Assembly: GCF_000003815.2 (NCBI RefSeq)
Contig: NC_049982.1
Span: 9,740,118 to 9,804,117, forward strand
Length of the DNA stretch: 64,000 nucleotides
Source of the DNA: Branchiostoma floridae
Lineage: Eukaryota > Chordata > Leptocardii > Amphioxiformes > Branchiostomatidae
Reading direction: 5' to 3'
A program made the translations under genes and the position numbers. The notes below the pieces were generated by a model. The model ran no database searches, was not told where the DNA came from, and saw only the letters and a list, made by a program, of their open reading frames with translations. The first letter of the stretch is position 1. The number at the start of each line of letters is the position of its first letter. This document shows, one piece after another, positions 1 to 64,000 of the stretch.

Positions 1-16
1 TTTGTTGTTTCTACAG

Positions 17-837
17 AAACAGAACAGATGGAGACGTCCTAGTGCAGCCAGACTAGCCTGACTTGTGTCTGTGTTGGAATGACTATCACCAATGGCCCAC
101 AAGACCAGGGATAAGCACTGCACAGGGGAAATGTTGATATGTGTCCTACCAGCTTTCCTGGAGCTGTTCCATACAGCATGTTATTGGGGAAGAACCCACA
201 TTTCCTTCTGTATCTGAGAGTTTATGTCCTTAGTAACCTTGCTTTAACCTTTCAAAAGTATTTGAAAAAAGTTCTGTGCAAGCTGTATGATGCCACTATA
301 TGCCATCAGACCTAAGGTACAATGGTAGCTACCAGTAAGATGTACATGTATGTATGTAACCTATACTTAGTATAGTTATCACATATAGAGAATTAAATAG
401 TAACAGTTTCTAAACAGTGACTTTTGTTCAAAGCAACTCATCCTATTTTGTAGTTTTATTTGTGTTTTTTTTTTACATTTGTGTATTGAAGAATACAGAT
501 GTTTTGTGTGGATTGCAAATAAGCAGATAGGGGGAGATATGTTACATGTAAGACTGTTTTAAAGGTGTCATTTTCTATAAAAAGTGAAATTATATTTTGC
601 CCTTGTGAAATTGTGTTGATTGGTCCTGTAGTTTATGCACTGTAAAATGATATTGAACTTGCTTATGCATCTACTCTTTGACTGTGATTTGATTTGAAAC
701 TACACACTTGTAATGTAGGAACTCTATTCCTGAATTATTTTGCCACTTGAGTAGCTAGCTTATGACTTATGTTTTGTTCAGCAGTGTACAAGTATGCTAA
801 TGTGTCGATTTATTTGGAGAGGGGTGAAAAAAATAAA
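17..837 (+). other. Terminal exon and 3' UTR of an unidentified upstream gene
   Basis: A good 3' splice site (pyrimidine run then CTACAG) ends at base 16. All three frames after it close within about 45 bases, so at most a dozen codons of a preceding gene lie here. The rest is AT-rich non-coding sequence ending at an AATAAA signal at 832-837. The gene itself is outside the window and cannot be named. It would converge on the minus-strand peptide gene, whose own poly(A) signal (TTTATT on this strand) is at 999-1004. Confidence 0.35.
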
Positions 838-1317
838 TCTGATCCTATCATCAACTGATGCTTGCTGGATTTTATGCATGGAGTAGAAATCTTTTTGAAT
901 ACTTTGTATATTTAAGGTGTTGCAAACCTATGACTGAGAGATGCCCATCTTCTGGGTGAAAGTAATGCAATTCAGACAATGTATAGTACTGAATAATTTT
1001 TATTCTCTTGTGATACCTCTTGGGTGGCCGTTTCTTCGGTTCCATTCTTAAGAACTACATGTAGGGCGCAGACAATGCCTCTCATTCACAGCACCATGTG
1101 GCTGTGAACATCACTGATAGCATGCTACCCTTTTCAATGACTCAGCAATTCTCACGCTGACTGAACAATGCCTTTCTGGCCTACTCTTAATTCTACCGCT
1201 GTCCGCCAGCGGGTCGTTATGTACGGTACTTATCCCGTAAAAGCAAACACCTGCGATGCTTTCGGGCTCTAGCTAGAAATTCTATTGTCCATCTCAGGAT
1301 CAAAACTTCGAATCCTT

Positions 1318-4300
1318 CTACCCGAAGAACGGGATCTTGGTCCAGTCTGGTTGAAGCGTTGGTCGGGCGTTTGGCGGGTAGACTCGCGGGTCGGGCGTCC
1401 GTTTGTGGGAGGCGGCGGCGTCGCCGCCGGTCTGTTTGACCTGCCGCTCCTCGATGGACCGCTGCTTGTCCGTCTGGTCCCCGAATGGCGTAAGGAAGAA
1501 GGCCGGGTTGACCGAGGACGAGCGGACCGGGCTGCCGTCTCGGGTCCTCTCCGGGATCCTGTCGGCGGCCGAGCGCCGCCCGAAGGAGCTCCACATGTTG
1601 AGGTTGGCCGCTGCCTTGGGTGGCATCTCCGCCAGGACTGGCATCCCCGGGACGCCCGGCTCGTCATCCTGCTCGGGCGGAGCCGGAGACGCTTGCGGGG
1701 ACACCATCCTGCCGAACACCGACCACGAGTTGGGGTTGTACTCGGGCGGCTCGTTCTCGTACTCCCACCCCGACCTGGCGGTGTGCGACGTGGAGACCTC
1801 GGTCTCCGTGGTCTGCCTGGCGGTGCTGGTGCTGTTTTGCTCGGTGGTGGCGATGTTGGACGTGAGGATGCCATGCAGCGTGGACGCCTCCTCACCCTGC
1901 CGCCGCCCCTGCTGCAGCCCCCGCCGGCTGGACCCGTCCAGACCCGGCACCTTCCCGTGCATCATCTTGTACATCCAGCCAGTTGCCACCAGGACCGTTG
2001 TCATGGTGGACCGCACCAGCGCCTCGATGGTGGGCCCGTGCGTCAACACTTCCCGCAGCAGGACGGCGTCGTGCACCGCCCGACCGTCACCGCTCTTCGC
2101 CGTGTCTTCACGAGCACCTACACAGACAAACAAAACAAAACAAACATTTATAAACTCCATCATCCGCAAAATATGAGCTATGCATTATATGCACCTGACA
2201 AGTGTGACTTTTTTCCGAAAGAGTTGAAATTCTTTCTTCTGGAGTCATTATGATAATGATAGCGCAGTCGCTTGTTTAATTGTGGCAATGGTTGATGTCA
2301 ATCTCTAGGTAGATTTACCGGTGCCATAAAATAGTATCAGAGTTGACCAAGGAGTATAACCGGCCAAAGGGAATCAGTCGGGCACCGATAGTATCTTATA
2401 GCACCGGAAAATCTGCCTGCTGGGCATTAGGTTGACATAAAGATGATATGATCATAGGGACCATGGCTTGTAAAAGTTTCAGGCAAGTACCGTGTGTCGG
2501 TGTGAAGTGCTTTAATTGAAAAAAATGAAAATAAAAACGCGTATGCATAGAGTTACACACACTTATGTCAAATTCTAAGAGTCGTGCAAAAAAACACGTT
2601 TCCCCCGAGCCTGAGCATCGATCCAAAGATTTCTGTTATTGTCAGGTCAGCTTCCTGCCTCTCGTGTTAATCAGTTTCCGGAGGAGTGTGCGTCTGGGGG
2701 GATCAGAACTTTCGTCACCTCTAACACCACCGAGTGGTTAATACTTAGAGGTAAGACGCCTCCATTAATGTTTCCTGTAGCCCGTCTTAATTCGTTCTCG
2801 AAGCAAAGCCGAAAGAGAGAGCTCCTCTGACCGCTTCCTGTCCGAGGAATCAATGGTGGATTTAGAGTGCGTCAAAAGCCTGGATTTGGTGCTGGAGCTA
2901 ATTAATAGCTTAGCTAAACCCGGTCTCGGTTGCACTTATTCGAATCTGTAAAGCGCTTACTGGCCGGGGAGGATGTAGGGGTGTGTAAAGCCTCAGAAAC
3001 ATTCGTAAATACCGAGCATGGTCCTACATCTTTTTGGACGGGGTAGAGAAGATTGAAACATGAAGCTTGAGGCTCACGATCACAGAAACGGTATTGATGT
3101 ACCCACAATTTAAAGGTGTATAGTAAAGCAAAGGCGAATAATCAATTAACTTGCGTGGACTGTTCAGTAGAGAAGAGTTTTACTGACACGTTTAATCAGT
3201 CATTTTAAGCTCTTTGCAAAAAAGATCATGCGACAAAACAAACAAAAATTAAACGCTACCTAGCTAAACAAAGTCGATGTCATTTGAAATAAATGTATCT
3301 GATTAAGTTGCATGTTACGTTCTGATTTGAGACGTACTTCGTCAATTCCAACTACTGCACAATCGAAAACGCTTGCGCCAAGTGTTTTGATGTCGTTTTT
3401 TGTGTAATCTCTTCTACTAAGATGGTTCAATAAACATGAATAGCCAGATCGAAACGATGGCATGAAGCTGCATGTTGCTGGAGATAAAAAAAACGGCATG
3501 TTCAGAAGTCGGTCAATCGCGCCTACTGACGACTGAAGCTGGCTTTTCCCAGCAGTGGATATCATATTCTGGTAATCAGGTAATCAAGCAAAGTGCAATT
3601 GTTTTAGTAGAAATCTTCTTTGATGCAGGTCATAAGTCGGGTATCTATAAGCAATCGCCCCTGTTTTCTGATCACATTACTAACGGGCTTGTAGAAAAGC
3701 CCATTGGGAGAGGAACATGAAAAGGTAGGTTGATTTTTAAAAAGGCGTGGATAGGATTTTGCATAAAAGCAAAAGCAAATCGTTCACAATAATTGCCATA
3801 AACAAGCGTTGCGAGGCTCAACAAATATTTCAATACATGGCGGCGGCGAAATCCCCGCCCCCAGGCTTAAGTTCCAGAAAGCCGGAAAACCTGCACTGCC
3901 GTCAGCGTTCAAAAGGAGGATGGACTAGTACGGAGTGCAATAAGTACGGAGATCGCCTTTTCACATATTTCCTACGTAACACTTCCTGGTGTTTTGTTTT
4001 AACAAATCGCGTACAAATGAGGAATCGATAGACAGAACAAGGCTCAAAGCTTATGTACAATGGATACTTTCGACCAGAATCTACCTCTAATGTACGACTA
4101 ACAGGTGCTGGTGTAGACGTTTAGCCTCAGGTGCTAAATTAACGCCACAGAGCGTGGGGATTTTCTTGTCCAAGCCGGTGACTGCCTTTTGAACCCGGCG
4201 GCAACGAATAATTTTGTCACTGATACAACTTCAAGTATGATTTCAAATTAGTTTTTGAAGTATGAAGTGAAATGTTCTGCGCTAGGAAGTCAGATTTTCA

Positions 4301-4969
4301 TTAGTAATTGATTAGATCAATTAACCATTTACCAATACGCTTGGAATGGTGATTTGGAATACATGTGCACGCTATGAAAGATACCGGTCCAACGCTTTTA
4401 GTTTCAACAGACATGAAACAGTCTCTTAATAATGTGCAGCACGGAAACGAATTCTGGAGTTTGAAGAGAAGAGATGCCCAATTTTCCAAACAAAACATTA
4501 ACAGTTTCAATATTCTTCATATACACCATGTGCTGCTGAAGGGATTCAGTTTCAAACAGTGTTTTCCCCTTAACGGTTCTTGGTACTAATAATGTCCGTA
4601 GCGACAATACAATTAGGCGTTTTAGGGTTTATAATGTGCTTTTTATCTGATGGAACAGAAGTCCGTACTTGGTTTCTCGTGGGCCGTCTTCTCTACGGAT
4701 GAACGCATTATAAGTCACGAAAAAGCCCGGCTTGTAGAGCTTACTAAACAATCTGAATCAAACCTACCTATTGACACTCACTCACGATAAAAGGTATGCT
4801 TTCGTGATGTGACAGTGTAGTACATTTGTCATAGTCTGTTTAATACTACCTGTACAGAACGAATAAAACTCACCATGTGGAAGGAGAATGTCTCTCTGTG
4901 TGCCCCTGCACCCCATACTACATGCTACGAGTAGCAGCACGGCAACCAGTAACCTTCGTTTCATCATTC
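1318..4969 (-). CDS. Secreted neuropeptide/hormone precursor with W-x-x-F-amide motifs (gastrin/CCK-like site)
   Basis: There are two coding exons: 4969-4874 (ATG 4967) and 2117-1318. Donor G|GTGAGT and acceptor CTGTGTAG both sit in phase 1, giving 297 aa. Residues 1-20 (MMKRRLLVAVLLLVACSMGC) form a clear signal peptide, so the product enters the secretory pathway. The mature part has several dibasic sites (SSRR, GRR) and two repeats of an amidation context: SWSVFGRM and MWSSFGRRSAAD. The second matches the ...W-x-x-F-G-R-R-S-A-... end of vertebrate gastrin/CCK. An acidic Tyr-rich stretch (WEYENEPPEYN) precedes the first. The protein also ends in PFFG directly before the stop, which could donate another amide. 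Residues about 45-80 include a hydrophobic stretch, so a membrane segment cannot be excluded. The rest of the chain is Ser/Thr/Pro-rich and unrecognised. Gene structure is well supported; family assignment is a hypothesis. A poly(A) signal lies at 999-1004. Confidence 0.7.
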
Positions 4970-5776
4970 CTGGTATAGAACAGACAAACGCTCAGTTAGT
5001 ATCGAACATAAACGCGACATTAGATGATTAGCCTATTCAAAGGACTCGTGATCGGTGCAAATCAAGTCTACAATGGGACATTATATCTACTAAGGGTAGG
5101 ACAAGCATTCCGGGAGAGAGAAACGGTACTTAAGTTACTGCGACAGAATATCAGCACCTTGGACAGGGCGCTCTTGTTATTCTTAACGAATTTCAGCACC
5201 AGGGACAGCGCCCATAGGCAAGCGTTTGAATCGAATTTCCGCGACAGATTTAGAGCCTTACCAATTAACAGCGTTAATTAGGGAGACACCTGTGTTGCAA
5301 ACACATACCGGTGTTTCCCACCGTGGCTACTAGCAGTGTAGACGTAAAATCTTTAACTAGAGGACTAGCGTTTGAACGGGAACGGCGCACCAATAAGCGC
5401 TCCAAGAACTTGCGGTTGTGGGGTAGGTCCCGGAGGGGTTACACACAAGCTGAAATCCGTCTTGAGATTTTAACCATTGTTACCTTTCTATCAAACAATC
5501 ATTTCCCATTCATGGCCAGTCTACTCGATTTTTTCTCCTTCTGGATATAGTTTCAGTAAAGCAAATGCAAGGAGTGAACGATGCAAACCGGGGTGACTTT
5601 TCAAGAATTGATTTAACAAACGAAAGAAAACATGTAGACCTCAGGAAACGCCAGAAGTATTGACCAAATTTCTTTCAAGAAACGAATAAAACTAAGTGGC
5701 ATAAAATGAAGCCAGAAATACGGGGACAAAACGCACACTGAGAGAAAGAAAATATCATACAAAGGATTTGACTCAC

Positions 5777-5837
5777 CTGTACCAAGCCGCTGAAAATCTT
5801 TCTCTGAATCTACTCAACAACTCACTTCTCTTATAAA
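5777..5837 (-). promoter_or_regulatory. TATA promoter and non-coding first exon of the peptide-precursor gene
   Basis: On the minus strand a TATA box (TTTATAAG, bases 5837-5830) is followed about 25-30 bases later by a short ATG-free exon that ends in a strong donor (ACAG|GTGAGT) at 5777. The next exon starts at 4969, only two bases before the initiator ATG, after a good acceptor (TCTATACCAG). A TATA-driven tiny leader exon is common in secreted-peptide genes. The start site itself is inferred. Confidence 0.5.
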
Positions 5838-6389
5838 CCCGCGTTAATTAGGCTGAAGGGCTGTGTGGACGCATCGCCCCTTCCTCCTGTCAATCAAAAG
5901 TGGCACTCCCACGTCAGAGAGGCTGAGTTTCCCGCGCCAGTGGGGGGAAATGCCGCACGGCGGCTTTGTCGCGGGGTGGCGAACTGGTCATTAAGCAAAC
6001 TGCGATTTGGTCCTCCTGCGTAAGTGGCTGCCGACTCGCGGAGGGTTATTGACACGGCGATTACTGGAGCCGGAGGGGAATCAGCAAGGAGTTATCCGAA
6101 CACGTGTGCCGTGAGCCTCGGTAAATGGCACTTTAGAAAGGGCTTAATGCAAATTAAAGCCTTTTCTTGTCGCCTTGGCGAAGCTGTAAACATTCAGTTT
6201 CTGTTTCATCGTTGCTAGCAAGTTAAGAAATATTATTTCATTCTTTTTTTCAACTTTGTGCCATAAATAACGCACGTATGTCTTGGTGATGTAAACGGGA
6301 AAAACGACGGACTTTAGATGGAATTTAGATAAGTTCGATCGTGTTAACGCTGGAATATTGTCAGATTCTATCGTATAGCTATAATTTGC

Positions 6390-6562
6390 TAGCCTGGGTA
6401 CCATCCGGAAAGTAGTTCGCTCCGGCGTTTATCATACACTATATACAGTCACTTCTCGCTCTAACATATACTATATACTGTCGCTTCTCTGCTGTTCGGT
6501 GTCTAGAAGGGTAGCAGAAGTGAACATAGGAGCGAACTACTACCCGGATGGTACCCAGGCTA
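6390..6562. mobile_element. Non-autonomous DNA transposon (MITE) with 9-bp target duplication, copy 1
   Basis: Inverted ends TAGCCTGGGTACCATCCGG / CCGGATGGTACCCAGGCTA bound a 173-bp element. It is flanked by an exact 9-bp direct repeat ATAATTTGC at 6381-6389 and 6563-6571. No ORF is present, so it would need a transposase in trans. A 9-bp duplication fits Mutator-like elements better than hAT (8 bp) or Tc1/mariner (TA). The superfamily is inferred from the duplication length alone. Confidence 0.75.
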
Positions 6563-7164
6563 ATAATTTGCAACATTTCGCAGACAGACAAGTCTATTTT
6601 CCAAAACCTGAGAAACCTTGGAAGAATTCCGAAGAGCCTTGAGTTAGCGCCCGACATTTGCCCGTCTGACAGAAAAAAAAGTTTAACTACATCGATCTCG
6701 CCTCCGCCCGGGATTTCGGCTCTAGCGGGGATTCTGCAGAAAGTGGTGCCTTCAGGCGTCTAATGCTTAAGTAAATGTCAGGACGCGCAAACTTTGCGGG
6801 AAACCTGGGCTTTCTCGATCAAGGGATCACCTGTAATTCACACTTTCCGGGGGACACCCCGACAAATTGGCATTGGGGGAACAATACAGGCATGAGTATT
6901 GCTGTGTATGGCAAAGCCATCTGACATAAGGACTGTATAAAATAACTGGCCGCTACAAAGAAACCCATTTTTAAAACCACATTTACTTAAGCCAGGGTCA
7001 TAATTCCAAACGGCCAAGCAGTTTTAAAGATCAAAAGTTTAATATCAAAGAACAAAACGTAGAAGAAAAATGATCATGCGTATAATGTGTGTTACGTTAT
7101 ATTTTGGATTCACAATTCTAATTGTTGTTCCCGTAGACAGTCCGGTCGGGCTCCGGTTTGTAAA

Positions 7165-7375
7165 TGTGAGTGGCGCAACTAGTAGAGTATCAGGCTCGGA
7201 ACCTAGGGGTCCAAAGTTCGATACCCGCCGCACCCCCGAAGTTGTGCCCTTCGGTAAAGCACTTAACACAACCATCCTCACCCTATCCAGGTGTACAGAT
7301 GGGTACCTGGCTTCTGTCGGGGAGGTAAAGACTACTAGTACCTTTACCATCTGTCTTCAGGTTGTATGTGGCACT
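7165..7375 (+). repeat. tRNA-derived SINE
   Basis: An internal RNA polymerase III promoter is visible: an A-box-like TGGCGCAACTAGTAGAG at 7171-7187 and a B-box-like GTTCGATACC at 7216-7225. It is followed by a non-tRNA body containing the GTGCCCTTCGGTAAAGCACTT-type segment common in invertebrate SINEs. It cannot be a functional tRNA because no cloverleaf closes. The ends are approximate. Confidence 0.55.
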
Positions 7376-7703
7376 GTAAAGATAAGCTAATAAGTTGAGT
7401 GCAGTGCCACATGGTCCTCGTCTGTCCCAAAGCAAATGATACTATTTATGATGGTTTGGTGCAGACGGCATGTACCTTTTCCACTTAGTTCGTACACTGT
7501 GGTGTACGTAGTGCTAGTCACGGTGTCACTGTAGTTTCTAAAGCCTCGTGGGCCAGGAATAACGGGTGCATTTCTATAAAACTAACGGCTGATGACAATC
7601 CCATAGGATATTGTTTAGTTTCTTCGTATCTACATGAAAAGCATAAGCCGCTCTTAATGTTCAACCTGTTCTTTTATTTGTTACCGGCTATACATGATAA
7701 TAG

Positions 7704-7856
7704 TAGCTGGGTACCATCAGGAAAGTAGTTCGCTCTGGTGTTTATTATATATACAGTCGATTGTCGCTCTGACATTAATTATACACTGCATAAAGTCGCT
7801 TCTCTGATGTTCTGTGTAGCGAACTACTACCCGGATCATCATCGGTACCCAGGCTA
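7704..7856. mobile_element. MITE with 9-bp target duplication, copy 2
   Basis: Same family as the element at 6390: it begins TAGCTGGGTACCATCAGG and ends GGTACCCAGGCTA, with the same internal GTAGTTCGCTC/GCGAACTACTACCCGG arms. Length is 153 bp. Flanks are TGATAATAG (7695-7703) and TGATAATAC (7857-7865), 8 of 9 identical, consistent with an older insertion. Confidence 0.7.
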
Positions 7857-7999
7857 TGATAATACCATTCATTAGTGATCGATTTTCAGTAAGGTTTGTC
7901 TGTACATTTATTTCTACCTGGTAAACGTCCCATGGAAGCGTAACCCACCAGATTAGTAGTGAATAGTACAAACTGCACATCCGTACAGAATTATTTGAT

Positions 8000-8228
8000 C
8001 CACTCACTCCGGGAAGGGCCGGGCCTAATCTTTTCGACTAGCGTCGTCAGTTCAATGTGATCTCCTCAAGGATGGGACCTCCATCATCCTATCAGTCCCT
8101 AACATCCCTAGCTGTACCCATGTACCGGACTTGAGTTGGGAATTGGCTTCAGAGGGGCACATCGTAACCTGTCAGGAATTCGAACTCAGTGCCTCCAAGT
8201 TCTGAGCCAAAAACCCTAACCACAAGCT
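8000..8228 (-). repeat. tRNA-derived SINE remnant
   Basis: Read on the minus strand, an A-box-like TGGTTAGGG (near 8224-8208) is followed by a B-box-like GAGTTCGAATTCC (8187-8175) and then a unique body. The spacing fits a tRNA-derived SINE head. There is no intact tRNA fold and the ends are approximate. Confidence 0.4.
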
Positions 8229-8689
8229 TAAGGGCAAAGTGCCACTGAAGGAAGAATACAAGCCTGCGTAAGATACCAAAATCTGTTAGGATTAGACAGT
8301 TGAACACGCGTTTTTGTTTGGGATGACGAGGGTACACAAACTCCCACTGGGACTCTATTAGGTAAAGTTCAATGTCGAAGTAGTTAATCTCTACTCCTAC
8401 TTACTTTCATTTCGAGACAAAGACTTAACTTCTTAAGGACGTGCATGTCTGGAATCTAATGCTTAAGGGTTTGACATTGAACTTCTTGTGCCCGCCCACT
8501 CCCTCGTTAAAATCCCAACACGTGGACTGCAAATGTCACATCACCTAGAACTGTCCAGCCTTATCTTCTATATTTTAAGTATTTGTGTCCGTCTTTTTGG
8601 ACTTACACTTGGACTATACGTTTTTGTATGTAGTCTACAATGCAAAGAACTTGTGAAAGTCTGCCCTTGACAGCTGGTACATGATACAC

Positions 8690-8760
8690 ACAGAAGTTTC
8701 TACTTGAAATATAAATAGATCAAAATCAAACAGAATGATAGATTTCAAGTAGAACTCTGT
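8690..8760. repeat. Short inverted repeat downstream of FOXM1
   Basis: Arms TCTACTTGAAAT (8699-8710) and ATTTCAAGTAGA (8742-8753) pair perfectly, with weaker flanking complementarity (ACAGA / TCTGT) and a loop of about 31 bases. No target duplication was seen. It may be a decayed MITE. Confidence 0.45.
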
Positions 8761-9646
8761 CCAAGACTATGCACAAGCACCCGTATCATGCAACAGCCAG
8801 AACAATGGTTGTACTCATTAAAGCCTTTTGTCAAGTCTCTTGATAGATTTTCATCATTCAAATCCGGAAATGTAGAGAATGTTAAGGTAAAGTAGACTTA
8901 TTCTGATGCCTGAAAGGTACTGTAAATACCCGCTTGATTCTTGGAAAGGAAACTTGAAGTTGCATATCAAAACTGTGACACATATTTCAACACAACACAA
9001 ACAAGCATTTAATCAGGCCAGATATCTACATCCTCTTAAGAAAAAATACTGACTGGTCACTCAAAGCTTTTGTCAGTGCACTGCACGAACTTAACTGCTA
9101 AGAGTTCAACATAAATGTAAAATAGTATAGATTTCTTTCCACATCTGTGTCTATGGCACACAAAGCCTTTGTATACAGAAGCCCTTTGTTATTTTTTTAC
9201 TAAGAACTATGCTACAACTAAAGGGCTACTCCATCTAGGAGGAATAACTATGAATATAAAAAAGAAAGATACATCTTGATATAAAGAAAGCAAAAAGTAC
9301 ATTTGCTAATAATACATTTCATGTATATAAATTAATCAACAACACATTGCTATGCATTTTCTACAATAACATTACAGGATAAAGACAGATCAACAGATTT
9401 GAAATCTAGAAAGTTCTTTGAAACATTGAACTCAACTTAAAAATTCACAACAGGATATTTGGCAAGTTTTACATTTCTTATTATTGTACAATTGGAAGTA
9501 TGCTCATGGCATAGTAAGGAAGACAGTTGGAAAATAATTTTTCCATTTTCTATGACATACACAAAATAAAGACCCTCATTCTGGGTTGCTTCCAACCCTC
9601 CATTTGCCACTATGACATGATATATTGATATTTTGTGCAGTAAGTA

Positions 9647-12600
9647 TTACTGAATAGCTGAGAAGCTTATGTTTCCAACATCTAACTCTGCAATAGTGTC
9701 CAACCCGAGTTCCTCCAGCAACTTTCCAAAGCTGAGGTTCTGTGCCACCGGTTCGTTATCGCTGTCCTTCCCCTCGTACACTTCCTTCAGGGGCGTGAGG
9801 CCAGGCAGACCAAACTCCCGCAGGGACCCCAGCTGCCCAGGAGAGGTCTTTGACCTTTGAACCCTCCCCAGTAGAGGTGCGAAGCCGTCCTTGATGGGAC
9901 TACCGTGCTGTGTTAGGCTGTTGCTGCTGTGTAAGCCACTGTCTGGGGTCCTGGGAATGGAAAAGTCTTGGATGGGAGAGAAGAGTCCTGGACTACGCGA
10001 CTTAGGAGGCGTCACCGCGGCTTTCCTCGGCGTGGAGGTCGTGACGTTGCGTCCGATCACAGGAGTCCTGAGGACAGATCTGAGAGGAGAGATCTCCAGA
10101 TCCAGACTGTTCAACAAGTCGCTGAAGCCCTTGTCTGGAGAGAAGAGCAGATTGCTGTCTGGTGACCACAGGAGCTGGCTTCTCCCTACAACATCCTCCT
10201 CCTTAACACACTCCTTTGTAGGCGTGAGGTTAGTGGTCTCTTTCAGTGGTGATGAGGACAATGGCCGGTAAAACGTTGGGACGGGCCTGCGCTGAGAAGA
10301 GGTGGGAGAAATGATGGACTTCCGTTTGCGTGGCGGAAGGTCGAACTCGCCTGGTCTCTTGATGCCCTGTGTGGCAGGCTTGGGGAAGATTGTCCTGCCA
10401 GTTACACCACTGGGCCTCAGGGAGGGGCTGGGAGGAACAGGCAGGTGGCCCTGGCATGGCAAAACAAAACAAAAAACAATTAATGATTGCTTGCAATGTC
10501 GACTTACACTCTTGATATCACATAATTAGGGCTGTGTACCTAAATACCCGTACCTGTATCGTACCTAAAACAATGTTTAGGTACAGGTCCGGACCTAAAC
10601 ATCTGTGTACCTGTACCTGTACCTAAACAAACTAAATCACTATTAACCACTACTTTTTAAGACTGATGGACAAGTAAATCTCGAATCAACAATGACAATG
10701 TTGATAATCTTGCAGTTGAAACTTAAGAAAACTTCCAGAAGAAATTGGTTTGAGACTCAAACATGTAATTCCAAATACAAAGATGACAATTTATCACTAG
10801 AAAAGACAGTTAGCTACATGTTTATCTTACATATACTTGGTTAAACTTTTTTAGGTACAGGTGCAGGTCCAGACCTGTACCTAAACCTGTGTACCTGTAC
10901 CTGTACCTGTACCTGAAATTTGTTTAGGTACACAGCCCTACACATAATGCACATGTGGTCTGAGACAGTTGGACTTAAAGATTTAGTCCTAAAATCTCCC
11001 TTACTTTGATGCTGGGAAATGTTATATATGCTCCTCTCTGTCAATCCCAGGCACATGAAACAGCCCTACATCTGCAAGGTCACTCACCTTGGGTTGAATC
11101 CTGACCACCCCACCAGATCTGCGTCCCGGGGTGGGGATACTGGCCACTGGCGCTGGGGTCGGTAACACCATGGGGACCACTGTGTAAGCACTGGGTTTAG
11201 GTGGGCAGGGCAGGAGAGGGGGTGGGCCTGGTGCATGGAAGAGGCAAAACACGAGTGATCAGTTTCTTTGATCAAATTTTTCCCTTTGTTGTTCTTCTAC
11301 ACAGGATTTGATTTCTGTGTACAACTTGTATTTAAGACATCTTATTAAAGGCATAAAGAAGACAAACAGCAGTTAACCCACCAGAAGGATATATCTGCGT
11401 GTTGGTCGTGCATCTTAGTCGCGCTTCTCTTCGCTCCATCTGGTCTATTGTCAAACAGCGCTCCTGAAACGATTTGTATATGTCAAACATGAGTTCATCC
11501 TTTCTTTGCTTAATGGGTCTTGTACAGTTAAATCTGAACTGTACAGTACTGTGTGGCTGTCAAAACCTTACAACCAAGCTGTAAGCACAGTACATTTCAT
11601 TTTGTCCCAGCAGGAAATTTGGGTTATACAGTTGATCTGAATCTCACTTCTATGACTGATGAAACATGAAGTAGTGTACTGGTGTTTCACATAACCGTCT
11701 TTGTCCCATCACATACCTTAGCCTCATGACATAGAGTCCAGTATGACAGTGCCCTGCCGCTCTCACATTTTGTTGTCTCACGTATGAAGATGTCGTGAAG
11801 TGACAGATTGTGCCGGATGGAGTTCTGAAAGATATCATTATCAGTGAAAGATGTCAGATGTCACTAGTATTAATCAAACTAATGGGTCAGAAAAATTAAA
11901 CCAAAGTATATGGGCCATTCTTAAAACTGCTAACTGCAGTATGGATTGCGTGCCCTCCCAGAACATGGGGAGGGGTGGAGCATATTAGATATACATTATA
12001 CTGACCTTCCATCCTTGTTTGGCAGTCTTGAAATACGGGAAGCGACCTTCGATCCACGTGTAGATTTCCTTCAGTGTCATGCGGCGTGCGGGACTGCTGT
12101 TGATGGCAAACTGTATGAGCGCCATGTAGGAGTAGGGCGGACGGTTGCTGTCGTGGGACTTCCTCTGGGGCTGCGCACAGAAGTAACATATTATTGTGAT
12201 GTTCTCAGACATAAACTTTTTGGTATAATGCTAGTCGAAAAGAATATTCAGGACCTGGTCTAGCAATGCTAGACCAGGTCCTGAATATTCTTTTCTGTGG
12301 TAAGTGTCTTGATAATATTGAATGTGTTAGCCAGACAAATGTATAGCAAAATTTTTGTTTTTCTTTTGCAATCTAAAACAGAATTTTATTCAAACTGCAG
12401 TACCGGTATTGTAGTTGTGATTTGAATATCATTATCAAAAGATTGTATAGGTGGCAGAATGAAAGAGATTTTTGTCTACAGATACAGTCTTATTTTATAG
12501 TTTTAATAATTTTACTCATCCCTTACAGAGCAATGGTACAGTCCTTACCTTGCCTATCCTGTCATATTTCCTGTCCTGTTTGTCCAACAGTGTGTTGGCT

Positions 12601-14450
12601 CCCATCTTCCCCAGCCAGTGGATATTGGTCAGGCTGTCATCCATCTGCAGCAAAGTATCCTGGGACTGACGACCTGGTCATAGGCCATAGGAAAATGTTA
12701 GCCTGAATTATGCTAGTAGTTTTTATTAGATATAAACAGTATGTAGAACAGAAAGGCCAGCAGGACCCACAAGTGAAAAGAAAGTGAAGTTAGATAGCAG
12801 TTCCATATGTCCTTCATTTGGCTTGTCAATTTAACAATGCCCTTGTCAAACAAATAACCAGTTGTGTAGTGTTCATACTCATAGAACGTGTAGAAATACT
12901 AATGTGTTCACACTCATACATAGGAAGAATACATTGCAGGTCTGGAGAAGTGAAGTATATTGGTACCGTAGAGACCAAATTATGGGAGAGCGAAAAGTAC
13001 CAACAGCAAGAGTGAAGATTGGCAGCCCACAGGCAGATCGCCTTCATCCTGAAGATGGTATCCAGGTACAGTCAAACCTGCCCGAGCGACCACCTCTTCT
13101 CAGCGACCACCTGGCCATTTCGACCGCTTTTTCTCGGTCCCGATTTATTTTCCCATTGACGTAAGCATTAGGCGACCTTTTCTCAACGACCACCTGGCCA
13201 ACGCGACCGCGACCGGCCCAAATTGGGAGGTTTTCATCGATTTTTGATGATAACTAGCAGTTTTGTGCCGAAATCGACCAGTTTGACTCGGATTTTCGGG
13301 TTAAATTTACAGTTTACAGTGTTCGTGTTGTATTTGACATTAAAAACCTCGCTTCTTTGCGTGCGTGCAGTGTGCTTGCTATTTGCCATTAAGCACAACG
13401 GAAACCATTTATACTTTGCATCGGGCATGTTTTGAGTCGATACTCTTCTCAGCGACCACCTGTTCAAATCGACCGCTTTTCCCCGGTCCCCCAAGTGGTC
13501 GTCTTGGGCAGGTTTGACTGTAGTAGTAGTAGCCCTCCCATGGCACTCTGAATCAATCTGAGTGATTTTTGTTACACTTGCACATTTCTCACTCTATCTA
13601 TGCACAACTTTATTATATTGTACTACCAATATACCATGAAAGTCTATAGAAGTTAACAATAAATCTTTTTGTGCAACTCACCAGAAATAGCTGCCTGCTG
13701 CTGTCCTCTCATTAGACTAGAACTTGGGTTCCTTCCTGGCACCAGAGGCACAGCAAAGTTCCCCTGCTCTGTGGCTTGTCTGTCTGTGGTGCTCGCATCA
13801 CCCTGCAGAGTTGTCTGTACGAGACCTTGAACTGCCCGACTGGTCTCATCCTGAGGAACCTGTTCGGACCAGTTCTGCACTGGAAAACTCTCAGTTTTCA
13901 CCACTGTCTGTCGCACATGCTGGGTAGGTGCAGATGCAGTTGTGTTCGCTGAATTTCCCAAATACACGACATTAGACCTTCCAGTATTGTTCAGATTTGT
14001 TCCTGGGTTTGGTTGGATAGACCTGGGAGCTTGGAAATTTGTCAACCATTTAGGGTTGGCAACTTTTTCTGTGTTTGTGCCTGCATTTTGCGGGTTGGTC
14101 AGGATCTGGATATTTTGCGGTACCTTGCCGGGTTTTGTAGCAGGTGCAGGACGGATAATGATGATCTTTCGAACTTTGGATAAATCAGTTTGCTGATTGT
14201 TGGCAGAGTTTGCAGCCAGACCCAAGACAGGTACGGCTGTTATGCTCGGTCTCATAACCCCTGGCATTTTCTGTACATAAGGTACAGTCTGTGCTTCAAT
14301 GGTTTTATTGGTGATGTTGTTTGCTACATGATTGAGGAGAAGTCCAGCTGACTGTGGCACTGGGACCCCGAGAAGGGATGTCTGTGGTGTCAGTCCTGGG
14401 TTGTCTGCACTGGAACCACCACAGGCAGCCAGGGCAGGACGAGATCCCAT
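9647..14450 (-). CDS. FOXM1: Forkhead transcription factor M1 orthologue
   Basis: Seven coding exons are supported: 14450-13682, 12673-12549, 12170-12006, 11824-11717, 11463-11382, 11227-11088 and 10450-9647, giving 730 aa (human about 760). FOXM1 is a nuclear activator of G2/M genes. The forkhead domain is split over exons 3 and 4 (RPPYSYMALIQFAINS ... GWK|NSIRHNLSLHDIF). N-terminal landmarks match vertebrate FOXM1: CGG...PGLTPQT near the start and NIHWLGKMG in exon 2. The segment TIDQM follows the forkhead. The last exon is rich in Ser/Thr-Pro sites and ends with an acidic activation tail (LLEELGLDTIAELD...ISFSAIQ). The start ATG at 14450 is the first in frame. A splice acceptor just upstream (near 14490 or 14466) means extra N-terminal residues are possible, but no exon for the vertebrate basic N-terminus was found. 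The 3' UTR probably runs to about 9.0 kb (an ATTAAA-type signal, TTTAAT on plus, at 9008). Confidence 0.93.
10527..10940. mobile_element. hAT-like non-autonomous element in a FOXM1 intron
   Basis: Inverted ends TAGGGCTGTGTACCTAAA / TTTAGGTACACAGCCCTA bound 414 bp. Exact 8-bp direct repeats CACATAAT lie at 10519-10526 and 10941-10948, the duplication size of hAT transposons. Inside each end are runs of GTACCT/AGGTAC units. There is no ORF. It sits in the last intron, clear of the splice sites. Confidence 0.8.
11717..12170 (-). other. FOXM1: Exons 3-4 of FOXM1 encoding the forkhead DNA-binding domain
   Basis: Exon 3 (12170-12006, 55 codons) encodes helix 1 to the start of helix 3, and exon 4 (11824-11717, 36 codons) encodes the recognition helix NSIRHNLSLHDIF and wing 1 with SYWTLC. 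Both introns are phase 0. The intron falls exactly between GWK and NSIRHN, inside the domain. The recognition-helix residues N, R, H and S are all intact, so DNA binding should be retained. Confidence 0.9.
12237..12295. repeat. Perfect 28-bp palindrome with 3-base loop in a FOXM1 intron
   Basis: Arms at 12237-12264 and 12268-12295 are exact reverse complements (starting GAAAAGAATATTCAGGACC), with loop AAT. No target duplication is apparent. It lies between FOXM1 exons 2 and 3. Perfect arms with so short a loop are unstable in cloning, so a fold-back artefact is possible. Confidence 0.8.
13069..13520. mobile_element. Pogo/Tigger-like (Tc1-mariner superfamily) non-autonomous element
   Basis: Ends CAGTCAAACCTGCCCGAGCG / TTGGGCAGGTTTGACTG are inverted and flanked by TA on both sides (13067-13068 and 13521-13522). 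The ends and the GCGACCACCTGG-type repeats inside match the widespread invertebrate family with this CAGTCAAACCTG terminus. No transposase ORF is present. It lies in the first FOXM1 coding-region intron. Confidence 0.75.
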
Positions 14451-15189
14451 GTTTATCACACTCTCCTTGTGGAAAATAGGCAAACACTGGGAAGACTTTC
14501 ACATAACAAATGGTGTGATTGTTGTCTATTCTGTGAAAATAGAAAGGAACAAATTAGTTGTGAATGAATTGTATGTTGGATTGCATATTTGTTCATAAAG
14601 TGGAATTGAGAATATTCATATCCTTCTCAATAACATAGGGAATATCATATATTGTTCTGGCAATAATTAAAAAAAATATCGTAAAATAAAACACCATCTA
14701 CTATGATCTAGTTAAAGTGCTTTCAGTTGCATCAAAAAAGATGACATCATGTTTTCATCAAGACAGAATTCAGATAAATCATATACTTGTAGGGCAGTTG
14801 TAGTTTACCCTACATTCCATGTTCATAATTTTATTAGTACAAAAAATGTACGTGCATATGAAGTTGAGCCTCGTGATTGGTAGATTTTCTGACATATATA
14901 TAATTTTATGTCAGCATATTTGGCAGACTAGACATGTACACAGTACAGTTGATTGATATATGCAAACAAAGGAAACATACCGTGTTACGAACGCATGATA
15001 CAATATTATGGCACTTATATTGTACTAATGTTCACAAAGATATTGACCTCATGAAGACAAGACTTCATCTCTCATTATATGCATGAAATATAATTTTTTC
15101 ACAAAAAAAAAAGCTGCAGTGCCTCTATCGATGCAAAATGGTTGACAACAAAAACATGTAAAGCTCTAGCTAACTTCAAACTCTTTTAC

Positions 15190-15462
15190 CTTCAAGAGCA
15201 CGTAAAGTCCAGTACGTAGTGCAGTACTTCAGAAGTAGCTACGGTGTATTTGGCTGTTGATCTGGAGAAACGGCAAGAAAATCTCCACAAACGTGGACCA
15301 CATCCAAACTAAAACAGCTGCACATCGAGCTAAATTCTTCTCAACTTCCGGTTTCGGCGAATTTCAAATATTGAGACCAGCAGGTGGTAACCAATCAAAT
15401 GCACGCTTAGCAGTCACGTGATAGCAAGGGCAAATCAGCTTACACATAAAGTCTCGCGGGAA
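15190..15462. promoter_or_regulatory. Bidirectional FOXM1/RHNO1 promoter with flanking 5' exons
   Basis: To the left, a FOXM1 leader exon ends at a minus-strand donor (GAAG|GTAAAA) at 15190. To the right, an ATG-free RHNO1 leader exon ends at 15597. Between them lie an ETS site ACTTCCGG (15344-15351), an E2F-like TTTCGGCG (15352-15359), a CHR-type TTCAAA (15363-15368, TTTGAA on minus), a CCAAT box (15391-15395), an E-box GTCACGTGAT (15413-15422) and a second E2F-like CGCGGGAA (15455-15462). No TATA box was seen. This set is typical of cell-cycle promoters. Motif calls are by eye. Confidence 0.7.
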
Positions 15463-15597
15463 GTTAGGGGTGAACGAGAAACTCCGAGACTTGAGACAGA
15501 GGGAGATTTGAAACTTTGTTTTGCGGGAGGAGGCGACAAGAAATCACGAAGAAATCGCTTCTTACCCCTGATAGCTATCAATAAAAGGAGTTTGCAG
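15440..15597 (+). other. RHNO1: Non-coding first exon of RHNO1
   Basis: The exon ends at the donor TTTGCAG|GTAATT at 15597 and holds no ATG. The next exon opens at 16056 after a strong acceptor (GCTTCTGTTTCAG), five bases before the start codon. The 5' boundary is only inferred from the promoter motifs. Confidence 0.5.
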
Positions 15598-15750
15598 GTA
15601 ATTTTATTACTTAACAAAAGAGACACAGATATATTTGCTATGCAATAGAGTGTGATCCATTGGCCCTTTTTTGTACAGTTTATAGGGAATGCATATGGGG
15701 AGGGGGGCTGTATAGAATCTCGACCTGGCCTGGTAGTACTAGACTAGCCC

Positions 15751-15974
15751 TCTCACAGAGATCAGAACACATGTGCGGCGACAGGAATTCTAGGTGATAC
15801 GTGAAAGGTAAAGGCCCCGAATAAGAAAACAAAACTCGTCTGGAAATTGTTATGCAAATCAAAACAATGGTCGAGTCAAGGACTGTTCTCTTTTACGGGG
15901 CCTTTACCTTTGACATATCAGTCCTAGAAATTAGTAGAATTCCTGTCACCACTTGCATTCTGATCTCTGTGAGA
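15751..15974. mobile_element. Inverted-repeat element (MITE-like) in RHNO1 intron 1
   Basis: The outer 17 bases TCTCACAGAGATCAGAA (15751-15767) are exactly inverted at 15958-15974. Inner arms GACAGGAATTCTA / TAGAATTCCTGTC and GGTAAAGGCCCCG / CGGGGCCTTTACC also pair. Length is 224 bp. No clear target duplication was found, so the superfamily is unknown. Confidence 0.65.
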
Positions 15975-16060
15975 AGGCTTATAAGTAGGCCATGAAAGCA
16001 GCATTTGCTGGAACGGCAGTTCTGTTTTCTTTTACTTTGACTGCTTCTGTTTCAGAAACC

Positions 16061-17210
16061 ATGCCACGTCGCCGGAAGAAAACAGGCGACCAGAAGCATC
16101 CACTGATGTTTACGGAGAGCCCATGTGAGGGACCCCGGCATGACAGCACGCTGGTGTTTGCCGCACACAGCCCTGTCACAGCTGATATCGTCATGGTGGA
16201 CCCGAATGACACATCATCATGGGTAAAAACAGCGTTCCAGAGTAGTATTCTAATATATACCCTCCTCCACTAATGCATGGAGGTACAGTAAATTCCTTGG
16301 CTTTTGCAGTGGTCATATTTAGCAGTTTTTTTCCCAGTGTTTTACTTTTTGATTTAAACAAGGTTGAAACAATTCTGTAGTACAATTACATGTACAATAG
16401 TCATACAAGGGAGACATATGCCCCAGTGTCACAAAAATGCAGTGGAGAGGAAATGAAACAACTGCAAAAGTTTCAAGATTTACAGGTCATTATTGAATAA
16501 AAAGCCTGCAGATCCACACAGAGTCTTACAGCTGAGGGCAGAATACTTGTCTTGGGTCCATCAGTTCTACCTGTGGAAAGGGGCCAGTGGAAAATACTGA
16601 TAAGTTCAACATTTTCAATAAAAAGACAAGAATTTGTAGTAAATGCATTGCTATTTACATTTCGGTGGAATCCCCAACACACATTTCTGCCTCATTGTTT
16701 TAGGTTTCCCCCCAGTTTCGAGCCAGCCAGATGGCCTGCAGTGAACCCAAACGTAGGAGGCGGGGAGCCAAGAAGACGTCCAACAATCAAAGTGCTGTGG
16801 TCGGCAGGCGGAAACAAAATCCAACTGGACAAGAAAACATCAGCACTGTACAAACAAATGATGTCCGGACGAAGTTAAAGTATGGGATTCTGAAGTTTGA
16901 AGGAGAACAAACGTACACTGACTTTTCTTCAAGTAACGACAGTACGCTAGAAGAACTGGACATATCAGAGGAAGAGGATGACCCAAAATGTCAAGAAGAA
17001 GAACAAGTTACACCAAACAGAAGGCATGATGAAAAAAACAGAACTAACAGAGAGCCTCTCCTTCCCCCCAAAGACTGGACTGACAAACTGAACACAGCTG
17101 CCAGGGATATTTTGGTACAAGACACTCCTGTTGGTTGTTATGGCATGAAAGCTAGTGCGCAGAGAAGACAGGAACTACTACGCGCAAAGACATTCCAAAC
17201 CATAGAATAA
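16061..17210 (+). CDS. RHNO1: RAD9-HUS1-RAD1 interacting nuclear protein (RHINO) orthologue
   Basis: Two coding exons, 16061-16222 and 16704-17210 (phase 0), give 222 aa (human 238). RHNO1 binds the 9-1-1 clamp and supports ATR-CHK1 checkpoint signalling and DNA repair in the nucleus. The evidence is concentrated in three motifs: the basic start MPRRRKKTGDQK; SWVSPQF, which corresponds to the RAD1-binding SWVSP motif and is created exactly across the exon junction (TGG|GTT); and the C-terminal VQDTPVGCYGMK...RRQELL, matching the vertebrate DTP...YG(I/M)K...RRQ(H/E)LL. The rest is charged and poorly conserved, as expected in this fast-evolving family. It lies head to head with FOXM1, as in vertebrates. 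Poly(A) signals are at 17293-17298 and 17505-17510. Confidence 0.88.
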
Positions 17211-17510
17211 ATCTGAGATTGCTCAATAGATTGTCAGATGAGGAAAGTATTGATAACAACCATATTTTGTGAAAAATATTGTAATTACGAGTAATAAATT
17301 ATAAAGAGGGCAAAGTGTGTAATCAGCAATGAATTTTAAAAGTGATGATTTTGTATTACTGGGTTCAATTTAATGAGCATGTATTAAATCTGATATTTGA
17401 TTGTGTCTGTGATTGTGTCTGTTATCTTAAATAACAGTGGACTTGATGTAATTTCATACAGGGCAGGATATAAAAGCAAAATAAACCATGCCTTCAGGTC
17501 ACACAATAAA

Positions 17511-19534
17511 AGTCCATTAAACTGACTGTAGAGAGGAAGGCTACTGAGTACATTATTATCAGATTTAACACTTCTTGGAACAAGAAGATCTCAATAGTTT
17601 ATGTCCTGGAATTTGACTTATTGATCAGTACTGTCACACATGAAAACAATAATGGTAATCAATGTAAATTTAGAAGTCCTACACTCTGATGCGCTTTTCT
17701 TCTTTACATTAATATATTGTCTCGTCTGTCTGTTCATATGAGGCAAAATAAACCATAAGGGAATATACTTTTATGAAGGTTAGATGTCCAAGTAAACAAC
17801 AACAAAACACAATCCAAATTCAAGTAACCGTTTTTATCTAGTTGTAGTGAATGAGTTGTATTTGTACATAAGACGACTCCAGGAACATGTGCACATACTG
17901 TAGTCATTGGGGACACCTGTCGTTCAAGATTATTTCTGCAGCACCGTTGCCATTTTTTCGCAGTAGTAGTTTGTGTCATGACGACGGAGCTTTTGAGCTG
18001 TCGAGTATTGGGGATATCTCACCTTCCATCGTAACAGAATTTGGGAACGTTATTGTATTAGATCTATGAAACAAATGAATGTGTCAGATTAGACGACTTA
18101 CATCGTCACGCAGTGGCATTTAACTTTGCCAGATTAAGCGGAATTCATTTGGTGCCTAATTAACGTGGCTGCGCTTATAGTATACTGGGCAAATGGTTAC
18201 AAACCCTTCAGTGTTCAGTTTTTTTTGTAGGTCGTTCAGTCGTGAACATGTTTCCAAGGATAACCTTAGAACGTAAACTCGGCAAATGCGTGATCGATAA
18301 AGCTTCAGGGGTAAATTTAGTTTTAACGGCTGTTGTCTTGTCTACGTCTATAGATATATCTGTCTATGTATATTCACCTATTTATATCCATCAATCTCTT
18401 TATAGATATAGATATGATTAATATAGATAGCATTTCATCCTGATTGTCAATCCCTCGTAGTAAGATATTTGATAAGCTTCATTTGATTTCGGTACAAATG
18501 TATTATAAGATTCCTTAGCTTTTGCACTGAGCGAGAAAGTTCCCCCCTAAAATTTTGCATGTTCGTTGTGACAAATTTATGGCATATTGTCAGATGTTTG
18601 TAGTTGTACATGGAGACAGTGAAGTAGAGCAGAGTCGATGGAAACAATAGTGATTTAATCACATTGTCAGTCAGTATACCCTTCAATGGTTTATCCAGAT
18701 CGTCATGGTGCCAATATCACCCGAATCACATGTACACATCGTCATTGAGATAAATAGCATATTAGGAAGTTTAAAACTGAAAGTGTCAATAAATAAATAA
18801 TCCATCATCAAGTACCAGCAAGAATTTCATATATATATAGAAGTTCTTGTTCTCATGACTGCTGGAGAAGAATGTTCCTTAGTCAAGAACGTTGATTTAC
18901 TTTCTTAGTCTTATTCGCTTACATTACATCTGGTGAAATATCTCAAAACAATTTTAACTGTTGGTCGTTTGATCGTCGTGAAAGCAGATATCGATTAGAG
19001 ATCTTCAGACAAAAATGGACAAGGCTTAAGAAAGTGATAATTAAGGCACAGTTTCGTGAGATTGTGCAGGAGTTTGGGGTTGTTACAGTAGGCCCCTGAC
19101 TGTATTAAAGGACGTCTTTGGATGTCACAGTTTCGTCACGAGAAGAAGTATAGTCTCATCTCCATCGCTGCCGATTTTCTGATTACACCAAAGTCACATT
19201 GTTCTTGTCATTAGTTAGATCTTCCATTGACGCACTTTGGAGACGTACAAGTCCATATCGAGTTACGTCTCTCGACGTCTTTCTGACCAGCAGATCCCAT
19301 CTCGTCGAACCGGAAGTGCGTCACATCTGTTTCCGCACCAGTCGTCCATCTTGACCTTGAAGCTGCCTTTCCCGGGATCTGTTAATGACTCTCCCGTTTG
19401 CAGCTCCTTGGGAACAGGCATCAAGCTTGTATGTAGCCAGAATCGGAGGCAAGGCAAGAAAAGCCTCGCGTGCTTTACTCTGCAATAAAGCTTAGCCCAG
19501 AAGTCAAGCTGTAACTCAGCTCACACATGGAATA
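17511..19534. other. Spacer between RHNO1 and the FGF gene
   Basis: No convincing exon was found on either strand. It is AT-rich, with a low-complexity TATAGATA-type stretch near 18340-18430. The FGF 3' UTR must occupy the right part, but no canonical minus-strand AATAAA was picked out. Confidence 0.4.
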
Positions 19535-22500
19535 TTACTCGATTTGTCTTGGTAAAAATTGGCCTGATATGTGAGTCCTCCTGACCCTGCTGCCCCTCCG
19601 GGGCTGTCCTTGTCTGTCCAACCCAACGTACCAGCGTCGGTTATTCCTGCCTCGGCGATTCCTGCGTGACAAGAAGCAAAAATAGTTTAATGTTTCTGTG
19701 CACGCTATCGATAAAAAAACTTGCCAACTGTGGCCTGTGTCAATAGATAAACTGATATAATAGCACACTGGACGTGAGGTTTCCTGGAGTTAGGCACTGG
19801 AAAGTGTTGCCCCGTGCATACTGTTTCCGGACAGCTTTATTTAGTTCTCTGGGTTTCCCAAGCGGCAAGCCTTAAATTCTATTCATGGTGAAAGTTTGAC
19901 ACATATCCATAAATCTCACATCATCTTTCTCCACTAGACCGATCTATATGTCAAAGATAACGCTTGTTGTGAAATTGTCCTCGACAGCTATGTCGATTGC
20001 ATTTCTTTTTGAAAATGAAACAGACCCTCCTGAAAGACCCACAATGTGCATTGGTCAGAACCTGGAACAGAGCTCAGATCGAGCGACGTTTGAAACTGTT
20101 TCCGCTGCATCTCCCATGACAACCAGCTCTAAGAGGGGGAAGATAGTAAGTTGCAGTGTTCACACGTTATTTCGTCCTTGAGCGGAGCATGTGTGCATAT
20201 TGGCCAGTTGGTCTTCATTATATTAGGAATTAGTTGCCGAGGAAAACTTCCTAACAAGCGTGCCGCGGCACAACAGTAGCGTCAAACCGTCGCACGCAAC
20301 GGGCAACCCAGCCGTTCGTTAAGCTTGTCCTCCACACATGGTTCGGATTGGAGAAGCATAAATGATAACACGTGAGTCCGCCCCTATCGTGCGACGGCGG
20401 CCTGAACTTGAGCAGACGTGAACTTTAGAAATTATGAAGCATCTGGAATCAACATCATTAGGCGTCACGATATCCCGTCACTTAGTAAATGGGGGTTGAG
20501 AATTCAGTCTGTCAAAGCTATATCAAAATTATTTATCTCAATTTGGTTTAATGCGATCAATCACATACATCAATGTGTGATATCATAACAATATATACAG
20601 TGCTGGTTTTGTGTATTTTTTTCTACTGTTCTTCGGTTGTCGTCATATTCCCTGTTGCGTGGAGGGATTAGGTGGTCGTTTAATGGATCTACTGTAAAAT
20701 TGCCACCGGTGTGTTACTTATTGGTCAAGGCAGTCAGCCAACGTTTCGGTTCGACCCGGTTCGCCTCTTAATTGAACGAGTGGACAGGCTCTGTGGGTTC
20801 ACCGTGTAGCAACGGAAGGGCCTGGCGAGTTCTGACCCCTCCAAAATTACAGTTTACTCAAGACTCGCCGCGGTTCTCAAAATGACTATCTTATCACCTA
20901 TTCAGGTCTTTGACTCATCTAAGCAGGCATTGTTATCCTGGATGTTGTATTGTTTTGATATCATATACTTAGGATATGTACTGAGGTACATTTTTTTAGA
21001 TCTAAGAACATGAATTGCCTTGTGGCCTGGAAGGTATCAGTGACATCATCGTATCACGAAAGGTGATATACAATCTCAAGATGTCTCACTTTATCTGCTC
21101 ATATTGCACCAAAGTGTATTGCGATTTTTGAAAGTTCTCTTGTAACAAGTGTCCCCATCTGTAAAGTGATACGTCGAAAAATAAGAACACTGAATTTGTT
21201 CGTTTTCACAGTTTCACTCACAGGTCTAGGCTTACTTCGTTTGAAGATCTAAGAAGAAAGGCTGCCTTACGGCACCAGAATGTTCCACAGGTGGATCTCA
21301 GACCTTATCAGGAACAGATGTGTTAATCTGACATTCATCCCGAGGAAACCCATTGCAACTTTAGCCTCCATAGCAGACTCTCTGGGCCTTTTTCGTCTTT
21401 TTTTGGCTCTTTTGCTGGCCATGCATTTCTGCCAGCTATGGAGGCTACTACAACTACGACTGCGACGAAATGGGCGAATTGAAATGCTCATGTACCTGAG
21501 TGACAAATCATTAAAGAACAGCACAGCATTGAAAGAAATGAAGAATGAAAATTACTGGTCATCCTTTGTTATATTTTACTTTTAGAAAGGTGATAAATTA
21601 TGCTTTTTAAGACCCATATCTACATCCTGAATATCTGGTCTGTATAGTCGACCATTGCTCTGATTCTGAGTCTTCGGTGTGATACAGGCATTTGTATTAG
21701 AAGCAAGAATTCTCGGTTTTTGAAATGTATGGAAATGTACCAGATAACGCCGTACATTCTAGCTGCACAAAAGTTGGACAGTACAGTATAGTACCCACCT
21801 TGCTGCGTATGTGTTGTACCCGTTGTCTTCTATTCTCTCTAGGAACTCGCAGTCTGTTGTGAAGTTTGGCTGTGTCAAAACAAAAACTATAAATCAGTCC
21901 TGGTCTTTGGAATAGTAACAGACGTGCAGCTAAATGGAAACAACTTTATCTTAAAAAGACGGTACACTTGACCACCTCTACATAAGGACCACTTATGTGT
22001 GACTGCGTGTGACCGCCTTTACATGGCCCTAAATGGGTACTTTTTCCCTTTGACACAAACATTAAGAATTCTGTCTAAAGTAACCACCCGTCCACAGACA
22101 CGTCCACTAGATTTCATCGGTCAAATGAGTGGTCGTCTTGGGCAGTAGTTACACTAAAGTCATTTTAAAAATCGTCATGTCACGAATGCGTAATTTTTTT
22201 TTACCTTGTCGTTCTACCTGTCATGTACCTAATTGTACGTGTACGACCAAGGACGTGGGAGCTCATATTTTGGATACAAGGTGGATAATATGGGTAAAAT
22301 GTACAAATCATGACTTTCGTTGATAGAGAGGTGGTTGCTGAAGTGGGTCAGGAAAATGTTAGGAGCGGTGGTAAAAGGAAAAGGAAAGACACCAGGGACA
22401 ACAAACGAGTATGAAAGACGGAATAGAACCCCGCATCATTCCACACGTTTCCAACTCTTAACAAATGTCCATCTTACTCAGTGTTGCTGCAGAAACAGTG

Positions 22501-25500
22501 CAATGTTAGTTACAGTAGATTTGGCAGTAACCAAGGATGGATGAGTAAAATTTGCGGTATGTGGTCATTTTCAACATAATTAGTAGGCGGCCCGGACCAG
22601 ACGTGCGTGCATGGTGGGCCCGAGGTTAACCCCGGCATTACTCGGACCTCCAAACTTCGCACCACCACCACATCAAAAGGGTTGCGCAGCTCAGCACACC
22701 GCGCAACGCTTTGTTCGTCCCTTCCTGCCTTGTACTTACTGAGCTATGCGGGCTGAGGAATGACGGGGGATACGGGGAAACACCCTTATTAGCAGGTGAC
22801 AGGTAACCCACGGTGATTGGGACATCACCAGCGCTAAGAACACACGGGTGGGGAAAGCGGACTCCGGCAGTTAAAGTGCGTTTCAAATTATCACACCAGT
22901 CTTTCCTATTATAGTATTACGTTAAGTCTACCCAGCGCGGAACTTGGCAAACTGAAGACAGAAATACTGCCAAATTAGCTGGCTTTTGCCAATTGTGGTA
23001 AGGGGTCTTTCCTGTGGCCGGCCAAAACGTCGGATTGATTTCGACGTAGTGAACACCGTCATGTCGGTTTGCCTCATCAGGGGCTGGGGTGGTACATGTG
23101 TGGAGTGGTTTCTGTATGAAATGTTGAACGTCATGGTCTTTCCGTAACTAAAATTCATGGGGTACACCCGTAGATTACAAAGATATCATATAATCCAGGA
23201 CTGAGACAAACTAGAGACAAACGACGTGTTGTAACCGTGCTACCCCGCAATGTGCCTTCGGGCTTGACTTTGACAAGCACACAATTAAGTTAAAGACTTG
23301 TTGTCACAGCGCTTTACCTCCGCTAATGCGTGATATTCAATTCCGCCTTTTCAGAAGTGCACCCAAGGAGGTTAAAAAGGGACCTCCTTGGTGCACCTAA
23401 TGTTTCACTGTTTGGATAGCTCTAGCCATTATCAGATGTACATACATGTGTGGGAGGGAGGGCATCGTGTAAGCCGGTGTTAGCTGGAAATGATTACTCA
23501 CAGATATGCGCCAACGTTACTGCCATTTCTCAGAATTCACACCCAAAATTCAGCCTCAGACAGCCAAATGATATATAACTTATGGAAATTGTAAGGAAAT
23601 ATATTTCATCTTCCCACACAATGACGACCCTAGGAATGCATCTAAGTGCCAATACCATATCCACAACAGTGTGATAGAATGTTTGAAGTTTGTTTTCGAC
23701 ATCCCCTTTGACTTATGTTGTATGAAGACGGTAGGATAAAAGCTAGATTGGTGACAGAAAGAAACGCCCAAATCAAATACGTTTTCTACACTCTATCCTA
23801 GCAAATGTTTATTCTTGAAAGAATTTATACATCTCCGTGAACATACGTTTATGCAGACTAGCAGAAGAATGGTGCCAGAAAGTACTATAAACACAGATGA
23901 GATTGGCATGATAATGTTGCATTTCTCCTGGTTCTCACCTACCGCAGTATCTGTCTGTATATAGTAGAAAGACATGACCAATTGTACTCTTCCCTCAACT
24001 GATCTACAAAAAATCAGACAGGCGCAAGGGACTTCTTACCGACGCGGGTCAGTATGAAAGTGATCCTTTGGTATCCAAACAGGATCATACGAGTATATCT
24101 GAGCTACCTTACCTAACCATTTAAGTGTTGTCCATTGACAGATATGAATGAATTTCCTTACCAGTGTACGCAGTTGCTATCAACTATATGCCATACTGGT
24201 ACAAATATTTAGTATCAGTACTTACCGATCCGTATAAGTTCCCTCTGTTGTCCATACACAGATATCTGGAGGCCTCCACGCCCCATATCCCGGCCACGCC
24301 CACCTCCACCGTGAGAATGTGGACAACAGCTGTGAGGAGAGAAAGGTGGAAAGTTGTAAGGACCTTAGTCAGGACTCCAGATAGATGGAGGAGGATGTGG
24401 GCAGGCTAGGAAATATATATTTTCATTTTCTGACGGGGTAATCCTCCAGCTTGTTCTGAAAAATAATTAGTCACCAAGTCCCCTGTTTACATCTGCTTGG
24501 AGACATCCAGGCAGGATGTAAGTTGGGCAATGAAGCACGAACTCAACGTCTCCAAGCAGCGTTTAGTTCTACCTGCCACTTTGTCGGACAGCTAGCTCTC
24601 ATGCAGCGGAAACAACCAAAAGGAAGTGTGATAGTTAGGAATGTGGAGCGCTTTAGTCCGTGTTTGCGACTCGTAATCTAAGGGCCAGTGGTCATTACTA
24701 CTTATGATTGTCATTACCAATTTTGAACTGTCCTTCTTCAGCAAAAAGAGGATAGTCAGGATTTTTTTTACAATTTTCCTTTCTTTTCCCTTCCTTTCCT
24801 TTCCTTTCCTTTTCTTTTCTTTACTTCTAGTATTTTCTTGTACATGCAGATAGGCTTCAGCCTAGAAACACGTTAAACTGTACCGGTGTACTACCGCGGA
24901 TGATATACAGATTTCCTGGATGCCAAAAACAGCTTTGGCACTCAACACAAAGAGTGTTAAACCCGGGAAGTCAACTTTAAAGGCAATCGTTCTCAGCTGC
25001 ATCTGTTAGACTGCATTGAGTACATGAGAAACTTAAACTTCAGCCATTCCACTACCAGTGAACATATAAGCGTGCATCTTGCATTTTATGTACCATTGAG
25101 TTTTGCCGTTGAAGCATGCAAAAGTATGAAATCTGCGACAACGTGTTATTGCAATACAAATATCAATACAAGGCAGAAAAGACGTGATCTCTTTCACATA
25201 AACTTGCTAATATTTGGAAAGTGGGTGTCATTGTAGTGACTGTTAATAGTTTAAGTAGAGTGCTCCACCTGAGAGCACCATGAGTCGTTGACCTTTACTT
25301 CTGTTATAGAAACCTTCTGGTATCAAATGGAGTTTGAAATGACCTTGTCATGTTCGGTCTGCTAACGACAGAGGTCAGGCAGAGGAGAAATTATGACCGA
25401 CCTTTCATTAAGTTGTTTTTCTGACTTACTACACCCGTCAAAACATGTCACATCACGTACGGAGAATCAGAGGGCCGAACTGGCCACGTTTGCACGATTG

Positions 25501-28500
25501 GTCTCCGAGTATACAGGGTATAGAAAATCCTCAAAAAGACTAATAAAAATAGACGGCTTGGAAGTTGAAAGGTTCTTCCGTGTGATTTTGCGCCAGAATG
25601 GGTCGTTATTCTTAGCTGTATTTCTGTCATATCTTTTGTGGTTACTTTTGCATTCAAGCCTCCACGCATGTAACGTTACGATGATTTTCCTGATTCATCA
25701 CCGTTCGAATGTCAAAGAGAAGAGGCAGACGACTTTGAAGGTGCAGACGTTGATGAAGGTTTGTATGCATTCAGGTAATAAGCTGGTCAAATTACTGGGT
25801 ATGGTTTTGAAAACGGTCAGACGTTTTAGATAGTATCCAGTGCCTTTTATCGGTGACACTGGCGAAAGATAGTGAATGTTACCTGAAACGTCTGACCGTT
25901 TTCAAAATCATATCCAGTTGCTTGCATTTGAGTAAGTGCCACTTGACGAGGGACGACAGTGGAATTTTTCACCTCGAGCGCCGCTCTGTATTTGATGCGT
26001 AGCCGTTACAAGCTGTATAATTATATCCAGACGTTTATGTGTAACGATCCATAACATATCTCCCAAATTTGTGACAACCGCAGTTCGACGTGAAACGCAA
26101 ATCACCTGTAAGCGCTATACTATAATTTTCCGGGTGGATGAACACCTGTTGCTGCAGATCATATCGTCTCAGGTGGTCTCAGCGGCTCTCTGACGTCTTG
26201 TCTTGTGGGCACTGGATACAGAGGAGGATAAATTAGAGTCAATTGCTCTTCGCCTTAAGAAAATGTCGGTCCGTTTAAGATGACAGGGCTGTGAGGGTTG
26301 AAAGAGCTGTGGCTAGCAGACCACCAGCGTCGTCATCACTTCTATCGGCTGACCCGCCTGTCCATCATGTGTTCAACACATGAGTTGTCGTCAGCGAGCA
26401 GGGCTGACATGGAGAAGTTGTAATTGGTGACGTACTTTCTCCCAAGGCGGGGCGTTGTTCTAAAGAAGGGCTGACCTTATGTTTGTTGACATTAGTCCAG
26501 GTGTTTTTTTCCAGGGAGGGAGTGACGCAAACCGCCCAGAACACCACAACTTGTCAGCATACATCACGCACGCGCGGGTGGACATCACGGAGGAGAAAAC
26601 GTGCATTTCCAGCAAAGACGACACCGCTCTCTAATAACATGACATTGTTGACACCAGGCAAACCCAGACCTTGGCTATCTTTGATTTCCCGTCGTAAAGT
26701 CACATGTGTAACAAACAACAATTATTTACTTATTTACACAACAACGTTGGTCATAAAATAGCCTCTTTTCCTATCGATTTCTGGAAAAGTGATAGAAACG
26801 TCATCCTGATTCCTGTCGACTTTTTCATATGACATATCATACAAAAACTGAAACCGCTTGGGTTAGCTATTTCTAGACATAATAGGACTATGACGCCAAG
26901 ACTCAGGAGACCTATGCAATCAAAACGACCTGTCCAATCAAAACGACCTGTCTAATGTCGACGACCATAAATCTTCAGCTAGACAGAGATATTAATAGTG
27001 CTGCTCTCTGTGCCCTTTCGGTGTCACAGCGGGCAGAATCGTTAGGTTTTTCTGAACAATGGAGCTGAGAAAGAGCAGACCAGTGCCGGGAGCGACAGGT
27101 ATCCCTGGCAATGTTGTTACAAGCAGTCCGACCGCAAAACTGTCTGTATCAGGTGTAATAGCTATAGTTATAGCTGCGATGCAAGAACAAGCTCGTAGCT
27201 TCTGAAATAAAGTAAACTTTCTCTTCAGCCCTCATTTAGACAAGTTTCATCGTTGTCTTTTGTGAGACAGTATGATGTCTGTAAGCACAATCGTTGGTAT
27301 GAGAACACATAAAAACCTCCTTGTTTTTAGCTTTTGTTTATTTGATAACATGCTAGCAAACAACAAATGACGTACATATACTCTAGAATATAGGTAGGAC
27401 ACAAATTCCACGTCTTGCACTGCTCGAACTTAACTTGCTTTTGAGTTGAAATTGATACACCTTCTTTTTGTCCCAAACTCTACATTCTAGACCGTCAAAA
27501 TGGAAAGCAGCTTCACCCTGAACTGCAGCTTCACCCTTCCCCAATCACTGACTGAGTCTGACGCTGAGACCCCCTTTAAATCCCACTAGAACCATATTGT
27601 CCTGCAAAAATGTAGCTATCAGTGGTCTCTTAACTTCAGTACAGGCTGTGCATTCCGGGTAGAAACTAAACGTTCCTTAGTCTATGACGTGGGCAATTAG
27701 GTCGAACCCCCGCCAGAGGCGCCACGGGGCGGTGCGGTGACGTGAGCGGCTGTACCTCACTCACAAGCCGCCCGCTTCACGCCAAGCTCGGGGACTCATC
27801 GCCTGCTCCGGCGGAGGCCTCGGAACCTAAGGATGCGTGGGAATCGCGTGTTTCGTCTTCACATGGAGGCCAACAAGTCACACGAACGCCGCGCCCCCAA
27901 GTGGCTGGAACAACATGAGCCGCGACTAGTCCCCCCGACCTGCGGGTGTGCATGTATAGCGTCTGCTGTTGCCAGGAGCTGTAATCAGTGTACAGGTCTA
28001 CCGTGGCCGCGGCCAGACAGATCAGCTGTGTGTACTCTGTGTTTCTCGGAGAAGATTGGGACCGCCGACGTGGCCCTATTTTACCACAGAGTCGTCAACA
28101 CTGATTGTTGTCATTATTTACTCTTCAAACGTATACAAGTTGACTGAGTGACCCCAACTTTAGACGACAAGATACACATGATATGTTGACATTGTGCATT
28201 GCAGTGGTGATACCTGCTCAGGTGACATGCAGTGGATTACTGCAACGTCGGCAGAAACTGAGGAGTCCTGTCTGAAACAGTTCCGCTAGCACATACGGGT
28301 ACAGCAGCGAGGTAGTCTCAGACCCAAGAGACCTGTTACAGACGTCTTGGCTATACAAACACGTGTTAAGTGTGAAGACCCCCTCCCTACATGATCTCCT
28401 GCTACCGAGGTTAAAACAGGGCATTCCTTTAAGGTCATGCCTATGTACCGTTTCATGGGGGACAGTAAGACCTTCTGTTACACTACTCCCCAGACAACGG

Positions 28501-29616
28501 CACTAATTTAGCTTCCTGCCAAACGACAATCAAACATTTTCCAAATCATCTGTGAAACATCATGATGCCCCGACCTCTAAATCCGCGCTGTCCCTTAAGG
28601 CAACAGTCACGATACGTCTCGTGCTATCTGTGACCAAAAACTGACCCAAAGCTTCACGGCCGCTGATCTTTAAGCGCTTCGTCCTCAGGGTCTGGCAGAA
28701 AGTATGTGTGTTTACCTGAGTCCGCCGTGTAAACACCTGCTTCACACACACAGGTAAAACGGCTTGCATGCTCTTCACAGGCGTCTAGAAACGGCACGTG
28801 TGCAGCTGGGCACTCTAAACACGGAAAACTTCATTATCTCTCACGCTTGTCAAGATAGCGGTTACGGTTGACGTCTGCTCTGACGGCAGAAGTTTCGTTC
28901 CCAAGGCCTTGGCCTATAACATGCTGTGGCGGACACTTCCGCAACAACTGTGCATGATCGAAAGCAGGGACGACTAGTCTATAAAAGACAAGTGCGTGTT
29001 TCCGAGCTCTTGAATGAGTTAAGAACCTAAGAAAATGTGTTGTAATGTTCCCCCTGGTGCATAACGGGAACGGTATACTTCACAGGACGGCGACCTCGGC
29101 CGCTGGTCTGTGCAAATTTGCCCTGTCGGTGTAAATAAAAGCTACCTCGGAACGTGTTTGTAAATTGGAACGATTAGACCGTTTGTAGTGCAGCGACCCA
29201 AGAAGCGCCACGACAGGGGGATCCTACTCTTGCGTGCAAGGAGAGTGTTACATTAGAGGCAACATGGCTGCATTGCGTGCGCTGCTCTTCATTTTTACCC
29301 GCTTCAGCTTCATAGTTAGCATTTCTTGCATGTGTAATGTAGGGAATCGGAGCTTACCGTAGGCGTTGCCATCCTCCGAGGTGCCCCCGATGGCGCCGTT
29401 GCTAAAAAGTTGTAAGTGGTAGCCTGTCCGACAGTACAGCTGCTTGGTCCTGTTATTGGAGCCCAGGTGCGTGTAGGTACTTGTAAAGTCTACCTGGCGT
29501 GGCGTGCGTGACCTGGGCATGGGCTCTGCAGGCTGCGCGGGGAAGCCGCTACAAAACTCCGTCAGAAAGTGGACGACGAGGGTGCACAGCAGAAAGACTG
29601 AAGTGGTGATTTCCAT
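19535..29616 (-). CDS. Secreted fibroblast growth factor, FGF3/7/10/22-like
   Basis: Four coding exons, 29616-29358, 24329-24226, 21869-21799 and 19661-19535, give 186 aa. The phases (1, 0, 2) and the 104-base second exon match the canonical FGF gene structure. Residues 1-24 form a signal peptide (MEITTSVFLLCTLVVHFL...). The beta-trefoil core is evident: KQLYCRTGYHLQLFSNG, HILTVEVGVAGIWGVEASRY, CEFLERIEDNGYNTYAAR and RRWYVGLDRQGQPRRGSRVR, ending HISGQFLPR. Both conserved cysteines are present. The CEF.ERI...YNTYA and WYV...G.PRRG blocks resemble FGF3 most and FGF7/10/22 next. A basic insert RNRRGRNNRR should strengthen heparin/heparan-sulphate binding. The usual Arg of the I-R-G block is Trp here. 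It would signal through FGF receptors outside the cell. Which amphioxus FGF name applies is not decided. Confidence 0.92.
21960..22146. repeat. Diverged relative of the pogo/Tigger-like element (FGF intron)
   Basis: It contains GACCACCTCTACA, repeated GACCAC/GACCGC units and a right end GTGGTCGTCTTGGGCAG that matches the inner right end of the element at 13069-13520. Termini are decayed. Confidence 0.4.
23357..23396. repeat. Compact hairpin in the second FGF intron
   Basis: GTGCACCCAAGGAGGT (23357-23372) pairs with ACCTCCTTGGTGCAC (23382-23396) with one bulged base and a 9-base loop. No target duplication or coding role is visible. Confidence 0.5.
24776..24832. repeat. Pyrimidine pentanucleotide microsatellite (TTTCC)n
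   Basis: A run of CTTTC/CCTTT units, partly interrupted, in the first FGF intron. It has no other features. Confidence 0.7.
25794..25920. mobile_element. Foldback repeat, family member 1 (FGF intron)
   Basis: A 22-bp perfect inverted repeat (TTTTGAAAACGGTCAGACGT.. at 25805-25826, complement at 25886-25907) lies inside outer ends ACTGGGTA/TATCCAGTTG. The same sequence order recurs at 36999-37112 (TTTAGATAG.ATCCA.T.CCTTTT), so this is a dispersed element. Confidence 0.65.
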
Positions 29617-29699
29617 CCCTTCGCGTGAGTAGGTCTCTGTCAGACGACCCACTTGACCGCCTCCCGCCGATGAGACCCGGGGCCAACCGCGGTGAGGCG

Positions 29700-29750
29700 T
29701 GCAACATGCAACCGACACTGTCGGCAATTGGGGCGCCGCATTCTTTATAA
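29700..29750 (-). promoter_or_regulatory. TATA box of the FGF gene
   Basis: Minus-strand TTATAAAGAATG (from 29750) is the only TATA-like site close upstream. It would place the start near 29715-29720, giving a 5' UTR of about 100 bases before the ATG at 29616, with no intervening splice site needed. Confidence 0.4.
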
Positions 29751-29759
29751 GTACGTTAC

Positions 29760-32640
29760 CCCACCCGCTACAATGTAGACTCTGGCTGGATAAAGGGATG
29801 GCACACACAAAAAAATCAGCCCAGGGCGATCTTAATTTGATTGAAATAAATGAGACAGATGATTACGACAATTGAGAAATGCCATAAATGGCAGGCCACG
29901 ACAGATCCCTCCTCTGCAAACCTCACCCCAGAAACGATACACTCTCCAACCCCGGACCGCAACAAATATCGTCAAGTTCTCTCACCATCTTTTATCGCTT
30001 TATCTTGAAGCGGTTGTCACCCTCCCAGGGCAAAAACATGCCTGTGAAAAGAGCGTCTTGCTACCCAGGCCGAGCTGGCGCAGAGGACATGCTGTAATTA
30101 AGACCAATTACACACGCGAAGTCCTAGCCGCTGAAATGAACCGTGGGGCGATGACGGCACCACCTTATTACTAAGTGCGCGCCTTTTGTCAATTGTGTGT
30201 GAGAATGAAATGATACCGGGCAGAGGTTGTTCTTGCAATTACCTCCTTTTCGCGTAACAAATTGCCGAGTAGATGTCCGTGGAACTGGGGGGTACCACTT
30301 GTGGTTTCGTCCAGGCGGGGTGGGAGAGGGCACAAATGAAAGACTGTGCCCACCGTCACCTGGATGCGCGGTAGTATAATTGTACGGCAGGGTACAAAGT
30401 AAATGTTAATGCTTAACTCGAACATCACCTGTCTTATCTGTTGTCAATCTGGGGCGCTATTTTAGGGACTTGCTTTGAAGGGTGTCTGAACACATGTGAG
30501 AGTTAAGGCAACTTTCTGGAGGGCTTTTCATGCCGGTTAACTGGTCTTCATTAGAGGGACAAGACAGCTCGTAAATACAGAGAAGGAGGAAGGTGGGGAT
30601 TTTGAGATTATCTGATGTAAAAAAAGTTTGAATAACTTATTCTGGAAATACTAAGAAGCCAAACAGCAGCCGGATAGCAGCGCATGGTAAACTGAAATAT
30701 CAATATCCTCCGTGCCATTTGCCATGGGTTTTTATGTGCATCACAACGAAGACCATAGTATTCCAACAGACGTTCCACATATGCAAGCGGTTGCAAGCAG
30801 GTGCCAGACATACTTGTGGTTCCCGTGATCCCCAAAGATAGATACATCTGTATGTACATTACAAAGAAAGTCTGGGATGTGGACTTCCACTTGATCGAAG
30901 CCTATCCGCTGGATTTTCTTAAGTACGTTGTACAACATGTGTGGGAGCGGCTACGGATCACTGAATTGGCTGTCGTATTAACCTTTCTGGCGGTGGATTA
31001 GTGTTCCCTCCCAGTCACTCTGACACATACACGTAATGATTCATAACAAATCGTCTGGACGGTTTTTGAGTCAGATTGCACCCGTTTATATATGATTAAA
31101 AACCACATGTAAGTGTGGCGTTTATCCATGAGTCACAAACCCCCACCTTTTCACAGGTAGACTCACGCGTTTGGCCCGCAGATGCGACGACCCACTCGCT
31201 CGCGCCATGCGCACATTTCACCTCGCTTCACCTCATTTTCTTCACCGCATTCAGAAAAAGACTGTGAAGAGGCAAGGCCACAATTAGAGGGGTGACGGGC
31301 CACTGTAAAGCCTCACACGTACGGTCTCTACTTGTGCACGTACAAAATGACCCTTTACGTGTTTGTCTGTCTGGTTGTTAATAGGCTAAGCGACCTCCAG
31401 AAAATCTAAAGAATTTCTGGTGTACAAAGAACCGTAAGCGGCCCACCAAAGATGCCTCCCGGCTAAAATCTGGGAAAGACCCCTCGCTTGCGTTAGCGAC
31501 AGTGATAGCACAATTTAGTGGGACAATCACCTGGATACCTGGCGCATGGCCCCGAGCGTCTCAGGTGACGTTTCAGACACACACGCACGTTACTGATGAC
31601 GATAGCTCAGGAGATCCACGGCCAGTGACGTGTTGGTCTTTATACCTGTTTCCATGATGTAGAAATAATCTGGAATTGTACAACAAAGATTCTGAACTTT
31701 CATCGACATGATCATCGGCTAAAGAGCTAAATCAGGTGTTTATTGGAGTAATGTTACCCAGCTTCCCAAGCGACGTTTGTGCTGTGCTGTGATGTTATAA
31801 CGTCACTTTTTTGTGCGACAAAGACGTTTACATATAAATCACATGCTTATATTGAATATTGATTGAAAATAAATTGACAACCTACTGGTGATTGATATTT
31901 GGTGAATGATCATGCGAATTAGGAGCATGACTAGCACTACATGACTATCACTTGTCTTCCTTTAATACTTTCTTTGGTCGAGCTCCCGCAGTTGAAAGTG
32001 CCGTCCACTCACCTGCCTTGCGATATTAATTCGCTAGGTGGGGAACATATATAGCTCCCTACACGTAAAATAGCTATGGCATATCCTCGGCGATGGATAA
32101 AATAACCGTGGGTGCCATAAAGCTATATCATCGTTACATTGATCCCAGCACTGAGTTACACGCCAATTGTTGGTGTCAATACTGAACCGGATCTCCAAGT
32201 TAAATAGGAATCTAACTACATATAACTACATTGCACCAAAATTAAAAAAAAAAAAGAAACTCGGGGTTGAACTGAACTGATATGAACTGAACGCGCTGAA
32301 ATGAGCATGGGATTCATAATGCGATTTTCTGGAAGTTGTTACTGTGTATCATAAAGTACTCTCATGTACATATTTGTATCCCGTGAAAAAAAAAAAAACT
32401 CAGGAAGGATGCTAGATTTGTGTGAGGAAGAGAGTGGGAAAAACTTTAATATTGCACCTTTCCTTGATTTGCCTTTTCCCAATTTCTTCGTAAGCACCTG
32501 TTTTCTGGTAGTAACTCCATACACCTGCATGGTTTCTTTGATTGAAGAGCGAATAATCATACATTTGTCAATTTACCGCTTATCGTGATATTGTATACAT
32601 GTACGTGCCATGTTTCATCGTTGATCGATTGACCGTGAAC
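29760..32640. other. Spacer between the FGF gene and the coiled-coil gene
   Basis: Both flanking genes point away, so this is shared upstream sequence. No exon-like ORF with splice signals was found. Composition is mixed, with poly(A)-type runs near 32240 and 32388. It may carry FGF enhancers, but nothing in the sequence shows that directly. Confidence 0.35.
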
Positions 32641-32653
32641 GACCCAGTTATCA

Positions 32654-32983
32654 TGACGTCAGAACCGCGCCCCCTAGCACCACAGCACGTGATCACAGGA
32701 TGTTCGATCACATGAGAGCGGACGGATGGAGCAGACCATTATTTTGAGGGGGTCACATGTAACATTTCTTTTTTTGTATCAATACAAAGAAAAGAGCTCC
32801 GTATAACACACACCCTCTACAGATGCAGTGCATTTGTATTTGATCATACAGTGGTATACTTAAAGCAATATTAACCTTTTGATGATTTCAAAGTTATTGT
32901 TTATGTTTATTTTTTGTTTATTTTCATTTTACGCCCTATATCATAATGGACTAAGCAAAGTGGTGGAATGCGCGGTGTACAAG
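32654..32983 (+). promoter_or_regulatory. Probable promoter and leader exon of the coiled-coil gene
   Basis: A perfect CRE TGACGTCA (32654-32661), a CTCF-like GCGCCCCCTAGCACC (32667-32681) and an E-box CACGTG (32686-32691) are clustered. About 300 bases on, a strong donor (CAAG|GTAAGT) ends at 32983. The matching acceptor (TTGCTTTCCAG) is at 33694-33704, 57 bases before the ATG. The start site is not defined. Confidence 0.45.
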
Positions 32984-33761
32984 GTAAGTTCGACAAGGTT
33001 CGACAGGATTTTCCTACATTTCTAGAACTTAACACACCTGGAAGGAACCTACACCAGTAAGGGTGATTAATGTGTTTGTCGTTTGTGTGAAACTGCCGTC
33101 ATTGCGGACCAAGGAGGGTCTGAGAAGCGGGATTCGGGCGACTTCCGAGAAAGGGTGGGAGGGGCCAGACAACTAACGGTGTCCTCTCATCTTATCTAGT
33201 GTTGAAGCTTGGTAAACATGGCCTCAAAACAGTTAACCATAGATCGGAGATAGATATAAAGATTTTTGCACCCTGTAGCTCATTTTGAAGTCACATCTCT
33301 GAATAATTATTGTTGAAGTCTGTATGTGGATGTAAGTTATCGCGCTAATTCTGCATTTTGGAGAGGGGGGGGGGGCAGGTTGCCTTGTCGAAAATCGATC
33401 AAATATTTGTTTTGACTCAACAAGCAGCTCTAGTTTGATGATTTTATTTGCTTGTTTCTTGAGGGATTGTGTCTGATTACACCACTTGTACATAAACCTA
33501 CCGATGGAAAAATTGCATAATCGCCTTCACCATGTGTTGTTGTTGTTGTCCTTGTTTAACGTCTATTTCACCGCTAGACTGGTCTCTTGGTGCTTTTTCT
33601 GCTAGGTGCTCTTTGGTTTGTTGACCTCACCAGGATTTGTACTTTATAATAATGGAAAGGAAAAATGGTGACCTTTGTCATATGTTCAATATGTTGCTTT
33701 CCAGGCATCCGCAGTCAAGACACGGGTGTAACCAGTAGCCAAAACGTGTAAAACTGTTGCC

Positions 33762-35051
33762 ATGGACACAGAGGATGAAACCTCCATTCCTGCTGTGGGC
33801 ATAATTTCTCCACAGGATGACAGTACTGCCACGTCCGTCCAACACTTGGTCAGTCAACAGGGAAATACCTGCACTTCTGCAAATGGCTACACGGGGGAGC
33901 AGTTTCCAGAGAAGCACACGAGGGTACACCTGGAAATTGTGGAAAAGTTGATGAAGGAGAAGGAAGATCTGGAAATGGAGCTGCACATGCTCACCAAACA
34001 ACTGGAGAAAGAGCGCATCAACTACCAAGAAAGACTCCAGTCAAGAGACATGGGGCTGAGGGCTAAAGACATCATTATAGAGGACATGAAGAACTGTGTG
34101 AAAAGTAAAGATGAAGAGATCAGACAAGCACATCTGAGTGTTGCACCCAAAGACAAAGAAATTGCGAACCTTAAAGAAATGCTGAAAGCTCGGGACTTGA
34201 TTCTGCAGGGTATGCAGAAGTCTATAAAGGAAGGGGATAAAAAAGTTGAAGCTAAACAAAAAGCTGTGCTGGAGAAAGAAGGCCACAAAAAGGAGCTTGA
34301 AATGCAGCTTAGGAAGGCAGAAAGTGACAGAAAGATTATTCAAGAGAGGCATGACAAGCTGATACGTCAGATGAGAGATACGGCAGTAAGGAAGTTGAAA
34401 TTTTCCACAGAACTCGACGCCTTGAAGAAAACGATAGCACAAGAGCAGGAAGAAAGGTCAACAAGGTTAAATGAGGGGTTGGACTCGTTGTCGAGTGTGT
34501 TTAACATGATGTGTGACTTTGTGGAGGAGCTGCACTCCGCTGAGGTGACAAACGGAGCTGAGGACTCAACAGTCTCCAGAACTGTCATCTCCATGGCCCT
34601 GGAAGCAGAGGTGAGGAAGGACTGGATGCTGGGAGAGATGGAGAGAATACACTCCCTATTCAACGGGCATGTGGCAAAACTGATCGAAAGGATGGAGCAG
34701 AGGGAACAGCAGTTACATGACGACCTCTGCAGGATGTCACATGAAGGTCAAACAGAAGTCAAAGTTCAGGAGATAAACAAGAGGTCAGATGGTAACCACA
34801 AGAATGAGAAAGAAGATGTAAACAAAGCATCTGCAGGTTTGCCTCTTGCTGATGCAGATAAAGATGCAGACGAAGATGACACAGAAGAAGCTGTTGAGGC
34901 AGAAGACAACAATCTTACAGACGGCCCTGGGACAGAGACTAACTCTCCTTCCCAGGGAGAACAATCAGAAACCAAGAGCAGAAGAGTATCAAAAGGCTGG
35001 TCCAGCTTTACAGGACGGTTCGGGAAGATGTTTCAGTCTCAGAGCAACTAG
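33762..35051 (+). CDS. Unrecognised coiled-coil protein, CDS in one exon
   Basis: 429 aa without an intron in the coding part; the 3' splice site at 33704 joins it to a leader exon. I do not recognise the family. Residues about 50-240 are a long Lys/Glu-rich heptad coiled coil (EKLMKEKEDLEMELHMLTKQ and following), including repeated KDKEI/ARDLIL/SRDMGL units spaced about 25 residues apart. Residues 240-320 form a more hydrophobic helical block (SSVFNMMCDFVEELHSAE). A Lys/Asp/Glu-rich linker follows, and then a short basic-aromatic tail, KSRRVSKGWSSFTGRFGKMF. There is no signal peptide and no membrane span, so it is probably intracellular. Poly(A) signals are at 35151-35156 and 35446-35451. 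The long, biased but uninterrupted frame, the leader intron and the poly(A) signals support a real gene. Confidence 0.8.
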   Translation: MDTEDETSIPAVGIISPQDDSTATSVQHLVSQQGNTCTSANGYTGEQFPEKHTRVHLEIVEKLMKEKEDLEMELHMLTKQLEKERINYQERLQSRDMGLRAKDIIIEDMKNCVKSKDEEIRQAHLSVAPKDKEIANLKEMLKARDLILQGMQKSIKEGDKKVEAKQKAVLEKEGHKKELEMQLRKAESDRKIIQERHDKLIRQMRDTAVRKLKFSTELDALKKTIAQEQEERSTRLNEGLDSLSSVFNMMCDFVEELHSAEVTNGAEDSTVSRTVISMALEAEVRKDWMLGEMERIHSLFNGHVAKLIERMEQREQQLHDDLCRMSHEGQTEVKVQEINKRSDGNHKNEKEDVNKASAGLPLADADKDADEDDTEEAVEAEDNNLTDGPGTETNSPSQGEQSETKSRRVSKGWSSFTGRFGKMFQSQSN

Positions 35052-35451
35052 TGCCAAATTTCTGTTCCAGATAGTTTCCATTCAAAATGGACCAATGGTT
35101 ACATAGGACATTGGATCTCAGGGCCTCTTTTGGGCAATAATGTTGTGATTAATAAATACTGCATGTGATTGACTAAGGGACTGATGATGTGAGTGACAGG
35201 AAATAGTTCACTGAAGGTAGTTTCTTCTCATCTACATCATTGTGCAGAAATGATGTTCAAGTCACAAGCCATATTTAAAGTAGTTATATGTAGCCACATT
35301 AAGTATACTGATTTATTTCTACTACATATGCACTGCCTTCAACTTGTACTCATGCAGGCCATACATGCTGAAACCACAAATTTAGATACATGTGTGGTGA
35401 GCACAACATAGAAATTACATGTAATATGTCTGTGTATATTTGTGAAATAAA

Positions 35452-36656
35452 CCAATGTGGAATCGAGGATTGGATGTCCAAAGTATTGAGTTACTAGTCT
35501 GTTCTTTGATGCAGCTCTGTGGTGAAAAGTTAGTCTGGAGAAATCACACAAAACATATTTGTTTTGAAGATAGTTTATAGTAGAATGCTGAAATCAATAC
35601 AAACGTACATTCCAAGTTTAATGCCTCTACATTCTGCAGTATTCTTCAATCCATTTCTAACATTTCTGTCAGCAAGTGCATACACACTTTATTTCTGTGT
35701 ATTCTATACTGTTAAAAATTTCCTGCTTGGTGATGAAGACTGTCATGATTAGAATTTCCTCGACTTCACTCCTTCCGCACTGCAATAATGACAGATCACA
35801 GTTTCGGGCAGGGGAAAATGGTAATCTATACTGTATTTCTGTGTTGTTCAAGTTTCATTCAGCAGAATTCATTGAAAGAACTTGAACAATGCTATGTAAC
35901 AAGATTTACAGTTTTAAACAGGCATTACAATCATTGTTGCCTCCTAAATTCAGTGGTTATCAGTATATAATGGAGTGTTGTATGTCTACATTCTCTTGGT
36001 GTGACGCTCTAAAGTTAGCAACAAGTTGTTCCAAAGAGAAAATTCACTGACTCTAATAATTTACTCCATAATGACCTGTTTACAGATCGTCAGTAGCAGC
36101 TCCCATTCAAACTGTTGCACTGTTCTTCAGTTGGGTGGATTCCAAGTGTTTGAGCAAACCCTTCAAACAAAACTTCCCCAGTCTCGTCCCCAGCTCTTTC
36201 CCCCCACGCTTTAAATTTTTGTAACTTTCTTGTACATCAAGATAACGGTGTGTAGACAATGCAATATTATGTACTGTATCTCAAAAGACTTTACACTTGC
36301 TCTAAAAAAAACTACAATGCTATTTTCTAATCAGCTATGCATGGGTAACACTGATTCACTCTAGAAAAAAGTATTGAAACAGAACACTGATGCCACATGA
36401 TGTAGAATAAAGACTCCTTCTGCAATGTATGTTGGAAAGTAATCCAACGGTGTGCTGTACAGAAAGTTCACTTTTTCAGGGATATGAGTCCTAGGATTCG
36501 GTATTGGCACACGATCAGTGTCGGCTGTGTCTATGTACATATTTGTGCCAGAATCTCTCAACGTGTCTCAGTGGTCCAAGTGACTTTGTAGGAGGCAAAA
36601 AAGGACCTTGTAATCATCAATGTAAGTCTTTGTAAGGGTCAGAGTTCACCAGCAGA
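35452..36656. other. Convergent spacer between the coiled-coil gene and PHRF1
   Basis: AT-rich sequence with no exon-like ORF. It should include the PHRF1 3' UTR; a minus-strand AATAAA (TTTATT at about 35687-35692) is one candidate end. Nothing else was seen. Confidence 0.4.
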
Positions 36657-39600
36657 TCACTTCCTGCCTTGCCTATACCAGGGTACCGACTGACTGGAAC
36701 TCGAACCCTTCTTTTTGGCAAGGTACTTCTCCATCGCGCGGTATTTTTCCACATACTGACGCACCAGCCGGCGAATCTTCACCGGATCAATCTTGCCAGT
36801 TTTTGTGTGACAGACCTGACAATGGGAAACACAGAACAATGTCATACATGGCAAATAGACTTACTAGATCATACTATATTACCCTGCAACCTCAAACAGT
36901 ATGGAAGAAGTTAAAAAAGATCACTACTGTATCAGAGATAACTGACCTAGTTATTGTTTCAAATAACTGTCCTAAGATACACATGACAAGCATTCAAACA
37001 ACTGGATAGGTTTTGAGAATGGTCAGATGCTTTAGATAGCATCCACTACCTTTTGTGAGTGATACAAAAGATATTAGTAGATGTCCTACGGTTTACAAAC
37101 TCTATCCAGTTGCTTGACGAATCTTCATCAACATAACTATCCTAAAAGCTTTTGAGATTGTATGAAACGCATTGGAGTACAGCTATTCAAAATGTTGGAT
37201 TACTGCAGATACTTGTTTTCTCAACTGATAGATGCTGCACAAGTCACTTTGAATGCTTGAATCCTCAGCTCACCTGTACAACTGATTTCTTCAGGATCTC
37301 CTTGTACTGCTCTTTGTTCACCTTCTTGGCCTGGTAGAACGGCTTGAGGGCGAGCTTGACCTCCTCGGCCACACGCTCCTGACGGTTCAGCTTCTCCAAC
37401 ATCTGCTGTAAACATGGAGTCATCAGAACAAGCTTTTATCCAACAACAGGCTTTATCATGAGGGGGTGTCTTGAGTTCTTAAACTGGATTACCTTGCCAT
37501 ACATGGGTGAAATCAAAGGGTCATCAACAACATTGAAGACAATTCCACAGATATATGAAAAAAAACCCACATATCTAAAGCCTTTTATGACAGGTTCTAG
37601 TGAGAGTTGCAGTTCAAAATGTTTATCTTAAGACTTTCACCTGTCCTACAATTTTTATCCCCTCCAGTAGTATGTAGGCCAAGAATTAACATGTACCTCA
37701 AAGGTAATTTCTGGCTCGTATTCTATCTCCACAACATAGCCATGTATAACCTTTGCGCTGGACTCACCTTTTCCTTGATGTCCATCTCCACAGCTGATGA
37801 CTCGATGTTTTCATCCATGTCATCCCTCCCAGACTCCTCCACATCCCTCATCTCCACGTCTTCCGGAGACGTGGCCTCGATCGTCACGGTGTGCTGCCCC
37901 CCACCCGTGCCTGTCGTGGCTGGGCCAGAAGGGACGCCTGCGTTTGGCTTCTGTGCTGTCAGGACCCCCAGCACGGTGAGGAGGGACTGGGGAAGCGTCA
38001 GCTGTGGTTTGATCTCTGGCGGCCTGAGGGGCTCCAGCACAGGAAGGTTGCTCCTCTCTCCGCTGGCTCTCGACAACTTCTCCTCACGAGGGTCGTCTCT
38101 CGAGCTGCTGTTACTGTTGGACAGTTGCCCCTGGTCCACCCCTCGGTGATCCTTGTCCATTCCTCCCGGAACCAAGAATCTAGACAGCGTAGCAGAGTCA
38201 CCTTCATCGCTGTCTTCATCCTTACTGCCCGGCTGTGACTGGTCTCCATTTTTCTGTTTGGAGTACTCTGGTGTCCGAGGTCCCTCTCTCTCCACACGGG
38301 ACCGGTGGTCCCTGTCCAGACCACCTGGAGACAGGAAACTGGAGAATGGAAGGACATCATCGTCTTGTTCCGCGTTGGAGACTTTTCGAACGGTAGACTG
38401 TAGACGGGGCTTGCCTACTTTTCTGAGTTCCTCCATTAGCGTTCCCGACTTCACCTTTTCAACTTTCTCCTTCTTCTGATCGTCTTTGGCTTTCCTGTAG
38501 TCATGGTCGCCGTAATTGTACAGCTTCTCATTTTTCTCTGCAATCTTTTCTGCCAATGTCCTACTGTCTGATTTTGGAGGTTCACTCAGCCTTTCCTCCC
38601 TTTTGTATTCTGGAGACTTTTCCTTGGGTTTTTTGTACTCTTGAGGAGAGCCTTCCTTAGATCTTCTCTGCTCCCTCCCTTTTCCGCTGTTACGCTCCTT
38701 TGATCTTCTATCACCATCCTCATGTTTTCTCTCCCTCTTCTTTTCCTCCTTCTTTCTATCTCTGGACGATCCCCTGGACCAGTCAGACTTATCACTATCA
38801 TTCTTTTCTCTTCTACCTTCCTTGTGGTACTTTCTCCTTTCTCTGTCTTCCTTGCCTTTACTCTTTGAGGATGGAGCAGAAGAATGCTGACTGCGTATCC
38901 GAGACCTGTCCTTGGATTTTGACCTACGTGTTCTTTCTGGGGAATTTTCCTCTCCACTGGAAATAGTTATTACAGAGCTGGAGCTATCCTGTCGATGTCT
39001 CCTGTAACTTCTGTGTGATCTGTCTGCCCTTCCCTCACCCTCCTGCTCGAGAGAGCTAGACCTGTCTACCCTGAGGCTTTCATCTCTTCTTTTCTCTCGT
39101 TCTCTGGACTGCCGGCGAGAGCTTGAGCGCTTTGCCTTCATCCTTTTCCTACGACTACTGTTACTCACCGACACATCTTCCTCAGCATCTGATTTACGCT
39201 TCTTTGCCTGTTCCCCGGTGTCTTTTCTCTTCTCCCTATCCCTTTTCTTCTCTTTTGTGCGTTCTTTTTGGTGCCCTTCTACTGTTGAGTCTCTTCTTCT
39301 TTTCTTCCCCTTATACGATGAAGACTTGTCTTTTGCCTTCTCTTTTTCACGGCTTGTAGTTACTGTCTGTCGTATCTTGGGAATCTTGGGTAGGTCCATG
39401 ATGTTTGGCAGTGGTCTTATGTCTAGTGTGTCTTCATCAGAAGAATCCCATCCTTCTTGGCTTGTCGGCCTCTCAGCATGCGTCACACGAGATGTGAAGT
39501 AAGACACATTCTTGTCACCTTCTGTAGCTGCTTCTGTCTTAACCTCTGCAGGTGCTGAATCACCTTTATCTCCACTTCTTCTTTCCACAGGCTGAGATTG

Positions 39601-42600
39601 TCTTTCCTCTGCCTCGTTCTCTACATTTTCTACATCATGCAGCTCCAAGCCAGAGTTCACATCCCCCGAGTCTAGCACCAGAACATCCTCATACAGTGCC
39701 TCCCTTTTGGAATCCGCCTCTGCTGGCTTCTCTTGGTTTACATCAGCGCTACCTTCTGACCGTTCCTTGTTTGGAGACAGGCCTGAAAACATGTCTAATA
39801 CTGCTTTGCTGGATTTGGATGTGTTGGAAGACTTTTTACTCTCCACCTGCTGTGTTGGTTCAATATTGGGAGTTTCTACAGCTGCAGTATCGAAAGTCTC
39901 CATGGCTACAGGGCTAGCAGACATTGCAAACGTCTCAGGACTTTTTTGCAGGGGAAACTCATCCAGCTCCTCCTCGAATTGGAAGTCCTCGATGCTCTCA
40001 TCTTCAGTCATCCCCTCCGCCCTGCTCCCCTCTGCAACGGTGGTGTCATCCTCCTCTTCTGTCTCTTCTCTGTCCATCTGTGTAGACAAGTTGTCCAGAT
40101 CGATGTGCAAGCTGTCTACCCCAGGGCTGTCCATCCCCGCTGGTTCTAAATCCAAGCCACCCATGTCAGCCATGTCATTGCTGTCCTCCACCTCCCAGGG
40201 TTCCTTAGACGTACCAGCGAGGTCATTGTTGTTTGTTTCTGACTCGGGAGACGGGTTCGACTGTTCTTCATCCTCCTCCTCGGGTGTCGGACTGAAGGGG
40301 TTGTACTCCACCGACCCGCTACCCTCCTCTCCGTGATCAGGGGAGGCCGTAGGGGAGAAGGGATTGTACTCCTCCTCAGCACCAGAGCTGTGTGAGGATG
40401 TGTTCAGCTTGTCCTCCATCCCGGCAGCACCCTCCTGTGGCTCCTCTCTGTCAGGCAGGTCAGTTGTAACGGAGCCCTGTACTGGACTCGTATCTGTGTG
40501 TGGCAACGATGACTTGATGTTTATCTGTATGGGTTTCCACTGTCTTTGTGAGTGTGTGAAGAGCCTACTACTGCTTTCCTCTGCTGAACTGTTTGATTCG
40601 TCTTTCGAATCCTGTTGGGGCTTAAAAGAGTCCATGCTCTCAGATTTTCTTTTTGAAGGCCCTTCCTCCTTTTCATCATCACTGGTGTTACTATTTGGCT
40701 CGTTGCCAAGACAACCAGTTGTTAGGGAGGTGGCTCCTTGGTTACCAAGTGGTCCCCATGGGTGCTGCCCATCCTGAGATGACCCAGAGGTTGCAGTTGA
40801 AGACCCAGAAGTGATGGGTGATGTAGTAAAGGCTGTGCCTCCTTGCTGGGAACCTTGGTTGTTGTGGCCTGAGGACGACGTTCCCGCCGAACCCTGAGAC
40901 TCCGGGGGAGATCCAAGGGCTGACTGGTTCGATGGGACACCGTTAGTCGCCCTGTTGGGTCTGTGCTCCCCCCTGGGTGCAGCCCGAACAGTCCCCCTGT
41001 TGGTGCTGGTGGTGGCAGTACCATTTGTGTCTGTCGTACAAAAAAATACAAGAAAGAACAGTGAAAACCATGTACCTCTGTGATAAAAACTTTCAATTAA
41101 CTGCTCTGTGTGTAGTTTACTTATTCCATCTTGTGTACAATTCTTAATCATAATATGCAATTAGATATGCAAATTAATACACTGCAGAATATGCTGGATC
41201 AAAAGTATCGACATTCTTGGTCAAGGTTGGACTTCAGAAAAGCTACCACACATAGACTCTGAGCACCATGAAACATGCAGTTCCTTAGGTCAGGTACATA
41301 TTGGAGTAAATCTGGTACAAGATGAGGCATCTGTATATCCAGCTGTGTACGACTCTGACCTGTCCTGCCGTAGGAGAGAGTCCCGTCCCTGTTGATCCTG
41401 ACATCACTGCTGGGCACGTGTAGCAACTCCTGCTCGGCAAAGATGGATCCAAGGATGTCCAGGGTCGCGTCGGCGGTTGCGTGGGTCGGAGAGGACGCCA
41501 GCTCACTGCAGGAACAGTTTTGTCAATTGTCCAGACAGGTATACAAACATATAGGCAACTCCTGTTAACATATCTTCTCCCAGCCACTCCGAAAATCTCC
41601 AAGCTAACACCTGCACACTTCTGTGCACCATGCAGTTTTTACTGTGCTATTTAACTTCCAATAGGCTACATTGTCCAGTGGTCAGGCAGCACGGAGACCT
41701 TTTAGACGGCAAATGTTTATACTCAAATACCATAAGAACCTGGCTTTCTATACATTTTTACAGTAATGAATTGAATGGTTAGACTTGTCTGTTTTAGGTA
41801 CAAACATTTCTGCAGTAGAAGTTGTTTAATTGCACACCCCATTTGCCAGTGTATTCTGTGCAACAATGCAATTATCCAGCTTGACTGCACCGGTTTTTGA
41901 TTTTGTGATCATCTGCAATCAACAGAAGTGTGTGGTAATCCGTTGTGCAGTTAACTGGCTTCTACTGTATTATGATTCATACCACTCACCTTGCTATTCC
42001 AATGGGCATGGCCCTCCTGACAGGTCGATGTGACCTGAGAGCAGACTTAGACAGCATCTGGGCACGCCTGTGTCTGCTGGTCACAGGGACAGCTGCAGCG
42101 TCAGGGAAGGTTCCCTCACTGGGGAAAACATCACAAACTTTAAAGACTCTAGATATGTGATGCTACGACATGGAGCAGTTTCAAACATCACAACAATTTG
42201 TTGCTGAGTGATTCAACCCGTAGAGAATGGATGATATCCTCTTCCTCATAACTTATGTACGTGTATGTAAGAAGTAATCCTGCAATGGCGATGTAGAATT
42301 CTAAAGGCTAGATAAGATCAGGATACCTGAGTTTACATTGCTGCGTAGAAAAATAAACCCAAAATTGATTGAGAGCTTTTATGACGTTGTTTGATATATG
42401 TCACCGGGAATGTAGTTTATTTATATAAGCTCCATCCCTAAATACCTGTCTTCAAAGCAGTGCAGACCGTTGGGATCCCCAAACACCATCAGAGGCTTCT
42501 GTACAAAATCTGCTTTCCTGTCGCCTGCCTTCTTCACTGATGGAACTGAACTTCCTGCAACACAACATGTCCCAGAATGAGAGTCAAACTAAGATATCAG

Positions 42601-45600
42601 GTAGATGGACAGCTGGAGAAAAGAATTTGGAACAGCAAGCAACGATGAAAGCAAGAAGAAAGTGCTTTGATCTGTTAGCTTCAAGAACAACTTCAAATGG
42701 AGACAGGTTACATGTATATATTGACCTTAGACAGAAGAGAAATTTTCCTCGTGTAATATGCAAACATGCAGGTACCTGGTATGGGCCTCCCTAGTTGCAG
42801 CCTCTCTGCCAGTCGCGACTTGACAGATGTGGGAGTTTCCTTCTTCACTACCACTCTCTTAACCTTCCTTCCCTTCCTTCTCTTCTTTCTCCTCCTTCTC
42901 TTGACTGTTGTTCCTAGATAGTTGAATGAAGGAAGGAAACACAAATAATTGACCAATTGGACTAGAATTTGCAGAAGCTCCACATTCTGGCTTTAGTTGG
43001 TATTGCAGCTTGAAGAAATAATGTATTAGGAACTGGACTTCTCCCAACAGAGTGCATAGCCGCATAAGCGTATGGGTAGGTAGCATGCGTAGTCCAGTGG
43101 CTAGTGGCCCTGCCTCTGGAACTAGAAGCTGTGAGTTCAATTCCGGCTGTGTCGCTCGCCCGACATGCACGCCACCAAAAAGGTTTGCAGTCCTTAGGAC
43201 GGTACGCTAAGCTGTGGTCCACTGTTTATTGTGCTTGACAAAAAGAGCTAAGGGAATTTCCCCGGTACAATGAACCGGTAAGTACTGTACATATCGTCTG
43301 TCCTCTCTGTCACAACCAGTGGTAGACTAGTTCTTCAGTGAGCTAAAATTGGATCGAGATCACTTTCTTTCTTTTCCCACTACCTGATACCCAGACCGGT
43401 TGGTAAAGTAACACATACCAGTTGTGGTCGTCTTCCTCTTTGTCCCCCGCTTCCTGGTGGTTGTTGTGGACCGTGAACGTGTGGTTTTCCGTCGGGTTGT
43501 TCCACGCCGTCTCCCCCGTCCCCTGCCCCTGCCTCGTGACGTGGACCTTGACGTGCTATGTCCTCGGGCAGAGGTGGAGCGCCCCCTGCCTCGGCGGGAT
43601 GCTGACCGCGGCCCTGATGGCTGTGAGAGTCATTCACCATTAGTAATACAATAACCATACCTTAGCGCAGGGCTGTCTCCAGGTTTAAATTTTTTTTGGC
43701 CCACTCTTGATTGGGAGCCAATGTTGTTAATTTTTTGGGTTAATATGTCAACTTAAAAAGTACATTTTCAACAGTATCATGTCATTTTTGGGATGGATGG
43801 GGCAAAATCATTTTCCGTCCCACCAAGCAAAGTTACATCCCAAGACGGAAGGATGCATCCTGGAGACTGCCCAGCCTTAGTGTCTAATCAAACGTAAAAC
43901 TTTTGACATCTATATAAGCAGATGCACCCAGGAGCCCCCCTATTTCTAGTTTTATAGCTGTATACTTGTGTTTAGCATGTGCCAAATTAATGACAGACTG
44001 ATAAATTACTGAAAATTTTTGTGAAAATTGAAGGTTTGTTTTGTCTTTTCAAGTACTTGTAGTGCCTACTAGAATTTGGTTGTTTGAAGACTTAAAAACT
44101 GTTGTTACCTGTGCCCTTGACCGGGCAGCTCGGACGCGGCTCACCCGCGCGCGGACTCGTTCGCTAGCCATGGTGCGTGCGATAGCCCGGCGAACAGGCA
44201 GCACAGGCAGCAGTATTGTTTGTGCCACCTCCTCCTCCTCGTGAGAACTCTCTGTGTCAACAGGTTTAAGGTTATGAAAAGTATGCCTATGTGACTATCT
44301 TAAACTGAAACAATTCTGTTATTCATTCAGTAGGTCTCTAAGTACTGACAGTGGTCTTACAACAACTTAGATCTATGACTGGGTATGATATCCACATTGG
44401 GCAAAAAGCATGTTTATACAATACTTCTTACACTCAGCTAAGTCTAGGATGAGTACATAAATTGTGTTTTCAAATAACATGACATGTATGACAATCTCAC
44501 CAGGTGGGGCACAGTGTGGACAGAACCATTCCTCAATAGGGACAGCATCTAAAGGGGGAGTAAGGCACTCCATGTGGTATCTGTAAAAACACAAGAGATG
44601 TCGGCCTCTAAGCAAAGGTCTCGATGCAGACAAGGTATCAAGTTCAATGTGGTTTTGCTTGAGTTTAAAACCAAAGTTTCAGATGACCTAACAGAAAGTT
44701 AACATCTTTTTTTCTAGTAACTTCTCTATTCTATACCAAAAAAAGTGCATACTTCAAAGTGATACTGACCTCTGGCAGCCAAACCCTTCCCATCATGTAA
44801 GTAAAACAAATACCCTACTATGTCACAGTTGTGGACATTGAAGTATCTTATAGATCCACATAAAAGGTAACTAGGCAGAAGTGTTCTATAGAACATGATT
44901 GTTATACCTGACTAACAATTGAGCTACCATTTCCTTACTTAATAATGGTTGTGCCATTTCACACTTAAACAATGGTATTGTCATGTCTTACTGACTCAAC
45001 AATAGTGTTGCCATGTATAACTGAACAATGTTATTTCCCTGTCTCAATCCAACAATGACTGTGTTAAAAGAAACAAGTGTGTAGATACAGGTGTCCCACT
45101 CAGAAATCCTTTTTCCTCACCCAGCATCACAGCTGTCACACAGCAGCATTCTGTCCTCATTGGTGGGCTGATGGCACACCTGGCAGTACGTGTTATCCTC
45201 CTCCTCCTCCTCTGCAGCATCCGCAAACTGGTTCACATCACTCACCTTCAGCTGGGGAAAAATAGCAACAGCAACAGGGTCTAGGAGGGTTCTTCTATTA
45301 CTTCCAATTCACTTGAAGTGCAAGTTGTATAACTATCAGGGACGGAATGATGGAGGGTTTACTGAGACAGTTGTACTGTAAACCTTGAAATGTTTGTAGT
45401 GGTTTTATTTTTGTGGCAACCTCTCCACAGCACAGCATATATGAGTTTCTACGGCACAGCATATATGAGTTTCAAATGTATTAGTACAGTACAACACAAT
45501 TGTTTCAGTTGCAAACTAAGAACATTGCTAAAACCTCCTTTCCCTTCTACCACAAATTCTTCTTCGATTATTTGATGTGTGCTTGCAAGGAAATATCCAA

Positions 45601-47088
45601 ATCCATTTCCCATGTGCCATATTTTACTGGATCCTCTTACCTTTTTGATGACCTTGCCTCCCAACTTGGGTCGTACCAAAACGGTGTTGAACTGTTTCCG
45701 GTCAACTGGACAGGAATTTGTATTCTGCAAGTAAGATACACCATGATAGTTATTCAACAGCATAGCTTTACAGTTCTTCACTAATTTTACAGAAAGAATA
45801 GGATGGATTTTTAAAAACAAAAATGGCATGTATACCTTAGACCACTCGAGAATACAGTCGATACAGAAGTTGTGTTGACAGTTCACGGGTGTTCCGACCT
45901 CCTGCAGTTCAAACTCATTCAGACAGATGGGGCAGCTCTCCACTTCCTCATCAACTGCATCATTGGTTGCATTTGTTTTTCCTGTACAAACAACAAATTG
46001 TTGACCTACTTTCCTTGCAGCCTTTATTTCCTTCCTAGAAGCAAATAAATTTGTCCTCGCTTCTCTCTCGCAAAGCTTTTATTTGGAGTAACTGTGAAGG
46101 GCAAACTGTCAGTGCTACCCAGAGGCAAAGACTGTTGAAGGAATCTTGAATTTATATAGCTGGTGCATTTGCATTGATGATGCCTCCTTCCCTTTTCTTA
46201 TCTTTCCTTCTCTATCAGGAAAGTTGCCTCAACTTTTCTAGCACGATACATTCAAATTTCTGCAAAATTTATAATTCAAATCTTTGCCATGATTATGCCT
46301 GCCTCCTTTTTTCATATCTTTCCCTCCCTTTCAGGAAAGTTGTTAGACTTCTCCTGACAACAAACATTCTGCCTCCTTGATTACCATTCACTTCCTCATC
46401 TTCTTGTCCATCTTCCTCAGCCTGTCCATCTTCCTCCTCTTCTTCATCTTCCTCTCCCTCACTTCCTTCCTCTTCCTCCCCACTGTCCTCCTCCTCCTCA
46501 TCATCATCAACACTGTCCTCATCCTCCTCATCATCATCACTGTCTTCCTCACCACTCTCAGAGCCTGATTCATCTTCCTCCATCTCTTCTGTACAGGTAA
46601 AACATGATGTTAACAGATTGGCCATTCATTGGCCATTCGGTACATGTTGTATAATGTAGCAGTAGTTGTAGTGGTGGTATCCAGTATTTGATTATACTGC
46701 TGAAGCAGTGAAGGGTCCCTGACATGGGTCGGCAGCAGTCGGTTAGTCTTACAGAACAGTATTTTCTTTCTTTCAGACTTTGTTACACTAAGAACTTAAA
46801 GTTAATCCTACAGATATTTCAAACAAAGTTCACTTTAATCTTACGTTACACTGCATACCAGGGGTATATGCAATACATATCCCTTACAAAAAATAAGCAA
46901 TAGAATGGCCTCACTAGGCTGTTAGTTCATCTTTTTTGTATAAGTCGAAGAATCTCACCATCGTCTTCCAAATCTACTGCTCCATCTGACTCCCCTTCTG
47001 AGACGTCATCTGTCAGGAAACTCTGACGCCCAGCCTTCCTCCTGCCGTGGCTGGGGAACTCCTCTGACGAGCTGTCCTGGTCATCCAT
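36657..47088 (-). CDS. PHRF1: PHD and RING finger E3 ubiquitin ligase orthologue
   Basis: Fifteen coding exons: 47088-46959, 46588-46385, 45981-45836, 45724-45641, 45251-45121, 44580-44501, 44251-44109, 43620-43419, 42913-42776, 42554-42446, 42118-41990, 41505-41360, 41030-37768, 37405-37274 and 36815-36657. They give 1731 aa (human 1649), and all phases agree. The order is: acidic N-terminus (Glu/Asp runs in exon 2); C3HC4 RING (CPICLNEFE...[15 protein letters not shown]...SCPVDR); PHD finger (CQVCH...[14 protein letters not shown]...WFCPHC); basic Arg-rich region; [14 protein letters not shown] block; and a huge exon with Ser/Glu-rich, RS/KE-rich and PHRF1-specific segments. The C-terminal helical domain ([20 protein letters not shown]...KPFY...[17 protein letters not shown]) matches the end of human PHRF1. 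It acts in the nucleus as a ligase linked to TGF-beta signalling and DNA repair in mammals. All zinc ligands are intact. Confidence 0.94.
36999..37112. mobile_element. Foldback repeat, family member 2 (PHRF1 last intron)
   Basis: It begins CAACTGGATAGGTTTTGAGA and ends CTCTATCCAGTTG. The order of motifs matches the copy at 25794-25920. Here the inner arms have diverged, so it looks older. Confidence 0.55.
37768..41030 (-). other. PHRF1: PHRF1 giant exon 13, low-complexity regulatory region
   Basis: A single 3263-base exon encodes about 1088 residues. Visible repeats include YNPFSPT twice about 28 residues apart, and [12 protein letters not shown] / [12 protein letters not shown] near the C-terminal third. 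An RS/KE/KR-rich central block ([20 protein letters not shown], repeated RSS, ERK, KEK) resembles the SR-like region of vertebrate PHRF1, which binds the RNA polymerase II CTD. Plus-strand frames across it are open only through composition. Confidence 0.85.
43075..43330 (+). repeat. tRNA-derived SINE in a PHRF1 intron
   Basis: A-box-like TAGTCCAGTGGCTAGTGG (43090-43107) and B-box-like GAGTTCAATTCC (43133-43144) are at tRNA spacing. The following body has an AAGAGCTAAGGGAATTTCCC segment. The insertion is on the strand opposite to PHRF1 transcription. The ends are approximate. Confidence 0.5.
43669..43878. mobile_element. Possible hAT-like remnant in a PHRF1 intron
   Basis: Left CAGGGCTGTCTCCAGG and right CCTGGAGACTGCCCAGCC are inverted with a few mismatches. 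Flanks TTAGCGC and TTAGTGT are only partly alike. It is consistent with an old hAT-type MITE, but weak. Confidence 0.3.
44501..45981 (-). other. PHRF1: PHRF1 exons 3-6: RING and PHD fingers
   Basis: The RING is split after EWSK (exon 3 to exon 4) and the PHD after CDAG (exon 5 to exon 6). Cys and His ligands for both C3HC4 (RING) and C4HC3 (PHD) are all present in order. Both splits are in short introns under 550 bases, except that exon 4 to 5 spans about 390 bases. Confidence 0.9.
44905..45065. repeat. Degenerate minisatellite in a PHRF1 intron
   Basis: Five to six imperfect units of about 26-30 bases, each starting AACAATGGT/AACAATAGT and containing TTGCCATGT, run across the intron between the RING and PHD exons. 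Confidence 0.5.
46170..46345. repeat. Imperfect direct duplication in PHRF1 intron 2
   Basis: GCCTCCTT...TCTTTCC...TCAGGAAAGTTG occurs at about 46182-46226 and again at about 46301-46342. The copies are pyrimidine-rich and imperfect, so a local duplication is inferred. Confidence 0.35.
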
Positions 47089-47383
47089 TGTGAAGTAACC
47101 TTATAACCTGTACGGGGACAGAACTAAATTTTACCATTTTCAAATCTTTTGGGCTTTCAAAAATCCTCAGTTAACACACATTGAAATTATTCTGAATAAC
47201 AAAACAGCTGTAAAAATGTTCTCTACTAAAACAAGCATGAGGATGTAACAAGAAATAATACATGAATTCCATATCATAATAATAAAAACTCTAATAAAAA
47301 AACAAATATTCTTTCCATTGTGTTATCACAGCTGTACCTTGTACAAGGATCTCATCAAGATAAATGGTGGTGATGACTGATGG

Positions 47384-47428
47384 TGGTGTGTGTGTGCACA
47401 TGCATGTGTGTGTGCATGTGTATGTGTG
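47384..47428. repeat. TG-rich microsatellite
   Basis: A GTGTGTGTG/CATGTGTG run in the PHRF1 5' intron, alternating purine-pyrimidine. Confidence 0.7.
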
Positions 47429-48195
47429 AAAATAGCAATGACATTTCACACAACAATGATTTTCTCACTCTCAAAATCACTGTAACGTGTAATGGTGCAA
47501 TCTTCAGACTTGCCTACAGACAGAATGTTCTTTACAATAATTAAACTATTTTCCAAATCCTTACAAATACACATCTCACCCTTTGATCAACCGTGGTCTA
47601 AATGTGTTCTGAATTCTCACATGCACATTGTCTTTATTACAACAAAAGGCTAGTCATGTGCATTTAGATGTAGTCTACCATTTGTTAGAAGTACAATAGA
47701 ATAACATGTTTCAAATGCCAACTGGTACACAGTACACTGTATGTAAGTGAATAACTGTCATGTACACTTATCTTTGTAATTATGAATGTCTAATATTGTC
47801 TATGTTTCAAACCAGAAGGGTAATGCATATTTGACAAAGAATGTTAAATCAATCCCAATTGATTCACATAGAAATTGATTTTTACAATCAATGCTTCTGA
47901 TGCTTTGTACTCCTGAGCTTCCATTGATTGGTATTTACAATTCCTGAAGAGACATAATCCCACATGAAAAGCAGGCTAGATCTAGTTAGAATACTTTTTG
48001 CATGTGAAATTGCAACAGCAACATAAAATATTTCTCAAATATGCCTGACATCAATGATGGACAGAAACTTTTAGCACAGATAGTGTGGAAAGATTAACTT
48101 CTGTCAGATAGTAGAAAAGAAATTGCATACACAACAGTGATGTTACAAACGTACATGAATGCTGACTGTCTTAATACAGAAAATGTACAGAACTC

Positions 48196-48295
48196 NNNNN
48201 NNNNNNNNNNNNNNNNNNNNNNNNNNNNNNNNNNNNNNNNNNNNNNNNNNNNNNNNNNNNNNNNNNNNNNNNNNNNNNNNNNNNNNNNNNNNNNN
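48196..48295. other. Assembly gap of 100 Ns
   Basis: Exactly 100 undetermined bases, the usual size for a gap of unknown length. It lies within the inferred PHRF1 5' intron, so no coding exon is visibly interrupted. Confidence 0.98.
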
Positions 48296-49530
48296 CTATT
48301 GCATTTGTAATAAAACGTGATTTGATAAATGTAGCCCCTGTTGGTTGAGATTTTTTCCTGTTGGTCATACCGGTAGTCCTTGAGTTGTTCTATTGATTGT
48401 TTAAGCTTGGCAATAGAACAAGTCCTTCCCTGTTCTTGTCATTGTGGATATGGAAGTAGCATCCACAGCATACAGTGCCATACTAATGATTGAACCTTCA
48501 ATAAGTTTCAGAAAACATCATGTGCATGTTGATGAACCTGTACTTACAAAAAAAAAGGCAAATGTTACTTGCTAATACAAGCTTTCAATAAAAAAGAAAA
48601 CAAAATTTTTAATCAGAGATTGATCAAACTTTTAAAGGGACAATTGCAACATTCAATTTAGTCACTGAAATATGTGTTGGTGTTGTCTTTGAAATCTTTA
48701 ATTATCTGATAATCATGTCTGGGGAGGGTAATGCTTCAAAAAGCATTAGAAATGCAAAATGAGAAACATCTACAGTGCACATCCAAACGTTAGCCACAGT
48801 AAATTCCTGGAAGGGATATAAATATTCAGCATTAATCAAAATTGTATCCCTAAATATCACTTTTGGGCGGTGTATGTGTTGCAAGCGCCAAAGCGAAAGT
48901 AGACCTCATCCACCACGTTTTATTCCACCATAGTTGCGATTCAATCAAATAAAGAACTGGTTATGCCACAGAAATTAGAAACACAAACGAACCAAGATCC
49001 TGGATTCCTGGTATGTGAGGTTATCAATTTTTAGGTACCATAAAGAATCATGGGAAACAGAACGCGTTCCAGCTTTGTGTCAAATTTAAAGCAAGGAAAG
49101 CGACACTACAGGAGACACGGGCAGATGTTAGGAACATAGCTGCAACATTTCAGTGTTGTTCTTACTATCATTCAAATTAAAGGCAAACTTCACAAGGTTT
49201 GATACATATACTTTCAGCTGTCTCCAAGTAGATGAGCTTGGTGTCGGCGTCGGCGCCCATCCTCAAACATGGCATCTCCACACGGCTGGACTTTGTTGAC
49301 AAATTCCGTGCAATTTGCCCCCGTACCACGGACATAGCTGTGCATGTAGCACCCAAAATAATATACGCGATCCTGGGCACCCTTAGCAGTATATAGAATC
49401 TGTAAAACTCACCGTACGGAGCCTAGATTCACGTGTTTCTGTGTGGATTTGCAGGCAGAATTCGTCCAAAGCGGCAAAGCTCCACCATTTTGAGCCACCT
49501 GAGCAGGGAGGTATCCCACAATGCACCGGA

Positions 49531-50624
49531 ATTCCGGTCATGACCCCAGACGGCCCCGTATGTAGTCAAAACATTACCTGATGATTTGTTAAGCCATATC
49601 ACAAGGATGACGAAGAAATGAGCTGTTTTTAATAGTTCTACTGAAGACTGATAGCCCTAACCAAGGAAGGTTAAAAATCCTTCTTCTAACCTACTCGCAC
49701 TAACCAAGATTACAAGTTGATTACCTTATCAAAAAAATTGCCTTCCAATCAGTTTACGTTAAATGCCACTTGAAGTTGTTGCTGCCATCAAAGCTGTCAA
49801 CGGTTATTGCTCACATCCAATTGATTGAAAAAAAACTCGGTGAAGTGACTCACTCAGCAAGGCTAAAAAGACCACAACTAACTTGGTCATGCACTCAATT
49901 AGATGAATGACATGGAATATTATTTTTGAAAAGAAAATTACTAAAGGAAGCTTCAACATTAACGTTAACTGTTGAAAGTTATTTTCCAAGCAGAGGGTAG
50001 TCTCTGACTTTTCTTTTTACTTTTTTATTAGGCGTTTTATTGGGTTTTCTATTTCATGTATTTTGTTAGCCGGGGCGACTATAAACGAAAAACTTATTTA
50101 ATTGTAATATAATATACAGGATGTTAGAAACAAAAACATCCTGTATATAATATTACAATTAAATAAGTTTTTCGTTTATAGTCGCCCCGGCTAGTATTTT
50201 GTATCGTTTTGTTGATGTCCCTAACCTCTGCTTGGAGAGTATCTGTGTTTACAACTTTTCCTAATCGTGCAAAGAGTGGGGTAGCTACGGGATCTTGGGC
50301 CTGACCGCAGCCATATTGAATTTATGTCGTCCAGAGAAGTTGCAGACGTCTGAGATCATCTCTGCCTCCACTTTTGTTTATGCACCGGCATCTCCATAAT
50401 ACCATCGCAAAAATGACGTTTGGAGACACTTTCACAATGAAGCCTCGCTAAAGCATGCTGTACCAGGCACCAAACGGATACAGGAAAAGGACTGAATTCT
50501 CTATCCAGTATTTTCAGCTCAGCGATTCCAGGAGCATATCAATTTTTCCCTGGGACTTTGCCTGATCAAGAAGGCTCAAATTCCATGGAAAACAGATCTT
50601 AGTTTAAGAACGGCGAGCTGCAAT
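49531..50624. promoter_or_regulatory. Shared upstream region between PHRF1 and AMBRA1
   Basis: About 1.1 kb separates the PHRF1 leader exon from the AMBRA1 start codon. It contains the 127-bp foldback element at 50067-50193 and then GC-richer sequence at 50270-50620 that should hold the AMBRA1 promoter and 5' UTR. No TATA box was found near the ATG. Confidence 0.4.
50067..50193. mobile_element. 127-bp foldback MITE with 9-bp target duplication
   Basis: 59-bp arms (50067-50125 and 50135-50193) pair with a single mismatch around a 9-base loop. The ends read TAGCCGGGGCGACTATAAAC. Exact 9-bp repeats GTATTTTGT lie at 50058-50066 and 50194-50202. It is almost all terminal repeat and lacks coding capacity. 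The near-perfect arms suggest a recent insertion. It shares the TAGCC...GGCTA ends and the 9-bp duplication with the elements at 6390 and 7704, but not the internal sequence. Confidence 0.88.
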
Positions 50625-53600
50625 ATGTCGAAGAGGAGTAGAAATGCAATACCGGCCCTTCAAGGGCGGGAAGTCGGCGCTCCTGGGCAGTATACGCCGC
50701 CCGCACTGAGGTTTCTGGCCGAGGACAAGGCTGCTTTGTTTTCCCAAGACAACCAGGTCTGATAATAAGTTGTTTGCATTTTGAGACATAATTTACGTAT
50801 AATAGCTGTATGAGAGATCACCCTGATATATGCAGTGAATTGCTGTTATGGATAGGATTGAGAATATTGCCGATTTAAGAGAGGATGCATGCACACAAAT
50901 TTGGGTGCTCGTATATAAACCTTGTGCACATCTCAAAATAAACCTGACTAAATTTTGGAATGACCAGACGATGGGAGGGTTGGGTTGTCAAAGGTTTCAA
51001 TCTCTATAGCAGATTCCCCAACGGAAGCATTGCAGTATTTTCTTGAAATGCATTGCTATAAGAAGAATTACAATCTCAGATTGAGAAGAAGAAAAGGAGA
51101 CAAAAAACTTATTGTTATTGGTAAATAAATAAAATATTAAGATAACGATAAATTGTTAACGTTAACGTGTTATGTTATTGTAACGTTATAGCACACGGTT
51201 AATTAGGACAGTGTCTAAAATTGCTTATGCAGGTCATTTGTATCAATTTATTTTGCAGCATTCACAAACATTTAGCTGATGTGAACAAGCTTATGAAGTA
51301 CAGCTGTATTTTATGTCTCTTAAGCCCCCTTCCCCTTGTGGCTTTGTACTGACATGTGCATGATGGTGTTGTTCTGTAGGCTGTGAAGCTCCCGGGAGAT
51401 GCCAGGACTACATTCCTGATGGCCTTCAGCCATGATGGGTAAGCTGGCAGTTCTGTGATGTTCCCCAGGGAATGTTTCGGCATCACATGAGGCACCTCAT
51501 GCCCTGGAGTTGTGACCTGGTATCGTTTTGCGTTAGTTTTACATCTGCATCTGCATCTGCATCTGCATAGGATACCCCCAAATGACCCCGCGAGGGGCAA
51601 AAGTAGGGGGGGGAGCTGAGGCTCCCGGGTTAGGGCGGGCAGGCCGCCTGCCTGGCACAGAAGTGCTCAACGTTGGGAGCGCTTACAACCGTGCCAGGCA
51701 GGGCATTCCACTCGGGAATTGTGCGTGGGAAAAAAGAATGTTTGTAGATATCGGTGCGTGCAAATATGTGTTGATATTTGAAGTCGTGACTACCCCGGGT
51801 GCGCCCTTGGGCAGGCTTCAGAACATTGCTGGCGTCTATGTTAATATTATTGTTGACTACTTTATAGAAAAAGGTGAGGCGGGCGTTCCTCCTCCTTTCG
51901 GAGAGAGGGCGCCACTGCAGGTCTGAAAGCATTTGTGTCACGCTGCTAGTCTGTATCTTACAATACAATACTAACAATAGAAATCTACCATCTGGCACTG
52001 TGACAATTAAAGTAGGAATACCTGAAATACTCAGATGTTAGAATGGTAGGACCTCAAGTCTTGACCCAAAAAAATTTGCTACAAGTGTTCCAGAGAAGAA
52101 AATTGATCTCAACCAGTTGAGGAAGCAGTTTGACACAGGAAAGGGCAACTGGAAGAATGTGAAGATTTAGCCTCCTCGACACATCTGCTTTGAGATTAGG
52201 AAAATTCCATTCTTGGTGCCACAAAATTTATCATTCAATCAGCTCCGTTCAATGTCATGCTTATTTTATATGCTGTTAGCTATCAAATATGCAAGACATC
52301 ACAGATTCGAAGGTTGTCAATATTGTCAGGTATGAAAAAGTTAAGATGAAATCTTTGCCTAAGGTTGATGACTTCAATATATCAATAATTGACTGTTGTT
52401 TTCTCTGTAGTGATTAGATAATGACTTACTGGAAATTGTCTGAAGCAAAGAGAGTGCCACAGTCATTCCTGTGATTTATCTACCATAGGACACTGATGGC
52501 TTCTAGTCATGGCGATCACAACATCCACGTGACAGACCTGCGCACGGGAAAGTGTATTCGCACTCTGGTTGGCCATTCCCGCACGCCCTGGTGCGTGACC
52601 TTTCACCCCTCGTCCAACGAGATTCTGGCATCAGGCTGTCTGGATGGGGAAGTCAGAGTTTGGGACCTGCATGTAAGTTTGTGCTATGTATTACTAGTGA
52701 TGATCTTTGTGTTACTACAGTTGTAATGGCCAATTTCTACCAAGCTTATCATGGGCCAAGTTGCCTTCCTTAAACTTAAAAGTTTTTTGTCCCACCCAGC
52801 CCCAACAAGAGTTAGACTGCCTTTCTAACATGCAGAAAAAAGTGTTCTACATGTAGTTGTGAATGTGAGATTTCATTGTTAAAATGGAAATGCTTTTAGT
52901 TGCCTCAGCTCTGTACTTTGAAGAGTCCTTCCTTGGTTCCACAACGACTTACCTATTCACATCTGTAAAGGTTCAATTTGATGATTGAAATACTTCCTGC
53001 AGGCTTCCCCTTGTGTCTTTTCATTAATATCTTCCTTACTTGAACACAACAACAGGGTGGGAGTGAGAGATGGACGTCCGAGTCCAACACTGTGATAGCG
53101 TCCCTTACCTTTCACCCCCTGGACCAAGTGTTGGTGATTGCCACGGGCAACGCTCTCCACTTCTGGGACTGGAGCCAGGACAAACCGTTTGCCTACGTCA
53201 AGACAGCACGGGAGACTGAGAAGATAAGGTAATAGGTCACTCATTATAACAGTTTGTACTTCCCTAGTTTCCTTTAATTTACCTTAAATATAAGCACTGA
53301 TGAATAATAACAGTCATGTCACTGCCATTGACAGTTTTTTTTAGTAGAGTTTTTAATGACCAAAATATTCTGTATCAATATGTTCTTGTCCATGTCCATG
53401 AGGTTATTTAACACTGTATAACTTTGAAAAGGGTAAGAATACATAATTTAGTTATCAAGCATGTGGATATTATCATCCATGCATAGGTTCAAATTTTTAG
53501 CTCAGATCTGACAGCATGTTTTCTCTTGACTATTTTTCAGACTTGTCAAGTTTGATCCACTCGGTCACCACTTGCTGACAGGGATTGCCAATGTGCCAAA

Positions 53601-56600
53601 TGTCCGGGTGAGTTCAAGCAGGACTGTCTGGGTATTCTTGTTTTTCTTACAAAGGCATAAGTTGATGTAATGATTGTATGCTTATGATGTGATTGATGTC
53701 ATTTGCTGGTATGATTATAGAGCTTTCTTAATTGCTCATGTATTTGTAGCAATTCTCATGTAGCCACCATGCATCAACCTATGATGCAAGCGAACGATTG
53801 ATTGAACTTTTCTCCATCACAATTTCACACCATTGTTTCTCCTCCTCTAGCCCTTTGATGCAGGAGTAGTGCAGGTGGACAGCTCGGACTCGGAGACAGA
53901 CATGCTGCCTGAGCCTGACGACTCGGAGCTGCCGCCCCGCATGTCCGTCTGGGACCGGCGCTCGCGCGTCCTCCACCGCCTCCACTCCATGGAGCAGGAC
54001 CTGCGGCGCCGCCTGGAGCTCCTCAGCAGCGCTGCAGCCCGCCTCGACCAGATGGAGAACGAGATGCGCAACATGATGGGGTCGTTCCAGGGTCAGGAGC
54101 AGGGCATGCTGCCCAGGGGGCGGGTTTCCGCACGGTCCCTAGCGGATCCGACCGCCAACCGTGCCGACAGCACTGCCATCAGGGCCAGGAGAGGGGGAAG
54201 TAGTAACATGCCTCCCAGTTTACAGGGAACGGCGGGCAGGGCTTCGTCATCCAGCCTGCACGATCTGGACGCCCGGTTATCCATCAACCACCAGAGGATA
54301 CGCAGAACGCAGGAGTTCATCGATAGGTTACGGGCTAGGCTTGGACTCCAGCCGTCCTCAACACTCAGCAGGTACGAGAACTTTCCGTCCGACGAGGTGC
54401 CAGGATTGGGCAGCAGGCGTGGCTCTGAGAGTAGTCAAGACAACCGGCTGAGATTGACAGCCTCCCCATTTACCACAAGTAGCTCCAATGACACTGGTAG
54501 TGGTAGCCGGAGAAGTCTGCAGTACCGGTCTAGCATCAGACGTAACTTTGCCAGCCAGTCTTCTGCAACCAGTGCAGAACTGACAACCTCTGTCAGTGTA
54601 CACAATGCTGGCACAAGTAACATGAACAGACCGGGGGTTAGCTATATTTCGAGAGGCTGTGGGAGTAGGAATTCTTTCGGTAATGTAAATGGCCAAGACA
54701 TCTCTGCTAATGGCAGTGCAAATACCACAAGTAATGGTGGTGTGATGACTCAAGGCACCAGCGTAAGCACTTCTGGTGTGACCCTGCCAGAAACTGGTAC
54801 AAACACAGGCAGTAGTGGTCCTAATGTGCCAGACACTAGCAGTAACACCACTGGTGCAAGTGGCTTCAGCACACCAGTTTCTAACGGCAGAGACAAACCC
54901 GGCAATGTTGCAAACACATCAGATGTGAACACAATAAAGAACTCCATAGGTAGTGATGTGACACAACCCTGCAATACTAACTGTAACATCAAGAAGGAGC
55001 CAGCATCCATAACTGGCACAAATACTGGTAATGTCACAAGGTCCAGGCAGACTATGCATGATGCTGAAAGTAACGCCAGGGGAGGAACTTTTCCTCCTGG
55101 AGAGAACACCTCTCGCAGGCAGGCGGCAGAAGGCCTGCTTGACCTTGGAAACCCGTCCCCTGGGAGACCTCAGTCAAGGTCAAACACCTCCCAGACAAAT
55201 GCTATTACTCACGAAAGGAAAGACCCCAAGCATCTTTCCAGTGCAAATACGGGTACAACTCCCAGAAACAACAGCAGTACTCCTGATGCCGTAAGAAATC
55301 CCCCCCATTTTTGGACACTAGGTTTCAGCACTGGTTCACAGCACGGCCATGATAGAGGTTTCTCCCTTCGGCACAGTCGTAACACAAGTACAACAAGCAC
55401 AAGCACCGCTGCTACATCTACAACAGAAAGCAGTCGACCCCCTGCGATGAGCACCAGCACTTCTATGGTTTCCTCTTTGCTTAGACCAAATCAAAGAAAC
55501 CAGTCAACGTCCTCTGTAGAGTCTGTCCGTTCAGGCAGCACCTCCGTATCTAGAAACAACAGAGAAGCCTCTGGAAACACACATGCTGATGGAACTGAGT
55601 CAGAGGAAGACCTAGAGCCTCCAGCAAAGAGAGCCAGACGTTCCTTACCTTTACAAAAAGCATCAACTTCCACATCAAGCACACCGTCGGATCTTCCAAA
55701 CGTGGGCAGAGCTTCCAACAGTGCTAGAGAAGGTGGAAACCAAGCCGTACAGGAAGCATCTTATCCACTGTTACCACCACGGGGTGACCGTAGGTCATCA
55801 CCGTCAAGCCTGGCTCTCAGCAGAACTTCCAGTGAGTCCAGTGTAGGGGAAGGTATGCCCGCCCTGAGCGAACATTTTACGCTGCCTTCCTACCACGAGA
55901 CAGTTGCTCACACCGGTGGTGCAGAGACAAACAGGGAAACCAGCACAACAAGGGTCACTGCTGCACAAAGCTCCGCTGCTCAAACCACAACAACAGCCTC
56001 CCGTACGGACTACGGCGGATATGCCAGGATTGGCTACTTCTCTGCCAGACCAGTGCGGAGGGGGGCGGTCAGGAGAAGCTGGACGGAGAGCCAGCAGTCT
56101 GGAGATGACATGGAGAGTGCCTCAGGCATCGAGAGCCAGCTCAGGTACCAGGCACATCAAGTCAACACCGCCAGGAGGAGGCTGGACTCCCTACGGCTGA
56201 GGAGTCTGCGGGCACTCAGGTCTCGGGCACAGAGGTTAGCATGGATAAGGGATCCTGTGGGGTTTTAGATGAGGCTTTGATGAGTCTGTAGAATCTGTCT
56301 ATCAGATGACTGAATAGGTTTGGTATTGTCTTTTCAAAATTTTACTGAAAGACTTATTGCTTTGGATAGAAAAAGTTAAGCTATGAAGCAACCACTGTGT
56401 CTTCAGATAATTAAAGGAGAAATGTGTGAAATAAAAGTCTAGAAATAGCCAAACAATACAAATACATGTCAGAATAATCCAGAACAACAAAGACAAAGAC
56501 TCCTACATTTCAAGAAATGTGGAAAAGATATGTGAAAATGGATTTTTTTTCCCAGGGCCATGTCTGGAGAGAGTCCTTACGAGTCCCCGTCCACAGTGAC

Positions 56601-59600
56601 CAGACCAGTGGTGTGGCAGACCTTCTCCCACCCCACAGAGCCCCAACCACCGGTCAGCAGCACCAGAGCAGGGAGTCTGGAACCCACCTCTGCAGGGGAT
56701 GGTACGGTCCAGGAGAGCGCCTTCTCAACTAATGTGCCATCACGCTTCTATGGCCAACATACCAGGTGATATGAAATGTGTAATCTGCTATAGTTTGCCA
56801 AAATATTAATGTTGTCTTACTTAAAAAACTTAATGCCTAAAAGCAGAATCTGTTTGTAAAACTAAAAGCATTTTAATCATACAGTCACTGAGTCAGGTCT
56901 GTACATGTGACTATTTCTACAAACATACAAGGACCACCTGACCATTGACTTTTTGGTCATCCTTTAGGTAATTTCTTCAATTGACACATGCATTAAGAAT
57001 CCTGTTCACGGTGACCAACTGTCCGAAGACCAGATTTATCAGTACCCTCGGTGGTCTCCTTGGGCAGTTTCGTTCACGCCTTCTATATTTTAAAGCCCTT
57101 TTTCCACTAATATTAATAACAGTTCTGTTAACATTGTAATGTTCCAGGTCAGAGAGCCATCGCAGCCCCCTGGGGTACATCATGCGCAGACATGCACTGA
57201 ATGAAGGAGACAGGTAGGAATAAAGAATACGTGTAAAAACGACTAACCATTAGTCCAATGAAGTGCAGTGAGTGGGTACCAAACCTAAACCCAAAGTGTA
57301 GTCAGTATATTTGTAAGTCTGGTGTGTGCACATCTAAAGTTACAACATCTGATGTGTAACATTCTGTAGATTGGATGATTGTCAGGGAAAAACTGTAGTG
57401 TTAACATAATGTAGTGTAAAATTGGTGTCTGCATGTACATGATGATGATTATACATGAAGTGCTACCTTGGAACATTGCAGCAATGTAGGAAACCCCTTT
57501 TGTACAGTAATTGAGAAATTCTTGTGATGTCTTCCCACCAGGGAAGGATCAGATCGCGGTAGTGAGCGGGTACGGCGGAGGCTTCACGGTCGTTTCAGAC
57601 ACCACACGGCTGGATCATCAAGGTGACCGGTCTTCTTCCCCTTTAAGTTGAAAAGACTTCAAATACAGCTATATTAACTGTCCAAAGGCCTGATGGAAGT
57701 ACAATTGTATGTCTTTCCCTCGGGTCCAAAGTGTTGGATAACTTCACACTGTAGCTAAACCATGTGTAGCTATATTTGTAAGGGACATCTTCATGGCAAA
57801 GTTATGTGATAAAATGTTCACTATTCTTGCTGATCTTGGTATAAGGTAATACATTCTGATAAGAGGTCCACTTGTCTAATTGACAATGGTATCTAACTTT
57901 CTGTGATATTGTTCCCCCTTGTAGGGCCCAGCCACGAGTAGAGTACGTCCACCCCCACTACCGCAGTGTTTTCCATGGCTCCCATCGACCATCCAATGCC
58001 GTCCACTCTGCTATTAACAGGGCCATTGCTGGTAAGCACCCAGGATGTCTGCCATCCTAATCCCAGATGTAGAGGCTGTTAAAGAATTTGAACAGTAAAT
58101 TTGTAGAGTGCCTAGTATAAGCCTGAGAAACAGTGTGAATTATACATATGAATAATGATTCTTGACAAGTTAGTCCTCTTATAAGGAGGTATTTTCGTAA
58201 ACAACATATCATTTTGTTTAAGAAAATACCTCCTTTTAAGAGGACTAGCCTGTCAAGAATCATTCATATGTATAAGTCACACTGCTTCTCAGGTTTATAC
58301 TACTTGATGCCTCTGTTATAAACTCCAAACAGACATCTTTTCATCAATTTTCTTTACCATTTTATATGAAAACCACAGGAGCCTTTATCGGTACAGGAGA
58401 GTCCGCAGTGGCCAGTAACATAGTGAATACCACCCATCGTCTGCAGTGGTGGGACTTCACCAAGTACCAGCTGCCTGAGATCAGTGATGGTGAGGACTCA
58501 GCACATTGTTTGTGTGAAGGTTTTAAGTGATGCATTTTAGATTTTTTTTATGATACATGTGATATGCAAGAAATTCAAATCACCTTCACCTAAGTAAAGC
58601 ATTAAGTGAAACACGTATATCATAAAAGTTTTGGATTTGGAGTCCCTCAGGACCTTCTTCAACTGCTTGAGTATTTGCGTCAGATCGGTTAAGATGTATT
58701 TTGTGTGATAAAATGATAAAATACATTTACTTAATCTATTTTCGTTACTGTACTGACTTACCTGTCATGTACCTTGGATGAAAATTTGAATTTCATTTCT
58801 CAAGGAAATGTTACATCGTAGCAAGCAGTTGTTGCATCATTTTTTCCAAGACTATGAGTATGTTCTTACATGAACGCCCTCTCCCCCCACAGCCAGTGCA
58901 AATGTGATCGTACCCCACTGTAAGATCCACAACGATGCCAGCATTGATATCTCCAAGGATGGCTGTTACCTAGCAACCTTCATCCCCAGTCACCGTGGTT
59001 TCCCTGACGACGCTGTCCTGTCCATCATCTCTCTGCAGAAGGACACTCTCGGGGACATCCTGTATGCCAAGAGCTTTGGTGAGACTCTAATTGTTGATAT
59101 TATAATGGAAACCTAACGTTAATGAAACCAATACTGTACTCTTGTTGAGAAGAGTAGGGGCGAAGTGGCTGTAAGACTGAGCAGTGACAAGCTGTATAGC
59201 ACTACCAGCCATAGAAAAGAGTATTATGCTTTGCCTCATCCTAGATGATGGCTGGTACTCTCTGCTACTTTACCATGGGCAGGTATTGTAGTGATAAAAA
59301 TGATACAACACTGCTAACGTCTAGTTTGAAAATTGCTACCGCTAATCAGTTGGACAGGGTGGATTGTGAAAGACCAGTATGTCATTTTTAATGGCTACAA
59401 GTGTTTAACAAGGCAATTGTGATCTAACTAATATTTGTGATATTTATTGTCACTGTTAATCATGAGCAGCTATTCATTTGTGCCACATGTAAACAGCTAC
59501 TTATAGCAGCCACTGTAGTTTTTCAAAAGCTGCATTTAAGTCAATTGTCAATGCTTTGGGGCTAATATACATGTACTAGTATGTTAGAGCCTTGGTGTAT

Positions 59601-62524
59601 GGCCCTTAGAACACACCCCTTATCCCATCAAATAGCCCTCTAATTTACAACTGTTAACAACGTTAGCTGCTTCCTCAGGTCCCAATGCCATCTCCGTGAG
59701 TATCTCTCCCCTGGGGAACTACGTCCTGGTGGGGCTGGCGTCGCGCATGCTTCATTGGCAGCTGGTGGACAAACAGATGGTGGCCCAAGTCTTCCAGCTC
59801 AGACCCGCCGCAGAGAAGGCTCTGGAGGGGACTCTTGTGGTAAGGAAGGGAGTAGGGAGGCTGTGTGAGTGTGTGTCTCTGTGCATGCGTGTGAGCAGTG
59901 AGACAGAGTTATTACAGCTTGGTCACATTCGTCATACATGTTAAACAATTTTCAAGCAGGCTGTCACAGAGCCAACTGCCAAGAATTTAAGACAGCTGTA
60001 TTCTGCATGACACTTGCTTCCCAAGAATACCCTCAGCTTGCAAACAATGATCATACAGCAAAATTGATGGGGTGACTTGTTTGATCAAATTAAAGTGAGT
60101 GAGTAATGTGGTTTGATACTTTGTAAAACAGTTCTCAGCAGGTTGGTACAGTACTTTAAAATTGAATGATCATACAGCAAAATTGATGGGGTGACTTGTT
60201 TGATCAAATTAAAGTGAGTGAGTAATGTGGTTTGATACTTTGTAAAACAGTTCTCAGCAGGTTGGTACAGTACTTTAAAATTGAATGGCTGTAAAGTCCT
60301 GTTTAGATTAAGGACCTATTTCTGAATTGGGGCCTGGCCGGGATGTTCGCGGAAACGAAAAGTTAAACTGTTTATGAAGGAAGTTACATAAATCATGCTC
60401 CTGACAATTTTTTGTAAGTTCTGTGTGTTTTGTTGCCTTTGTTATCATTTTTTTCATTTCCAAAAGCTACCCAGCTGGGTCCTGGGTTGGGAATTGGGAC
60501 CTAGTCCTTAGGAATATCACAGTGCTACATCAGTAACATTCTAGTAGATGCTACAGACATGAGTTGAATGTTCCTGTTTGTGTTGGCAGCATGTTCAGAA
60601 CGTGATGCACCACTGTGACCCTGAGAGACGGAGTCATGTGAGTGTGAACTCTGCCTGCTGGCTCCCGGGTACAGGCAGGGGCCTGGTGTACGGCACCAAC
60701 AGGGGACATCTACAGATCTGTCGGCTAGGGTGAGTAGCTCAGCACACAACTGGCACATGGCCATACAAATGAAAATTTCAGTTATGGTCTTAAACTCTCT
60801 TACTCTCACCTCTCAAATAAACGTACCGGTACGTTTATTTATTTCCGGCTCAAAATCCACCCGGTACGTCCTTATTTTAGACGGTACGTTTATTTTTTTT
60901 TTCAAATTGGGGCTTTCTTTACTAACCAGGGACCCCAAAAATATTAAAAGTTTGGTATTTTCTGCCCATTTTTCCGCTGTATTTTTGCTTAATATTCACT
61001 ATTTTTCGGACGAGGCTTTGCGGATTTCCCTGCCGCTAGCGCTATGACCCAAACATAACTAGGGATGCGTACCGGTACGCAGGACCAGTTCTGGACTTGC
61101 AAAAACGTTTCGGTTCAGGTCCAAAAATACCGGAACACAAGTGATTCAGCACTGGACTCGTAAAAAAATATATCCTTTTCGTTTTGAATCATCTTTAACC
61201 TTCCAAAAATCTTGAAATGTTGCGCTGAACAAAGACGAAAACATCGAGGTCACATGCTACACACACAGTCGCTTACTTCCGTAAATTCTCTATCAAAACA
61301 CAGAAATTAACCACCGACCAAACAAATTAAAAAGTTACCAATACTTTTCCACTATTTTTCACCCGTAGTCAACTTGCTTTAATGTTCCAGCAACGAAAAA
61401 ATCATTCCAAAACAAAGCATAGCGTTCACTCGGCTCGAAAAGATCCGCCATGTTGGATTCATCAACTCACGCCGAATCTCGCGGTAATGCGCGAGAGAAT
61501 CATATATTTTCTGCAGTACCGCTATTTCTCGATAGGGGGCAGTGTCCATGACCTTGGTTTCTGCAACATTGAAAATAGCACAAGTGGTGAATAAGGTATT
61601 CTAAGTTGGAATGTTATTTTGTAACAATGATTATAAAATAAACTTCTTTTTTTATTTCTTCAATTTTTATTTTCATTCATTTTTTTACTTTTATTTTAAT
61701 CTTTGTTGATGGTGTGACACTCAGATAAAGAAAATATGTGCAATAACATAGGAATTATTCTGTTCATTATTTATACAATTAACTGATATGGTAATAAAAA
61801 ATAAAAAAACTGATATGGTACTGAGGCATAAATAAATAAAAAGAGCCTACCTGCTTATCATCTTCTCTTGGACTGAAGTAGCATGGGCACAGTTTACATG
61901 TCAATTTGGTATTTTTCCGGGGGGTACTTTTATTCCAGGGGGTACTTTTATTAGATTTTGAAGATTTGTCCGGGGGGTACTTTTATTCCAGGGGGTACTT
62001 CTATTTGAGAGGTGAGAGTAGTGGATTACAAATGTTAAGAAGTTGCTTTTTTGCCATATAGACAAAATTTGATATGATAGATTTTTGGTTGATTCCTGCC
62101 TTAATAGTTAAATGCAGTGTTCTACAAACTTACTGCAGTGACAGTATAACTATTGTTCCTCTTCTTGGGCAAGAAAGGTATCACAGAACAGTTTATTTTT
62201 TTTTTCAGTTTTGATGACCATTGAAAACATATTAGGGTGTAGGAAAGAAGGTCTCACAGCAGTTTTGTTTTCCCCAGGTATGAGCCCGGGAGCCAGCAGG
62301 AGCAGCCGGAAGAGCCCAGACTGGGGCCAGCGCAGAACCCGTTTCCTCCCGGCAGCGGCGGGGGCGGCAACGCTCGCATGACGGCCCGGCGCTTCTCCGT
62401 AGCTCAGCGGGTGGTGAGGGAGCGAGGTGTGCAGCACCCCATGACCAACTCCACTGCCACGCAGACCCCGCCTGGTATGACGTCCGCGGGGACTCAGACT
62501 GATCAAGATATATCCTCCATATAA
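50625..62524 (+). CDS. AMBRA1: Autophagy and Beclin 1 regulator, CUL4-DDB1 substrate receptor orthologue
   Basis: Fifteen coding exons: 50625-50756, 51380-51438, 52489-52672, 53056-53228, 53541-53607, 53851-56234, 56556-56765, 57148-57213, 57542-57622, 57925-58031, 58379-58489, 58893-59078, 59679-59839, 60590-60729 and 62278-62524. They give 1435 aa (human 1298), with all phases consistent. The N-terminal WD half contains [34 protein letters not shown] and [14 protein letters not shown] long Ser/Thr/Asn-rich middle is one 2384-base exon and holds a basic PPAKRARRS patch. The C-terminal WD half contains [36 protein letters not shown] and [20 protein letters not shown]. The split propeller matches human AMBRA1. 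The end carries two TQT dynein-light-chain motifs. AMBRA1 acts in autophagy and in cyclin D degradation. A 3' UTR of about 1.45 kb ends at AATAAA 63968-63973. Confidence 0.94.
51543..51998 (-). mobile_element. 3' fragment of a CR1/L2-type non-LTR retrotransposon
   Basis: The minus-strand frame from about 51998 encodes the typical post-RT tail: [20 protein letters not shown], then [20 protein letters not shown] followed by LP. Downstream on that strand lie a stop and a (TGCAGA)n tail at 51543-51570, as expected for this class. It is 5'-truncated and inert. It lies in AMBRA1 intron 2. Confidence 0.7.
56928..57068. repeat. Diverged pogo/Tigger-like remnant in an AMBRA1 intron
   Basis: GGACCACCTGACC at the left and GGTGGTCTCCTTGGGCAG at the right resemble the inner ends of the element at 13069-13520, and ACACATGCATTAAGAATCCTG resembles the copy at 21960. 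Outer termini are decayed. Confidence 0.35.
58113..58302. mobile_element. 190-bp long inverted repeat in an AMBRA1 intron
   Basis: Arms of roughly 88-90 bases pair with few mismatches, for example CATATGAATAATGATTCTTG against CAAGAATCATTCATATG, and GGAGGTATTTTC against GAAAATACCTCC. The ends read TAGTATAAGCCTGAGAAACA. TA at both edges could be a target duplication, but this is not certain. Confidence 0.65.
60046..60283. repeat. Exact two-copy tandem duplication, 119-bp unit
   Basis: The units 60046-60164 and 60165-60283 appear identical over the full 119 bases, both starting AATGATCATACAGC. They lie in the AMBRA1 intron before exon 14, away from splice sites. Perfect identity implies a recent duplication or an assembly duplication. 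Confidence 0.85.
60801..62020. mobile_element. 1.2-kb non-autonomous element in the last AMBRA1 intron
   Basis: Inverted ends TACTCTCACCTCTCAAATA and TATTTGAGAGGTGAGAGTA are exact over 19 bases. Just inside are repeated GTACGTTTATT units (left) and GGGGGTACTTTTATTCC units (right, 61914-62006). No ORF fits a transposase. The interior (about 61060-61610) looks different in composition and may be a nested insertion. The superfamily is unknown; TA at the edges would fit a 2-bp duplication. Confidence 0.65.
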
Positions 62525-63973
62525 CACAAAGGAACAAAATATATGTGCTTCAACTTTAACTATGGTACGATTTACTAGTATGTTTATGTCTGCAGTACTG
62601 TAAAGCCTATGTAAAGTTCTGTACATAATATCTGTACATAATATATGTTAAATGCTTAAGACTAGAGCACAAAGTCTCAGTAATGCACTTTTCATTGTAA
62701 ACCTCCCTTTTCCCTTGAATACCGACCCTGACAAGTGCACTGCCTTCCCGTATGTCTTCATAGTGTTATTTGGGAGAGCAACTATATAGAATACTGCGTC
62801 AAGATATTTCTGTTTCCACCCTCTGTACATAAGCGAATTTACTGGTAGCCAAGAGATCACCCTACTTATATAAAAGTATACATGCTTTGTAATATATGCA
62901 CTTACCTTTCTGTTATACATCATGCTATCTGGAAAATTATTTTTGAAGCAATAGATACTACTTGATATTTAATTTCTTTGTTTACAGGTTATCGGTGATA
63001 AGATCAGAAAAGAACTGTAGTCGTTTATGAAGACACTAAGTTTCAGGAACTGTGAGATTGTATTTCTTAAGTCTTTGAGAGCAAAGTAACAGATTTATCA
63101 GTGCTTATCATTTTCTAAGCAATTTAAGACTCAATTGACAGTAGATGATAAGTCGCAATTGGTTTCACAGAATGGTTTTGTTCTTGTTTTTTTTAATAAC
63201 GTTTTGAGGATGGAATGAATTATTTATGGCATTCTGATGATTAAGGCCATGCACAAGTATTATTTGATTTTAGTTAGACATATTACTGTTAGTTGTGCCC
63301 TTTCCTTAATCCTTAAGTTTTACTGCTGGCCGACTGATCGGTGTTGTTCCAAAGGCAAAACATTGCTAGAGGGCCCTACACATGAGTCAGATTACACAAT
63401 GTATGAGACATTGGTGAAGTTGTGCCATTTGTGATATAATATGTAAGGTAGTGACTGCACCATTTGATATATTTTGTGTCTCACAATAACTATAATACTA
63501 CTATTGATCTTGATGTCAAGCCTTCTTTATGTATGCAATGTATCATATTGGCAGCAAATATTTTATGTTGCACAAGGCAAAGTTTAATTTATATTGATAG
63601 GTTTTCTTTATTGCAATTTCTCATGCATGGTTTAGATTGTATGACATAGTTGAAAGTCCAAGCTAGTCAAATATGAAAATTGAGATTTGCTTTGCCAAAG
63701 GCACAATGCGTGTAAATATTATAGTAGCATTATGGACTGTACATTGCAGAAAAGGGGACTGCAGTGTTGGTTACAAAGTTACAGAAATTTTGTATTTGGA
63801 AGGAAAATTGAAATTGCAAAGTAAATTATTTGACAGCTTGGCAATGTGCAATTTATTTCTTTGTTACAGCTATAAAATCTGTTTTGATTTTTTAGAAAAA
63901 AGCATTATAGAGGTATGAGAAAGCTTCTTGCTGATTGGTGGCAGTATTTGTTTGAAATAACTGGGAAAATAAA
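62525..63973 (+). other. AMBRA1: AMBRA1 3' UTR
   Basis: AT-rich non-coding sequence follows the TAA at 62522-62524, up to an AATAAA signal at 63968-63973. A good-looking acceptor (TTTGTTTACAG) ends at 62988, but the frames after it close within a few codons, so an extra coding exon is not supported. Confidence 0.55.
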
Positions 63974-64000
63974 CGGGGATTTGGACTAAAAATTGGAATT

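Follow-up and report, generated by a model that had tools for sequence, protein, structure and literature searches.

A W-x-x-F-amide precursor gene of Branchiostoma floridae is very probably a published kisspeptin-type precursor and not a relative of gastrin and cholecystokinin

The gene described here lies on the minus strand of a 64,000-nucleotide stretch of the Branchiostoma floridae genome (G000:C4:9740118-9804117, hereafter the window, in which all positions are counted from its first letter), and very probably, at roughly 0.92 by our own estimate, it represents, in an assembly of 513 Mb and 431 contigs, the gene of the kisspeptin-type precursor GI:260827077 or an allele of it; this precursor is named Bflo4 in PMC4062910 and Bflo2 in PMC4772807. 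This identification is drawn from the predicted protein, three of whose candidate peptides end as published for GI:260827077, two of them with the full set of kisspeptin-type core residues, and from the phase of the intron that separates the signal-peptide exon from the peptide exon. The first-pass annotation of the locus had proposed a gastrin/CCK-like ligand, diverged or hitherto unassigned, or else an independent W-x-x-F-amide family.

Gene structure

Judged from its sequence, the locus is a real gene for a predicted secreted hormone precursor (Table 1). Its two coding exons join to give 894 nt in frame, encoding 297 amino acids and a stop codon, and the intron, which 94 coding bases precede, is in phase 1 and lies between the exon bearing the hydrophobic signal peptide MMKRRLLVAVLLLVACSMGCRG (judged by eye only) and the one bearing the peptides. 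The splice from 4874 to 2117, the 297-residue product and the signal peptide had been proposed in the first-pass annotation, and the in-frame phase 1 join is confirmed from the sequence; the two amidation contexts on which that annotation rested, SWSVFGRM and MWSSFGRRSAAD, and the acidic stretch WEYENEPPEYN are likewise all present in the product. The GC content of the second coding exon at third codon positions, compared with 0.61 and 0.55 at the first and second, supports coding. The antisense frame of this exon is also open, so that an open frame by itself proves nothing.

Table 1. Features of the precursor gene, with positions in the window; splice sites were read from the sequence, and cleavage and amidation are predicted
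Feature	Position	Strand	Remarks
TATA-like TTTATAAG	5837-5830	-	Upstream of the putative 5' non-coding exon; by eye
Putative short 5' non-coding exon	5777..5805	-	Donor CAG/GTGAGT at 5777/5776; exon start a guess; by eye
First coding exon	4874..4969	-	Acceptor TATACCAG/GA; ATG at 4967; coding part 4967-4874, 94 nt; signal peptide MMKRRLLVAVLLLVACSMGCRG; phase 1 donor CATG/GTGAGT
Intron between signal-peptide exon and peptide exon	2118..4873	-	Phase 1; 41% GC
Second coding exon	1318..2117	-	800 nt; acceptor GTGTAG/GTGCTCG; holds every candidate peptide and the stop (1320-1318); 68% GC, GC3 0.88
Candidate peptide 1, SGWEYENEPPEYNPNSWSVF-amide	1711..1773	-	Arg before, Gly-Arg after; core N-7, N-5, W-3
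Candidate peptide 2, AAANLNMWSSF-amide	1579..1614	-	Lys before, Gly-Arg-Arg after; core N-7, N-5, W-3
Candidate peptide 3, SSSVNPAFFLTPF	1480..1521	-	Arg before; N-8 and F-4, Ala replacing the second Asn; Gly then Asp after
Possible peptide 4, TPDPRVYPPNARPTLQPDWTKIPFF-amide	1321..1398	-	Lys-Arg before; terminal Gly directly before the stop
AATAAA polyadenylation-like signal	999..1004	-	3' of the stop; another at 814-809; by eye

Just upstream of the gene there is a palindromic element (6383-6569) with 41-nt arms that are 88% complementary, and a related arm is found 1.1 kb away at 7707-7742; from its sequence, the element looks like a miniature inverted-repeat transposon.

Candidate peptides

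The C-termini follow one another in the product as NPNSWSVF-G-R, NLNMWSSF-G-R-R and NPAFFLTPF-G-D, and the protein itself ends in the glycine of possible peptide 4. Two of the four candidates thus have an amidation glycine followed by a basic cleavage site (G-R and G-RR), and the best-supported products, as predicted from the precursor, are the peptides ending in WSVF-amide and WSSF-amide. Amidation of peptide 3 is doubtful in this assembly because its glycine is followed by Asp and not by a basic residue. The four endings, VF, SF, PF and FF, are neither Leu-x-Phe-amide nor RFamide as in vertebrates.

Peptide 4 stands outside the kisspeptin core rule, and its IPFF-amide ending is absent among the endings of GI:260827077 that are listed in section 15 of PMC4062910. 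We consider it rather unlikely that the precursor gives rise, in addition to the VF and SF peptides already in print, to a 25-residue C-terminal TPDPRVYPPNARPTLQPDWTKIPFF-amide without the kisspeptin core, which would be released at Lys-Arg and amidated at the terminal glycine; if it does, this peptide could use another receptor, and one precursor would then feed two signalling systems.

Identity as a kisspeptin-type precursor

Four kisspeptin-type precursors of B. floridae were described by Elphick and Mirabeau in 2014 (PMC4062910), where the peptides of one of them, GI:260827077, are said to end in VFamide, SFamide and PFamide; the same entry is included among the KP-type precursors in PMC4772807. 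The three endings in the window (NPNSWSVF, NLNMWSSF and NPAFFLTPF) are those three published endings, the two proteins having been compared through the published description of the peptides. A search of literature text did not find the strings NPNSWSVF, NLNMWSSF, NSWSVFG and MWSSFG or the name BfKiss.

What chordate kisspeptins have in common, according to the relevant part of PMC4062910, is Asn at -7/-8 and at -5/-6 and F or W at -3/-4. These positions are fully occupied in two of the four candidate C-termini, where W at -3 falls within the rule, and partially in a third (N-8 and F-4); the fourth does not fit. The alignment behind the rule includes GI:260827077 itself, so that the fit identifies the gene and is no independent test of homology. 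The conserved asparagines of peptides 1 and 2 had gone unmentioned in the first-pass annotation, and since they and the VF, SF and PF endings match a precursor already in print (PMC4062910), the ligand is not "hitherto unassigned", as had been suggested there as a possibility, and on present evidence it is not the member of an independent family either.

Vertebrate kisspeptin genes and starfish KPP1 are reported to share a conserved phase 1 intron that separates the exon for the signal peptide from that for the neuropeptide (PMC9400282, in the portion cited), and the gene in the window has this feature too; a match of phase would be expected by chance about once in three times, which makes it support and not proof. 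Like vertebrate KISS1 and KISS2, the precursor combines an N-x-N-x-aromatic core, an amidated aromatic end and this intron, whereas its core (N-7/N-5/W-3) lies one residue nearer the C-terminus than theirs (N-8/N-6/F-4), an FGLRF/Y ending is missing and there are several candidate peptides per precursor. The sea bass kisspeptins YNLNSFGLRY and FNFNPFGLRF (PMC4489612) have the N-x-N-x-aromatic core in common with the peptides of the window. As to the ending, RFamide is named in the relevant text of PMC4062910 for just one of the four B. floridae precursors, GI:260827077 being among the other three, so an RFamide end is not required within amphioxus.

The Pfam Kisspeptin profile (PF15152) has no match in the protein, nor did a profile scan of the genome give one, which is weak evidence since the controls of that scan were silent also.

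Chance and copy number

The first-pass annotation had allowed that its short match might be due to chance, and this holds for the short motif taken singly and not for the two motifs together. In the genome, a W-S-x-F-G-R-like DNA pattern occurs 429 times on the forward and 469 times on the reverse strand, against 541 and 471 times for a reversed control; being no commoner than the control, the short motif carries little on its own. When the 297-residue protein without its first 22 residues was shuffled 200,000 times, W..FG[KR] was found at least once in 205 shuffles and twice in none. The pattern N.N.[WF]..FG[KR], which is present twice in the real protein and was drawn up after the published kisspeptin rule was known, was seen in none of the 200,000. 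A slightly looser N-x-N core, searched in six frames through the window and the adjoining 20 kb, is found at these two places only. The internal repeat alone is modest, as the best pair of 11-residue segments (seven identities) was equalled in 29 of 2,000 shuffles.

No second copy of the gene was found by tblastn of the assembly, in which three matches up to E 10 were obtained, two of them the gene's own exons and the third a match at E 0.49 with 25% identity and internal stop codons; the three endings are therefore not common to any close paralogue visible to that search. A search of PDB sequences with the product gave no matches up to E 10.

Alternative readings

GnIH/NPFF-type peptides, whose motif is PQRF, were rejected, there being no PQRF in the product. 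SALMFamides were rejected as well, since the endings are not of the LxF or FxF type and the intron is in phase 1, rather than in phase 0 as in SALMFamide genes (PMC9400282, in part).

Among the alternatives that have to be weighed, the one that survives best is an independent family of W-x-x-F-amide neuropeptides that came to resemble kisspeptins by convergence. The resemblance is indeed short, there is no RFamide, the Pfam Kisspeptin profile is silent and peptide 4 is off the core. We nevertheless regard this as quite improbable, given two asparagines and an aromatic residue at the published positions, a phase 1 intron, and the assignment by specialists of a published precursor with these endings to the kisspeptin type (PMC4062910, in the text cited).

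Less probable still is a diverged amphioxus precursor of the CCK/gastrin family, whose peptides would carry a sulphated tyrosine, end in W-x-x-F-amide and act on CCK-type receptors. Like gastrin, CCK and cionin, the peptides have W in position -3 relative to an amidated F, the second motif is followed by GRRSA and an acidic residue, and an acidic stretch with tyrosines precedes the first. Unlike them, they lack the Met-Asp between W and F, so that WSVF and WSSF stand in place of the WMDF core. The tyrosine is also misplaced, since peptide 2 has none and the nearest one of peptide 1 is at -8, as against -6 in the octapeptide DYMGWMDF. A match to Pfam Gastrin (PF00918), as these hormones have, is not listed for the protein in a search up to E 10 whose filters remove most matches above 0.1; a genome scan with the same profile also gave none and is uninformative, its controls being silent. 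Besides DYMGWMDF-amide of vertebrates, PMC4772807 gives, in the part used here, GLFW-amide and GLFF-amide as starfish forms and HMRF as an insect variant, and the WSVF and WSSF ends fit none of these. The same source has CCK peptides and receptors apparently lost in B. floridae, and the amphioxus GPCR set is reported to lack CCK receptors A and B in the cited part of PMC2246102. In PMC5627052, a figure legend does name B. floridae among the species used for four alignments of which CCK is one, leaving unspecified in which of the four it appears.

That kisspeptin-type peptides and CCK are easily confused is apparent from echinoderms, whose kisspeptin-type KP2/KPP2 precursors were formerly annotated as CCK-like (PMC9400282, in part), a circumstance that may also be counted in favour of the CCK/gastrin reading; echinoderm KPP2 differs from the precursor in the window in having one coding exon in A. 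rubens and Gly-x-(x)-Phe-amide ends. CCK/gastrin was rejected on the core motif, the position of the tyrosine, the Pfam result and the reports that its receptors are absent. Of the first-pass proposal, then, a W-x-x-F-amide precursor that is likely secreted has stood, while its assignment to the CCK/gastrin family has fallen, and that to an independent family is, as noted above, quite improbable.

An acidic, proline-rich secreted protein that is no prohormone and whose WSxFG repeats are structural can practically be dismissed, for although the product has long low-complexity stretches and a weak Pfam Mucin match (E 0.63, under the curated cut-off), both strong motifs carry an amidation glycine followed by Arg or Arg-Arg and have basic residues before them, and a precursor with these endings had been annotated earlier (PMC4062910, in the text cited).

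Genomic neighbourhood

Other genes of the window were noted in passing. A forkhead gene lies at 9650-12230 on the minus strand, where the Pfam Forkhead profile is matched in two stretches (at E 2e-18 and E 1.1e-8), and divergent from it there is a RHINO/RHNO1-like open reading frame at 16704-17207 on the plus strand (Pfam E 0.012, under the cut-off); we take the pair to resemble the head-to-head FOXM1-RHNO1 arrangement of human. Between 37726 and 46078, a RING finger exon, a PHD-like exon (E 7e-5, just below the cut-off) and an Arg/Ser-rich frame of 1145 residues all run in one direction on the minus strand and presumably form a PHRF1-like gene. On the plus strand, 53851-59941 holds a Ser/Thr-rich frame of 805 residues and then further frames, which in our view resemble AMBRA1; in the two stretches of this region that were tested, no Pfam family matched at E 0.1 or better.

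Synteny was examined on the contig of the window, C4. TRAK/HAP1, which we assume to be neighbours of CCK/gastrin genes, have four matches over the cut-off on C18, and none of the nine matches listed is on C4, a point against the CCK/gastrin reading. Four families of the vertebrate kisspeptin region, taken from the portion of PMC4015844 that names them, were looked for in the assembly: GOLT1, GYS, TEAD and PPP1R15. For glycogen synthase (GYS), the N-terminal half is on C4 (profile positions 10-361) and the rest on C172 (402-590), so that C172 may belong with C4 or may be an alternative haplotype. Both TEAD matches are on C19, and PPP1R15 was not found in the Pfam scan of the genome, which shows little because the controls were silent. 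A Got1-family match on C4 translates to an SFT2-like protein, and GOLT1 synteny on C4 was dropped; to us the match reads like SFT2D3 rather than GOLT1. Taken together, the TRAK/HAP1 and kisspeptin-region placements neither support nor refute the identification.

Proposed mechanism

The arrangement found in the sequence, namely a signal-peptide exon, a phase 1 intron and a peptide exon with two N-x-N-x-W-S-x-F-G motifs followed by Arg or Arg-Arg, is that on which the following scheme is built. By analogy with neuropeptide processing in general, secretory neurons would make the precursor, prohormone convertases would cut it at the basic sites, a carboxypeptidase would remove the basic residues and PAM, the amidating enzyme, would convert the glycine to an amide. 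The resulting WSVF-amide and WSSF-amide peptides may then activate at least one of the expanded set of amphioxus kisspeptin (GPR54-like) receptors, and action through receptors of this kind is the likely mechanism. For B. floridae, 16 kisspeptin-type receptors are given in the relevant part of PMC4062910. Functional data are reported for proteins of B. japonicum (as cited in PMC9400282 and PMC7282810), whose receptor BjGPR54L-1 is activated by BjKissL-2 according to PMC9400282; the passage in PMC7282810 has two kisspeptin-type peptides acting on one amphioxus receptor, citing work of 2017, and that in PMC5818035 gives B. floridae as the species of this 2017 receptor work.

Conclusions

In conclusion, the gene almost certainly encodes a precursor that has already been described as kisspeptin-type in amphioxus, and no lost cousin of gastrin and cholecystokinin. 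A false lead is thereby removed, the W-x-x-F-amide motif of amphioxus not being the missing CCK, and a known trap is seen to have been repeated, echinoderm kisspeptin-type precursors having once been taken for CCK (PMC9400282, in part). The published kisspeptin-type precursor is now linked with a gene model that lies on a long contig of the assembly, and the phase of its intron is added as evidence for kisspeptin ancestry.
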